Below are positions 1 to 50,260 of a stretch of DNA of 50,260 bases, in pieces. The stretch's first letter is position 1. Every line of letters starts with the position of its first letter. A model generated the notes under the pieces. It was not told the origin of the DNA and made no database searches. It saw only the letters and a program-made list of their open reading frames with translations. The stretch lies in the NCBI RefSeq assembly GCF_003316695.1, contig NZ_PDKB01000018.1, positions 1-50,260 of the forward strand, written 5' to 3'. This DNA comes from Aliarcobacter vitoriensis. Lineage in GTDB: Bacteria; Campylobacterota; Campylobacteria; Campylobacterales; Arcobacteraceae. A program made the translations under genes and the position numbers.

Positions 1-2
1 TA

Positions 3-1091
3 AAACTAAATGGTAGTTTTGAACTATTTGGTCAAACTCATGATTTAGTAGCTGGATTTAATGGACAAAAAAGCAAAAGTCCTTATACATCTCTTAATAA
101 ATCAAATATATCTCTACAAGATATTAAGATGATTAATAATAAAGTTGTATTTCCTGAACCAACTTGGGGTGGAATATCAGGTACAGGTAATACTGAAACA
201 CAACAATATGGTGGGTTTATATCAACTAAATTAAATTTTACAGATGATTTATCAGCAATTTTAGGTGGAAGATATAGTGAATGGAAAACTAAATCTATTA
301 GTAATAGTACTAGGGTTACAGATGATAGAAAATTTGATAATTTCTTACCATATCTAGCATTAACTTATGATCTTACAGATAACTTAACTACATATGCAAG
401 CTATACAGAGATATTTAATCCACAAAATGCAAAAGATAGAGATGATAAATTTCTTGATCCTGAAACTGGATTTAACTATGAAGTGGGTTTAAAAGGCGAG
501 TGGTTTGATGGAAGATTAAACTCTAGTATTGCACTTTTCCAATCAGGTAAAGATAATCTTGCCGTAACAGATGAAGATGCAAATGGAATTTGTTATAAAA
601 TTACAGATACTAATATTTGTGCTTCTAAAGCAGAAGATGATACAAAAAACAGAGGTTGGGAGTTTGAAATTGCAGGAGAGATTACTCCATATTGGCAAAT
701 TCAAACAGGGTTTTCTTCATCAATTCTTAAAAATAGTGATAAACAAAGATTAAATGCTGGTTATTTACCTACTAGGACTGCAAATCTATTTACAACTTAT
801 AAAGCTACACCACAATTAACTTTAGGTGGTGGAGTAAGATGGCAAAATGAAACTGGAGTTAATGGTACGAAAAATACTTATATTAGGCTAGGTCGTGAGG
901 ATTTAGTTGGAGAAGCTAAACAAGATGATTTCTTTGTTGTAGATTTGATGGCAAATTATGAATTCAATAAAAACTTAAGTTTACTTGTAAATATTAAAAA
1001 TGCTTTAGATAAAGAGTATAAAACTAGCTTTGGAACATACTCTTATGGAGAAGAGAGAAATTGGATGGCTACTTTAAAATATAAGTTTTAA
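3..1091 (+). CDS. TonB-dependent siderophore receptor, C-terminal part
   Basis: Outer-membrane beta-barrel that imports an iron-siderophore using TonB energy. The open frame runs without a stop from base 3, so the gene enters from the left edge; the ATG at 129 is internal, because the residues before it (ELFGQTHDLVAGFN) already read as barrel strands. The segments LTYDLTDNLTTYASYTEIFNPQ (in part) and the final aromatic YKF are typical of the FhuE/FpvA class of receptors. Plug, TonB box and signal peptide lie outside the window. The PepSY membrane protein follows 73 bp downstream on the same strand, a usual partner of siderophore receptors. The ligand cannot be told from sequence. Confidence 0.9.
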   Translation, partial: KLNGSFELFGQTHDLVAGFNGQKSKSPYTSLNKSNISLQDIKMINNKVVFPEPTWGGISGTGNTETQQYGGFISTKLNFTDDLSAILGGRYSEWKTKSISNSTRVTDDRKFDNFLPYLALTYDLTDNLTTYASYTEIFNPQNAKDRDDKFLDPETGFNYEVGLKGEWFDGRLNSSIALFQSGKDNLAVTDEDANGICYKITDTNICASKAEDDTKNRGWEFEIAGEITPYWQIQTGFSSSILKNSDKQRLNAGYLPTRTANLFTTYKATPQLTLGGGVRWQNETGVNGTKNTYIRLGREDLVGEAKQDDFFVVDLMANYEFNKNLSLLVNIKNALDKEYKTSFGTYSYGEERNWMATLKYKF

Positions 1092-1103
1092 AGCATCTTA
1101 TTA

Positions 1104-1133
1104 AACCTACGATTTTTTTATAAATCGTAGGTT
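1104..1133 (+). terminator. Hairpin between siderophore receptor and PepSY gene
   Basis: A perfect 12-bp inverted repeat, AACCTACGATTT (1104-1115) and AAATCGTAGGTT (1122-1133), closes over a 6-base loop. No T-run follows the right arm, so it may be a weak terminator or mRNA-stability element separating the receptor from the next gene, rather than a full stop. The ribosome site AAAGGA of the next gene lies further downstream. Confidence 0.5.
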
Positions 1134-1164
1134 GTGACTTACAATTTAAAGGAATAAAATAAAT

Positions 1165-2790
1165 ATGAATATAAAAATATCATGTAATGAAGAGAAATTA
1201 AAAGAAGAAGAAAATAAAGAGAATAGTAAACTTTTAAAACAAAGATTACAAAGAGTACATGTAGTAATAGGAATATGGTTTTCAGTATTTATGTATATAG
1301 CTTTGTTTTTTGGAATATTTGCAATATTCTTACCATATATAGCAAATTGGGAAAGACCATCTAATCATAAAAAAATAGTAAATATCGAAAATATAGATTT
1401 TGATAAAACTATACAAAAAGTTTTAGATGATAAGGAGTATCCTAAATATAATACTATTTTTGTAAACTTACCAAATAAATCTCCAAATTTAACTATATCT
1501 ACTCAATTTATGGAAAGAAAAGTTTTTAATCCAAATACAAATGAAGAAGTAGAAAAAGTAAAGGAAGAATCAAATCTAGCTTGGTTCTTAAATGGTATGC
1601 ACTATGGAGCACCTTTGTATAAAATATATATGACACAAGTTTTTGGCTTTGTTGCACTTGCAGGAATATTTTTAATTATTGGTGGATTGATACAAGTAAG
1701 TATTATAAAATATCAAAATGGTGGGAAAAGTGTATCAAGTAAGTTTTCAAATTGGCATAGAAAAATATTTATTTGGTTATTTTTGCCTTTTTTACTTATT
1801 GTTTGGAGTGGAGCAAACTTAAATGTTCCTATGCATTATGTTAAACAATCTTCCTTTATGACTTATGTAGTTTCAAAAGGAGAATTTAGTGACTATTGGG
1901 AATATAAAGAGCATCTCAATGAGTTAGAAAACCCAAAAAAAGAAGAAGTAGAAATAAGTGGAATAGAAGCTTCAATGCTAAGTTTAAATGAACTTACAAA
2001 TAAAGCTTTACAAATAAATAAAGATATAGAGTTTAAATGGATAAGATTGACAAATTGGGAAGATAAAGATGCAAAAATAACATTTAGAGGACATAATCAA
2101 TATGTACCATTTTTAAAAGATGAACAAACTTTTCCAAGTATTACTTTAAGTGCTGTTGATGGAAGTTTAATAGAAGAGAAGTTATTTGAAAATAGACATT
2201 ATAGTTTTATAATATCTGATAGTATACATTATTTACATATACTTGTTAATCATGGAATTTGGTTGAGATTGTTTGTATTTATAACTATGCTTTTGTGTAC
2301 TTTAGCTGTTGGATTTGGAGTATTGTTATATTTAGAAAAACAAGCTAGAAAATTTCCAACTACAACTCCTGTATATAACTGGGTTTCAAAGTTTTGCTTA
2401 GCTGGGATGGTTGGAGTTATTCCTGCAACTGCACTTTTATTTTTCTTACAATGGATACTTCCATTTGATATGGAAGATAGAGTAGCTATTCAACATGGAC
2501 TATTTGCAACTTTTTGGATAGGAACTTTAACTTATTCTTTTTATAAGTTAAACTCTTATCAAACAGCTAAAGAGTTTTTATATATTGGTGGAGTATTGTT
2601 TGCTTTAAGTCCAATTGTTCACTTTATATTTAGTGGATTTAGTCCTATTAGACTTTTGAATGAAGAAATATATACAGTTTTAGCTGTTGATATAGGACTT
2701 TTTATCTTTGGATTGATATTACTTTATGTTGCTAAGAAGTTACCAACGGATAGAATAAAAATCCAAGAGTTTTGGAGTAAGAGATTGTAA
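1165..2790 (+). CDS. PepSY-associated transmembrane protein
   Basis: Inner-membrane protein of 541 residues. A charged cytoplasmic N-terminus is followed by the hallmark PepSY_TM start (LQRVHVVIGIWFSVF, about residues 28-42), a periplasmic domain, further membrane helices near 160-180 and 200-218, a second periplasmic PepSY-like domain (about 260-350) and four or more C-terminal helices. Relatives sit beside siderophore receptors and are thought to act in periplasmic iron release or reductive handling, but no defined reaction is established for most of them. Start ATG has AAAGGA upstream. Its place right after the receptor supports an iron role; expression is probably Fur-dependent with the receptor (inference). 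Confidence 0.85.
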   Translation: MNIKISCNEEKLKEEENKENSKLLKQRLQRVHVVIGIWFSVFMYIALFFGIFAIFLPYIANWERPSNHKKIVNIENIDFDKTIQKVLDDKEYPKYNTIFVNLPNKSPNLTISTQFMERKVFNPNTNEEVEKVKEESNLAWFLNGMHYGAPLYKIYMTQVFGFVALAGIFLIIGGLIQVSIIKYQNGGKSVSSKFSNWHRKIFIWLFLPFLLIVWSGANLNVPMHYVKQSSFMTYVVSKGEFSDYWEYKEHLNELENPKKEEVEISGIEASMLSLNELTNKALQINKDIEFKWIRLTNWEDKDAKITFRGHNQYVPFLKDEQTFPSITLSAVDGSLIEEKLFENRHYSFIISDSIHYLHILVNHGIWLRLFVFITMLLCTLAVGFGVLLYLEKQARKFPTTTPVYNWVSKFCLAGMVGVIPATALLFFLQWILPFDMEDRVAIQHGLFATFWIGTLTYSFYKLNSYQTAKEFLYIGGVLFALSPIVHFIFSGFSPIRLLNEEIYTVLAVDIGLFIFGLILLYVAKKLPTDRIKIQEFWSKRL

Positions 2791-2807
2791 ACTAAAATCT
2801 TACAATT

Positions 2808-2835
2808 TGTAAAGAGAAATTATTTTCTCTTTACA
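2808..2835. terminator. Bidirectional terminator between PepSY gene and lpdA
   Basis: TGTAAAGAGAAA (2808-2819) pairs perfectly with TTTCTCTTTACA (2824-2835) around a 4-base loop. It overlaps the lpdA stop codon and lies between two convergent genes, so it probably ends both transcripts. A second, smaller dyad, TTACAATTTGTAA (2800-2812), overlaps its left arm. Confidence 0.6.
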
Positions 2836-4253
2836 GCTTTTGCGTTTGGTAAGTCTGTGATTGTTCCTTCGAAAATCTCAGCAGCCATACCAATAGACTC
2901 GTGAAGTGTAGGGTGAGCATGAATTGTAAGAGCCAAATCTTGCGCATCACAATCCATTTCAAGTGCTAAAGAGATTTCTCCTAAAAGTTCTCCAGCATTT
3001 TCTCCTACAATTGCTCCACCAATTAGTTGATGTGTATCTTTATCAAAAATTAGTTTTGTAAGACCAGTAGTTGAAACATCACTTGCTAGTGCTCTACCAC
3101 TTGCACTCCAAGGGAAAGTTGAAACTTCATAGTTTATTCCAGCTTTTTTAGCTTCAATCTCTGTCATTCCTGCCCAAGCAATTTCAGGGAAAGTATATGC
3201 AATAGATGGAATTTGTTTTGGTTCAAAGAATACTTTGTGACCTGCAATAACTTCAGCAGCTACATGACCCTCATGAACAGCTTTGTGTGCAAGCATAGGT
3301 TGTCCTATAATATCTCCAATAGCAAAGATATGAGATACCTTTGTTCTCAGTTGATTATCAACTTTGATTAAACCTTGCTCATTTACTTCTACATTTGTAT
3401 TTTCAAGTCCGATTTTATTTCCATTTGCACTTCTTCCAAGAGCAACTAAAACGGCATCATATAAAATTCCTTCTTTTGGAGCATTTTCACCTTTAAACTC
3501 TACATAAATTCCTTCATTTTTTGGAATTATACTTTGAGTTTGAGTTTTATACATGATATTAAATCTATTACTATTTGCTTTTGTATAAAGTTTTATCAAA
3601 TCAGCATCTGTTCCTGTCATAAGTTGATCTCCACGAATTGCAACATCAACTTGGCTTCCTAAAGTTGAGTAAACTGTACCCATCTCTAACCCTATGATTC
3701 CACCACCAAGAATTAAAAGTTTTTTTGGTACTTCTTTTACTTCAAGTGCATCTGTTGAATCCCAAATTCTTGGATCTTCATGTGGAATAAATGACATTTT
3801 AGAACTTTGACTACCAGCTGCAATAATACAATACTCAAAAGTGATTTTTGTTTTTTCATCACTATTTGTAAGAGCTACTTCAACACTATGTTCATCTAAA
3901 AATTTTGCATATCCTTGAACATGGTTTACTTTTCTCATTTTAGCCATTGCATCTAAACCACCAGTTAGTTTTTTTACAACTCCACTTTTATATTCTGCAA
4001 CTTTTTTTATATCTATTTTTGGTTCTTCATAAAAGATACCAGCTTTTTCTATATGTTTTGCTTCTTCTACAACTTTTGCAACGTGAAGTAGGGCTTTTGA
4101 TGGAATACAACCAACATTTAAACAAACTCCACCTAAAGTTGAGTATCTCTCAACTATAGTTGTTTCTAATCCTAAATCAGCACATCTAAAAGCAGCTGAA
4201 TATCCTCCAGGTCCTGCTCCTATTACTAAAACTTGAGTTTTTATTTCTGTCAT
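2820..4253 (-). CDS. lpdA: Dihydrolipoyl dehydrogenase (E3)
   Basis: FAD enzyme that reoxidises the dihydrolipoyl arms of the E2 subunit and reduces NAD+. The 477 residues match the family length. Visible: N-terminal dinucleotide fold GAGPGGYSAA, the redox disulfide GGVCLNVGC (C44 and C49), an NAD-binding GGGIIGLEMG in the middle, the FAD motif IFAIGDI, and the C-terminal catalytic HxHPTLHE segment near residues 445-452. It is the last gene of the aceE-aceF-lpdA operon, 10 bp after aceF. No extra lipoyl domain is fused at its N-terminus, unlike some bacterial E3 proteins. Confidence 0.97.
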   Translation of the reverse strand: MTEIKTQVLVIGAGPGGYSAAFRCADLGLETTIVERYSTLGGVCLNVGCIPSKALLHVAKVVEEAKHIEKAGIFYEEPKIDIKKVAEYKSGVVKKLTGGLDAMAKMRKVNHVQGYAKFLDEHSVEVALTNSDEKTKITFEYCIIAAGSQSSKMSFIPHEDPRIWDSTDALEVKEVPKKLLILGGGIIGLEMGTVYSTLGSQVDVAIRGDQLMTGTDADLIKLYTKANSNRFNIMYKTQTQSIIPKNEGIYVEFKGENAPKEGILYDAVLVALGRSANGNKIGLENTNVEVNEQGLIKVDNQLRTKVSHIFAIGDIIGQPMLAHKAVHEGHVAAEVIAGHKVFFEPKQIPSIAYTFPEIAWAGMTEIEAKKAGINYEVSTFPWSASGRALASDVSTTGLTKLIFDKDTHQLIGGAIVGENAGELLGEISLALEMDCDAQDLALTIHAHPTLHESIGMAAEIFEGTITDLPNAKAVKRK

Positions 4254-4263
4254 AATAAACTCC

Positions 4264-5922
4264 TTATAGACTTAATAGTCTAATATCACTTAAAAGTTGT
4301 GATACTGTTGTAGTAAATCTAGCACCATCTGCACCATCAATTACTTTGTGGTCATAAGATAAACTTAATGGTAAAATCAATCTTGGTTTAAACTCTTTTC
4401 CATCATAAATTGGTTTTATTGAAGATTTTGAAACACCTAAAATTGCAACTTCAGGGGCATTTATAATTGGGGTAAAGTATGTTCCACCAATTCCACCAAG
4501 ACTTGAAATTGTAAAGCATCCACCGCTCATATCTGCACTTGTTAATTTTCCATCTCTTGCTTTTTTAGAAATTTCAGCCAACTCAATAGCTATATCTTTG
4601 AAACCTTTTTTATCAACATCTTTTATTACTGGAACTAATAAACCATTTGGTGTATCAACAGCAACTCCAATATTGAAGTATTTTTTCATAATCAATTCTT
4701 GCCCATCACTACTCAAACTTGAGTTGAATTTTGGATGAATTTCTAAAGCTTTTTGAACAGCTTTAATGATAAATACTAAAGGAGATAGTTTAAAATCAAC
4801 AGCTTTTGCATTTTGTGATTTTCTAAACTCTTCAAGTTCTGTAATATCAGTTTCATCAAATTGTGTAACATGAGGCATTGATAGATAGTTTTTATGTAAA
4901 AATGGTCCAGAAACTTTTTGAACACGGCTAAGTTCAACTCTTTCAACTTTACCAAATACAGAGAAATCTATCTCTTTTGATTCTGGTAAATTAAATCCAA
5001 AACCAATACTTGAAGCAGATGCAGGTTTATTTAGTTGTTCTTTTACATAAGCTTTGATGTCATCTTTTAAGATTCTTCCTTTTTCACCACTACCTTTTAC
5101 AAATCCTAAATCAACGCCAAACTCTCTTGCTACTTTTCTAACAGATGGTGAAGCATAAACTTTTGTAGCTTTTTTAGATAAAACTTTACTATCTTCTTTT
5201 TCTATACTAATAGCAGCAACTTCTTGAATTGTAGGAGTTGAACTTGTAGCTTTTTCAACTTTTGTAGGAGTTGAGTTTGCTGCAAATGCTGGAGTTGGAA
5301 CTTTGTCTTCAACAACAACAGTTTTAATAACTTTTGCTATTAAATCTCCACCATTTATTTTTTGTCCTTTTTGCACAAAAATCTCAATAACTTCTCCACC
5401 AAATGGTGCTGGAACATCCATAGAAGCTTTTTCAGTTTCTAAAGTGATGATACTATAATCTTTTACTATAATATCTCCAACATGAATCATAATTTCTATT
5501 AAATCAACATCTTTTTCTGCACCTAAATCAGGTACTCTTACTTCTTCAACAACTGATTTTATAGTTTGTTCTTTTACAAATTGTGTTGGAGTTTGAACAG
5601 CTACAGCTTCAACTTTAGGTTCTTCAACTTTTACAGCAGGAGCAACAGTTTCAGATTTTGGTTCATCAGCAACTGAATCATCTTCTACTTCAACTCTAGC
5701 TATTAAGTCACCACTATTTGCTTTATCACCAACTTTTACTAAAATCTCTTTAATAATTCCTGCATGAGTTGTAGGAACATCCATAGAAGCTTTTTCTGTT
5801 TCAAGAGTTATAAGTCCATCTTCAACTTCAACTTTATCACCAACTTTAACCATAATATCGATTAAATCAACATCTTTATCAGCACCTAAATCAGGAATAA
5901 AAATATCATAAACTTTTGCCAT
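4264..5922 (-). CDS. aceF: Pyruvate dehydrogenase E2, dihydrolipoamide acetyltransferase
   Basis: Core of the pyruvate dehydrogenase complex; carries the acetyl group on lipoyl lysines and passes it to CoA. 552 residues: two lipoyl domains, each with ETEKASMDVP (lipoyl lysines K44 and K165), joined by Ala/Pro/Val-rich linkers, then a peripheral subunit-binding domain (about 253-293) and the acyltransferase domain ending in HKVIDG (catalytic H525, D529). Sits between aceE and lpdA with about 10-bp gaps. The two lipoyl domains are near copies, which indicates internal duplication. Lipoate supply genes lie just beyond aceE on the other strand. Confidence 0.96.
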   Translation of the reverse strand: MAKVYDIFIPDLGADKDVDLIDIMVKVGDKVEVEDGLITLETEKASMDVPTTHAGIIKEILVKVGDKANSGDLIARVEVEDDSVADEPKSETVAPAVKVEEPKVEAVAVQTPTQFVKEQTIKSVVEEVRVPDLGAEKDVDLIEIMIHVGDIIVKDYSIITLETEKASMDVPAPFGGEVIEIFVQKGQKINGGDLIAKVIKTVVVEDKVPTPAFAANSTPTKVEKATSSTPTIQEVAAISIEKEDSKVLSKKATKVYASPSVRKVAREFGVDLGFVKGSGEKGRILKDDIKAYVKEQLNKPASASSIGFGFNLPESKEIDFSVFGKVERVELSRVQKVSGPFLHKNYLSMPHVTQFDETDITELEEFRKSQNAKAVDFKLSPLVFIIKAVQKALEIHPKFNSSLSSDGQELIMKKYFNIGVAVDTPNGLLVPVIKDVDKKGFKDIAIELAEISKKARDGKLTSADMSGGCFTISSLGGIGGTYFTPIINAPEVAILGVSKSSIKPIYDGKEFKPRLILPLSLSYDHKVIDGADGARFTTTVSQLLSDIRLLSL

Positions 5923-5932
5923 TATTTACTCC

Positions 5933-8605
5933 TTAAGCATTTCTTGGAGAGATTCTATTTGAATCAATCTCATATTTTTTCATAGCTTCAAGAGCAACTT
6001 TTTTATCTAATTTTCCAGCTTTTGAAAGTTGTGCTAAAGTTGTATAAACAATAAAGTTTGTATCAACTTCAAAGAATTTTCTCAAATTCGCTCTGCTATC
6101 ACTTCTACCAAAACCATCAGTTCCTAAAGCTTTGAAACTTCCTTTTACATAAGGTCTTAATTGTTCTGAATATGCTTTCATATAATCTGTTGCACTAATA
6201 ACAATATTGTCATCATTGCTTCCTAAAACTTTTTCTATATAAGGAACTTTTGCTTCTTTATCTAAATTTAAAAGATTTTCTCTTTCTGTATCTTGAGCTT
6301 CTCTTGTTAATTCATTGTATGAAGTAACAGAGTAAATATCTACTTTAATATCATATTCACTTGCTAAAATTTCTGCTGCTCTTATAGCTTCTTGGAAAAT
6401 AGTTCCTGAACCTAAAAGTTTAACTTTGAAATCATTTTTTGCTTCAAAAGTTTTTACTTTATAAATTCCTTTGATAATTCCTTCTTCTGCACCTTCAGGC
6501 ATTGCTGGTTGTACATAGTTTTGATTTAAAGTTGTGATATAGTAGAAAATATCTTCTTGGTTTTCTCCATACATTCTTTCAACACCATCTTTTACAATAA
6601 CTGCAACTTCATATCCATAAGTTGGGTCATATGATATACAATTTGGAACAGTATTTGCTAAAATATGTGAGTGTCCATCTTCGTGTTGTAGTCCTTCACC
6701 ATTTAGTGTTGTTCTTCCTGAAGTTCCTCCAACTAAGAATCCTCTTGCTTTTTGATCTCCAGCTGCCCAACATAAATCTCCAGTTCTTTGGAATCCAAAC
6801 ATTGAGTAGAAAATATAAAATGGAATCATAGGATAATCATTTACTGAATATGATGTCGCAGCTGCTATCCAAGAACTCATAGCTCCAAGTTCATTAATCC
6901 CTTCTTGTAAAACTTGACCTTTAATATCTTCTTTATAAAATGCAACTTGGTCTTTATCTTGAGGAATATATTTTTGTCCAGCACTTGAATAAATTCCATA
7001 TTGTCTAAACATACCTTCCATACCGAAAGTTCTAGCTTCATCTGGAACTATTGGAACTATTTGTTTACCAATATTTTTATCTTTTAATAAAACATTTAAA
7101 ACTCTTACAAATGCCATAGTTGTAGATATTTCTCTATCTCCACTACCTGCAAGAATACTTTCAAAATCACTTAAAGCAGGAATTTGCATTTTATTTGTGA
7201 ATTTTTCTAATCTTTGAGGTACAAATCCACCTAGAGCAGCTCTTTTTTCTTTTAAGTATTGAACTTCAGGTGAACTTTCTTCTGGTTTATAGTATGAATA
7301 TGATTCAACAGCTTCGTCACTGATTGGTAAATCAAATCTATCTCTAAATGCTTTTAGATGATTTACATCTACTTTTTTTACTTGGTGAGCGATATTCATA
7401 CCTTCAGCAGCACTTCCCATTCCATAACCTTTTACAGTTTTTGCTAAGATTACAGTTGGTCTTCCCGTTGTTTCAGTTGCTCTTTTAAATGCAGCATAAA
7501 CTTTTACAGGATCGTGTCCACCACGATTAAGTTTCCAAATATCATTGTCACTTAAATTTTCAACTAATTTTGCAGTTTCAGGGAATTTATTAAAGAAATT
7601 TTCTCTTGTATATGCTCCACCTTTTTGTTTGAAGTTTTGGTATTCTCCATCAACTGTTTGTTCCATTAGTTCAAGAAGTTTTCCTGATGTATCTTTCTCA
7701 AGTAGACTATCCCATAGTCCACCCCAAATAACTTTAAGAACTTCCCATCCAGCTCCTCTAAATTCACCTTCAAGTTCTTGGATAATTTTTCCATTTCCTC
7801 GAACTGGTCCATCAAGTCTTTGTAAGTTACAATTTATAACAAAGATTAAGTTATCTAAACCTTCACGTGCAGCCATTCCAATAGCTCCAAGAGATTCAGG
7901 CTCATCACACTCACCATCTCCCATAAAACAATATACTTTTTGTGCACTACAATCTTTTATTCCTCTATTTGTAAGGTATTTTAAAAATCTTGCTTGATAA
8001 ATGGCTTGTAGTGGTCCAAGTCCCATAGAAACTGTTGGGAATTGCCAATAAGAAGGCATTAATTTGGGGTGTGGATATGAAGATAATCCATCATTAAATG
8101 CTTCTTGTCTAAAGTTATCCATTTGATTTTCAGTGAATCTTCCCTCTAAGAAACTTCTTGCATAGATACCAGGGCTTATATGACCTTGAAAAAATATTAA
8201 ATCTCCACCATCTTTTTCATTTGGTGCTCTAAAAAAGTGGTTAAAAGCAACATCATAAAGTGTAGCAGATGATTGGAAAGATGCAATATGTCCTCCAAGC
8301 TCTAAACCTTTATTTGAAGCTCTTTGTACCATTATTTGTGCATTCCATCTAATAATAGATCTTATTTTTCTCTCCAAATCCATATTAGCTGGCATTTTAG
8401 GTTCTTCACTAGTTGGAATTGTATTAATATAAGCAGTTGTAGAATTATATGGTAAATGTGCACCATTTCTTCTTGATTTATCAATTAATTTCTCCAATAA
8501 AAAGTGAGCTCTCTCAACACCTTCTTCTTCAATAATAGCTTCTAAAGCTTCCATCCACTCTTGTGTTTCAAGTGGGTTAATGTCTTCTAATTGTTTTTTA
8601 GGCAT
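5933..8605 (-). CDS. aceE: Pyruvate dehydrogenase E1, homodimeric
   Basis: Thiamine-diphosphate enzyme that decarboxylates pyruvate and acetylates the E2 lipoyl group. At 890 residues it matches the single-chain (homodimeric) E1 of proteobacteria, not the alpha/beta type. The ThDP/Mg site appears as FMGDGECDEPE followed by NLIFVINCN, and the FFQGHISPGIYARSFLEGR segment is characteristic of AceE. First gene of the aceE-aceF-lpdA operon; start ATG has AAAGGA 7 bases upstream. Many Campylobacterota use pyruvate:ferredoxin oxidoreductase, so a PDH complex is a lineage-distinguishing trait (family knowledge). Confidence 0.97.
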   Translation of the reverse strand: MPKKQLEDINPLETQEWMEALEAIIEEEGVERAHFLLEKLIDKSRRNGAHLPYNSTTAYINTIPTSEEPKMPANMDLERKIRSIIRWNAQIMVQRASNKGLELGGHIASFQSSATLYDVAFNHFFRAPNEKDGGDLIFFQGHISPGIYARSFLEGRFTENQMDNFRQEAFNDGLSSYPHPKLMPSYWQFPTVSMGLGPLQAIYQARFLKYLTNRGIKDCSAQKVYCFMGDGECDEPESLGAIGMAAREGLDNLIFVINCNLQRLDGPVRGNGKIIQELEGEFRGAGWEVLKVIWGGLWDSLLEKDTSGKLLELMEQTVDGEYQNFKQKGGAYTRENFFNKFPETAKLVENLSDNDIWKLNRGGHDPVKVYAAFKRATETTGRPTVILAKTVKGYGMGSAAEGMNIAHQVKKVDVNHLKAFRDRFDLPISDEAVESYSYYKPEESSPEVQYLKEKRAALGGFVPQRLEKFTNKMQIPALSDFESILAGSGDREISTTMAFVRVLNVLLKDKNIGKQIVPIVPDEARTFGMEGMFRQYGIYSSAGQKYIPQDKDQVAFYKEDIKGQVLQEGINELGAMSSWIAAATSYSVNDYPMIPFYIFYSMFGFQRTGDLCWAAGDQKARGFLVGGTSGRTTLNGEGLQHEDGHSHILANTVPNCISYDPTYGYEVAVIVKDGVERMYGENQEDIFYYITTLNQNYVQPAMPEGAEEGIIKGIYKVKTFEAKNDFKVKLLGSGTIFQEAIRAAEILASEYDIKVDIYSVTSYNELTREAQDTERENLLNLDKEAKVPYIEKVLGSNDDNIVISATDYMKAYSEQLRPYVKGSFKALGTDGFGRSDSRANLRKFFEVDTNFIVYTTLAQLSKAGKLDKKVALEAMKKYEIDSNRISPRNA

Positions 8606-8670
8606 AAATATCCTTTATAAAAGTTTTCTTAATTTTTAAAATTAATTTGCAATTTTAATCTATTATAAAT

Positions 8671-8700
8671 TATAATTCACTTATATAAATTTTTTTAGGA
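8671..8700 (+). promoter_or_regulatory. Promoter and RBS for the lipoate gene pair
   Basis: The 104-base divergent gap between aceE and the ligase gene holds TATAAT (8671-8676), suitable as a -10 element for the plus strand, and AGGA (8697-8700) 9 bases before the ATG at 8710. Several overlapping AT-rich -10-like strings prevent a firm choice. Confidence 0.4.
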
Positions 8701-8709
8701 TAAATATAA

Positions 8710-9423
8710 ATGATATTCAATAATAAATTTAGATTGATTATATCACATAATCTTAGTGCAAAGGTTAATTCAAATATAGATAATGCACTATTTAAAAACT
8801 TTAAAGATAATGATTTACCAATTTTAAGAATATATTCTTGGCAAGATTCTGTTACCTTTGGTGCAGGGCAAGATCCACAAGATTATAAAAATTTGATAGA
8901 AGATTATAAAAACAATTATTCAAAAAGGATAACTGGTGGTGGAGTTTTATTTCATGGACATGATATTTCATACTCTTTGATAGTTCCATCAAAAATGATT
9001 GAAGATAAAAACGTAAAAGAAACTTATGAATTGATATGTAAGTTTGTACTTGCTTTTTATGAAAATTTAGATTTTAAAGCATCTTTTGCAAAAGATATAA
9101 AAGAGATAACTTTAAGCAAAAGTAATTTTTGTCAAGTAGGATTTGAAGCTTATGATATTATAATTGATGGGCAAAAAATAGGTGGAAATGCACAAAAAAG
9201 AGCAAAGAAAGTAATTTTTCAACATGGTTCTATTCCCATAAAAAATGTAAAAAATGATAAAAAATATGGTAGTAGTTTGGAAAGTTTTGGTGTAAAATTA
9301 GATTTTAAAGAAGCAATAGAAAAATTAAAAATAGCATTTACTAAAACATTTAACTCGGAATTTATAAATTCTGAATTAAATGAAGATGAATTAAAAATAT
9401 ATAATGAATTATGTAAGGAATAA
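8710..9423 (+). CDS. Lipoate/octanoate-protein transferase (LplA/LipM family)
   Basis: Attaches octanoate or lipoate to lipoyl domains such as those of AceF. Biotin/lipoate ligase fold: RITGGGVLFHG (residues 73-83) forms the acyl pocket and DGQKIGGNAQKR (153-164) carries the invariant lysine; QHGSIPI follows. At 237 residues it lacks the C-terminal accessory domain of E. coli LplA (337 residues), and a cysteine, C141, lies where LipM octanoyltransferases have their catalytic cysteine. With lipA 6 bp downstream, an octanoyltransferase role (octanoyl-ACP to lipoyl domain, then sulfur insertion) is more likely than lipoate salvage; this is inference. Confidence 0.85.
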   Translation: MIFNNKFRLIISHNLSAKVNSNIDNALFKNFKDNDLPILRIYSWQDSVTFGAGQDPQDYKNLIEDYKNNYSKRITGGGVLFHGHDISYSLIVPSKMIEDKNVKETYELICKFVLAFYENLDFKASFAKDIKEITLSKSNFCQVGFEAYDIIIDGQKIGGNAQKRAKKVIFQHGSIPIKNVKNDKKYGSSLESFGVKLDFKEAIEKLKIAFTKTFNSEFINSELNEDELKIYNELCKE

Positions 9424-9429
9424 ACTATT

Positions 9430-10323
9430 ATGACACAACAAATGAATTTTAAGCAATCAGCAAATTTTAAAAAACCAGAATGGTTAAGAAAAAAATTAAC
9501 TCCACATACACAAGTAGAAATGGAAAATTTACTTAAAGATGTTGGTGGACTTCATACTATTTGTCAAGAGGCAAAATGTCCAAATATAAGTGAATGTTTT
9601 GCAAATAAAAATGCAACTTTTTTAATTTTAGGAAATATCTGTACAAGAAGATGTACTTACTGTAATGTTACAACAGGACGACCAACTGAAGTTGATTTAA
9701 GTGAAATACAAAAAGTTACAACTTCAGTTTTAAGACTTGGGCTTAAATTTGTAGTTATTACAAGTCCAGCAAGAGATGATTTACCTGATGGTGGAGCAGA
9801 ACAATTTTATAGAGTAACACAAGATATTTTGGAAAAATCACCACAAACAAAAGTTGAGATTTTAATTCCTGATTTTAAAGGTAAAGAAGAGAGTCTTAAA
9901 AGAGCTATAGAATCAGGTGCTACAATCATAGGACATAATGTAGAAACAGTTCCAAGTCTATATAAAATAAGAAGAAATGGAACTTATGAAAGAAGTTTGG
10001 AAGTATTAAAAAAATTGAAAGAACTAGGTGGCGATAAAGTTAAGACAAAAAGTGCTTTGATGGTAGGACTTGGAGAAACAGAAGAAGAAATGGTTCAAGT
10101 ATTTAAAGATTTATTAAATGTTGGTTGTAAATTTTTAAGTATAGGACAATATCTTGCTCCTAGTGGAGATTTTGAAAAAGTTATAGAGTATGTAAAACCT
10201 GAACAGTTTTTAAGATATGAAAAGTTAGCTTATGATTTAGGTTTTGAGTTTGTAAAAGCAAGTCCTTATGCTAGAAGTTCTTATATGGCTCATCACTACT
10301 TGAATATGGCTTCGGCTTTGTAA
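9430..10323 (+). CDS. lipA: Lipoyl synthase
   Basis: Radical-SAM enzyme that inserts two sulfurs into protein-bound octanoyl groups. Both iron-sulfur sites are visible: the auxiliary cluster CQEAKCPNISEC (C45, C50, C56) and the radical-SAM CTRRCTYC (C71, C75, C78). The C-terminal ARSSY contains the serine that ligates the sacrificial cluster. 297 residues is the usual size. Follows the transferase gene by 6 bp, and together they complete lipoylation of the PDH E2 encoded on the opposite strand. Confidence 0.97.
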   Translation: MTQQMNFKQSANFKKPEWLRKKLTPHTQVEMENLLKDVGGLHTICQEAKCPNISECFANKNATFLILGNICTRRCTYCNVTTGRPTEVDLSEIQKVTTSVLRLGLKFVVITSPARDDLPDGGAEQFYRVTQDILEKSPQTKVEILIPDFKGKEESLKRAIESGATIIGHNVETVPSLYKIRRNGTYERSLEVLKKLKELGGDKVKTKSALMVGLGETEEEMVQVFKDLLNVGCKFLSIGQYLAPSGDFEKVIEYVKPEQFLRYEKLAYDLGFEFVKASPYARSSYMAHHYLNMASAL

Positions 10324-10350
10324 TTAATAATAATTTACAAAATATTATAA

Positions 10351-10429
10351 TATAATCCCAACTCATTAAGTAATTTAAAAATTAATGATAAAGAAGATTT
10401 TTGTCTTCTTTATCTTAAAGCTTTTTTTT
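10351..10429 (+). ncRNA. Candidate small RNA or terminator downstream of lipA
   Basis: TATAAT at 10351-10356 could start a transcript near 10362. Downstream are a weak dyad CATTAA/TTAATG (10364-10387) and a perfect 11-bp hairpin, GATAAAGAAGA (10387-10397) with TCTTCTTTATC (10404-10414), and then eight Ts at 10422-10429. This would give an RNA of about 68 nt with two stem-loops and a U-tail. A plain lipA terminator is the simpler alternative; the hairpin itself is certain, the independent RNA is not. Confidence 0.3.
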
Positions 10430-10475
10430 AGCTAAAATTTTTAAATTTAGATATTAAAAACCGTAAGGGGTCTTT

Positions 10476-12122
10476 TTGGGTGAGATAATAGATAATAAGA
10501 CTCTTTTAAATGAAATTGAAGAGATTTTAGATAAGTTTACTCTTTTAAATCAGTATAAAAAAGCCTTAGATGAGAGTTCCATAGTTTCAAAAACTAATAA
10601 AAATGGTGTGATAACCTATGTTAATGATAATTTTTGTACTGTTTCTGGATATTCAAAAGAAGAGTTAATAGGTAAGAATCATAATATTATAAGACATCAA
10701 GATATGCCAATAGAAGTCTTTAAAGAGTTATGGACAACTATTTTAGATAAAAAAGTATTTAAAGCAATTATTAAAAATAGAAAAAAAGATGGACAATCTT
10801 ATTATGTAGATACAACGGTATTTCCAATATTTGATGATAAAGATAATATTATAGAGTTTATGGCAATAAGATATGATATTACAAAAATATACGAACAAGA
10901 AAAGATAATTCAAGAACAATATTTAGATGAACTTACTAATCTACCAAATAGACAAAAACTTTTAAAAGATATCAAAAAATCTGAATTTTCAAAAGTAGCG
11001 GTTATAAACATAAATAGGTTCAGAGATATAAATAATTTTTACGGTTTTGAAACTGGAGATAAAGTTCTTCAAAAATTTGCAGATATTCTTAAAAAACTGA
11101 CTCCTTCAAATTTGATTTTATATAAATTATCAAATGATATTTTTGCAATATTATCTAATGATAAAAATAGTTTAGATGATTTAAAGTATCTTTGTAAAAA
11201 TATTATAGAAAATATTGCACAAAAACCAATTTTAGTTGCTAATAATAGTTTTTATATAAATGTTGCGATAGGAGTTGCTTGTAACTGTTTAGATAATAGT
11301 TCTAATTTACTATCAAAAGCTGAATTTGCAGTTCGGATTGCTAGAAAAAAAGATATATCAATACTATTTTTAGATGAAAACATAGAGTTATATAATAAAT
11401 TGCAAGAGAATAGAACACTTGTAGAACAGCTAAAAAGTGTTTTAGAAAATAACAATTTATTATTGTATGGTCAAAAAATGATAAATAACTTTACAGGTGA
11501 AGAAAAATATGAAACTTTAATGAGATTGAAATTAAATGATAATACAATTTTATCTCCCTTTAAATTTTTGGAAGAAGCAAAAAAATCAAAATTGTATCTC
11601 AATATGACGCGAATGTTGGTTAAAAAAGCATGTGAATATTTTAAAGATAAAAATATACATTTTAGTATAAATTTAACATTAGAAGATTTAAAAGATACAT
11701 ATACTATGGATTTTATATACAACACACTTCTTAGAACAAAAACAGCTGAATTTATAGCTTTTGAGATAGTTGAAAGTGAAGGAATTGAAAACTTTGAAGA
11801 AGTAGGTAACTTTATTCGAAAAGTAAAACATTTAGGTTGTAAAGTTGCTATTGATGATTTTGGAACTGGATACTCAAATTTTGAATATATTATAAAGCTT
11901 GATGTTGATTATGTAAAAATAGATGGTTCTTTAATAAAAAACATTCATAAAGATGAACATCTTTATCTTACAGTTAAAACAATCGTAGATTTTGCAAAGG
12001 CTTTGAATATAAAAACTGTTGCTGAATTTGTACATAATAAAGAGGTTTTTGATATTGTCCAAGAACTTAAAATCGACTATTCTCAAGGATATTATCTTCA
12101 CGAACCAGAAGAGTTAAAATAG
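10476..12122 (+). CDS. PAS-GGDEF-EAL cyclic-di-GMP phosphodiesterase
   Basis: Predicted soluble sensor that hydrolyses c-di-GMP. Residues about 30-137 form an Aer-type PAS domain (GYSKEELIGKNHNIIRHQDM). A GGDEF domain follows (about 150-310) whose signature is degenerate: SNDIF (219-223) replaces GGDEF, so cyclase activity is unlikely. The EAL domain keeps its metal and catalytic residues: ETL variant (E346), N399, E430, DDFGTG (D460, D461), K481, E517, Q537. Start is TTG with AAGGGG 5 bases upstream; the SD can sit in the loop of a small imperfect hairpin (10457-10479). Monocistronic, after a terminator-like hairpin. Its last codons fall inside a 19-bp direct repeat. Confidence 0.9.
   Translation: MGEIIDNKTLLNEIEEILDKFTLLNQYKKALDESSIVSKTNKNGVITYVNDNFCTVSGYSKEELIGKNHNIIRHQDMPIEVFKELWTTILDKKVFKAIIKNRKKDGQSYYVDTTVFPIFDDKDNIIEFMAIRYDITKIYEQEKIIQEQYLDELTNLPNRQKLLKDIKKSEFSKVAVININRFRDINNFYGFETGDKVLQKFADILKKLTPSNLILYKLSNDIFAILSNDKNSLDDLKYLCKNIIENIAQKPILVANNSFYINVAIGVACNCLDNSSNLLSKAEFAVRIARKKDISILFLDENIELYNKLQENRTLVEQLKSVLENNNLLLYGQKMINNFTGEEKYETLMRLKLNDNTILSPFKFLEEAKKSKLYLNMTRMLVKKACEYFKDKNIHFSINLTLEDLKDTYTMDFIYNTLLRTKTAEFIAFEIVESEGIENFEEVGNFIRKVKHLGCKVAIDDFGTGYSNFEYIIKLDVDYVKIDGSLIKNIHKDEHLYLTVKTIVDFAKALNIKTVAEFVHNKEVFDIVQELKIDYSQGYYLHEPEELK
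12103..12121 (+). repeat. 19-bp direct repeat, left copy
   Basis: AACCAGAAGAGTTAAAATA overlaps the final codons and stop of the PAS-GGDEF-EAL gene and recurs exactly at 12891-12909 before the end of uvrA. Both copies supply the left arm of a hairpin (here AGAAGAGT with ACTCTTCT at 12126-12133). The two copies bracket the XRE/PAS gene pair, which suggests insertion or segmental duplication. Confidence 0.85.
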
Positions 12123-12123
12123 T

Positions 12124-12381
12124 TTACTCTTCTTTAAAAAATTCTTCCATTGGTGTATCAAATAATTTTGATAATTTTAGTAAATGAACTAAATTGAAAT
12201 GTTTTCCATGTGCATTATTTTCAGTATTTGCATAAAAACCTGAAGATTTTTGTCCAATAGACAAAGCAACTTCTAGCTGACTTAAATTTTTCTCTTTTCT
12301 CAATCTTTTAACATTTTTAGAAATTAGTTTAAAATATTCTTCAATCTCTTCTTCTGTAACTATCTCTGGTAAATTTAACAT
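12124..12381 (-). CDS. XRE-family helix-turn-helix regulator
   Basis: DNA-binding protein of 85 residues. A Cro/C1-type HTH covers about residues 20-75 (NVKRLRKEKNLSQLEVALSI, then a recognition helix around GFYANTENN and the closing helices NLVHLLKLSKLFD). No effector domain. Divergent from the PAS protein gene; its own 5' leader carries the palindrome ATAGAAATTATTTCTAT and a leader nearly identical to that of its neighbour, so it probably represses both genes (inference). RBS AGGAATAAT precedes the ATG. The gene tail overlaps the terminator region of the preceding EAL gene. Confidence 0.85.
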   Translation of the reverse strand: MLNLPEIVTEEEIEEYFKLISKNVKRLRKEKNLSQLEVALSIGQKSSGFYANTENNAHGKHFNLVHLLKLSKLFDTPMEEFFKEE

Positions 12382-12410
12382 ATTATTCCTATAGAAATTA
12401 TTTCTATAAG
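12382..12410 (-). promoter_or_regulatory. Operator-like leader of the XRE gene
   Basis: Contains the 17-bp dyad ATAGAAATTATTTCTAT (12391-12407) followed, on the minus strand, by AGGAATAAT and the XRE start codon. The same element in opposite orientation precedes the PAS gene at 12445-12470. The dyad would cover the transcription start or 5' leader, as expected for autorepression. Confidence 0.6.
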
Positions 12411-12430
12411 AGTATTTTAAAAAGAACTTA

Positions 12431-12470
12431 TATACAATCTTCTCAAGAAATCATTTCTATAGGAATAAAT
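12431..12470 (+). promoter_or_regulatory. Promoter and operator-like leader of the PAS gene
   Basis: TATACAAT (12431-12438) is a plausible -10. It is followed by AGAAATCATTTCT (12446-12458), a dyad with 6-bp arms, and by TATAGGAATAAAT leading into ATG at 12471. The stretch matches the XRE leader on the other strand almost base for base from the dyad to the start codon. Confidence 0.55.
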
Positions 12471-12836
12471 ATGAATGAAAAAAAAGAGACAATTTTAGAT
12501 GACTATGCTTTTTTAGTTAGTCAAACAGATGAAAAGGGAGTAATACAGTTTGCAAATGACGATTTTTGTGAAATAGCTGAATATAGTATAGATGAATTGA
12601 TTGGAAAACCACATAATATTGTAAGACATCCTGATATGCCAAAAAGTGCATTTGAAGATTTATGGAATACTATAAAAAATGATGAAATTTGGACTGGTTA
12701 TGTAAAAAATTCTACAAAATCTGGTGGATATTATTGGGTATTTGCCACAATTTATCCAACTATATTGAATAATGGAAAAAAAGGTTATCTATCTTGTAGA
12801 AAAAAAGCATCAGAAAAGAGATTGTTAAAGCTATAA
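12471..12836 (+). CDS. Stand-alone PAS-domain protein (Aer/CetB-like)
   Basis: A single PAS domain fills the 121 residues: entry strand YAFLVSQTDEKGVIQFAND, then FCEIAEYSIDELIGKPHNIV in part and RHPDMPKSAFEDLW, the signature of Aer-type redox/energy-taxis PAS domains. It ends right after the last PAS strand (GYLSCRKKAS), with no HAMP, signalling or output domain, so it is shorter than the related CetB-type proteins (about 165 residues) and may be truncated. It resembles the PAS domain of the upstream EAL protein. Partner unknown; divergent from an XRE regulator with a shared leader sequence. Confidence 0.8.
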   Translation: MNEKKETILDDYAFLVSQTDEKGVIQFANDDFCEIAEYSIDELIGKPHNIVRHPDMPKSAFEDLWNTIKNDEIWTGYVKNSTKSGGYYWVFATIYPTILNNGKKGYLSCRKKASEKRLLKL

Positions 12837-12890
12837 ATTTATATAAAAATATGCATTAAATACTAAATTTTTAATGATGCTATTTTAATA

Positions 12891-12909
12891 AACCAGAAGA
12901 GTTAAAATA
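12891..12909 (+). repeat. 19-bp direct repeat, right copy
   Basis: Exact second copy of AACCAGAAGAGTTAAAATA (first at 12103-12121), 788 bp away. It is non-coding here and forms the left part of the terminator between the PAS gene and uvrA. Confidence 0.85.
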
Positions 12910-12925
12910 AACTCTTCTAGTTTTT
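12895..12925 (+). terminator. Terminator between PAS gene and uvrA
   Basis: AGAAGAGTT (12895-12903) pairs with AACTCTTCT (12910-12918) around AAAATA, and TTTTT (12921-12925) follows: a classical intrinsic terminator for the plus strand. It overlaps the uvrA stop codon. It was probably the original terminator of the EAL gene before the XRE/PAS pair arrived (inference from the direct repeat). Confidence 0.7.
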
Positions 12926-15733
12926 GTTTATCTCTTTATCTAAATAATATCCAGTATATGAACCACTATTTTTATGATTTGTTGCCATAAATTCAGGTGT
13001 TCCTTCATCTACAACTTTACCGCCTTTACTTCCTCCTTCAGGACCTATATCAATAACCCAATCAGAGTTTTTTATAACATCAAGATTATGTTCAATTACA
13101 AGAACAGAATTTCCTAAATCAACTAAATGATGAAGAACTCGTGTTAATCTATCAACGTCAGCAAAATGAAGTCCTGTTGTAGGCTCATCTAATACATAAA
13201 GAGTATTTCCTGTATCTTTTTTACTTAACTCTTTACTTAATTTTATTCTTTGTGCTTCTCCACCAGATAGTGTAATGGCATTTTGTCCTAAAGTTATATA
13301 TCCCAGTCCTACATCACTTAAAGTTTGAAGTTTTGCTTTAAGTTTAGGAACTTTAGTGAAAAATTCTAAAGCTTCATCTACACTCATATTTAGAACATCA
13401 GATATATTTTTACCTTTGTACATTATCTCTAAAGTTTGAGCATTGTATCTTTGTCCATGACAAGCATCACATTTAACCATAATATCTGGTAAGAAGTGCA
13501 TTTCTATTTTGATTTCACCTTCTCCTTGGCATTTTTCACATCTTCCACCTTTTACATTAAATGAAAAACGACCTATTTTATATCCTCTTAGATTTGCTTC
13601 TTTAGTTTTAGCAAATAAATCTCTTATTTCGTCCATCAGTCCAGTATAAGTTGCAGGATTACTTCTTGGAGTTCTTCCTATTGGGCTTTGGTCAAGATAA
13701 ATAACTTTATCTAGCTTTTCTAAGCCTTCTATTTCTACTCCATCAACTTTTTTTACTTTTCTTGCACGATTTAAAAGCTCTTGGGCAACAGGAAGTAATG
13801 TTTGTAATATAAGTGATGATTTTCCACTTCCACTAACTCCTGTTATTGAAACTAGATTTTTAAGTGGAATTTTCACATCAAGATTTTTTATGTTATTTAT
13901 ATTTACATTTTTTATCTCTATAAACTCTTTTTGTGGGCGATTGTGAGCATACTCAATTTTTTTTGCTTCAGTTACATATTGTGCTGTCAATGTTTTTGCT
14001 TTTTTCATCTCTTTTAGTGTTCCAGCAAATACAACTTCTCCACCAAATTTTCCAGCATTTGGACCAATATCAACTATAAAGTCAGCTGATTGTATAGTCT
14101 CCTTATCGTGTTCTACAACAATAACTGTATTTCCTTTTTGTTGTAATGCTCTTAAAGTGTTTATTAGTTTATTGGTATCTCTTTCGTGAAGACCAATAGA
14201 TGGTTCATCAAGTACATACATAACTCCTGTTAGTCCACTACCAATTTGTGAAGCAACTCTTATTCTTTGTGCCTCTCCCCCACTTATTGTTCTTGCATCT
14301 CTTCCTAATGTTATATATCCTAAACCAACATCAAAAAGAAAAAATATTCTCTCTTTTATCTCTTTTAAAATGGGAGCAGCAATCATTTTATTTTGTTCAG
14401 ATAAGTAATCAAAGTTTTTTTCATCTTGAAAGAATTTATGTGTATCTTCAATAGGAATATTTAATAAATCTGGAATATTTTTTTGTGCTACAAAAACACT
14501 TTGAGAAGATGGTTTTAATCTGTTTCCAGAACAAGAGTCGCATTTTTTCTCTGTCATATATTCAGCCATCTCTTTTTCATCTTTTATCATATCATAGGCT
14601 AATTTTATGATACCTTCCCACTTTCTAGAAAGTTTGTGTCTTTTCCAAAAAAATGAGAACTCTTCAGCACTTCCATGTAAAATTGCTTTTTTTTGATGTT
14701 CTTCGAGCTCTCCAAAAGGTATTTTTATATTTATTTCTTGACTTTCACAAAATGCTATAAGCATTTTAAAGTAAAATCCTTTGTTAAAACCATAAATTAT
14801 TTTTATAGCTCCATCTTCAATAGGTAAATCTTCATTTATAATCTTTTTCATATCAAGAGTGTATCGAATACCCAATCCATCACAAGAACTACATGCCCCT
14901 TTTGGTGAGTTAAAAGAAAATGACAATGGTTCAAGTGGTTCAAATGATATTTTACAGTCAAAACAAGCCATATGTTCAGAGTAATGAATACTTTTTTGAG
15001 TACCTAGATCTTCAAAATTTGCTATTTCAATTTCTAGTTCTCCAAAACTCTCTTTTAGCCCTTTTTCAACATCTTGAGCTATTCTATCACGGTTTTCTTC
15101 TTTTACTGTAACTCTATCTATAACCACTTTTATAGTGTGCATTTGTGTTTTTGATAACTCAATATCTTCATCAAGTCTTACCATAACCCCATCTATCATA
15201 GCTCTAACATAACCTTTATTTCTAAGGCTTTCTAGTAAATCTGCAAAGCTTCCTTTTTTTCTATTTATAAGTGGTGCTAAAATGATAAGTTTTGATTCGT
15301 CTGGTAAAGATAAAACTTGCTCTATAATATCACTAACGCTCATTTGTGAAATTGGCTTTCCACATTGATGACAGTGTTGTTTTCCAACTCTTGCATATAA
15401 AAGTCTAAAATAATCATAGATTTCAGTAATTGTTCCAACAGTTGAACGAGGATTTTTTGATGTTGTTTTTTGGTCAATTGCAATTGCTGGAGTTAAACCT
15501 TCTATTCTTTCAACATCAGGCTTTCCAACTTTGTCTAAAAACTGTCTAGCATAAGAAGATAAAGACTCTATATATCTTCTTTGTCCTTCTGCATAAAGTG
15601 TATCAAAAGCTAAAGTTGATTTCCCACTTCCACTAAGTCCTGTAAATACTATAAGCTTATTTTTTGGGATTTCTAAGTTAATATTTTTTAGATTATTCTC
15701 TTTTGCATTAAAAATTTTTATTGTATCACTCAT
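12917..15733 (-). CDS. uvrA: Excinuclease ABC subunit A
   Basis: DNA damage-recognition ATPase of nucleotide excision repair, acting with UvrB and UvrC. 938 residues, normal length. Two ABC ATPase halves are visible: Walker A GLSGSGKST (32-40) and GVSGSGKSS, ABC signatures TISGGEAQRIRVA and TLSGGEAQRIKL, and Walker B segments VLDEPS and VLDEPT. Two CxxC zinc modules (CFDCKISF...CSSC and CEKCQGEG...CDAC) are present. Single gene with its own upstream gap; no SOS box was recognised. Confidence 0.98.
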   Translation of the reverse strand: MSDTIKIFNAKENNLKNINLEIPKNKLIVFTGLSGSGKSTLAFDTLYAEGQRRYIESLSSYARQFLDKVGKPDVERIEGLTPAIAIDQKTTSKNPRSTVGTITEIYDYFRLLYARVGKQHCHQCGKPISQMSVSDIIEQVLSLPDESKLIILAPLINRKKGSFADLLESLRNKGYVRAMIDGVMVRLDEDIELSKTQMHTIKVVIDRVTVKEENRDRIAQDVEKGLKESFGELEIEIANFEDLGTQKSIHYSEHMACFDCKISFEPLEPLSFSFNSPKGACSSCDGLGIRYTLDMKKIINEDLPIEDGAIKIIYGFNKGFYFKMLIAFCESQEINIKIPFGELEEHQKKAILHGSAEEFSFFWKRHKLSRKWEGIIKLAYDMIKDEKEMAEYMTEKKCDSCSGNRLKPSSQSVFVAQKNIPDLLNIPIEDTHKFFQDEKNFDYLSEQNKMIAAPILKEIKERIFFLFDVGLGYITLGRDARTISGGEAQRIRVASQIGSGLTGVMYVLDEPSIGLHERDTNKLINTLRALQQKGNTVIVVEHDKETIQSADFIVDIGPNAGKFGGEVVFAGTLKEMKKAKTLTAQYVTEAKKIEYAHNRPQKEFIEIKNVNINNIKNLDVKIPLKNLVSITGVSGSGKSSLILQTLLPVAQELLNRARKVKKVDGVEIEGLEKLDKVIYLDQSPIGRTPRSNPATYTGLMDEIRDLFAKTKEANLRGYKIGRFSFNVKGGRCEKCQGEGEIKIEMHFLPDIMVKCDACHGQRYNAQTLEIMYKGKNISDVLNMSVDEALEFFTKVPKLKAKLQTLSDVGLGYITLGQNAITLSGGEAQRIKLSKELSKKDTGNTLYVLDEPTTGLHFADVDRLTRVLHHLVDLGNSVLVIEHNLDVIKNSDWVIDIGPEGGSKGGKVVDEGTPEFMATNHKNSGSYTGYYLDKEINKN

Positions 15734-15798
15734 ATATTGCCTTTAAAATTTTAAAGCCATTATTATAGGATAGTTTTGTTTAATAGTTTTGAAGTTGC

Positions 15799-15818
15799 AA
15801 ATTATAAAATTATAATTT
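15799..15818. promoter_or_regulatory. 20-bp AT palindrome between uvrA and the ATPase-methyltransferase gene
   Basis: AAATTATAA and TTATAATTT flank a central AA, a perfect palindrome of 20 bp lying 65 bp upstream of uvrA and 26 bp beyond the end of the ATPase gene. It may be a terminator stem without GC pairs or a regulator site; its composition alone makes chance occurrence possible. Confidence 0.25.
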
Positions 15819-15844
15819 CATATATTTTTATAAAATAATTACTT

Positions 15845-17848
15845 TTAATTCTCTCCCAATTCTGTAAGACATAATTCAGCATTTGCTAATTGTTGAATCC
15901 AAAATCCATGTGCTAAACCATTTGAATAACTTGGAGTTTCTGTTCTGATTCTTTGAATTTCAGTTCTAGCAGATTGTTTTAATTCTTTCAAAGCCTCTTT
16001 TATTGTATCTATTGAAATATTTGTTAAATATGATTGAGGAATTAAATGTGCCATTAATCTTCCTCTTTGTTCAATTGAATCAAATCGTGCATCATGTTTT
16101 ATAAAATTAGTGTCATCTGCCCGAATTTTCAATAATTTCATCAAGTGTAATGTGTTAAAAACAATAAAACCATTACTATGAGGTAGTTCACCTATTGGAA
16201 TTAAACAATCTTCAATCAATAATAAATAACCATCACTTTTAAGTAATTGTTTTATATTAGAAAAAATTGAATGCCATTGTGAATGTGGTATTTCATGGAG
16301 AACATTACTTAAAACTACTACATCAAAGTAATTATCATCTACTTTTGTACGAAGAGTTTCTATTGAAGTATGATATCTATTTTCTGCATCATCATAGCAA
16401 AGAGCAATATTTTTTAGGCAATCATCTTTATTTGTATCAAATGGTTCAAAAGCATGATAATTAAGAGTTTCTTTTGATACAGTTGGATAATCAGATAAAT
16501 TAGCAATCATACGACCTTTACCCGCACCAAAATCTAAAAGATTAATTGAATTTTTGTTATTCCAGATAATTTTTAATTGTTCATTTAATTGTTTTGATTG
16601 AGGGTCTCTTGAATCTGTTTCTAGAACCATTGGCGGGCATAAACATTCAAAAGTAAAACGATTTCTTGCTAATTCACTTGGTAAACTTGTAAAATCTCTT
16701 AATTTTTGGATTCTATCTTCATCTCCAAGAAGACTTTTTAATACAAGTTCAGGTTTTTTCCCTGAATGTTTTACAATACCATCTTCTACAAACCAAAGAG
16801 AAGAAGCATCAAAATGTGAAAGTAAAGGAATAGAATGAGTTGCTATCCATATTTGACCATTTGGATTATGTTTTTTTATAGTATCTAATAAATCAATTAC
16901 AGCAGATGGATGTAGATGATTTTCTGGTTCATCCATAAAAATAATATAATTTGATAAATTTCCACCTTGTGCAAAAATTGCAACACAAAGTTGTAGTAAT
17001 ACTCTTTGACCAGCAGAAAGTTGCGCTTGAGCGATAGGTTTACCAAACAAAGTAGAATAACCTTCTTTATTCCATCCGATTTCTGCACCTATAAATGATT
17101 TGATTATACTTTGAAGTCTTTCATACTCTGCAACAGCAAAATCTTTTTCTTCTTGAGAAATTTCTGTCATTGGGTGAGTAGTGTTAAACCAAGTTTCCAT
17201 GACTTTTTGAATTAAAGGTATTGTTGATTGATCTAAATGTAAAACTCCAATATTTGTTGCTTGATTTGCTATTTGCATCCAAGATTGTTTGCTTTTATTA
17301 GCCCAGTCTTCTAATTGAATTCTATTTGGAACAAAATCAACAACAGCAACATTTAGTTGGTCATTTTCAAGAATGATAGGAATAGGAGTTTTTAATAGTT
17401 CATCTAATTTTGCAATTTCTTTTTCCCATTTTTCTTTTTCTTTAGGTTGATTTTCAATTTGTTGTTTAGAACTATTAATACTATTCTCATATTGTTGGAT
17501 ATTTAATTTAAGTTGCTGTCTTTGTCCAACTTGATTTTCAATTTGTTGTTTTAAAGTATTAATACTATTCTCATATTGTTGGATATTTAATTCAAGTTGT
17601 TGTTTTTGTCCAACTTGATTTTCAATGTTTTTTCGATATAAATCAATATTCCTTTTTGCATTATTTCTTTGATTTATTTCATTTTGAATATTTTCTGCTT
17701 GACTTCGTATAATATTAAGTAATCGAGTTTTTCCAGAACCATTTTTACCAGCGAGTAAAACCATATTCCCAATTTTTTTCATTGAAATTGGATTTAATCC
17801 AACTGGATTTGTAATATTTTCTATTAAATTAACTTCAGTTATTTTCAT
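15845..17848 (-). CDS. ABC/SMC-like ATPase fused to SAM-dependent methyltransferase
   Basis: Fusion of 667 residues that I do not recognise as a named system. N-terminal ATPase: Walker A GKNGSGKT (34-41), a coiled-coil insertion (about 45-155) built partly of 28-residue repeats, ABC signature LSAGQR (277-282), Walker B YIIFMDEPE (301-309) and switch H338 in ATHS. This is the layout of OLD/AAA_21-type ATPases. In place of a TOPRIM nuclease, a class I methyltransferase follows (about 400-600): SAM motif LLDFGAGKGR (437-446), acidic E468 after the second strand, and VLSNVLHEIP (512-521). No NPPY-type or PC motif is seen, so DNA-base methylation is not indicated. Flanked by uvrA and tauE, same strand, with separate gaps. 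An ATP-gated modifying or defence enzyme is possible but unproven. Confidence 0.75.
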   Translation of the reverse strand: MKITEVNLIENITNPVGLNPISMKKIGNMVLLAGKNGSGKTRLLNIIRSQAENIQNEINQRNNAKRNIDLYRKNIENQVGQKQQLELNIQQYENSINTLKQQIENQVGQRQQLKLNIQQYENSINSSKQQIENQPKEKEKWEKEIAKLDELLKTPIPIILENDQLNVAVVDFVPNRIQLEDWANKSKQSWMQIANQATNIGVLHLDQSTIPLIQKVMETWFNTTHPMTEISQEEKDFAVAEYERLQSIIKSFIGAEIGWNKEGYSTLFGKPIAQAQLSAGQRVLLQLCVAIFAQGGNLSNYIIFMDEPENHLHPSAVIDLLDTIKKHNPNGQIWIATHSIPLLSHFDASSLWFVEDGIVKHSGKKPELVLKSLLGDEDRIQKLRDFTSLPSELARNRFTFECLCPPMVLETDSRDPQSKQLNEQLKIIWNNKNSINLLDFGAGKGRMIANLSDYPTVSKETLNYHAFEPFDTNKDDCLKNIALCYDDAENRYHTSIETLRTKVDDNYFDVVVLSNVLHEIPHSQWHSIFSNIKQLLKSDGYLLLIEDCLIPIGELPHSNGFIVFNTLHLMKLLKIRADDTNFIKHDARFDSIEQRGRLMAHLIPQSYLTNISIDTIKEALKELKQSARTEIQRIRTETPSYSNGLAHGFWIQQLANAELCLTELGEN
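17459..17626 (-). repeat. 84-bp tandem repeat encoding coiled coil
   Basis: Two consecutive 84-bp units (17543-17626 and 17459-17542) encode residues 75-102 and 103-130 of the ATPase-methyltransferase; both begin IENQVGQ and contain LNIQQYENSIN. A third start, IENQ, follows at residue 131. Each unit is 28 residues, exactly four heptads, so unit gain or loss would lengthen the coiled coil without breaking its register. Confidence 0.85.
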
Positions 17849-17888
17849 AAATTTGCTTTTTATTATTTTTTCTTTGTATCTTATAATA

Positions 17889-18626
17889 TTAAAATACAGT
17901 TTTATATATAGTTACTACCAAAACAAGAAGATTTAAAAGTAAAACAAAAGTTTTGTATGAAGTTGCTTGTGTTTTTTCTTTTATTTTTATACCAAAATAT
18001 ACACCAATTAGTGAACCAATACCTATTATTGCACCTTCATAATATAGCATATTCCCATATATTGAAGTAGATATAAAACCACCAATAGAAGAAAAAATCA
18101 CAAAAAATAACCCTAAAGCAGTTGCAATTTTTAAATCATATTTTAAAAATCCAACTAAAATAGGAAGTAATACTAGTGAACCACCAATTCCTATACTCAT
18201 AGCTAAAATACCAACAAAATAACCAATAGCTAAAAGTACATATACACTTTTATCTTCTTTTTGTATATTTGAAGATGCAGGAGCTTTAAATAGAGTATAT
18301 ATTGTATATAAAAGTGCTGTTATGAAAAGATATTGAAGATAAATATCTGGAACTTTTGGTAAAAAGTAACCACTTGTAGCTCCACCTAAACTAGCCCCAA
18401 TACCTAATATAACACCATCTCTTACTAAACCTTTTATTTTTTTTGAGTTTAAAAAAGAGCCATAAATAGATGAAAAAACCATTTGCATAATAGATATTGC
18501 AACAGCTTCTTTCATACCATAATTAGCAAGTAATAACATAGGAATCAATATACTTCCTCCACCAATTCCAAAAAAACCTGATGTAAAACCAGTAATTAAT
18601 CCAAATGCTACTAGTTCAAATTCCAT
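17889..18626 (-). CDS. TauE/SafE-family anion exporter
   Basis: Inner-membrane protein of 245 residues with about eight hydrophobic helices in two repeated halves, each starting with a glycine-rich helix (GFTSGFFGIGGGSILIPML and VGILAMSIGIGGSLVLLPIL), the family hallmark. Relatives move sulfite, sulfoacetate or other sulfur compounds. It is the last gene of the overlapping minus-strand operon and lies 2 bp after cysE, which suggests a link with sulfur/cysteine metabolism; the substrate is not established. Confidence 0.85.
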   Translation of the reverse strand: MEFELVAFGLITGFTSGFFGIGGGSILIPMLLLANYGMKEAVAISIMQMVFSSIYGSFLNSKKIKGLVRDGVILGIGASLGGATSGYFLPKVPDIYLQYLFITALLYTIYTLFKAPASSNIQKEDKSVYVLLAIGYFVGILAMSIGIGGSLVLLPILVGFLKYDLKIATALGLFFVIFSSIGGFISTSIYGNMLYYEGAIIGIGSLIGVYFGIKIKEKTQATSYKTFVLLLNLLVLVVTIYKTVF

Positions 18627-18628
18627 TA

Positions 18629-19381
18629 TTAACCTTTTTTATTTGTTTTTAATGTTTCAATAAAAGATTGGTATTCTTTTTCTAAAACTTCATTTTTTTC
18701 ATTTATATTGCAATTTTCATTTTTTACATTACTTTCTAAAATAGAAATTCTTTCAATTAGATATTTAAACATCTCTTTATTTATATCTGGTAATTCATTG
18801 TGAGCTAGTTTATCTTTAGAGTTGTCTTTTTTGATAATTCTTGCAGGAACTCCAACAGCTGTTGAATTTTCAGGTACATCTACAACCACAACAGAGTTCG
18901 CTCCTATTTTTGAGTTTGCCCCAATAGTAATATTTCCTAAAACTTTTGCTCCACTACCTAAAACTACATTTGATTTAACTGTTGGGTGACGTTTACCTTT
19001 ATTTAGGCTAACTCCACCTAAAGTTACTCCTTGATATATCAAAACATCATCTTCAACAATAGCAGTTGATCCAATAACAACTCCAATAGCATGATCAATA
19101 AAAACTCTTCTTCCTATCGTTGCAGCTGGATGTATATCTGTTTTTGTACAAATAGAACAAATACCAGTAAGAACTCTTGCTAATTTTTTAAAACCTTTGT
19201 AATATAGTCTATTTGCAATTCTATGATTTATGATAGCCCAAACACCAGGATAATTAAAAAATATTTCAAAATTTGATTCTAAAACTGGGTCATTTAGCTT
19301 TGGAACAGAAAAATCTTCTTTTATTTGTTGCCATAAAGATAATTTTTCACCATTTTTTATCTCTTCTTCATTCATCATCAT
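18629..19381 (-). CDS. cysE: Serine O-acetyltransferase
   Basis: Makes O-acetylserine, the acceptor for sulfide in cysteine synthesis. The left-handed beta-helix of hexapeptide repeats runs from about residue 82 (HPAATIGRRVFIDHAIGVVIG) to 170 (VPARII), with the active-site DHA and HP...K motifs. 250 residues; a hydrophilic C-terminal tail of about 60 residues, predicted partly helical, extends beyond the catalytic core and the usual feedback-inhibition tail. GGAG lies 5 bases before the first ATG of MMMNEEE. Overlaps the speA end by 14 bp. Confidence 0.93.
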   Translation of the reverse strand: MMMNEEEIKNGEKLSLWQQIKEDFSVPKLNDPVLESNFEIFFNYPGVWAIINHRIANRLYYKGFKKLARVLTGICSICTKTDIHPAATIGRRVFIDHAIGVVIGSTAIVEDDVLIYQGVTLGGVSLNKGKRHPTVKSNVVLGSGAKVLGNITIGANSKIGANSVVVVDVPENSTAVGVPARIIKKDNSKDKLAHNELPDINKEMFKYLIERISILESNVKNENCNINEKNEVLEKEYQSFIETLKTNKKG

Positions 19382-21182
19382 AATAACTCCAAATAGTTTT
19401 TAAGTAACTATTGTCATTTAGATATTTTTGTAATACTTCATAAGTTTCAAGAGGTAAACTTCTTCTTAAAATTGTTTGTATCTCTTCTGTGTCATAATCA
19501 ATATCTTCTAAAATATCGATAATTTTTTGAGATTCTAAAATCTTTTCAAGTTGAACTTCTCCATCTTTAAATACAACATTTACTTCTGTTGGATGTGAAA
19601 ATAAGTTGTGTTTCATTCCTAAAGTATCTTGATATGCTCCAACATTAAAAAATCCTAAAAAGTAATCTTCTTTATTTAAATTTACATCATGTAAATATAG
19701 AGGTTTTTTCATATCAAATGGTATCTCTCCATCACTATCACAAGTAATATCCCATAAAGATGCACTTCTTGTTGGTTTTTCATCAAGATGTGTTATTGGC
19801 ATAATTGGAAACTCTTGATTTATTCCCCAATAATCAGGTAATGATTGAAATAAAGAGAAATTTAGAAGATACTTTTCTTGAATATTTTTATCAAATCTTT
19901 TTAACTCTTCATAATCATCAATTTGAAGTAATGAAATAGCTTTTTTTATGATTTGATGAGTTAATATTTCAGCATTTGATCTATCTTGTAAATCAATATA
20001 TCCTAAATCAAATAATGTTAGCAATGATTCTAAGTGGTCGATACTATCGTGCATAAACTCATAAGCTGTTTTTTTAGTCATATCTTTATATAATTCATTT
20101 AATTCTGCAATTAAAGGAGGATTTTTCTCTTTTAATTTTAGATGATTTAACTCATATTCTGCTGAAAAGAGTTCTAAAACAGGAGTTATAAGTACAGTTG
20201 AAGCAGCACTTATAAATCTTCCTGATTCGGTAAAAATATTTGGCTCTTCAACGCCTTTTTGTCTTGCAATCTCTTTTAGTGTAAATACAACATCACTTGC
20301 AAACTCTCTTAGTGAATAAAATCTAGTTCTTTCATAAGAACTATATTCTACACTTAATCCACCACCAATATTGATTGAAGATAGATTTTTTGCACCTAAA
20401 TTTTTAAGTTCTGCATAAATATGTCCAGATTCTCTTAGAGCTTTTTTAAGAGGTTTTATAGAGTTCATAGCTGAACCTATATGAAAGTGAATCATTGTTA
20501 GTAAATCTTCAAGGTTATTATCTTGCATAAGTTCAAAAGCTTCTAAAATTTCTGTTGAAGTTAAACCAAATTTAGAGTCAATTCCACCACTTTTTGCCCA
20601 AACACCACTTCCTCCACTGTGAAGTCTTACTCTTAAACCAACATTTGGAGCTTCAAGTTTTGTTTCTTTTAAAACTTCCACAATCATCTCAAGTTCATTT
20701 AAACCTTCAATTATAACTGTAATATCATGTCCCATACTTTTTGCTATAAAACAAAGGTGTATCATCTCTTTGTCTTTGAAACCATTGATAGTTATTGGAC
20801 TTCCCATATTGTTATAAGTCATAGCAATGATTAATTCTGCTTTACTTCCTGCTTCAAGTCCATAATTGTATTTTTTACCAGCACTTATTAATGGATGAAT
20901 AAAATTTGGTAATTGATTTACTTTTAAAGGAAAAACTGCATTAAAAGTTCCTTTATAATCATATTCTTTCATACTTGCATTAAAATTACTAAACAGAGTT
21001 TTTATCTGTTTTTTTGTTATATGTGGAAATCTTAGAAGTAAAGGACCTTTAAATCCTTGTTTTCTTACATTTTTTACGATTGATATTAAAGATGGATTAC
21101 TATCATAATCAACTTTTACAACTCCATCTTCAATAAAAAAATTATTATCAGACCAAATGTCTATACCATATTTATTCTTCAA
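19368..21182 (-). CDS. speA: Biosynthetic arginine decarboxylase
   Basis: PLP enzyme (alanine-racemase fold III) converting arginine to agmatine, the first step toward putrescine and spermidine. 604 residues, near the family norm of 630. Visible: the PLP-lysine region FPLKVNQ (about 86-92), glycine-rich SINIGGGLSVEY, the GSGVWAKSGG segment, and the C-terminal CDSDGEIPF catalytic region. Overlaps hisS upstream by 11 bp and cysE downstream by 14 bp, so translation is probably coupled. Confidence 0.95.
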   Translation of the reverse strand: MKNKYGIDIWSDNNFFIEDGVVKVDYDSNPSLISIVKNVRKQGFKGPLLLRFPHITKKQIKTLFSNFNASMKEYDYKGTFNAVFPLKVNQLPNFIHPLISAGKKYNYGLEAGSKAELIIAMTYNNMGSPITINGFKDKEMIHLCFIAKSMGHDITVIIEGLNELEMIVEVLKETKLEAPNVGLRVRLHSGGSGVWAKSGGIDSKFGLTSTEILEAFELMQDNNLEDLLTMIHFHIGSAMNSIKPLKKALRESGHIYAELKNLGAKNLSSINIGGGLSVEYSSYERTRFYSLREFASDVVFTLKEIARQKGVEEPNIFTESGRFISAASTVLITPVLELFSAEYELNHLKLKEKNPPLIAELNELYKDMTKKTAYEFMHDSIDHLESLLTLFDLGYIDLQDRSNAEILTHQIIKKAISLLQIDDYEELKRFDKNIQEKYLLNFSLFQSLPDYWGINQEFPIMPITHLDEKPTRSASLWDITCDSDGEIPFDMKKPLYLHDVNLNKEDYFLGFFNVGAYQDTLGMKHNLFSHPTEVNVVFKDGEVQLEKILESQKIIDILEDIDYDTEEIQTILRRSLPLETYEVLQKYLNDNSYLKTIWSYYDDE

Positions 21183-22413
21183 CTAAAAACTCCTCTAATG
21201 CAATGTTTTTTTCTTCTTTTGTATCTAAATTTTTAATAAAAATTGTACTATTTTTTAACTCATTTTCTCCAATAAGTGCAACAATATTACAATTTAGTTT
21301 CTGTGCAATTCCAAAGTGTTTTCCAAAACTTCTAGGATTGTACTCTATATGAGTTTTTGTATTTTTTCTTTTATTTATTGCTATTTTGAAAGCTTCATTT
21401 AAACAATTTTCATCTAAAGCACCAATATATACAAAATCTTCTTTAAACTCTTTTATTTTTACTAATTCAAGCAATCTTTCTATTCCTATTGCAAAACCAA
21501 TTCCAGCTGTACTTTTACCACCTAGAAACTCAACCAACCTATCATATCTTCCTCCACCAGCTATTGCACTTTGTGATCCTATTTCATTGCTTACAAACTC
21601 GAAAGCAGTTTTGTTATAGTAGTCAAGTCCTCTTACTAAATTTGAATCAATTTCATAAGAGATATTGTTAAAATCTAAAATCTCTTTTAATTTTTCAAAA
21701 TCACTATTGCAAGAATTACACAAATTATTTGTTATTTTTGGTGCATTTATCAATAAACTTTGGCATTTTTCATTTTTACAATCCAAAACTCTAATTGGAT
21801 TTGTTAAAATTCTTCTATTACAATCTTCACAAAGTTCATTTACAAAAGTTGATATATGTTTTACTAAATTTTCCTTATATGATGGCATACACTCTTTGCA
21901 ACCTAAAGAGTTTAATTTTAAAGTAAATCCTATGCCAAAAAAATCTAAAATCTCTTTTATCAGCATTATGATATTTGCATCTTCATAAACTGAGTCTATT
22001 CCAAAAACTTCACAACCAAATTGGTGAAATTCTCTAAGTCTTCCTTTTTGGGGTCTTTCATATCTAAACATTGGTCCATAATAGTACCATTTATAAGTTC
22101 CACCTGCACGGTCAAGTTTCTTTTCTACAAAATGTCTTACAACTCCAGCTGTTCCTTCTGGTCTTAAACAAACATCATTTTCACCTTTATCGATGAATTG
22201 ATACATCTCTTTATTTACAATATCGCTACTTTCACCAACACTTCTTTTAAATAAAGCAGTTTCTTCTAAAAGTGGAGTTTCAATATATGAAAAACCATAT
22301 TTTTTTGCAATTTTAGAAGCATTTTCTATAAAATATGTAAATAAAACACTCTCTTCATTTACAATATCTTTCATACCTCTTAAACTTTGAATATTTTTTG
22401 TGCTACTTTGCAT
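21172..22413 (-). CDS. hisS: Histidyl-tRNA synthetase
   Basis: Class II synthetase charging tRNA-His. 413 residues. Class II motif 2 appears as YYGPMFRYERPQKGRLREFHQFGCEVFG in part, the histidine-specific LVRGLDYYNKTAFEF and GGGRYDRL motifs are present, and motif 3 reads GIGFAIGIERL. A Cys-rich insertion (CKECMPSY, CEDCNRR, CKNEKCQS, CNSCNSD, about 165-245) looks able to bind zinc, which is less usual for HisRS. Overlaps tmk upstream and speA downstream. Confidence 0.97.
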   Translation of the reverse strand: MQSSTKNIQSLRGMKDIVNEESVLFTYFIENASKIAKKYGFSYIETPLLEETALFKRSVGESSDIVNKEMYQFIDKGENDVCLRPEGTAGVVRHFVEKKLDRAGGTYKWYYYGPMFRYERPQKGRLREFHQFGCEVFGIDSVYEDANIIMLIKEILDFFGIGFTLKLNSLGCKECMPSYKENLVKHISTFVNELCEDCNRRILTNPIRVLDCKNEKCQSLLINAPKITNNLCNSCNSDFEKLKEILDFNNISYEIDSNLVRGLDYYNKTAFEFVSNEIGSQSAIAGGGRYDRLVEFLGGKSTAGIGFAIGIERLLELVKIKEFKEDFVYIGALDENCLNEAFKIAINKRKNTKTHIEYNPRSFGKHFGIAQKLNCNIVALIGENELKNSTIFIKNLDTKEEKNIALEEFLVEE

Positions 22414-22972
22414 CTACAAAATCCTCTATTTGTTTTTCAATAACTTCTATTTTTTCACTTGCATCAATGATTATATGATTGATATTTATATTTTTTATAA
22501 CTTCTTTCATTCTACTTTGAATTGATAGTAAATAATCAATTCCTCTTTGTTCTATGCTATCGTTCTTTTTTTTTGAAAGTCTATTTATCAATTCATCTTT
22601 ACTTAATTCAAGTAGGATTATTTTATTTGGAAAATTATTTTGAGTTGCTAATTTATTTAATTCAATTAATTTTTCTATATTTTCTTCTAGAGCATAAGCA
22701 ATTCCAGAAATAAATGATCTATCTGAAATGATAAGTTTGTCTAAATTTGGAATAATAATCTCTTTTGTATGTTCAGCACGATCTGCTAAAAATAAGAACA
22801 TTTCAGCAATATTTGAATTTGCTTCTCCATTTAAAATCATTTGTCTTAATTTTATTCCTAATGCTGTTCCACCAGGTTCTTTTGTGAAAATTGCATCTGG
22901 AAATTTATTTCTTAAAATATCTAATTGTGTTGATTTTCCAGCTGTATCAATTCCTTCTATACTTACATACAT
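22403..22972 (-). CDS. tmk: Thymidylate kinase
   Basis: Phosphorylates dTMP to dTDP. 189 residues. P-loop EGIDTAGKST (residues 6-15), the DR(S/Y) motif in ISDRSFISGIAYA, and a TKEPGGTALG segment for dTMP binding are visible. The start codon lies inside the last codons of coaD (10-bp overlap), with AGGA 7 bases upstream. Confidence 0.96.
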   Translation of the reverse strand: MYVSIEGIDTAGKSTQLDILRNKFPDAIFTKEPGGTALGIKLRQMILNGEANSNIAEMFLFLADRAEHTKEIIIPNLDKLIISDRSFISGIAYALEENIEKLIELNKLATQNNFPNKIILLELSKDELINRLSKKKNDSIEQRGIDYLLSIQSRMKEVIKNININHIIIDASEKIEVIEKQIEDFVDAK

Positions 22973-23454
22973 TCAATAATCCTTTTTGGAACTAAATGTT
23001 CAAAATTCCCTTTAAATCTGATGATTTCCCTAACTATTGTAGAACTTACAAAAGCATGTTCAAGAGTTGGCATCAAATAAACAGTTTCCAAATTTTTATT
23101 TATCGATGAGTTTGCATATCCCATTTGAAGTTCAAATTCAAAATCACTAACAGCTCTCAATCCTCTTATTATAGTATTTATTTTAAGTTCACGTGCAAAA
23201 TCAACAAGTAGTGTATCAAAGCCAATAACTTGCACATTATTTAAATGTTCCGTTGCAGCTTTTACAAATTCTACTCTTTTTTGATGATTAAACATTGGCT
23301 TTTTTAGTTCACTTTTTGCAACGCTTATTATAACTTCATCAAATATTTTTGTTGCTCTTTCGATAATATCTAAATGCCCAATAGTTATAGGGTCAAAAGT
23401 TCCACTATAAATAGCTTTTTTATATGAGCCTGTATAATCATATTTATTTTTCAT
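22963..23454 (-). CDS. coaD: Phosphopantetheine adenylyltransferase
   Basis: Fourth step of coenzyme A synthesis: 4'-phosphopantetheine plus ATP to dephospho-CoA. Nucleotidyltransferase motif YSGTFDPITIGH and the downstream RGLRAVSDFEFE and SSTIVREI segments are diagnostic. An ATG at 23466 is also open, but the ATG at 23454 is preferred: GGA (in the ubiX stop region) stands 7 bases before it, while nothing like an SD precedes the longer form. The shorter form is near the family length of about 160 residues. A short N-terminal extension (MKNKYDYTGSYK) precedes the conserved core. Confidence 0.93.
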   Translation of the reverse strand: MKNKYDYTGSYKKAIYSGTFDPITIGHLDIIERATKIFDEVIISVAKSELKKPMFNHQKRVEFVKAATEHLNNVQVIGFDTLLVDFARELKINTIIRGLRAVSDFEFELQMGYANSSINKNLETVYLMPTLEHAFVSSTIVREIIRFKGNFEHLVPKRIIECM

Positions 23455-23456
23455 AT

Positions 23457-24011
23457 TTATTTCCATCTTTTATATAAATTATTCTCAACTTTTAGTAAAT
23501 CAAGCCATTTACCAATTATAAAATTTTCCATCTCTTCTAAACTTTGTTGAGAACTATAATATCCCAAAATTGGAGGAGCAATAGTAACTCCTAATTTTGA
23601 TAGCTTTAACATATTTTCCAAAGAAATAGTATTAAAAGGAAGCTCTCTAGGAACTACTATAATTTCTCTTTTTTCTTTTAGCATAACACTAAAAGCTCTT
23701 GTTATCAAACTATCAGCTATTCCTATTGAGCATTTTGCTAAAGTATTTTGGCTACATGGAATAATAATCATCTTATCAATTTTAAATGAGCCAGATGCTA
23801 TTGATGCACCAATATTTTTATCTTTAAAAATTGTAATATTTTCACAATCTTTAAAAATATCTTTAGAATTTATTCCATTTTCAAGTTTTAAAGCTTTTTT
23901 TGCACTTTTTGAAATCACAACAAAAAGTTCAATATCTTTAGGAATTTGTTTTATAAATTTTAGTGCAAGATTGACTCCACTAGCACCACTAATTGCAACT
24001 GTTAATCTCAA
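23457..24011 (-). CDS. ubiX: Flavin prenyltransferase
   Basis: Produces prenylated FMN, the cofactor of UbiD-type decarboxylases in quinone synthesis. 184 residues of the flavoprotein fold: N-terminal AISGASGVNLALKFI, central SGSFKIDKMIIIPCSQNTLAKCSIGIADSLITRA (in part), and REIIVVPRELPFN. First gene of the overlapping minus-strand operon; the stop codon provides part of the coaD ribosome site. No ubiD gene is in the window. Confidence 0.93.
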   Translation of the reverse strand: MRLTVAISGASGVNLALKFIKQIPKDIELFVVISKSAKKALKLENGINSKDIFKDCENITIFKDKNIGASIASGSFKIDKMIIIPCSQNTLAKCSIGIADSLITRAFSVMLKEKREIIVVPRELPFNTISLENMLKLSKLGVTIAPPILGYYSSQQSLEEMENFIIGKWLDLLKVENNLYKRWK

Positions 24012-24187
24012 AAAAACCTCTAAGTTTATTAAATTATAAAAACATTGATGTTATCAAAAAAAAGCTTTGAGTTTTATTTATATTACAATTTTTTAAATAG
24101 TCTGTGTATAAGCTTTTGCTAATGAATAAATAGATAACATTTTGTATAAATTAAAATAGTAATATTTTATAAAATTAGGAGAAAAAT

Positions 24188-24823
24188 ATGTCTAAAATAT
24201 TTACCTATATAAGAAAAAATCAAAATAATGAAACTTATACAAAAGAACAAAAAGATTTTATAGATAGCTATGTCAATAAAAATAAATTAGTTATAAGTAA
24301 AAATATTGAAATAGAGATAAATCGCCCTTCACAAGAGAAAAATATTGTACATTTTTTGGAAAATTGTGAGAAAAACTCTACTATAATTATTTCAAATTTA
24401 AATGTGTTTGGTAGAACAATTGATAGGATTTTAGAAATTGTAAAATTTTTACTTTCAAATAAAATTAGAATAGTTGTTGTTGAACAAAATTTAGATTTAC
24501 TTGATGACAATGACAAACTTACACAAATGATTTTAAATATTATCTCAATAACTGTAAATTTAGAAAAAGAGCTTATGAGTTTACGAACAAAAGAGGCTTT
24601 GAATGCTAAAAAACAAGATGGAATAGCTTTGGGGAAACCAAAAGGAACTATACAAAAATCAAAATTTGATACTCAAAGAGAAAAAATTGAAGAGCTTTTA
24701 GGTGTTGGTTTGAGTGTTAGAAAAATAGCTAAACTTCTAGGTTATAACAATCATATAGGATTAAACAACTATGTTAAAAAAAGAGCTATAAAAGAGCATG
24801 TTAAGGCTTCTAAAGAAGCCTAA
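24188..24823 (+). CDS. Serine-recombinase-like protein lacking the catalytic serine
   Basis: 211 residues with the resolvase/invertase layout: catalytic-like domain (1-130), long helix, and a C-terminal HTH (about 166-197, LSVRKIAKLLGYNNHIGLNNYV in part). Key residues differ from active enzymes: the usual YxRVS reads YIRKN (R9 kept, serine replaced by N11), and the DRLGR motif reads NVFGR (71-76), losing the first arginine but keeping R76. LEKELMSLR (125-133) matches the E-helix start. Likely catalytically dead and perhaps a DNA-binding regulator (inference). Next to rplI-hslVU rather than in a mobile element. Confidence 0.8.
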   Translation: MSKIFTYIRKNQNNETYTKEQKDFIDSYVNKNKLVISKNIEIEINRPSQEKNIVHFLENCEKNSTIIISNLNVFGRTIDRILEIVKFLLSNKIRIVVVEQNLDLLDDNDKLTQMILNIISITVNLEKELMSLRTKEALNAKKQDGIALGKPKGTIQKSKFDTQREKIEELLGVGLSVRKIAKLLGYNNHIGLNNYVKKRAIKEHVKASKEA

Positions 24824-24835
24824 AATACTATTTTT
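24804..24835 (+). terminator. Terminator after the recombinase-like gene
   Basis: AGGCTTC (24804-24810) pairs with GAAGCCT (24815-24821) around TAAA, overlapping the stop codon; a T-run follows at 24831-24835. A second dyad, ACTATTTTT/AAAAATAGT (24827-24847), overlaps it. The stem is unusually GC-rich for this DNA, which supports intrinsic termination. Confidence 0.6.
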
Positions 24836-24848
24836 ATTAAAAATAGTG

Positions 24849-24854
24849 TAGAAT
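24849..24854 (+). promoter_or_regulatory. Likely -10 element of rplI-hslV-hslU
   Basis: TAGAAT, preceded directly by GTG within AGTGTAGAAT, lies 27 bases before the rplI start and after the recombinase terminator, so it is the natural promoter of the rplI-hslVU operon. No convincing -35 is seen, as usual for sigma-70 promoters in Campylobacterota. Confidence 0.45.
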
Positions 24855-24880
24855 TAAATATCAAATTAAATGGAGTTTTT

Positions 24881-25327
24881 ATGAAAGTATTATTGTTAAA
24901 AGATGTAAAAAGTTTAGGAAAAGCTGGAGAAGTAAAAGAAGTAGCTGATGGTTATGGTAAAAACTTTTTAATTGGTAAAGGATTAGCACTTCATGCAACT
25001 ACTGAAGTTTTAAATAGACATAAATCAGAACAAAAAAAATTAGCTTTAAAAGAAGAAGAAGAGATTGCAAAAGCAAAAGAGTTAGCAGAGAAATTAAACT
25101 CAACAAAACTAACAATTAGACACAAAGTTGGGGCAAACGACCAACTTATTGGAAGTATTACAAATAAAGAGATCAGTGAAGAACTTGAAAAACAGTTTTC
25201 AATTATGATTGATAAAAAAAATATAAGTATAGATAACAAAATAAAACATATAGGAATTTTTGAAGTATCTTGCAAATTGGGACATTCTATAAGTGCCGTT
25301 TTAAAAATTGATGTTATAGCAGGTTAA
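24881..25327 (+). CDS. rplI: Large ribosomal subunit protein bL9
   Basis: Ribosomal protein of 148 residues. The N-terminal 23S-binding domain [20 protein letters not shown] and [13 protein letters not shown] (residues about 28-40) are diagnostic, followed by the long connecting helix ([18 protein letters not shown]) and a C-terminal domain. First gene before hslV, which begins 2 bp after its stop. Confidence 0.97.
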
Positions 25328-25329
25328 AA

Positions 25330-25866
25330 ATGTTTCATGCAACTACAATACTTGCCTATAAAGGTGCAAATAAAGCTGTAATTGGTGGTGATGGACAGGT
25401 TACTTTTGGAAACTCTGTTTTAAAAGGAAATGCAACAAAAATAAGAACACTTTATCAAGGAAAAATTTTAGCTGGATTTGCAGGAAGCACAGCAGATGCT
25501 TTTAATCTTTTTGATATGTTTGAATCACACTTAGAAGCTTCAAAAGGAGATTTGCTAAAATCTGTTATCTCTTTTTCAAAAGAGTGGAGAAAGGATAAGG
25601 TTTTAAGAAGATTAGAAGCTATGATGATAGTTTTAAATAAAGAAAAAATATTTATTTTAAGTGGAAATGGTGATGTTGTAGAACCTGAAGATGGAGAAAT
25701 TGCAAGTATAGGAAGTGGTGGTAATTTTGCAATTTCTGCTGCTAGAGCTTTAGCTAAACACTCAAATTTAGACGAAGAAGATTTGGTTCGTGAGAGTTTA
25801 ATGATAGCTGGAGAGCTTTGTATATATACAAATCAAAATATTAAAATATTAAAATTAGAGGAATAG
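25330..25866 (+). CDS. hslV: ATP-dependent protease, peptidase subunit HslV
   Basis: Proteasome-like threonine peptidase that works with HslU. 178 residues. The N-terminus [12 protein letters not shown] places the catalytic threonine pair after a four-residue leader (MFHA) instead of directly after methionine, so a short propeptide must be removed to expose the active T5. [10 protein letters not shown] and the [14 protein letters not shown] segment are typical. Upstream rplI and downstream hslU are within 2-7 bp. Confidence 0.95.
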
Positions 25867-25873
25867 ATATATT

Positions 25874-27202
25874 ATGGATATGACACCAAAGCAAATTGTT
25901 GCTTACTTAGATGATTATATCATTGGTCAAAAAGATGCTAAAAAAACTATTGCATTAGCTTTGAGAAATAGATATAGAAGGATGAGGGTTGAGCCAAAAC
26001 TTCAAGAAGAGATTATGCCAAAAAATATTCTAATGATAGGAAATACAGGAGTTGGTAAGACAGAAATTGCTAGAAGATTAGCAAAAATGATGGGATTACC
26101 TTTTGTAAAAGTTGAAGCTAGTAAATATACTGAAGTTGGTTTTGTAGGACGAGATGTTGAATCTATGGTTAGAGATTTGGTTTATGAGTCGATTGCTCTT
26201 GTTACAAAGGAGTATGAAGAAAAAATAAAAGATAAAATAGATTCAGAAGTTACTAAAAGAATAGTTGAAAAATTAGTTCCACCTTTACCTGAAACAGCAA
26301 GTGATAGTGCAAAAGAGTCTTTTATAAAAACTTATAATTTAATGGAAACAAAGTTATTAAGTGGTGATTTAGATGATAAAAAAATAGAGATTGAAGTCCC
26401 TAAAAAAGCTCATGTTGAGATAATAGATTCAAGTATTCCATTTGATATGAGTTCAATGCAAGAAAGTCTTAATAAAATGCTTGGAAGTTTAAATAAAGAT
26501 AAAATTAAAAAAGAAGTTACAATAAAAGATGCAAAAGTTTTATTAAGAGATGTTGCAAGTGAAGGTTTACTTGATACTGAAGCTATAAAAATAGAAGCTA
26601 TAAAAAGAGCTGAAAATGGTGGAATTATTTTTATTGATGAGATAGATAAAATAGCAACAGGAAAGAAAAATAATGGAAGTGATCCATCAAAAGAAGGTGT
26701 TCAAAGAGATTTACTCCCTATTGTTGAGGGAAGTAATGTTCAAACAAAATTTGGACAAGTAAAAACTGACCATATATTATTTATTGCTGCTGGTGCTTTT
26801 CATGTTTCAAAGCCAAGTGATTTAATCCCAGAGTTACAAGGAAGATTTCCTTTAAGGGTTGAGTTGGAATCTTTAGATGAAGAGGCTTTATATAAAATAT
26901 TGACAAATACTAAAAATTCACTTTTAAGACAATATAAGGCTCTTTTAGCTGTTGAAGGAGTTGAATTAGATTTTGATGATGAAGCTATAAGAGCTTTTGC
27001 TAAATACTCTGTTTTAGCAAATGAAAAAACTGAAGATATAGGAGCAAGAAGGCTTCATACTGTTATTGAAAAAGTTATAGAAGATATATCTTTTGATGCA
27101 GATGAAAAAAATGGTTCAAAAGTGACTGTAGATAAGGATTTAGTTTCACAAAAATTAGAAAAAATTGTGGATAATGTTGATATTACTAGGTACATATTGT
27201 AA
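25874..27202 (+). CDS. hslU: ATP-dependent protease, ATPase subunit HslU
   Basis: AAA+ unfoldase feeding substrates to HslV. 442 residues. N-terminal TPKQIVAYLDDYIIGQ, Walker A GNTGVGKT (56-63), pore segment VGFVGRDVE, a variable I-domain (about 110-230), Walker B IIFIDEIDKIA and the C-terminal RYIL tail that inserts into HslV are all present. Follows hslV by 7 bp. Confidence 0.97.
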   Translation: MDMTPKQIVAYLDDYIIGQKDAKKTIALALRNRYRRMRVEPKLQEEIMPKNILMIGNTGVGKTEIARRLAKMMGLPFVKVEASKYTEVGFVGRDVESMVRDLVYESIALVTKEYEEKIKDKIDSEVTKRIVEKLVPPLPETASDSAKESFIKTYNLMETKLLSGDLDDKKIEIEVPKKAHVEIIDSSIPFDMSSMQESLNKMLGSLNKDKIKKEVTIKDAKVLLRDVASEGLLDTEAIKIEAIKRAENGGIIFIDEIDKIATGKKNNGSDPSKEGVQRDLLPIVEGSNVQTKFGQVKTDHILFIAAGAFHVSKPSDLIPELQGRFPLRVELESLDEEALYKILTNTKNSLLRQYKALLAVEGVELDFDDEAIRAFAKYSVLANEKTEDIGARRLHTVIEKVIEDISFDADEKNGSKVTVDKDLVSQKLEKIVDNVDITRYIL

Positions 27203-27252
27203 TTTAATAATATTTTGATAAAATACATCTTAATTAAAAAATTGGGGGATAT

Positions 27253-27558
27253 ATGAAAATAATAACTTTTTGTCAAATTGATGAGACAATTTTTAATCCA
27301 GATTTTAGTGTGGAGTCTTTTCACTCTAAAAGTGAAGATAAAGCTGATATAGCAATTTTAGATATTGAATCAATATTTGAATATGAAGAGAATAAGCATA
27401 GTGTTTGTAAAGATAAGTTTGTAAGTATTGCTGTTATTGAAGATGAAAGTGACTATGATGCCTTTAAAAATTTCGGAATTGATGCTTGGATTAAAAGTGC
27501 TGATATATCTCAAATAAATAATCTTATAAATCTTTTAAATAAAAGATTTTTATCATAA
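27253..27558 (+). CDS. Small protein of unknown function, degenerate receiver-like
   Basis: 101 residues, not recognised. Alternating strands and helices (MKIITFCQID, ADIAILDIESIF, FVSIAVIEDE, DYDAFKNFGIDAWIKSADISQINNLINLL in part) suggest a small alpha/beta fold resembling a response-regulator receiver, with an aspartate in ADIAILD near the phosphorylation position, but the acidic pair is weak. GGGGGA precedes the ATG. Separated from tatD by only nine bases, in the same frame, with the tatD ribosome site at its stop codon, so the two are probably cotranslated. Confidence 0.6.
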   Translation: MKIITFCQIDETIFNPDFSVESFHSKSEDKADIAILDIESIFEYEENKHSVCKDKFVSIAVIEDESDYDAFKNFGIDAWIKSADISQINNLINLLNKRFLS

Positions 27559-27567
27559 GGATTTTTC

Positions 27568-28356
27568 ATTATTATTGATACACATTGCCATTTAGATAAC
27601 TCTCAATATTATAATGATATTGATGAGGTTATCAAAAAAGCTTTAGAAAATGGTGTAAAAGCTTTTTTAATTCCAGGTGCTGATTTGAATGATTTACCAA
27701 GGGCTGTTGAGTTGTCTGAAAGGTATGATGAAGTTTATTTTGCTGTTGGAGTTCACCCTTATGATATAGATGGTTTTGATGAAGAGATTATGGAAAAATA
27801 TGTAACACATCCTAAGTGCATAGCTATTGGTGAGTGTGGTCTAGACTACTACAGATTAGCTGAAAATGAAGAAGAAAAATTAAAAAATGTAGCAAAACAA
27901 AAGGAAGTTTTTATTTCTCAAATAAAATTTGCTATAAAATACAATAAACCTTTGATTATTCATATAAGAGAAGCTTCAAATGATTCAAGACAAATTTTAA
28001 TAGATAATGATGCAAAAAAAGTAGGTGGTGTTTTACATTGTTATAATGCAAGTGAACATCTACTTATGTTATCTGAACATAATTTTTATTTTGGAATAGG
28101 CGGAGTCTTGACTTTTAAAAATGCAAAAAAGCTAGTTGAAGTTTTACCAAAAATACCACAAGATAAATTACTAATAGAAACAGATGCTCCATATTTGACT
28201 CCACATCCATATAGAGGTATAAGAAATGAACCTTATTATACAGTTTATGTAGCAGACAAAATGGCCGAACTTTTGGATCTAAGTAAGGTTGAAATAGAAG
28301 ATCTTACAACAAAAAATGCTAAAAAATTATTTAAAGAATTTTCTAATATTTCTTAG
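27568..28356 (+). CDS. tatD: TatD-family metal-dependent hydrolase, apparent ATT start
   Basis: TIM-barrel nuclease of 262 residues with two metal ions. Residues MIIDTHCHLD hold the first metal pair (HCH), ECGLDYYR supplies the next ligand, then PLIIHIREA, GVLHCYNA and LLIETDAPYLTPHPYRG complete the site. The first ATG in frame (27685) would delete the HCH metal site. Going upstream, the only codons before the TAA of the preceding gene are GGA TTT TTC ATT ATT ATT GAT, with no ATG/GTG/TTG; the first ATT (27568) stands 6 bases after AAGGA and aligns with the normal start of TatD proteins. ATT initiation is therefore inferred; a point change from ATG or a sequence error is the alternative. Confidence 0.85.
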   Translation: MIIDTHCHLDNSQYYNDIDEVIKKALENGVKAFLIPGADLNDLPRAVELSERYDEVYFAVGVHPYDIDGFDEEIMEKYVTHPKCIAIGECGLDYYRLAENEEEKLKNVAKQKEVFISQIKFAIKYNKPLIIHIREASNDSRQILIDNDAKKVGGVLHCYNASEHLLMLSEHNFYFGIGGVLTFKNAKKLVEVLPKIPQDKLLIETDAPYLTPHPYRGIRNEPYYTVYVADKMAELLDLSKVEIEDLTTKNAKKLFKEFSNIS

Positions 28357-28393
28357 ATATAATCTAAAATATTTAAAATAAAGAGAGGTAGTT

Positions 28394-29641
28394 TTGAAAA
28401 AAATATTCTTTATAGTGTTGTTTTTAACTACTTTACTTTATTCAAATTCATTTCAAAATGAAGATATTAAGGTTTTGGATGAAATAGGAGTGCCCAAAGA
28501 ATTTTTAAAGGAATCATCTTTTCTTTTAAAGTACAAAGACCTATCCTCACAAAAAAAAATCAGATATTATGATAATATAATAAAAAAATCTATCTTAAAT
28601 GCAAAAATAGTAAGAGAAGAGTTAGAGTATGAAAAAATGCCTAGCTTTTTATTTTTTGTACCATTAATTGAGTCAAGTTATGTTAATCAAATAAGTAAAA
28701 AAGGACCTTCAGGTCTTTGGCAAATTATGCCACTTACTGCAACTAACTTAAAATTGAGAAGAAATGATTTTGTAGATGAAAGGCTTGATCTAATAAAATC
28801 AACTCAAGCAGCAACTTCTTACTTACAAAAGTATTACAAAAAATTTGGTGAATGGTATTTGTCTGTATTAGCTTATAATGCAGGTGAAGGAAGAATTATT
28901 CATGGTTTAGCACGAGCATCTTTAGATAATTATTTAGAAAAGAATCCAACAATGTATCACGATAAAGTTATAAAACTTTATAATATTTATATAAATGATT
29001 ATAGAAAAAGTAAGAAAGGAATAGATAATCTTTTCACTATTTATAGAGATTTAGGTAAAAAGAATGGACATTTTGACTATATGTACCTCCTAAAACATAA
29101 CAATAAAAGAGATTATCTTCCTAAAACAAGTATAAACTACATTAATACCCTTGTTGCATTTTCTATTTTGGCAAACAATGATAAATTTAAAAATTTAGAT
29201 AAAAATTCAAGATATGAGCTCGAAAAGATAACTGCTTCTAAAGGATTAAGATTAAAAACTATTTCAGATGCAATATCTATGGATTATAATGAATTAAAAG
29301 GTTTAAATAAACATCTTTTAAAAGAAGTAATACCAACAGATAAAAATAACTATAATTTATATATTCCTCATACAAAAAGTGAACTTTTTAATTTAAAACT
29401 AACAAATATTAAAAGTTTGGTGGCTACTGATGAAAAAGTTGTTGTATCGAAAGATGCAAAACAAGAAGTAGCTAAAAAGAATTTGCCTAAAGCTAATAAA
29501 ACTATACATATTGTAAAACAAGGGGATACTTTAGAAGCAATATCAAAAAAATATAAAGTAAGTGTAAAAAAGATAAAAAGTGATAACAAAAAGAAGACAA
29601 ATATGTTGAAAATAGGAGAAAAGATTGAAATTTACAAATAG
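28394..29641 (+). CDS. MltD-like lytic transglycosylase with LysM
   Basis: Periplasmic peptidoglycan-cleaving enzyme, 415 residues. Signal peptide (1-18), SLT domain with catalytic E93 in PLIESSY, then [13 protein letters not shown] and [12 protein letters not shown], and one C-terminal LysM (about 370-414, [19 protein letters not shown]). Shorter than E. coli MltD, which has two LysM repeats. Start is TTG with AGAGGT upstream. The next gene, rlpA, starts 17 bp inside this gene, so the two murein enzymes are translationally coupled. Confidence 0.92.
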
Positions 29642-30518
29642 AATGATATATTTTATAGGAGTATTGTTATGTTCAGTTTTTTTATTTACAGGTTGTTCAA
29701 CAAAACAAAGTGCTGATTATAGGACTTTTCATAAGCAAACAGGAAATACAAATATAAATAATTCAGATGCTATGCATAGGGCTACTATGCGACCTTATGA
29801 TGTATTTGGCGTTCGATATTATCCATTTGTTGCAAATGTTGGTGATGTTTTTGATGGTATTGCATCTTGGTATGGTCCAGATTTTCATTCAAAAAAGACT
29901 TCAAATGGTGAGATTTACAATATGTATGCAATGACAGCTGCCCATAAAACTTTACCTATGAACACTGTTGTTCGAGTTGATAATTTAGACAATGGAAGAT
30001 CTACTATTGTAAGAATAAATGATAGAGGACCTTTTGTTGCGGGAAGGATTATAGATTTATCAAACAAAGCAGCACATGAAATTGATATGATAAGAAAAGG
30101 AACAGCCAAGGTTAAAGTTACTGTTTTAGGGTACAATGGCTTAGTAGATGATAAAAATGCGCCATCTGTTTCAACTGTTGAGAAAAAACCAAAAGTAGAG
30201 CAAATAGATGTAGTTGAAGATGTTATTGTAACAACAGATGTTAATACAAATGTTGGGGTACCAATACCAAATCAAAATTCTACAAAACCAGTTGTAGGTA
30301 AAGGAAAGTTTAGTATTCAAGTTGGGGCATTTAGTTTACAAACAGGTGCTTTAAAAACTGTAAATGACTATAAGATTAAATTCCCTTCAAGAAAAATAGA
30401 ATATAGTGAAAATGGTGGAATATATAGAGTTTATATTAGAGGTTTCTCATCTTATGAGGATGGACAGAAATTTAAAGAAAACAATAGTTTAAATAGTGCA
30501 ATTGTAGTACAAAATTAG
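29625..30518 (+). CDS. rlpA: RlpA-like lipoprotein with SPOR domain
   Basis: Septal-ring lipoprotein of 297 residues. Lipobox LFTGC at about residues 20-24 predicts lipidation; the double-psi beta-barrel follows (about 75-165: [34 protein letters not shown]), with a C-terminal SPOR domain (225-297, [17 protein letters not shown]) that binds denuded septal glycan. Start TTG has AGGAGAA 5 bases upstream, inside the previous gene. Some homologues cleave glycan strands lacking stem peptides; activity here is not shown. Confidence 0.93.
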
Positions 30519-30526
30519 GATTTAAA

Positions 30527-31099
30527 ATGGTAGAAATAAATAGAGTTACAAAAGAGACAGATATTAAATGTCAATTGAATTTAGACGGTTGTGGACAATT
30601 CTCTATAAATACGGGAGTTGGCTTTTTTGATCATATGCTAGAAGCTTTAAGTAAACACAGTGGAATAGATATAAATCTTGAGTGTAAAGGGGATTTACAT
30701 ATAGATTATCATCATACAGTTGAAGACTGTGGAATTGTTTTGGGACAAGCTTTAAAAAAGGCAGTTTTCCCTATAAAAGCAGTTGAAAGATATGGGAATG
30801 CAACAGTTGTAATGGATGAAGCTGCAGTTTCATGTGCATTGGATTTATCAAATAGACCATTTTTAGTTTATGAAATAGATGTAAATGAAAAAGTAGGGCT
30901 TTTTGATGTTGAACTTGTAGAGGAATTTTTTCATGCATTAAGTGGAAATTTTGGGATAACTTTACATTTGATACAAGATAGAGGAAGAAATAAACATCAT
31001 ATTATTGAAGCTACATTTAAAGCTTTTGCCGTTGCATTAAGACGAGCATTAGCTAAAAATGAAAAGATAGGTATTCCTAGTACAAAAGGTGTTTTATGA
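30527..31099 (+). CDS. hisB: Imidazoleglycerol-phosphate dehydratase
   Basis: Sixth step of histidine synthesis. 190 residues, the monofunctional form without a fused histidinol-phosphatase. Manganese-binding signatures FFDHMLEALSKHSG, DYHHTVEDCGI, FFHALSG and RNKHHIIEATFKA are all present. Embedded in an envelope-biogenesis operon rather than a his operon; its stop overlaps the kdsC start (ATGA). Confidence 0.97.
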   Translation: MVEINRVTKETDIKCQLNLDGCGQFSINTGVGFFDHMLEALSKHSGIDINLECKGDLHIDYHHTVEDCGIVLGQALKKAVFPIKAVERYGNATVVMDEAAVSCALDLSNRPFLVYEIDVNEKVGLFDVELVEEFFHALSGNFGITLHLIQDRGRNKHHIIEATFKAFAVALRRALAKNEKIGIPSTKGVL

Positions 31100-31593
31100 T
31101 AGAACTTTTAGTTTTTGATGTAGATGGAACTCTTACAAATGGTGATATTATGTATTCAAGTAGTGGAGAAGAGTTCAAAACTTTTAATGTAAATGATGGA
31201 TTTGGAATAGTTTTTTGGACAAAGTATTTAGGTAAAAAAGCAGCTATTATTACTGGAAGAAACTCTGTTATTGTTGAAAAAAGAGCAAAAGAGTTGAATA
31301 TCTCTCATCTTTATCAAGGTGTAAAAAATAAACTTGAAGTGCTAGAAGAAATTTTAAGAAAAGAGAGTTTAGAACTATCTCAAGTTGCTGCTATTGGAGA
31401 TGATTTAAATGATGTTAGGATGCTTAAAAGTGTAGGGATCTCTTTTGCTCCACAAAATGCTATACAACTTGTAAAAGATAGTGTAAATATAGTTTGTGAA
31501 AAAAATGGTGGTAGTGGAGCTGCAAGAGAAATGATAGATTATATACTAAAAAAAGATGATTTAGAAGAGGAGTTTTTAAACGCATGGGTTTAA
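31096..31593 (+). CDS. kdsC: KDO-8-phosphate phosphatase
   Basis: HAD-superfamily C0 phosphatase making KDO for lipopolysaccharide. 165 residues. DVDGTLTNG (8-16) carries the nucleophilic aspartate, followed by the KdsC-type FNVNDGFG, the ITGRNS motif II and GDDLNDV motif IV. Directly precedes lptC and lptA, so KDO synthesis and LPS export are encoded together. Confidence 0.95.
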   Translation: MIELLVFDVDGTLTNGDIMYSSSGEEFKTFNVNDGFGIVFWTKYLGKKAAIITGRNSVIVEKRAKELNISHLYQGVKNKLEVLEEILRKESLELSQVAAIGDDLNDVRMLKSVGISFAPQNAIQLVKDSVNIVCEKNGGSGAAREMIDYILKKDDLEEEFLNAWV

Positions 31594-32126
31594 AAATATT
31601 TATTACCTCTATTTTTTTTATAGCAATATTTTTCTATTTTTCTCCTATACAAGATACAAAAAAAGATATTAAAAATGAAGATATACCTTTATTTATTTTT
31701 GAAAAACCAGTTATGTATAGTTTTGATGAAAGTGGTTTAAATAGAATAATTATTGCAAAACAAGCAATTAGATATGAAAATAGAGATGAAATGTATTTTG
31801 GGGATATTACTTTAAATAATAGTAACGAAAAAAAAGAGTTTAATAAAGAAAATATTAAATCAGATTTTATAGTAAAAAGAGGCGGGATATATACTCTAAA
31901 AGAGAATGTTGAATATAAAAGAGATGATTTTATTAAAATATATACAGATCATTTAATTTATGATGATTTAAATAAAATTGCAAAAAATAGTAAACCATTT
32001 AAAGCAGAGTATTATACTCATAGATATAATGGAGAAAATTTATATTTTGAAATAGAAAAAAATATTATAAATTCAAAAAATACACATTTTGAGATAGATA
32101 TGAACAATAAAGAGGTAAAGAGATGA
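31584..32126 (+). CDS. lptC: LPS export protein LptC
   Basis: Bitopic inner-membrane component of the Lpt bridge that hands LPS from LptBFG to LptA. 180 residues, a single N-terminal anchor (about 3-20) and a periplasmic beta-jellyroll with little sequence conservation. Identified by length, topology and its place between kdsC and lptA. Overlaps both neighbours by a few bases (ATGA with lptA). Confidence 0.85.
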   Translation: MGLKIFITSIFFIAIFFYFSPIQDTKKDIKNEDIPLFIFEKPVMYSFDESGLNRIIIAKQAIRYENRDEMYFGDITLNNSNEKKEFNKENIKSDFIVKRGGIYTLKENVEYKRDDFIKIYTDHLIYDDLNKIAKNSKPFKAEYYTHRYNGENLYFEIEKNIINSKNTHFEIDMNNKEVKR

Positions 32127-32608
32127 GAATTTTAGCTGGATTATTTATTTGTTCTATACTTTTGTTTGCACAAAGTGAAACTTTAGTAATAGATGCCCTT
32201 GATTTTAAAGCAGATGATAATAAAGGAATATCTACATTTACAGGAAATGTAAAAGTAAGAATGGGTGAAGATAAATTAAATGCAAATAGAGTAGATGTAT
32301 TTTTTGAGAATGAAAAAAATTCAAAAAATAAAATTGCTACAAAATATGAAGCAACTGGAAATGCAGATTTTGAAGTTATTTCAAATGATAAACATTATGT
32401 AGGAAAAGGTGATAAAATAGTTTATAGCCCAATAAAAGAAGAATATACTATTATTGGTAATGGTTTTGTTCATGAAAAAAATGATGATAGAAAAGTTTAT
32501 GGAGATAATATATATATAAATCAATTAACAGGTGAAGCAAAAGTAAAAGGAAGTGAAAATAAACCTGTTAAATTTATTATAAATGTAGAAAGAGGAGATA
32601 AGAATTAG
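32123..32608 (+). CDS. lptA: LPS transport periplasmic protein LptA
   Basis: Periplasmic bridge protein for LPS. 161 residues with a cleavable signal peptide (MRILAGLFICSILLFAQS) and OstA/LptA repeats: LDFKADDNKGISTFTGNVKV and GDKIVYSPIKEEYTIIGN are typical. Follows lptC with an ATGA overlap and precedes engB by 1 bp. Confidence 0.92.
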   Translation: MRILAGLFICSILLFAQSETLVIDALDFKADDNKGISTFTGNVKVRMGEDKLNANRVDVFFENEKNSKNKIATKYEATGNADFEVISNDKHYVGKGDKIVYSPIKEEYTIIGNGFVHEKNDDRKVYGDNIYINQLTGEAKVKGSENKPVKFIINVERGDKN

Positions 32609-32609
32609 T

Positions 32610-33212
32610 ATGAATTTAATTGATGCTACATTTTTACAATCAGCCCAAAGTATAGTGGACTCTCCTGCTCCAAATATTGCTGAAGTTGCTTTTTTAGGTC
32701 GTTCTAATGTTGGAAAATCTTCTTTATTAAACTCTTTAACAAATAAAAAAGGTTTAGCAAAATCTTCTTCAACACCTGGAAAAACACAATTAATAAATTA
32801 TTTTGATATTAAGTTTAAAACAAATAGTGAAGAAATGCCATATTTATTTGCTAGATTTGTAGATTTACCAGGATTTGGTTATGCAAAAGTTGCAAAAAGT
32901 TTAAAAGCTGCTTGGAATAAAAATTTAACTGGATATCTACAAGATAGACCTAATTTACAAATCTTTGTACATTTAATAGATTCAAGACATCCAGAACTTG
33001 AAATAGATAAAAATGTTGATGAATTTTTGAAAGATATAAAAAGAGGTGATCAAATAATAGTAAATGCTTTTACAAAAACTGATAAGCTAAATAGTAGTGA
33101 ATTAAATAAATTAAAAAGAGATTATCCTAATGGAATTTTTATATCAAACCTTAAAAAAAGAGGTATAATAGACTTACAAAATAAAATTACAGGACATTTG
33201 TTTGGAAATTAA
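32610..33212 (+). CDS. engB: Ribosome biogenesis GTPase EngB/YsxC
   Basis: GTPase needed for large-subunit assembly. 200 residues. G1 GRSNVGKSS (about 30-38), G2 region STPGKTQ, G3 DLPGFGYAK and G4 TKTDK are visible. The GNAT gene starts within its last codons (11-bp overlap). Confidence 0.95.
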   Translation: MNLIDATFLQSAQSIVDSPAPNIAEVAFLGRSNVGKSSLLNSLTNKKGLAKSSSTPGKTQLINYFDIKFKTNSEEMPYLFARFVDLPGFGYAKVAKSLKAAWNKNLTGYLQDRPNLQIFVHLIDSRHPELEIDKNVDEFLKDIKRGDQIIVNAFTKTDKLNSSELNKLKRDYPNGIFISNLKKRGIIDLQNKITGHLFGN

Positions 33213-33663
33213 ATTTTATAAACCTACAGTTATTGATATACCAAAAATGCAAGAGCTTGTAAAACCTGAAGTTGAAAGTGGAAAAATTTTACTTAGAACT
33301 GAAGATGAGATGGCTACAACAATTCGTTCTTATACTATTGTTGAAGTTGATGGAGAAATGGCTGGGTTTACTGCAACGCATATTCATTCTCCAAGACTTG
33401 CTGAAGTAAGAAGCTTGATAGTGAAAGAAAAGTTTAGAGGTTTAAAACTTGGTAAAAAACTAGTTGAAGCCTGTGTTGAAGAAGCAAAATTTTATGGAAT
33501 CAAACAAGTTTTATCATTAACATATGAAAAAGAATTTTTTTTAAGATGTGGTTTTATACAAATAGAAAAAGAAGATATTCCAGAACAAAAGATTTGGGCT
33601 GATTGTATTCGCTGTAAACTATTTCCAATCTGTAATGAAATTGCAATGGTAAAAGATATTTAA
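33202..33663 (+). CDS. GNAT acetyltransferase, short NAGS-like
   Basis: 153-residue N-acetyltransferase. The acetyl-CoA pocket appears as VRSLIVKEKFRGLKLGKKLV, and the C-terminal Cys-containing motif KIWADCIRCKLFPICNE is characteristic of the short ArgA-like N-acetylglutamate synthases of bacteria that lack the kinase-like domain. Arginine biosynthesis is thus the likely role, but other amino-acid substrates cannot be excluded. Start is TTG inside the engB end. Confidence 0.75.
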   Translation: MEIKFYKPTVIDIPKMQELVKPEVESGKILLRTEDEMATTIRSYTIVEVDGEMAGFTATHIHSPRLAEVRSLIVKEKFRGLKLGKKLVEACVEEAKFYGIKQVLSLTYEKEFFLRCGFIQIEKEDIPEQKIWADCIRCKLFPICNEIAMVKDI

Positions 33664-33694
33664 TATGGTTAAGGTTATATTAATTTTTTTTTAG

Positions 33695-33700
33695 TAAAAT
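33695..33700 (+). promoter_or_regulatory. Likely -10 of the antiporter gene
   Basis: TAAAAT within TTTAGTAAAATCGGG, 30 bases before the ATG at 33731 and after a T-rich run; AAAGGA (33718-33723) is the ribosome site. No -35 seen. Confidence 0.4.
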
Positions 33701-33730
33701 CGGGCAAAATTCAACCTAAAGGAATACTTT

Positions 33731-34990
33731 ATGCCACCTACTACCTTGCAAATTATCGCACTTGTTATTTTTATTCTAGCAATTATACATATATTCTCAG
33801 TTAAATATTTTGAACATTTATCACATAGAAGCCAAAAACACTCTGGACTTTTTCACTTACTTGGTGAAATAGAAGTTGTTTTTGGTATTTGGGCTATGTT
33901 TTTAGTAATGTTTATGTTTTTGTTACAAGGAAAAGAAACTACAGTTTCTTATGTAAATAGTAGAAATTATATCGAACCAATGTTCGTTTTCGTAATTATG
34001 GTTATTGCTGCAACACGACCAATTTTGCATACTGTTATTGCTTTTGTTAAACGATTATCAAATATATTACCTGCAAAGGGTGCAACAGGATTTTATTTTG
34101 TTGTATTAGCTATTGTCCCACTTTTAGGTTCTTTTATAACTGAACCTGCTGCTATGACTTTAGCTGCGCTTATTTTGAGTGATAAACTATTTTCTCAAGG
34201 TATTTCAACTAAATTTAAATATATGACTTTAGGAGCATTATTTATAAATATATCTATTGGTGGTACATTGACTAATTTTGCTGCTCCTCCAATATTAATG
34301 GTTGCTCAAACTTGGGATTGGAGTACTTCATTTATGTTTACTACTTTTGGATGGAAAGCTATGATAGCTGTATTTATAAATACAAATCTTATGATAATCT
34401 TATTTTATAAAGAGTTATCAAAAATAAACATAAGAACAACAGTTAGTGATAGAGAAAAGATTCCTTTTGGTATAGTTTTAGTACACTTTACTTTTTTAAT
34501 ATTAGTAGTATATTTCGGACATTATCCAGCATTTTTTATGATTTTATTTCTACTTTTTTTAGGTGTAACTTATGCTTATCAACAATATCAAGATAGATTG
34601 ATGTTAAGAGAAGGTCTTTTAGTTGCATTTTTCTTAGGTGGGCTTGTAATTCTAGGTGGACAACAAGAGTGGTGGCTAACAGGTATTATATCAAGTTTAA
34701 GTAATATTGAAGCTTTTGTAGGGGCTATTACTTTAGGAGCTTTTACAGATAATGCTGCTATTACATATTTAGGTTCATTGGTTCCAAATCTAAGTGATGA
34801 ATTTAAATATTATTTGGTTGCAGGAGCTGTATCTGGTGGTGGATTAACAGTAATTGCAAATGCACCAAATCCAGCTGGTGCAGCTATTTTGAAAAGTCAT
34901 TTTGAAGATAATACTATAGATCCAAGATATCTATTTTTAGGTGCATTAGTACCGACAATAATTGCTAGTATATGTTTTATAATTTTATAA
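33731..34990 (+). CDS. Putative Na+/H+ antiporter
   Basis: Integral inner-membrane protein of 419 residues with about eleven hydrophobic helices. Conserved polar segments EPAAMTLAALILS, GGTLTNFAAPPIL and the repeated AFTDNAAITYLGSL and IANAPNPAGAA point to the family annotated as putative Na+/H+ antiporter, related to NhaD/ArsB-type carriers with two discontinuous helices. Direction and ion specificity are not shown. Separately promoted; followed by an unknown gene 12 bp downstream. Confidence 0.8.
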   Translation: MPPTTLQIIALVIFILAIIHIFSVKYFEHLSHRSQKHSGLFHLLGEIEVVFGIWAMFLVMFMFLLQGKETTVSYVNSRNYIEPMFVFVIMVIAATRPILHTVIAFVKRLSNILPAKGATGFYFVVLAIVPLLGSFITEPAAMTLAALILSDKLFSQGISTKFKYMTLGALFINISIGGTLTNFAAPPILMVAQTWDWSTSFMFTTFGWKAMIAVFINTNLMIILFYKELSKINIRTTVSDREKIPFGIVLVHFTFLILVVYFGHYPAFFMILFLLFLGVTYAYQQYQDRLMLREGLLVAFFLGGLVILGGQQEWWLTGIISSLSNIEAFVGAITLGAFTDNAAITYLGSLVPNLSDEFKYYLVAGAVSGGGLTVIANAPNPAGAAILKSHFEDNTIDPRYLFLGALVPTIIASICFIIL

Positions 34991-35002
34991 GGGAAATTTT
35001 AT

Positions 35003-35491
35003 ATGATTACACATTTTGCCAAATTTGCAAGAACTAATAAGAGTTTGATAGTTTTTTCAAACTCTTTTAGCCATATAGAGGTTTTTAAAAAGTTTTATAA
35101 TGTAAGGGTTAAGCCAAAAGAATTTGGGTTTTTAAAGATAAATGAAGATAGAGTCTGTTTATTAGAAGAAGATTTAAAGTGCGATTTAATTCAAGGTAAA
35201 ACGGATGCCTTAATTAGAAACAAGCTTCTATCTTCATTTGCAGTTGAATCAAGGTATATAATAACATCTACAAAGTTTATAATTTTCCCTAGAAAATTTT
35301 CTTTTAAAAGAGTAGCAAATAGACTTTTTACAGACTATGTTATACAAGGTGCGGGAGAAGTGACTTTTGAAAAAAATGATAACGAAATTTTAATCAAATG
35401 TTTTGGTGGTGCAAAGGATTTAAATATTAAAAGTAGAGAAATTGATGCTTTAATTTTAAAAGATGAATTAGAAGCAAATTGCGATGAATAA
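35003..35491 (+). CDS. Conserved protein of unknown function
   Basis: 162 residues, soluble, not recognised. Begins MITHFAKFARTNKSLIVF; strands alternate with charged turns, and the middle part (LIRNKLLSSFAVESRYIITSTKFI in part, then PRKFSFKRVANRLF) is basic and aromatic. No signal peptide, membrane segment or known catalytic motif. AAGGGA lies a few bases upstream of the ATG and the gene follows the antiporter by 12 bp, so it is probably cotranscribed. Confidence 0.6.
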   Translation: MITHFAKFARTNKSLIVFSNSFSHIEVFKKFYNVRVKPKEFGFLKINEDRVCLLEEDLKCDLIQGKTDALIRNKLLSSFAVESRYIITSTKFIIFPRKFSFKRVANRLFTDYVIQGAGEVTFEKNDNEILIKCFGGAKDLNIKSREIDALILKDELEANCDE

Positions 35492-35504
35492 GTGATAAGG
35501 AGCT

Positions 35505-35762
35505 TTAGTACTCCTCTTCATCCTCGGCTTCGCTATCAAAACAATAAATACACTCTTCATCAAAGAATGAATATTCATCATAACAATAAAATCTCTCACA
35601 GCTATCACATTTAAAGCAATCGTACTCTTTTGCTAATTTATGTTCTAACTCTTCGCTTGTTAAGTTGTTCTTTGTAGCATAGTCATCAAATATTTTATAA
35701 ACATTCTTGTTTTTGTCAGATTTAAGCTCTTTTGCTAAATCTTCTAGATTATCTATATCCAT
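35505..35762 (-). CDS. Small acidic Cys-rich protein
   Basis: 85 residues, not recognised. N-terminal half is helical and charged (LEDLAKELKSDKNKNVYKIF); the C-terminal half carries CFKCDSCERFYC (CxxCxxC) and CIYC about 15 residues later, a plausible single zinc- or iron-binding site, and ends in a run of Asp/Glu. Could be a small metal-binding or nucleic-acid-associated adaptor. Convergent with the 162-residue gene, divergent from thiI. Confidence 0.6.
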   Translation of the reverse strand: MDIDNLEDLAKELKSDKNKNVYKIFDDYATKNNLTSEELEHKLAKEYDCFKCDSCERFYCYDEYSFFDEECIYCFDSEAEDEEEY

Positions 35763-35807
35763 ACTTTTACCTTTAGTTTTTTGTGAAAGCTATATTATCT
35801 CAAAAAA

Positions 35808-35837
35808 TGGTATAATCACACCTTAAAAAATTTAAGG
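35808..35837 (+). promoter_or_regulatory. Extended -10 promoter and 5' hairpin of thiI
   Basis: TGGTATAAT (35808-35816) is a perfect extended -10. Starting about 6-7 bases later, the mRNA would open with CCTTAAA (35821-35827) - AAA - TTTAAGG (35831-35837), a 7-bp stem whose right arm contains the AAGG that could serve as ribosome site. The hairpin may restrict initiation or protect the 5' end. Confidence 0.55.
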
Positions 35838-35848
35838 CTTTGGAAAAA

Positions 35849-37315
35849 ATGGTTGAAAATGATATAAAAACACAAAAATTTATAGTTAAATACTTCACTG
35901 AAATAATGATAAAAGGTGACAGTGCTAAAAAACAGATGATAAATCAGCTTTATCAAAATTTACAAAAAATATCTTCAAATATCTCAAAAGATATACAAAT
36001 CAAGAAATTTTTTGACAAGATTGAACTTGTAACACCTTTACAATTTGTAGATGATTTAAGAGTAAAACTTTTAGAAACTTCAGGAATTGAACAAGTTTTA
36101 GAAGCAATACAAGTTGATAATATGGAAACACTTGATGATATAAAAATAAAAGTTGATGAATTTATGCGTCATACAATAGATAATAAGACTTTTGTTGTAA
36201 GAGCAAAAAGAGTAGGAACTCAAGATTTTAAATCTACAAATATAGAGCAAACTGTTGGTGGATATATGTTGGCTATGAATAAAAATAGTAAAGGTGTTGA
36301 TTTAAAAAATGCTGATGTTACTATAAACTTGGAGCTTGAACACAAAAAACTAAATATTATTACTAAAAAATATTTCGGTATGGGTGGATTTCCATTGGGG
36401 ACACAAGGAGATATTTTATCTTTGATGTCTGGAGGATTTGATTCTACTGTTGCTTCATATTTAGCTATAAAAAGAGGGGTGAAAACTCATTTTATATTTT
36501 TTAATTTGGGTGGATTGGCTCATGAAATAGGAGTTAAACAAGTTGCTTGGTATTTGTGGAATAGGTTTGCAAGTTCTCATCAAGTATCTTTTATAACTGT
36601 ACCTTTTGAAGATGTTGTTTCTCAAATATTTAAAGATATAAGCCCGTCATATATGGGAGTTATGCTTAAAAGGTTGATGATACAAGCTTCTCAAAATATA
36701 GCAAAAGATTTAAAAATTGATGCTCTTTTAACAGGTGAGAGTGTTGCTCAAGTTTCTAGTCAAACTCTCAGAAATTTAAGTTTGATTGATAGTGCTTCAA
36801 ATATGTTGATTTTAAGACCTTTAGCAATGATGAGTAAACCAGATATTATAGATATTGCTACAAAAATAGGAACTAGAAAATTTGCAGAAGCTATGCCTGA
36901 ATATTGTGGAGTTATATCTCAAAATCCAGTAACTTTTGGAAGTTACGATAGAGTTGAAAAAGAGGCTAAAGCTTTTGATTATTCTGTTTTAGATGAAGCT
37001 GTAAAACAAGCAAAAATAAAAAATATAAATGAAGTTTTAGATGATATTTGTGAGATTGGAAGTTTGGAAGTTGTAACAGAACCAAGTAAAGATGATATTG
37101 TAATAGATATAAGGCAAAATATTGATTGTATAAAAACTTCTGTTGAAACTTTGAAAATACCATTTTATAATTTGAAAAAAGAGTTTAAAACTCTATCAAA
37201 AGAAAAAACATATCTTTTGTATTGTGATAAAGGAGTTTTAAGTCAGCTTCATGGACAGTTTTTAAAAGATAGTGAGGGATACTCAAATATAAAGGTTTAT
37301 CGACCAAAACAATAA
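35849..37315 (+). CDS. thiI: tRNA 4-thiouridine synthase ThiI, rhodanese-fused
   Basis: Transfers sulfur to uridine-8 of tRNA and to ThiS for thiazole synthesis. N-terminal ferredoxin-like/THUMP domains, PP-loop ATPase with SGGFDST, the partner cysteine in PEYCGVISQNP and a C-terminal rhodanese domain with the persulfide cysteine in LYCDKGVLSQLHG. All catalytic residues are present, in an E. coli-like architecture (about 488 residues). A TTG at 35840 also opens the frame (MEK before MVEN), but the AAGG there is only two bases away; the ATG at 35849 has GGA 4 bases upstream and is preferred with moderate certainty. Confidence 0.92.
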   Translation: MVENDIKTQKFIVKYFTEIMIKGDSAKKQMINQLYQNLQKISSNISKDIQIKKFFDKIELVTPLQFVDDLRVKLLETSGIEQVLEAIQVDNMETLDDIKIKVDEFMRHTIDNKTFVVRAKRVGTQDFKSTNIEQTVGGYMLAMNKNSKGVDLKNADVTINLELEHKKLNIITKKYFGMGGFPLGTQGDILSLMSGGFDSTVASYLAIKRGVKTHFIFFNLGGLAHEIGVKQVAWYLWNRFASSHQVSFITVPFEDVVSQIFKDISPSYMGVMLKRLMIQASQNIAKDLKIDALLTGESVAQVSSQTLRNLSLIDSASNMLILRPLAMMSKPDIIDIATKIGTRKFAEAMPEYCGVISQNPVTFGSYDRVEKEAKAFDYSVLDEAVKQAKIKNINEVLDDICEIGSLEVVTEPSKDDIVIDIRQNIDCIKTSVETLKIPFYNLKKEFKTLSKEKTYLLYCDKGVLSQLHGQFLKDSEGYSNIKVYRPKQ

Positions 37316-37360
37316 GTTTAATAATGATAAAATCAATTTTAATTTTATAAAAGGATATAA

Positions 37361-39295
37361 ATGAAAAAAATAGTTATTTCAATAGTTGCTATCTTTATAG
37401 CACTATTTCTAATTTGTTTTATGATTACTAGTTCAGCAAAAAGTAGTATTCAATCTAAAGTAGATGAACTAAATTCAAATGGTTTTTATGTAACAAATAA
37501 AAATTATAGTGGATTTTTCAAAACAAAAGGTAAAGGTAAAATAGAAGTTTCAAATGCTTCAAAAGCTATTGAATATTTTATGAATAAAAAAGAAAATTCT
37601 CAAATGAAAGATGAATTTGAAACGCTTTTAAAACTTTTATCAAAAGAGGATAAAGATAGTTTGATAAATGGATTAACTTTTGATTATGATTTTATAGTAT
37701 CAAATTTTAGTTCAAAAATGAATTTAAATTTATATTTAACAAAATTACCTATAAAAAATACATATAATTTGATGAAAAATTCTTATGCTATTTCAACTAT
37801 AAATGAGATGTTGAAAAATAAAGAAATTCAAGTAAATATAGATGAAAAAGGTAAATTTAAAGTTTCTGATTTTACTTTTATTGCACAAACAGGTGGAATA
37901 TATACAGTAAGAGGTATGAAAGGTGATGATAAAAGTTTACAAATATCTTTTATTGATTTTGAAATAGGAAACTACTATTTGGATGATAAAATAGTTATGG
38001 AAGATATTAATTTCTTTTATAGTGAAGATAAAAATAAGAAAATTGATTCAAAATTTGATATTGGAAATCTTAAATATAAAAATACATATACTCTAAATGA
38101 ATTTGATATAAAAAATTTAGAAATATCATCTTTTTCTATTCCAAATGGAGATTATTTAAAAGGTGATACAAAAATATCTTTTGATTCTTTAAATTTTAAA
38201 AATACAGATTATTATACAAAAGAAGATAAAAATAGTACAAATTTAAAAAATACATCTTTTTTTGTTGCTTATGATAAGTTGCCATACAAAGAGTACAAAG
38301 AATTTACAAAATCTTTAGGGATAGAAGCATATTCTTTAACACCTACGACAAAAACTCAAGAAGCTGATAAAAAATTCTTTGAAGTTTTAGCAAAATCTGA
38401 TTTAACTATAAATATAAATGGTGAATCAAAAGATTTAGATGTAGATAAAAATAGTTTGTATAAAAGCTTGAAATTATCTGGAAATCTTGTATTAAGTAAA
38501 GAATTTGATTTTAATAAAATTGATATTTTAAATGATATTTTTAGTGTTTTAAAAGCTGATATTGAAATAGATAAGGAATCAGTAGATAAATCTTTACAAA
38601 GTCTTGATGAAAATTTGAAATCTCAACTTAAATTTGAGAATGCTAGTGATGAAAATTTCAAAAAATTACAAGTAGAATTAAAAGAAGATGGATTATATAC
38701 GAATGGTATTTTGACTTTACCAAAGTCTGAATTAAAACTATTTCCAAACAAATATAAACCTTATGCTTATGATACAAATAGTTCTTATGATGGAAAAGAG
38801 TCTAGTATGGATAATGTATCTTATACTTATGAGTTAGTTTCACCAAATCTTTTAAGAGTAAATTTTAAATATAAAACAGGTTTGAAAGATGTATCTTCTG
38901 GTGGAATTTCTGTATCTTTCCCTCAATTTAAAGATGATACTAGAGTAAAAGCTAAAAATACAAAAACATTTGAGAAACTAGATGTTTACAAAAAAGGTGA
39001 TACTCTTTATAGTGGATTGTTAAAAGAAAATGTAACAGGTGAGTATTTGATGATTGAAGGTTGGGATGCTTCTTGGAGTGATAAAAATATAGAAAAAGAG
39101 TTTAGTGTAGATTTAGATATTACAGATTTAAGTAATGTTTTAGAGATAAATTTAAGAGGGTATTCAACACAAGCTAATAAAATAGATTATGAACTTATCC
39201 CAAATCAAAATCAAAGTTTTACTCAAGATCAACAAACATATCCTATAAAAATAGCTGATATAGATTTGTATTCTTTAAAAAATAAGAAAAAATAA
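37361..39295 (+). CDS. DUF945/YdgA-like envelope protein, long paralogue
   Basis: 644 residues with one N-terminal membrane anchor or uncleaved signal (about 4-24) and a large extracytoplasmic beta-rich region. The pattern MKKIxxxxxA...SKVDELNSNGFYVTNKNYSG and the following IEVSNASKAIEYF match the DUF945 (YdgA) family, whose function is unknown. About 180 C-terminal residues (from NKYKPYAYDTN on) are absent from the paralogue immediately downstream and contain a WDASWSD segment. ATG has AAAGGA upstream. The two genes probably form an operon (11-bp gap). Confidence 0.7.
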   Translation: MKKIVISIVAIFIALFLICFMITSSAKSSIQSKVDELNSNGFYVTNKNYSGFFKTKGKGKIEVSNASKAIEYFMNKKENSQMKDEFETLLKLLSKEDKDSLINGLTFDYDFIVSNFSSKMNLNLYLTKLPIKNTYNLMKNSYAISTINEMLKNKEIQVNIDEKGKFKVSDFTFIAQTGGIYTVRGMKGDDKSLQISFIDFEIGNYYLDDKIVMEDINFFYSEDKNKKIDSKFDIGNLKYKNTYTLNEFDIKNLEISSFSIPNGDYLKGDTKISFDSLNFKNTDYYTKEDKNSTNLKNTSFFVAYDKLPYKEYKEFTKSLGIEAYSLTPTTKTQEADKKFFEVLAKSDLTININGESKDLDVDKNSLYKSLKLSGNLVLSKEFDFNKIDILNDIFSVLKADIEIDKESVDKSLQSLDENLKSQLKFENASDENFKKLQVELKEDGLYTNGILTLPKSELKLFPNKYKPYAYDTNSSYDGKESSMDNVSYTYELVSPNLLRVNFKYKTGLKDVSSGGISVSFPQFKDDTRVKAKNTKTFEKLDVYKKGDTLYSGLLKENVTGEYLMIEGWDASWSDKNIEKEFSVDLDITDLSNVLEINLRGYSTQANKIDYELIPNQNQSFTQDQQTYPIKIADIDLYSLKNKKK

Positions 39296-39306
39296 GAAAG
39301 GTTTGA

Positions 39307-40665
39307 ATGAAAAAAATATTATTAGGGCTTATCGCCCTTATTGTCGTTGTAGTTGCTGTTTGTTTCTTTTTAAGAAATAGTGTTAGTTCAAAAATTGAAG
39401 CAAAGATTGAAGAACTTAAATCAAATGGATTTAATGTAACTTACAATGAAAAATTTGTACCACTTAAAATAGTTGGAGATGGTCAAATTGAAGTTGTTGA
39501 TTCTTCAAAAGTTACTCAATATATAGTGCAAAGCCAAAAAGGAGAAGCTAAAAAAGCTTTAGAAAGACTTGTAGATAATGAAAAGTTATTTTTCCCAGAT
39601 GTTGATTTGTCAAAGCTTATTTTAGAAGGTGCAGTTTTTGACTATGATTTTAGTTTGACTCTTTTAACTGCAAATCTTGATTTGAACTTTTATTTAACAA
39701 AATTTTCAACTAAAATGATGGAAGATTTACCAAAAACTTTTGATGATATGTTAAAGAATAGAGATTTTCATGTCAATATAGATGAAGATTATAACTATAA
39801 AATTAAAGATATCAATATTGTTGCTCCAGATAATGAAGCTAAATTTAGTCTTCTTGGAATGACTGGAAATAAAACAGTTTTTGATATGGAAAGTTTTAAA
39901 TTTGATGTTCCAAAAGATAAGATTTCTATTAGTTTATATGGAATAAAAACTTCTTATGAAGAACAAGCTAATAAAACTATTGATTCAAGTTTTGATATTA
40001 AAACTATACAATTTGGTGATGAAAAAGCACAATTAGATATAAGTGGTTTAAAAAGTTCATCTTCTCAGAAAATTTTAAATGATTTGTTAGATGGAAATAC
40101 AAAAATATCTATTGATTTATTATCTTTTAAAAATAATCTTACAAGTGTAAATTTAAAAGATACTTCTTTTGGTCTTGGAATTGATAAGCTACCTATGAAA
40201 AAATATGAAGAGTTTATCGATAGCTACTATAATGTTTCTGAAGATATCAACAACGAAATGCATAATAAATTAAAAGAACTTTTAAAAGAGATTGCACAAA
40301 ATGGTTCAGAAATTAAAATAGATGCAAATTCAAAAAATCTTAATTTCTTAGGTCAAGATTGGTTTGAAGAAATTGACTTAAAATCAAATATTACTTTTAG
40401 TAGTAAATTAGGTGATATGCAATTCCAAACTATTGATGATGTTGTTAAAACTGTAAATGTAGATTTAAAAATTGATAGTAAATCGGCTCAAAATATTTCA
40501 AATATAATTGGATTAAGTAGAATGGGTATAGATTTAGTTGATTCAGATGATAAAAAATTTAAAGTTTTAAAAGCTCAACTTAAAGAAGATGGTGTTTATG
40601 CAAATGATGTTTTAATTTTACCAAAAGCTATGCTACAAATTCCACAAGGAATGGAAATAAAATAA
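39307..40665 (+). CDS. DUF945/YdgA-like envelope protein, short paralogue
   Basis: 452 residues, same plan as the preceding protein: anchor (4-24), SKIEAKIEELKSNGFNVTYNEKF, IEVVDSSKVTQYI, FDYDFSLTLLTANLDLNFYLTKF, and a shared end LKAQLKEDGVYANDVLILPKAML (in part) that lines up with LQVELKEDGLYTNGILTLPKSEL in the longer copy. It stops where the longer one continues with an extra domain. Tandem duplication with divergence; function unknown. Confidence 0.7.
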   Translation: MKKILLGLIALIVVVVAVCFFLRNSVSSKIEAKIEELKSNGFNVTYNEKFVPLKIVGDGQIEVVDSSKVTQYIVQSQKGEAKKALERLVDNEKLFFPDVDLSKLILEGAVFDYDFSLTLLTANLDLNFYLTKFSTKMMEDLPKTFDDMLKNRDFHVNIDEDYNYKIKDINIVAPDNEAKFSLLGMTGNKTVFDMESFKFDVPKDKISISLYGIKTSYEEQANKTIDSSFDIKTIQFGDEKAQLDISGLKSSSSQKILNDLLDGNTKISIDLLSFKNNLTSVNLKDTSFGLGIDKLPMKKYEEFIDSYYNVSEDINNEMHNKLKELLKEIAQNGSEIKIDANSKNLNFLGQDWFEEIDLKSNITFSSKLGDMQFQTIDDVVKTVNVDLKIDSKSAQNISNIIGLSRMGIDLVDSDDKKFKVLKAQLKEDGVYANDVLILPKAMLQIPQGMEIK

Positions 40666-40692
40666 ATATTTAGGCTTTTTGCCTAAATATTT
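40664..40692. terminator. Bidirectional terminator between convergent genes
   Basis: AAATATTTAGGC (40664-40675) pairs perfectly with GCCTAAATATTT (40681-40692) over TTTTT. It overlaps the stop codons of both the DUF945-like gene and the DUF3817 gene and is U-rich on both sides, so it likely ends both transcripts. Confidence 0.75.
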
Positions 40693-40982
40693 TCTCTCTT
40701 TTTTAAAATCTCTTTTTCTATTAGTATAAAGAAAAATGGAATTAAAGAGTATATAAATAGTCTTAAACTAAATAAAAACTCCCATTTGTATTGTCTCATA
40801 GCATTGAGTAATGCTATACAAAAAAGAATAAAAAATATACCATGCATCATTCCAAATATTTTAACAGCAAGTGGTTCTGCAAAAAAATACTTTAATGGCA
40901 TTGCTATAAATACCAATATTAAATAAGATATTCCTTCAATTATTGATATTGCTCTAAATTGAGAAAATTTTGTTCTTAACAT
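40683..40982 (-). CDS. DUF3817 small membrane protein
   Basis: 99 residues with three hydrophobic helices. The signatures FRAISIIEGISYLILVFIAMPLKY (in part) and KIFGMMHGIFFILFCIALL match DUF3817, a family of unknown function also found next to or fused with transporters. AGGTTAGAT precedes the ATG. Transcribed alone, convergent with the DUF945-like pair. Confidence 0.85.
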   Translation of the reverse strand: MLRTKFSQFRAISIIEGISYLILVFIAMPLKYFFAEPLAVKIFGMMHGIFFILFCIALLNAMRQYKWEFLFSLRLFIYSLIPFFFILIEKEILKKRENI

Positions 40983-41087
40983 ATCTAACCTTTTGATTTT
41001 TGTCCAAGTATAGTAAACTATTCTTTATAAAAGGTTAATATAACACCACTTTTAGTAAAATCCAAAAATTTAAAAAAAAGGAAAAAA

Positions 41088-41789
41088 ATGAATAAAGTTT
41101 TAAAATATTTATTGATATTACCAATTTTGTTTAGTTCTTTGAGTGCATTTGATATAGATAGAAGATTGGAATTGTCTTATATAAATACAAGTGGAAATAC
41201 TGATACAAGTTCACTTTCTGGAAGACTTGGATTAAATGCAAAGTTTGATGAACAAGAACTAAAAGCAAAAGGAAGTATTTTAAAAAGTAAAGATAATAAT
41301 AAAAAATCAGCAAATAAATATGAATTAGAGTTAGATTACGATCATATGATAGGAGATAGATTATATACATATTTAGGAGCTCACTATATAAATGATGAGT
41401 TTTCAGATTATGATTCAAGATTGAATGTAGGTCCTGGACTTGGGTATAAATTTATCTATACAGATGATGAAGTTTTAGATATCCAAGGTGGATTTGACTA
41501 TGCAGTAGATAAGTTCAAAAATGGGAAAAAAGATGAGTATGTTGCACCAAGAGCTGAACTAAATTATAAATATAAAATAAAAGAAAATATTGAATTAAAA
41601 CAGATGTTAAGTTATCTTATATCTGCTGAAGATAGTGAAAAGTACTTCTTCTCTAGTGAAACAGGTGTTGCTGTAAAGATGATGGAAAACCTATCTTTAG
41701 GAGCTAGTTATAGAATAGATTATGTAAACTATACTGAAAAAGAGAAAACAGATAAAAAGTTTTTAACATCTTTAATTTTTGACTTCTAA
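41088..41789 (+). CDS. DUF481 outer-membrane beta-barrel protein
   Basis: 233 residues. Signal peptide ending at LSSLSA (about residue 20), then alternating amphipathic strands. LELSYINTSGNTDTSSLSGR is the diagnostic start of DUF481 (YdiY-like) proteins. Probably a small outer-membrane barrel; role unknown. Promoter candidate TAAAAT within TTTTAGTAAAATCC about 30 bases upstream; RBS AAAAGG. Confidence 0.88.
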   Translation: MNKVLKYLLILPILFSSLSAFDIDRRLELSYINTSGNTDTSSLSGRLGLNAKFDEQELKAKGSILKSKDNNKKSANKYELELDYDHMIGDRLYTYLGAHYINDEFSDYDSRLNVGPGLGYKFIYTDDEVLDIQGGFDYAVDKFKNGKKDEYVAPRAELNYKYKIKENIELKQMLSYLISAEDSEKYFFSSETGVAVKMMENLSLGASYRIDYVNYTEKEKTDKKFLTSLIFDF

Positions 41790-41803
41790 CATTTAAAAAA
41801 TCT

Positions 41804-42658
41804 TTATTTACTTTTTGTAATATAAATAAAAGTAGATAAAGATATTATGATTACTCCTACACCAATTATTAAATATAAAGCATTTATCATTTGACTATAA
41901 TCATCTATTGCTATTTTAAACACTACTAAAAGGGCTTCAATTAAAAGTGCTATTATAATTGTAATCATAAATTTTGTTAAAACTTTATATTCTGATTTCT
42001 CATTTTTATCATAACTTTTAAATAAAACTTCTTGTTCTAGTACTGTTTTTGCTAAATCAAATATAGCCAAACCTAGTGTTAATGCAATAATAGGTTTAAA
42101 AATATACTCAATAGAAATAGTATGATTTAATATTGAGTTTATAAAATCATATAAAGAGTAGAATATTGTAAAAAGTGATAAAGCTATCATCAAAACACAA
42201 ACAATAACATAAAATGTCTTATTCAACAAATTAAAGTTTTTATTTATCTCCAAAAAGCCTAATTTTTTTAGAATAGATTGTAAATTGAAATCTAAAAATA
42301 TTATGCAATCTTCTAATTTTATGATAGTTGTGATACATGTTTGTGCTGTTGCACTACTAACATAAGGTTTTGTAATAGCTATTTTTTCATCTTTTAAATT
42401 TATATTATCTAGTAAATATTGTCTATTTCTACCTATTGGTTTTTCTACAATTTTATCTTTGAAAATATTTGGTGAAGTTTGATTTAAACTATTTATATCT
42501 GCAATGTATATAAGCTCTAATGAAGGAAATATTTTGAAAAGTTGTTGATAGTTTTTTGAAGATTTTGATTTTATATCACCTATATTGTAGATACTTTCTT
42601 TGATAAAAATCTCTATATTTTTTTGATTTTTATTATATATTTCTATAAATTCTTGCAT
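41804..42658 (-). CDS. PDC/Cache-type sensor membrane protein without output domain
   Basis: About 284 residues. N-terminal region (1-150) looks like a PDC sensor: FPSLELIYIADIN, PIGRNRQYLLDN, ITKPYVSSATAQTCIT. Several helices follow (near 150-175, 185-200, 225-250, 262-285). No kinase, GGDEF or methyl-accepting region follows, so how a signal would be passed on is unclear. The frame is open to 42691, but ATG at 42658 is chosen because AAAGGA stands 6 bases before it. Downstream of the DUF808 gene on the same strand. Confidence 0.65.
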   Translation of the reverse strand: MQEFIEIYNKNQKNIEIFIKESIYNIGDIKSKSSKNYQQLFKIFPSLELIYIADINSLNQTSPNIFKDKIVEKPIGRNRQYLLDNINLKDEKIAITKPYVSSATAQTCITTIIKLEDCIIFLDFNLQSILKKLGFLEINKNFNLLNKTFYVIVCVLMIALSLFTIFYSLYDFINSILNHTISIEYIFKPIIALTLGLAIFDLAKTVLEQEVLFKSYDKNEKSEYKVLTKFMITIIIALLIEALLVVFKIAIDDYSQMINALYLIIGVGVIIISLSTFIYITKSK

Positions 42659-42708
42659 AAGAAATCCTTTTAGATAGTAAAATTGTATCAAAAGTTTCTA
42701 TAAATAAT

Positions 42709-43812
42709 TTACTTATTTAATTTTACTTTTTTTGCTACTTTTGAAAATATAGGCATTACTAAAACAACAATATATCCAACAATCGCACCTAAAATTATTT
42801 CACTAAAAAATCCACCAACTGGAATAGCTTTTAAAGTTTCATCAAATGAGCTTAAAATATGTGTTTCGTGTGCAATTATCCCACCACCAACAGCAAGCAT
42901 AGCAATAGTTCCTAAAACACCAATAGTTTTTATAATATATGGCATAGATTTTACAAAACCATCTCCGATTTTTTGTATAGCCTTACTTCTTTTTTCTTGT
43001 AAGTAAAAACCTATATCATCTAGTTTTATGATAATTGCAACTATTCCATATACAAAAACTGTTGTTAATATCCCAACGCTTATTAAAACAAAAAGTTTAG
43101 TTAGGAAATCACTATTATCAAGTAAGCTTAAACTAATAACAATAATTTCAAATGAAAGAATAAAATCTGTTTTAATAGCACTTTTTACTTTTTCATCTTC
43201 AAAGTTTTCATTTGAAACATCTTTTTTATTAGCTTCATTATGAGCTTCTTGATGAAAAAATTTTTCTATTATACTTTCAACACCTTCATAAGCTAAATAT
43301 GCTCCACCTATGATTAAAATAGGAGCTATTGCCCAAGGTGCAAGATAGCTTAAAAGTAAAACAACAGGAATGATTATAAATTTATTTATAAAACTTCCTT
43401 TTGCAATTTTATAAACTATTGGAAGTTCTCTAAGAGCAGCTTTTCTTTTTGCTTCAAGCATTGCAACATTTCTTATATGTTCTAACTCTTCAATAACTTC
43501 TTGTTGAGACTTTTCATCTAACTTTTTTATATTTTCTTGTAAATCTTCAACAGATTTTGCTTTTTCTAACTCTTTTTTTAAAATTTGTGAAGTTGTTTCA
43601 TTTGTAAAATTTGCAATAGCTGCAAGGTCATCAACTAAAAGCCCACTTGATTTTACACTTGCAAGTTTTGTATAAGTTGCAATATCATCAAAAAGCAGTC
43701 CAATATCATCAAGTGAAGTTGCAAGTGATTTGGCAGTTGTTGCCATAGTTTTTCCTGCAAGTGATCCAATATCATCTGCTAAGATAGATAAATAGCCTAA
43801 TATCCCAGCCAT
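42709..43812 (-). CDS. DUF808 family membrane protein (YedI-like)
   Basis: 367 residues. Starts with the conserved LADDIGSLAGKTMATTAKSL/DDIGLLFDDIATYTKLAS/VKSSGLLVDDLA repeats typical of DUF808, then ELPIVYKIAKGSFINKFIIIPV and APWAIAPILIIGGAYLAYEG, followed by several membrane helices. A charged insertion of about 45 residues (75-120, KKELEKAKSVEDLQENIKKL in part) makes it longer than E. coli YedI (about 305). Function unknown. Followed 18 bp later by the PDC sensor gene frame. Confidence 0.85.
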   Translation of the reverse strand: MAGILGYLSILADDIGSLAGKTMATTAKSLATSLDDIGLLFDDIATYTKLASVKSSGLLVDDLAAIANFTNETTSQILKKELEKAKSVEDLQENIKKLDEKSQQEVIEELEHIRNVAMLEAKRKAALRELPIVYKIAKGSFINKFIIIPVVLLLSYLAPWAIAPILIIGGAYLAYEGVESIIEKFFHQEAHNEANKKDVSNENFEDEKVKSAIKTDFILSFEIIVISLSLLDNSDFLTKLFVLISVGILTTVFVYGIVAIIIKLDDIGFYLQEKRSKAIQKIGDGFVKSMPYIIKTIGVLGTIAMLAVGGGIIAHETHILSSFDETLKAIPVGGFFSEIILGAIVGYIVVLVMPIFSKVAKKVKLNK

Positions 43813-43888
43813 TAAAATCCTTTAATTGATTTTTTAAAGTGGAATAATATACAATCTTTCCTAATAAAATAAAAATTATTGAGTAATT

Positions 43889-44653
43889 TTAGTAATTTTC
43901 GATACTCTCAAAACTCCAACCACTGTTTTTTAAAAGAGTTATTAAAGTTTTTAGATTTTCTTCACCTTCAAAATGGCTAGAAAACATAATATCATGCATC
44001 AAAAGGATTACTTTATTTTCTTTGATAGTTAATTTACTTTTGTAAATCTTTTCCATAGAGTAAAATATTTGTTCTGGAGTCTGTTTTGGTTCTCCATCTA
44101 CATCATATTCCCATTCTAAATCCCAGCCATAAATATGAAAACCTTCATTAAAAATATCATCATAAGCAACAGTTTCTATATTTGTTTGTTCTTTTGATAT
44201 TGCATAATCATTTATTTTTATTTCTGATAGTCTAAAAACATTTCTTCCTGCAAGACGAACTGGTAAAATAGATTTTTCATTGTTTGACATTAAAGAGTTT
44301 GATTTTTTTATATCTTCAAGAACTGAAGTAGGGTTGCTATAAAACTCTTTATATCTATTGTTTGCATGAGAATATGTATGATTTGCAATAGTAATATTTG
44401 ATTCTTTTAGAGCTTTTTTATAAATATTATTTGCATTTTCTACTTGATAACCAATAAAAAACATAGTTACAGGGATACTTTCTTCTTTTACTACTTTTAA
44501 AATGTTTTTTGTTGCACGTATTGGACCATCATCAAAAGTAAGAAGTGCTATCTTTTCATTTTTTGCTTCTTTAATAGTAGAATTGTTTTCAAAAAAATTA
44601 GTAATCGCAGATAAATTTAATGATAAAAAGAGAGAAATAAAAAAAATATGCAC
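43889..44653 (-). CDS. Polysaccharide deacetylase (NodB fold)
   Basis: Secreted carbohydrate esterase of 254 residues. Signal peptide (1-16), then motif 1 TFDDGP (39-44, metal-binding D42) and motif 2 NHTYSH with H92 and H96 as metal ligands. Motif 3 is divergent: VRLAGRN replaces the usual RxPYG, and a C-terminal LLMHD segment supplies the catalytic histidine. Substrate could be peptidoglycan or a surface polysaccharide. Stands alone between the DUF808 gene and the receptor locus. Confidence 0.85.
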   Translation of the reverse strand: MHIFFISLFLSLNLSAITNFFENNSTIKEAKNEKIALLTFDDGPIRATKNILKVVKEESIPVTMFFIGYQVENANNIYKKALKESNITIANHTYSHANNRYKEFYSNPTSVLEDIKKSNSLMSNNEKSILPVRLAGRNVFRLSEIKINDYAISKEQTNIETVAYDDIFNEGFHIYGWDLEWEYDVDGEPKQTPEQIFYSMEKIYKSKLTIKENKVILLMHDIMFSSHFEGEENLKTLITLLKNSGWSFESIENY

Positions 44654-44739
44654 AACAATCCTATGTATTTAAAATCAAGTTTTTATAATACTAAAATTTA
44701 TTTAAAAAAAAGAATATATGAGTAAATGTTTGTTATATG

Positions 44740-44801
44740 TTTTTACAATGTGAGATTTTGTATCAATCTTCGTTCATTTATAAGATTGATACAAAAATAT
44801 A
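44740..44801. repeat. 62-bp hairpin element, copy 1
   Basis: Matches 47942-48003 at 60 of 62 positions (differences at 44746 and 44771). Its core is a perfect 15-bp stem, TTTTGTATCAATCTT (44756-44770) with AAGATTGATACAAAA (44782-44796), over an 11-base loop. It lies 35 bp past the stop of TonB receptor 1 and probably ends that transcript. The flanks of the stem are conserved as well, which points to duplication. Confidence 0.9.
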
Positions 44802-44835
44802 ATAATATTCTTATTTTGTTGCTTTTTAAAATTTG

Positions 44836-46875
44836 TTAAAACTTATAAATTGCACCAATACCAAATCTTCTTGGTTCATTAAAAGTGATTATATTTGAAT
44901 ATACAGAAGTAATATAATCTTCATTTGTTATATTTTTACCAAAAGCATATATATCAAAATCTCCTATTTTATATCCAATTTTTGCATTTGCTGTGATCCC
45001 ACCATCAGCTTTTTGGAATGCTCCTTGTGTAATAACAAAATAGTTAGTAGTACCTCTTGCATTTAAATCTAACCTTCCATATATTCCACTATTAGCTAAA
45101 TATGAAATTCCTAAATTTGCTGTATAATTTGGAGTATTTTCTATTTTTTCTCCATCATATTTATTTACACCATCAAAATAATCATCATATTTTGATTGGA
45201 TTAATCCTAAACTTCCTGATATACTCCAATTGTCTGTTATAAAATATGTTCCATCAAGTTCTATACCTTGAGAGTGAGCTTTTTTAGCATTGCTAGTGTC
45301 ATATCCTGCTATTCCTTGTGTATATACTTGAAAATCTTCGATATTCATATAAAAAATTGCTGTATTCAAAGCAAAATTATCACCTATATATTTTGCTCCT
45401 ATTTCATAACTTATATTTTTTTCAGGTTCAAAAGTATTTGGACTACTATTTGGAGTATTAGGAAAATAGTTATGTCCTCCTGGCATATAACCTTTTGATA
45501 TTGAAGCATAAGTTGTTAAGTTGTCATTTATCTTATATGTAAGAGCAACTTTTGGTAAAAAACTATTCCAAGTTTTTTCATCTTTATATGGCATAGTTGA
45601 TTCAAATCCACCCCAATTACTATATTTCATAAGATCAATATCTTTTTTAATTTTTTGTAATCTTCCACCTAAAGTTAATTCAAAACTATTACCTAAAGGA
45701 ATCATAGTTTGACCAAAAATAGCATATGTTTCTCCATTTCTTTTAGAAACAAAGTTATCACTACCAGCAGCAAATGCATATCCACCTTTTGGCATATCTT
45801 TTTCTTCTTTTTCAAAATACAGTCCAGTTACCCATTTTATATCTTGATTTTTACTAGATATTTTAAGTTCTTGAGCCCAAATATCACTATCTGTATAATT
45901 CCATTGTTTTGAGCCATCATTTGCATTGTATGCTAAATAATCTGTGTCAAATATTGCATCATAAATAGATTGTTTATGTGTTGAAACAGATTCAAATTTA
46001 ACTTTGTCAAGTTCATAAGATAGATTTAAAGCTTGAGATTTTACTTTTATTTTCTCTAAAGTTGGCATATCAAAACTAACATTTTTTTCATTATCTCTAT
46101 CTAAACTATTTATTCTAACACCAGTTGGTGCTGCAAAACCATCAATAAAATTTCTTCTTTCATAATTATCAGAGATTGTTAATTTTCCAGAAAAATTATC
46201 TGTCGGTTTAAACATTAAATAAGCACTTGTTTCTCTATCTTCTTTTCTATTGGCATTTTTATTCATTCCTGAATAGTTGTTTTTTATCCAACCATCATCA
46301 TGCATATAAGAGCCATTAATTCCTGCATATAGTTTATCATCAATGATTGCTCCGCTTGTATTTATAGTAGTATATGAATAGTTCTGGTTTCCAAATTCTG
46401 TTCCAATTTTTGCTTTCCATTTATTTGTTGGGGCTTTTGTAACTATATTTATAACTGCACCATTTGCATTTTTCCCATATAGTGTTCCTTGTGGACCTCT
46501 TAAAACTTCAACTTGTTCTACATCTGCTAAACTTGGATTAAAATCTAACATATCATAATATGGAACCCCATCTACATAAATAATAACTGGATTAGTATTT
46601 CCAAATACAGTACCATTTAAGCCTCTAAATGAAACACCATTTCCAACCATAGGATTTATACTCATATTTGGAATTTCTTTTATTATATCTTGAACAGTTT
46701 TTATACCTTTTTGTTCAATCTCTTCTTCAGATATTACAGAGATACTTTGAGGAACATCTTTTATATTTTCCTCCATTTTATTTGCACTAACTGTTATTTC
46801 TTCTAGCTTTGTAGTTTCATTTGCAAATATTAATGAACTTACAAATAAAGATATAAAAATTATCTTCTTTTCCAT
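44836..46875 (-). CDS. TonB-dependent receptor, paralogue 1
   Basis: Outer-membrane receptor of about 679 residues. Signal peptide MEKKIIFISLFVSSLIFA, TonB box EEITVSA just after it, plug domain (QSISVISEEEIEQKG, EVLRGPQGTLYGKNANGAVINIVTK in part) and a 22-strand barrel ending PRRFGIGAIYKF. The frame is open to 46893 from a TTG, but ATG at 46875 is chosen because AAAGGA precedes it by 6 bases. Divergent from the AraC/PchR-like regulator; a candidate Fur box lies between. Close paralogue of the receptor at the right edge. Ligand (xenosiderophore, metal chelate or other) unknown. Confidence 0.93.
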   Translation of the reverse strand: MEKKIIFISLFVSSLIFANETTKLEEITVSANKMEENIKDVPQSISVISEEEIEQKGIKTVQDIIKEIPNMSINPMVGNGVSFRGLNGTVFGNTNPVIIYVDGVPYYDMLDFNPSLADVEQVEVLRGPQGTLYGKNANGAVINIVTKAPTNKWKAKIGTEFGNQNYSYTTINTSGAIIDDKLYAGINGSYMHDDGWIKNNYSGMNKNANRKEDRETSAYLMFKPTDNFSGKLTISDNYERRNFIDGFAAPTGVRINSLDRDNEKNVSFDMPTLEKIKVKSQALNLSYELDKVKFESVSTHKQSIYDAIFDTDYLAYNANDGSKQWNYTDSDIWAQELKISSKNQDIKWVTGLYFEKEEKDMPKGGYAFAAGSDNFVSKRNGETYAIFGQTMIPLGNSFELTLGGRLQKIKKDIDLMKYSNWGGFESTMPYKDEKTWNSFLPKVALTYKINDNLTTYASISKGYMPGGHNYFPNTPNSSPNTFEPEKNISYEIGAKYIGDNFALNTAIFYMNIEDFQVYTQGIAGYDTSNAKKAHSQGIELDGTYFITDNWSISGSLGLIQSKYDDYFDGVNKYDGEKIENTPNYTANLGISYLANSGIYGRLDLNARGTTNYFVITQGAFQKADGGITANAKIGYKIGDFDIYAFGKNITNEDYITSVYSNIITFNEPRRFGIGAIYKF

Positions 46876-46910
46876 TTTCATTCCTTTAATCAATATATTA
46901 ATGAGTTTGA

Positions 46911-46929
46911 ATTATAATGATAAATATTG
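46911..46929. promoter_or_regulatory. Candidate Fur box between receptor and AraC gene
   Basis: ATTATAATGATAAATATTG resembles Campylobacter-type Fur boxes built on ATAATGATAAT half-sites and lies about 35 bp before the receptor start and 60 bp before the regulator start. AT-rich background makes false positives common. Confidence 0.3.
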
Positions 46930-46986
46930 TTAGTTTCAAGTAAAAACTTCCTTTAGAAGGATTAAATTTTAGTAGTAAGGTGTAAA

Positions 46987-47934
46987 ATGTCTTATCGTAT
47001 AAATATAAATAACATAGATGAACTTTTAAAAAACATAAAACCAAGTAGCCAATATTCTATAAATTCTGAAGACAATAATAGTTTAATAGAAGCAAATAAA
47101 TCTATAATTTCAGATGATATTATTTTGTTTAAAACACAATCTTCAATGAATCAAAATGTAGTTGTTCAATCAAATCAAAAAGTTAGTGGGCTTTTTATCT
47201 CTATTATTTTAGATGGAGAAATAGTATATAAGGATAATTTTTTAAATAAAAAAGAAATTTTGAAAAAAAATGATATAAAAATAGCATACATAAATGAATA
47301 TGATATGACAACGAATTTGGATAGATCATCTGGAATTAGTATATATATAAAAAATCATTTTATAGAACAAAACTTATCTAAAATTCTTGATATTCACTCA
47401 AAAGATTTTTCTTCTCTTTCTAGTATAACTTTGAAAAATCAAACTTCAAAAAATATTCGTATTGCAAATGATTTGTATAATTCATCTTTTGATGGAGAAT
47501 TACAAAATATTTATATACAAAGTAAAGTTTTAGAGCTAATTTACAATGAATTTAGTGAAATACTAAATAAAGAAGAAAATGATAGAAAAGTTAAACTAAA
47601 TCAAGATGATATTGAAGCTTTACATAAAGTGAGAAATCTTATTTTATTAGAAAATGATTTTTCAGATTTGATTACTTTTTCAAAAAAAGTAAGAATAAAT
47701 GAGTTCAAACTAAAGTATGGCTTTAAACAGTTATTTAATACAACAATAGGACAATTAATACTAGAACAAAAAATGACTTATGCAAAATATTTACTAGAAA
47801 CTAGTGAATTTTCTATATCTGAAATTTCTTATTTTGTTGGCTATGCACATCAACAAAGTTTTACAAATGCTTTTGTTAAGTTTTTTGGATTTCCACCAAA
47901 GGATTTTATGAAAAACAGAAAATACTACTATTGA
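46987..47934 (+). CDS. AraC-family regulator, PchR-like
   Basis: 315 residues. N-terminal ligand-sensing region (1-200) without clear similarity; C-terminal double HTH (about 225-312): INEFKLKYGFKQLFNTTIGQ, then ISEISYFVGYAHQQSFTNAF and FGFPPKDF. The NEFKLKxGFKxLFxTT segment is typical of PchR-type regulators that activate siderophore receptors when the siderophore is bound. Divergent from TonB receptor 1, the likely target. ATG has AAGG 6 bases upstream. Ends 7 bp before the second 62-bp hairpin element. Confidence 0.88.
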   Translation: MSYRININNIDELLKNIKPSSQYSINSEDNNSLIEANKSIISDDIILFKTQSSMNQNVVVQSNQKVSGLFISIILDGEIVYKDNFLNKKEILKKNDIKIAYINEYDMTTNLDRSSGISIYIKNHFIEQNLSKILDIHSKDFSSLSSITLKNQTSKNIRIANDLYNSSFDGELQNIYIQSKVLELIYNEFSEILNKEENDRKVKLNQDDIEALHKVRNLILLENDFSDLITFSKKVRINEFKLKYGFKQLFNTTIGQLILEQKMTYAKYLLETSEFSISEISYFVGYAHQQSFTNAFVKFFGFPPKDFMKNRKYYY

Positions 47935-47941
47935 TTTTATA

Positions 47942-48003
47942 TTTTTATAATGTGAGATTTTGTATCAATCTTTGTTCATTTATAAGATTGATACAAAAAT
48001 ATA
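47942..48003. repeat. 62-bp hairpin element, copy 2
   Basis: Second copy of the element at 44740-44801, exactly 3202 bp away, with the same 15-bp stem and 11-base loop. Sits between the AraC gene and the convergent DUF4198 gene, 6 bp past the stop of the latter. Serves as a likely bidirectional terminator. Confidence 0.9.
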
Positions 48004-48009
48004 TTAAGG

Positions 48010-48903
48010 TTATTCTTTTACATTAAAAGTAATTGTAGATGCATTGAAAACATACTCTACTTTACCAAACAGATCTTTTAAAACTCCATCTTTTGATACA
48101 CTATCTTTATGACTGCAAGAAACTCTCCATTGTCCTACACTTTGTACTCTAAACTGTGCTTTTCCATTTTCTATATATGACATTAAAGAAAAACCGTCAT
48201 TTTGACCAAAAGAGTTACTACTAGCAGTTATAAAATCTATGCTAGAAGCACTTACATTTAAAGGTTTTCCTTCAAATAAAACTTCAAATTCTACTAAATC
48301 CCCAACTTTTACATTTGATAAATCTGTTTTTGGGATGATTTCAAGTCCTTTATTTGTTGCTTTTTGTTCTTCCCATTTGTCAATAGTCAAATAAGATTTT
48401 GCAAAAGCTTCAAATTTAACAGACATTAAAATTTTTTGTATATCATTGAGTTTATCTAAAGTTGTTAATTTTAATCTTGTATTACCTTTTGTATCTATAT
48501 ATTGAGTATAAAAAGTAGGTTTACTTTTTGCTTCTATTTTATAAACACCTTTTTGACTATTCTCTTTTAATGCAATTTTTTGTAATCCCATATCTGCACT
48601 AAAAACATCAAAATTATTAGCTTTTTTAATTGCTTCTTGAGGTTCACTGCTTGGAATATCAAGATTTATAACTTCACCATTTGGTGAAGTTATTTTAAAT
48701 TCTTCTACAATAACTTTACCATTTGGAGAGTTTAAAATATCATCCATTGGCATTGAATGACCCCAAGCCAAACCAACGATAATATGACCTGGTTTATGAG
48801 AAAATGACTCAAAAGAGTTTACCCAAAAATTATGAGCATTTAGATTCGTAAAACCTAAAGACAATATTGTACTAATAAACACTAATTTTTTTAAATTTTT
48901 CAT
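48010..48903 (-). CDS. DUF4198 periplasmic protein
   Basis: 297 residues. Signal peptide ending at TNLNA, leaving an N-terminal histidine (HNFWVNS) as is usual in this family; related proteins are annotated as nickel/cobalt uptake components (NikM-like periplasmic regions). Beta-rich domain with HKPGHIIVGLAWGH and a Cys/His-bearing end (RVSCSHKDS). Lies 23 bp downstream of TonB receptor 2, so it probably acts with that receptor on the same metal ligand (inference). Confidence 0.85.
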   Translation of the reverse strand: MKNLKKLVFISTILSLGFTNLNAHNFWVNSFESFSHKPGHIIVGLAWGHSMPMDDILNSPNGKVIVEEFKITSPNGEVINLDIPSSEPQEAIKKANNFDVFSADMGLQKIALKENSQKGVYKIEAKSKPTFYTQYIDTKGNTRLKLTTLDKLNDIQKILMSVKFEAFAKSYLTIDKWEEQKATNKGLEIIPKTDLSNVKVGDLVEFEVLFEGKPLNVSASSIDFITASSNSFGQNDGFSLMSYIENGKAQFRVQSVGQWRVSCSHKDSVSKDGVLKDLFGKVEYVFNASTITFNVKE

Positions 48904-48926
48904 TTTTTATCCTTTGTTTTTTTATT

Positions 48927-50260
48927 TTAAAATTTATAAATTGCACCAATTCCAAATCTTCTTGGTTCATTAAATCCAGCTACCACAAATCCTTCTTTTG
49001 CAGAATATCCAGCTACATAACCTTCATCTGTAATATTTGTTATATAACTATAAATATCCCAATCTTTTAATTTATAGCCAATTTTTGCATTAGATATTAT
49101 TCCACCATCATCTTTTAGCATTTCATGTTTTACAGCATCATAATAATATGTTGTTCCTCTTGCACTTAAATCAACTCTTCCATAAAGTCCACTATCAGCT
49201 AAATAAGATATTCCTAGACTAGCAGTATAGTTTGGAGTATTTTCTACCTTTTCTCCATCATATTTTCTAACTCCACCATCATAATCATCATATTTTGCTT
49301 GTACTAATCCAACTGCACCTGAAACACTCCAATTATCAGTTAAAAAATAAGTTCCATCAATTTCTATACCTTGCGAGTGAGCTTTTTTAGCATTATCTGT
49401 TGCATAATTATTTGTAATAGGGTCAATTTTATAAATATGAATATCTTTTATATCCATTCTAAATATTGCAGTATTAATTGCAAAATTATCTCCTATATAT
49501 TTTGCTCCAATTTCATAATTTATTGATTTTTGTGCTTCAAAAGTATTATCAGCATCTGATGTAGAACTTGGGAAAAAGTTAAATCCACCTGGCATATAAC
49601 CTTTTGATATTGAAGCATAAGTTGTAAGATTGTCATTGATTTTATATGAAAGTGCAGCTTTTGGTAAAAAACTATTCCAAGTTTTTTCATTGCTATAATT
49701 AAAATTAGGTAATTGATAATGTAATGTATTTGTAAAAGTTTGTCTTACATCTGCACTTATATCTTTTTTTATTTTTTGATATCTTCCACCTAAAGTTAAT
49801 TCAAAACTTTCTCCTAAAGGAATCATTGTTTGTCCAAAGATAGCATAAGTTTTACTATTTGTAAGGGAATCGCTATTAGAGTGATATATTCCTGGTACAT
49901 AAGTTCCTGTTCCATCATTTAAATTATAAAATCTATCTTCACCATAAGGACCTTGGTCTCTTTCTTCTTTATCAAAATATAATCCAGTTACCCATTTTAT
50001 ATCTTGATTTTTACTTGAAAGCTTTAACTCTTGAGTCCAAGTATCTATGTCTGCATAGTTATATTGTCTTAATCCATCATCATTGTTATTGGCTTTATAA
50101 TCTGTATCATAATCTCCAATAAAATTTGTTTTTTTATGAGTTGTAGTTGAGTCAAATTTTACTTTTTCTGTTTCATAAGAGATATTTAAAGCTTGAGAAT
50201 TTAGTTTTGTTTTTTCCGAAGTTGGCATTTCAAAACTTACATTTTCTGCATCTTTTCTTT
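48927..50260 (-). CDS. TonB-dependent receptor, paralogue 2, C-terminal part
   Basis: Barrel portion of an outer-membrane receptor. The frame stays open through the right edge (RKDAENVSFEMPTSEKTKL in part aligns with RDNEKNVSFDMPTLEKIKV of paralogue 1), so 50228 is not a true start. From there to the final EPRRFGIGAIYKF it matches paralogue 1 almost throughout, with differences concentrated in loops (for example the GPYGEDRFYNLNDGTG and QTFTNTLHYQLPNF regions), as expected when ligand specificity diverges. N-terminus, plug and TonB box are outside the window. Followed by the DUF4198 gene. Confidence 0.93.
   Translation of the reverse strand, partial: RKDAENVSFEMPTSEKTKLNSQALNISYETEKVKFDSTTTHKKTNFIGDYDTDYKANNNDDGLRQYNYADIDTWTQELKLSSKNQDIKWVTGLYFDKEERDQGPYGEDRFYNLNDGTGTYVPGIYHSNSDSLTNSKTYAIFGQTMIPLGESFELTLGGRYQKIKKDISADVRQTFTNTLHYQLPNFNYSNEKTWNSFLPKAALSYKINDNLTTYASISKGYMPGGFNFFPSSTSDADNTFEAQKSINYEIGAKYIGDNFAINTAIFRMDIKDIHIYKIDPITNNYATDNAKKAHSQGIEIDGTYFLTDNWSVSGAVGLVQAKYDDYDGGVRKYDGEKVENTPNYTASLGISYLADSGLYGRVDLSARGTTYYYDAVKHEMLKDDGGIISNAKIGYKLKDWDIYSYITNITDEGYVAGYSAKEGFVVAGFNEPRRFGIGAIYKF

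What the first reader, a model, noticed from the sequence alone, without database searches (positions are those of the whole stretch)
15845..17848. ABC-type ATPase fused to a SAM methyltransferase, OLD-like plan with the nuclease replaced
One 667-residue chain joins a complete ATPase (Walker A 34-41, signature LSAGQR, Walker B DEPE, H338) with coiled-coil insertion to a complete class I methyltransferase (LLDFGAGKGR, LSNVLHEIP). In OLD-type proteins a TOPRIM nuclease occupies this place. The missing NPPY/PC motifs argue against ordinary DNA methylation, so a protein, RNA or small-molecule target gated by DNA or stress sensing is conceivable. It stands alone among housekeeping genes, as many single-gene defence or stress systems do. 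Motifs are seen; the function is inference.
Basis: partly seen in the sequence, partly recalled or inferred. Interest (0 to 1): 0.72.

Follow-up and report, generated by a model that had tools for sequence, protein, structure and literature searches.

The report
Mobile ATPase–methyltransferase, probable phage-defence gene
A single gene, found in scattered bacteria and on phage-bearing DNA, joins the kind of ATP-driven switch used by known phage-defence systems to a methyltransferase instead of the usual nuclease, so it may stop infections by chemical marking rather than cutting.

Summary
The 667-residue ORF at 15845-17848 (minus strand) is real and intact, and it joins a complete ABC ATPase to a complete class I SAM methyltransferase as described. 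It is not a freak of one strain: ten more proteins have the same fusion (Rheinheimera, Bacteroidota, three viral contigs), all eleven keep both sets of motifs and none has a DNA-methylase motif. In the eight compared, the two halves diverge in step. None of the ten scanned carries TOPRIM. By sequence the ATPase groups with PtuA, AriA and GajA, the ATPases of Septu/retron, PARIS and Gabija defence. In the nearest relative the flanking genes are adjacent, so the gene sits here alone as an insert of about 2.09 kb. Four relatives lie within a few kb of phage genes, one directly behind a type IIG/ISP restriction gene on a plasmid-like contig, one near a phage-type integrase. Best reading: a mobile, self-contained defence protein in which an OLD/PtuA-type ATPase controls a methyltransferase effector. 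Defence, trigger and methylated target are inferred, not shown. The coiled coil is not a family feature; its length here comes partly from an 84-bp duplication.

The parts
15845..17848 (-). Single gene for the ABC ATPase-methyltransferase fusion, 667 aa
   Evidence: ORF and translation; Pfam AAA_21 and Methyltransf_23; ten relatives with the same plan
15792..17884 (.). Segment of about 2.09 kb, holding only this gene, that is absent in the nearest relative (G003)
   Evidence: Flank homology ends at 17885 and resumes at 15791; tauE-like and uvrA-like genes adjacent in L040
17726..17749 (-). Walker A GKNGSGKT, residues 34-41
   Evidence: G34, N36, G37, G39 and K40 invariant in ten aligned members; present in 11 of 11
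17354..17695 (-). Variable helical (coiled-coil) insert, residues 52-165; no invariant residue in the family
   Evidence: Helices in the model; 0 of 114 positions invariant; 130 residues between T41 and F172 here against 73-104 in seven relatives
17447..17626 (-). 84-bp tandem duplication (2.1 copies, 93% matches) that lengthens the coiled coil
   Evidence: Tandem Repeats Finder
17006..17020 (-). ABC signature LSAGQ, residues 277-281
   Evidence: S278 and G280 invariant, L277 and Q281 nearly so
16922..16936 (-). Walker B MDEPE, residues 305-309
   Evidence: D306, E307 and E309 invariant
16835..16837 (-). Switch histidine H338 in ATHS
   Evidence: T337, H338 and S339 invariant
16199..16549 (-). 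Class I SAM-methyltransferase core, residues 434-550
   Evidence: Pfam Methyltransf_23/12/11/25; model of the C-terminal part with pLDDT 80.4, pTM 0.79; structure matches
16511..16534 (-). SAM-binding motif DFGAGKGR, residues 439-446
   Evidence: G441, G443, G445 and R446 invariant in ten; motif in 11 of 11
16289..16306 (-). Motif IV position NVLHEI, residues 515-520, in place of a DNA-methylase NPPY
   Evidence: V516 and E519 invariant; N515, H518 and I520 nearly so; 11 of 11
16187..16213 (-). Family signature ED...PxGE, residues 546-554
   Evidence: E546, D547, G553 and E554 invariant, P551 nearly so; 11 of 11
15848..16198 (-). C-terminal tail, residues 551-667, with GRLxAH and HGFWIQQxAN
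   Evidence: 15 of 117 positions invariant in eight members, 7 of 117 in ten; HGFWIQQ itself is altered in the divergent branch

Best explanation
A mobile, single-gene anti-phage protein, or a prophage-borne one that keeps other phages out. Shown: a complete ABC ATPase of the PtuA/AriA/GajA (OLD) group is fused to a complete, non-DNA-type class I SAM methyltransferase; the fusion is diverged, rare and scattered, sits in the window as a lone insert, and turns up near phage genes and once behind a restriction gene. Inferred: the ATPase assembles into oligomers and holds the methyltransferase inactive; a phage product or process is sensed by the fast-changing insert lobes; the ATP state changes; and the methyltransferase then methylates a cell or phage target (most likely RNA such as tRNA, or a small molecule or protein rather than DNA), halting growth or phage production. 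The methyltransferase thus sits where TOPRIM or HNH sits in the relatives.
For: The predicted fold of 1-382 is closest to retron PtuA: Z 14.5, rmsd 4.1, 266 residues aligned. Methyltransferase: 10 of 10 members scanned match Methyltransf_23; SAM motif in 11 of 11; E519, W525, E546, D547, E554 and R597 invariant in ten. Coupling: distances of the two halves correlate across eight members, r 0.81, 0 of 10,000 permutations as high. Mobility: empty site; no counterpart at E <= 1e-12 in 297 other genomes of the order. Context: phage baseplate, tail and filamentous-type genes and integrases; type IIG/ISP restriction gene 120 bp upstream on a Rep3/ParA contig. Literature: OLD ATPases are paired with alternative effectors (PMC12839542, passages); Septu and PARIS act by cleaving tRNA (PMC13096335; PMC12409363; passages).
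Against: No activity is shown. The window copy and all three Bacteroidota members of the genome scan (L016-L018) lie among genes that read as ordinary, with no defence neighbour recognised by eye. All four phage-flanked members occur in the viral collection (one, Rheinheimera, also in the genome collection), so the phage share is biased upward; the restriction and integrase neighbours are single cases, the first on a MAG contig that could be mis-binned. No full-length match in INPHARED phages or PLSDB plasmids. PADLOC rows shown (25 of 88) match only the ATPase stretch. With a five-member ATPase profile one transporter ATPase (4yms) ranks above AriA. The full-length model is weak (pLDDT 70.1, pTM 0.45), so how the halves dock is unknown. 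The methyltransferase fold matches many enzymes about equally well, most of them small-molecule enzymes.
Confidence: 0.55

Rival explanations
1. The methyltransferase modifies DNA, as a self-marking arm of a restriction-like system, and the ATPase is the DNA-recognising or restricting arm.
For: One relative sits directly behind a type IIG/ISP restriction-methylase gene; PADLOC gives weak mad2 (6.3e-6, 2 of 5 members), MTase_I and MTase_II (1 of 5 each) matches to the methyltransferase half.
Against: No [DNS]PP[FYW] or PC anywhere in 11 of 11 members; the predicted fold matches small-molecule and RNA methyltransferases; no nuclease family among the Pfam matches of ten members and none recognised by reading beside the window gene.
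Confidence: 0.12
2. A lysogenic-conversion or metabolic gene: the enzyme makes or modifies a small molecule, lipid or surface component, with ATP used for regulation, and has no immune role.
For: Methyltransferase matches are mostly natural-product and small-molecule enzymes such as CurJ, OxaG and GtmA and plant N-methyltransferases; several copies lie among ordinary-looking genes; two acyltransferase-like genes (by reading) lie near the L021 copy.
Against: No shared biosynthetic neighbour recognised by eye in the ORF lists; the ATPase's nearest solved relatives are defence ATPases; patchy single-gene distribution.
Confidence: 0.15
3. A self-contained growth-inhibition or stability module (toxin-antitoxin-like) of mobile elements, in which the ATPase half restrains a methyltransferase toxin, selected for element maintenance rather than for defence.
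For: Occurs near phage genes, on a Rep3/ParA contig and near an integrase; single gene, with no separate antitoxin recognised beside the window copy.
Against: Would not explain the fast divergence of the insert and middle lobe (mean identity 0.17 and 0.31 in eight members) as readily as sensing of changing triggers; the boundary with defence is blurred.
Confidence: 0.12
4. A counter-defence or DNA-repair factor of the SMC/RecF type, used by phages against host defence or for recombination.
For: SMC_N Pfam match in 10 of 10 members at E <= 0.001; present on phage contigs; a distant methyltransferase of similar type lies inside very large phage proteins.
Against: Two phage-flanked copies follow tail or baseplate genes, not replication genes; the window and Bacteroidota copies are not near recognised phage genes, apart from the integrase near L071; SMC_N matches the window protein below its curated cut-off (35.3 against 40 bits).
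Confidence: 0.06

Closest known systems
Septu / retron PtuA (with PtuB HNH nuclease)
   Same: Nearest solved ATPase by sequence profile (6e-14) and by predicted fold of the ATPase half (Z 14.5); complete Walker A, signature, Walker B and switch histidine.
   Different: PtuA works with a separate HNH protein; here a methyltransferase is fused to the ATPase and no HNH gene was recognised beside it. NCBIfam PtuA model far below cut-off.
PARIS AriA-AriB
   Same: OLD-group ABC ATPase acting as sensor, sometimes fused to its effector (PMC12409363, passages); AriA is the next named solved relative in the ten-member search (1.1e-9).
   Different: The PARIS effector is a TOPRIM tRNA nuclease; none is present here.
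OLD class 1 proteins (P2 Old, TsOLD)
   Same: Single gene, N-terminal ABC ATPase with C-terminal catalytic domain, prophage link for P2 Old (PMC10568477, passages).
   Different: No TOPRIM; a class I methyltransferase instead.
Gabija GajA
   Same: OLD-group ATPase; solved GajA chains at 3e-9 to 5e-9 in the family profile search.
   Different: GajA carries TOPRIM and works with GajB helicase (PMC10568477, passages).
MADS (mad2, mad3)
   Same: An ATPase and a methyltransferase in one defence system (mad2 as methyltransferase is recalled); weak matches to both halves.
   Different: Separate genes (recalled); ATPase scores 45.3 bits against a cut-off of 420.
METTL6, bacterial Hen1 and small-molecule C-/N-/O-methyltransferases (CurJ, OxaG, DnrK)
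   Same: Same class I fold over the catalytic core (Z about 12-15).
   Different: No detectable subfamily tie; no row shown in the searches made covers the family's C-terminal tail with a named family.

Membership tests
OLD family (class 1) | N-terminal ABC ATPase with complete motifs | tested here: met
   Pfam AAA_21 and AAA_15 in 10 of 10; invariant motifs
OLD family (class 1) | C-terminal TOPRIM nuclease | tested here: not met
   No TOPRIM family among the Pfam matches (E <= 0.001) of 10 of 10 members; Methyltransf_23 in 10 of 10
OLD family (class 1) | Encoded as a single gene | tested here: met
   Empty-site comparison with one relative: about 2.09 kb segment holding only this gene
Septu | PtuA-type ATPase | tested here: inconclusive
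   Nearest solved relative by profile and fold, but NCBIfam retron PtuA scores 30.4 bits against a cut-off of 500
Septu | Adjacent PtuB HNH nuclease | tested here: not met
   Neighbours in the window read as uvrA-like and tauE-like (labels by reading); they are adjacent to each other without this gene in G003; no HNH model was run on them
PARIS | AriA ATPase with AriB TOPRIM tRNase | tested here: not met
   No TOPRIM in chain; the top PADLOC AriA match is to a 304-position model aligned over the same stretch as Pfam AAA_21, so taken as unspecific
MADS | MAD3 ATPase above the curated cut-off | tested here: not met
   45.3 bits against cut-off 420
Restriction-modification DNA methyltransferase | [DNS]PP[FYW] or PC catalytic motif | tested here: not met
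   Neither occurs in 11 of 11 members; NVLHEI-type sequence at motif IV in all 11
Class I SAM-dependent methyltransferase superfamily | SAM-binding glycine motif and Rossmann-type fold | tested here: met
   GxGxG motif in 11 of 11; Pfam above cut-off; model and structure matches
Anti-phage defence systems | Protection against phage | not testable with these tools
   Needs phage challenge

The most novel reading that the evidence does not exclude
A new class of immune effector: a methyltransferase that poisons or shields by methylation on demand. A PtuA/OLD-type ATPase cages it in the same chain, a phage trigger frees it, and it methylates a translation component (for example a tRNA, as the nuclease relatives attack tRNA) so that infection aborts, possibly reversibly.
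Probability: 0.22. Interest if true: 0.87.

Novelty: new variant of a known kind. Interest (0 to 1): 0.62.

Why it matters
ABC ATPases of the OLD/PtuA/AriA group recur across bacterial immunity, and in the passages I read their effectors are nucleases. A conserved, mobile family that carries a methyltransferase in that place would show that the chassis can drive chemical modification as well as cutting. It would also give a single-gene system in which the question 'what does the ATPase switch on?' can be answered with one protein, SAM and a phage panel.

Tried and rejected
Recent fusion or artefact: rejected, since ten relatives share the plan and the halves diverge together. Ordinary DNA methylase: rejected on motifs, with the fold matches in agreement. 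Membership of PARIS, Septu, MADS or OLD: each fails at least one defining feature. Coiled coil as a functional hallmark: rejected. Foreign base composition: GC 0.282 against 0.271-0.306 in five neighbours, so composition does not mark it as foreign.

Searches that led nowhere: plasmids, INPHARED phages and E. coli (the two plasmid hits cover 14% of the query, within the ATPase). Fifteen of the 19 viral loci hold ATPases of 421-542 residues that, by reading, lack this methyltransferase. L062 and L074-L076 hold related methyltransferases inside reading frames of 1584-2163 residues, not this fusion (some run to the end of the stretch held). Promoter and terminator scans gave nothing clear (promoters 15 against a shuffled mean of 16.7; one terminator-like site, inside the gene, against 0.4). 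Structure comparison did not single out a substrate: the best row has Z 13.3 and row 50 has Z 11.5; the viral structure library gave assorted viral methyltransferases. The family surveys, and of 104 and 110, draw on overlapping sets of genomes.

Papers: the listings (two Pfam names together: 0 papers; hyphenated ATPase-methyltransferase phrases: 2 papers, on epigenome editing) showed no description of this fusion, nor did the methyltransferase passages of PMC10853773. PD-lambda-5 was checked as a prophage methyltransferase defence; its authors call it a compacted prophage version of a restriction-plus-abortive system (PMC9519451, passages), and I did not compare sequences. The classification most likely to list such a fusion (Krishnan et al. 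2020, PMC7544218) is not held, so it may already contain it; I have not seen it.

Full report
Observation. The ORF at 15845-17848 is on the minus strand, 667 codons, intact. Pfam finds AAA_21 over 31-343 and Methyltransf_23 over 431-546, both above their curated cut-offs.

The fusion is a family. A search of viral contigs gave a full-length relative on a 9,086-base contig (L013, 36% in the best segment, residues 1-664). The genome scan later gave the same locus on a 9,086-base contig of Rheinheimera mesophila (L015, NZ_LAVS01000040.1). That genome scan, limited to two peptide patterns, gave four loci: Rheinheimera and three Bacteroidota MAGs (L016-L018). Further viral scans gave three more full-length relatives (L023, L021, L022). 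A paralogue in the genome of L017 (G403, GWA2_31_9) and samples around the Bacteroidota genomes led to a more divergent branch with the same plan: L063 (740 aa), L068 (655 aa) and L071 (627 aa). With the window that is eleven proteins. Walker A, Walker B (DEPE, or DELE in L068), SAM motif, NVLHEI-type motif and ED...GE signature are present in 11 of 11, and neither [DNS]PP[FYW] nor PC occurs in any. Ten were aligned (A10); L071 was found later and is not in the alignments. All ten match AAA_21, AAA_15 and Methyltransf_23, and none has TOPRIM among its Pfam matches.

Rarity and scatter. No full-length counterpart was found in the 30 other genomes of the genus tested (three of them gave short ATPase-only matches), in 297 others of the order at E <= 1e-12 (about four candidates per genome scored in the rows shown), in 199 others of the phylum with the two-member methyltransferase profile or, with the ten-member profile, in 247 others of the order. 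In samples around the relatives there was 1 in 390 others, 0 in 368 and 1 in 374. These samples overlap in part.

How it got here. In G003, the relative with the most similar tauE-like protein (93%), the tauE-like and uvrA-like genes are adjacent and the gene is missing. Homology to the window stops at 17885 and resumes at 15791, so the extra piece is about 2.09 kb and holds just this gene, in place of about 35 bases. Of 19 relatives' loci examined (of 29 others with a match), only this one shows uvrA within the roughly 1.5 kb fetched, so the site cannot be compared more widely. Gain here rather than loss in G003 is inferred from the absence in the other genus members. Gene names here are by reading.

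Neighbourhoods. L015: baseplate genes (phrog_2258, phrog_4011) about 1 kb upstream. L019/L023: tail genes (phrog_6079, phrog_9600) just upstream and a tape-measure gene further up; on the other side a gene that reads as SRAP/YedK-like (recalled label). L022/L066: genes read as filamentous-phage genes, starting about 2.2 kb away, with a Zot-like assembly gene and an integrase further on ('filamentous' rests on recall of those families). L021/L064: a tail-fibre gene about 4.3 kb and a tail gene about 7 kb on one side, phage-type families from about 1.3 kb on the other, and two acyltransferase-like genes (by reading) between. L063/L077: a type IIG/ISP restriction-methylase gene (PADLOC E = 0; Pfam Type_ISP_C) 120 bases upstream on the same strand, a DUF4062 gene matching PADLOC family PDC-S60 over its first 210 residues, an AAA_14-DUF4143 gene matching PDC-S01, and Rep3 and ParA-type genes, that is, an apparently plasmid-like defence cluster; a MAG contig can be mis-binned. 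L071/L079: a phage-type integrase about 1.8 kb away. L016-L018: ordinary-looking genes, by eye only. L068/L078: an unmatched 762-residue gene 75 bases upstream. So 6 of 11 have phage, integrase or restriction neighbours. Counting only the eight that occur in genome collections (the window, L015, L016-L018, L063, L068, L071), it is 3 of 8.

What the halves are. With a profile of the ATPase halves of five members the best solved relatives are retron Ec83 and Ec78 PtuA; one transporter ATPase (4yms) ranks between them and AriA. With the ten-member full-length profile the first 19 of 24 rows are PtuA, AriA or GajA chains (22bu is titled only 'AAA family ATPase') and the first transporter is row 20. 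The full-length model (pLDDT 70.1, pTM 0.45) matches retron PtuA over 1-382 with Z 14.5, rmsd 4.1, 266 residues aligned. The C-terminal part modelled alone is better (pLDDT 80.4, pTM 0.79) and matches a broad set of class I methyltransferases, with CurJ, OxaG, METTL6, bacterial Hen1 and others within two Z units, and plant N-methyltransferases first in Foldseek, so fold does not tell the substrate. A PHROGs match to a 'tRNA methyltransferase' family (phrog_4752, 6.8e-8; 3 of 8 members) is a weak pointer to RNA.

Conservation. In eight members 91 columns are invariant: 45 in the ATPase outside the insert, 31 in 383-550, 15 in the tail and 0 in the insert. Mean pairwise identity is 0.57 around signature to switch, 0.42 in the methyltransferase core, 0.47 in the tail, 0.31 in the lobe 166-275 and 0.17 in the insert. 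Both active sites are kept while the insert and middle lobe vary, as expected if those lobes sense changing partners; that last step is inference. The halves' distance matrices correlate at r 0.81, with 0 of 10,000 permutations as high; this shows common descent of the two halves, not a physical interaction.

Mechanism. From the literature: in PARIS an AriA hexamer holds the AriB effector and releases it when a phage protein is sensed, and AriB cuts tRNA (PMC12409363, passages); Septu needs both the ATPase motifs of PtuA and the HNH motif of PtuB and cuts tRNA-Tyr (PMC13096335, passages); OLD-group ATPases are paired with TOPRIM, HNH, PD-(D/E)XK or PIN nucleases (PMC12839542, passages). By analogy I propose that here the ATPase controls the methyltransferase. 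Target and trigger are unknown; the motif and fold evidence speaks against DNA bases.

Standing. Not a member of OLD, Septu, PARIS or MADS, since each fails a defining feature tested here, but it is built on a plan like theirs. I found no description of this fusion in the searches named under Tried and rejected; the main classification of ABC ATPases in conflict systems (Krishnan et al. 2020) was not available to me, so prior mention cannot be excluded.

Noticed in passing
L077:12374-15565 and 10031-12253: In the GWA2_31_9 MAG a divergent family member follows a type IIG/ISP restriction gene by 120 bases on a contig with Rep3, ParA-type, DUF4062 and AAA_14-DUF4143 genes, apparently a plasmid-borne defence cluster.
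   Followed up: partly
L074, L075, L076 and L062: Distantly related methyltransferases (23-31% in the matched segment) lie inside very large proteins on viral contigs (reading frames of 1584-2163 residues, some running off the stretch held), which resemble polyvalent phage proteins (recalled).
   Followed up: no
L078:5361-7649: A 762-residue protein with no Pfam or PADLOC match lies 75 bases upstream of a family member on the same strand; possibly a two-gene unit.
   Followed up: partly
L022 / L066: A contig with what reads as a filamentous-phage prophage carries a family member about 2.2 kb from the nearest recognised phage gene; if inside the phage, a large cargo gene for such a small phage.
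   Followed up: partly
window 17447-17626: 84-bp in-frame tandem duplication (93% matches) lengthening the coiled coil by 28 residues, four heptads, suggesting recent length change.
   Followed up: yes
window 10476-12122 and 12471-12836: A PAS-GGDEF-EAL-like gene followed by a PAS-only gene with a similar PAS domain (names by reading).
   Followed up: no
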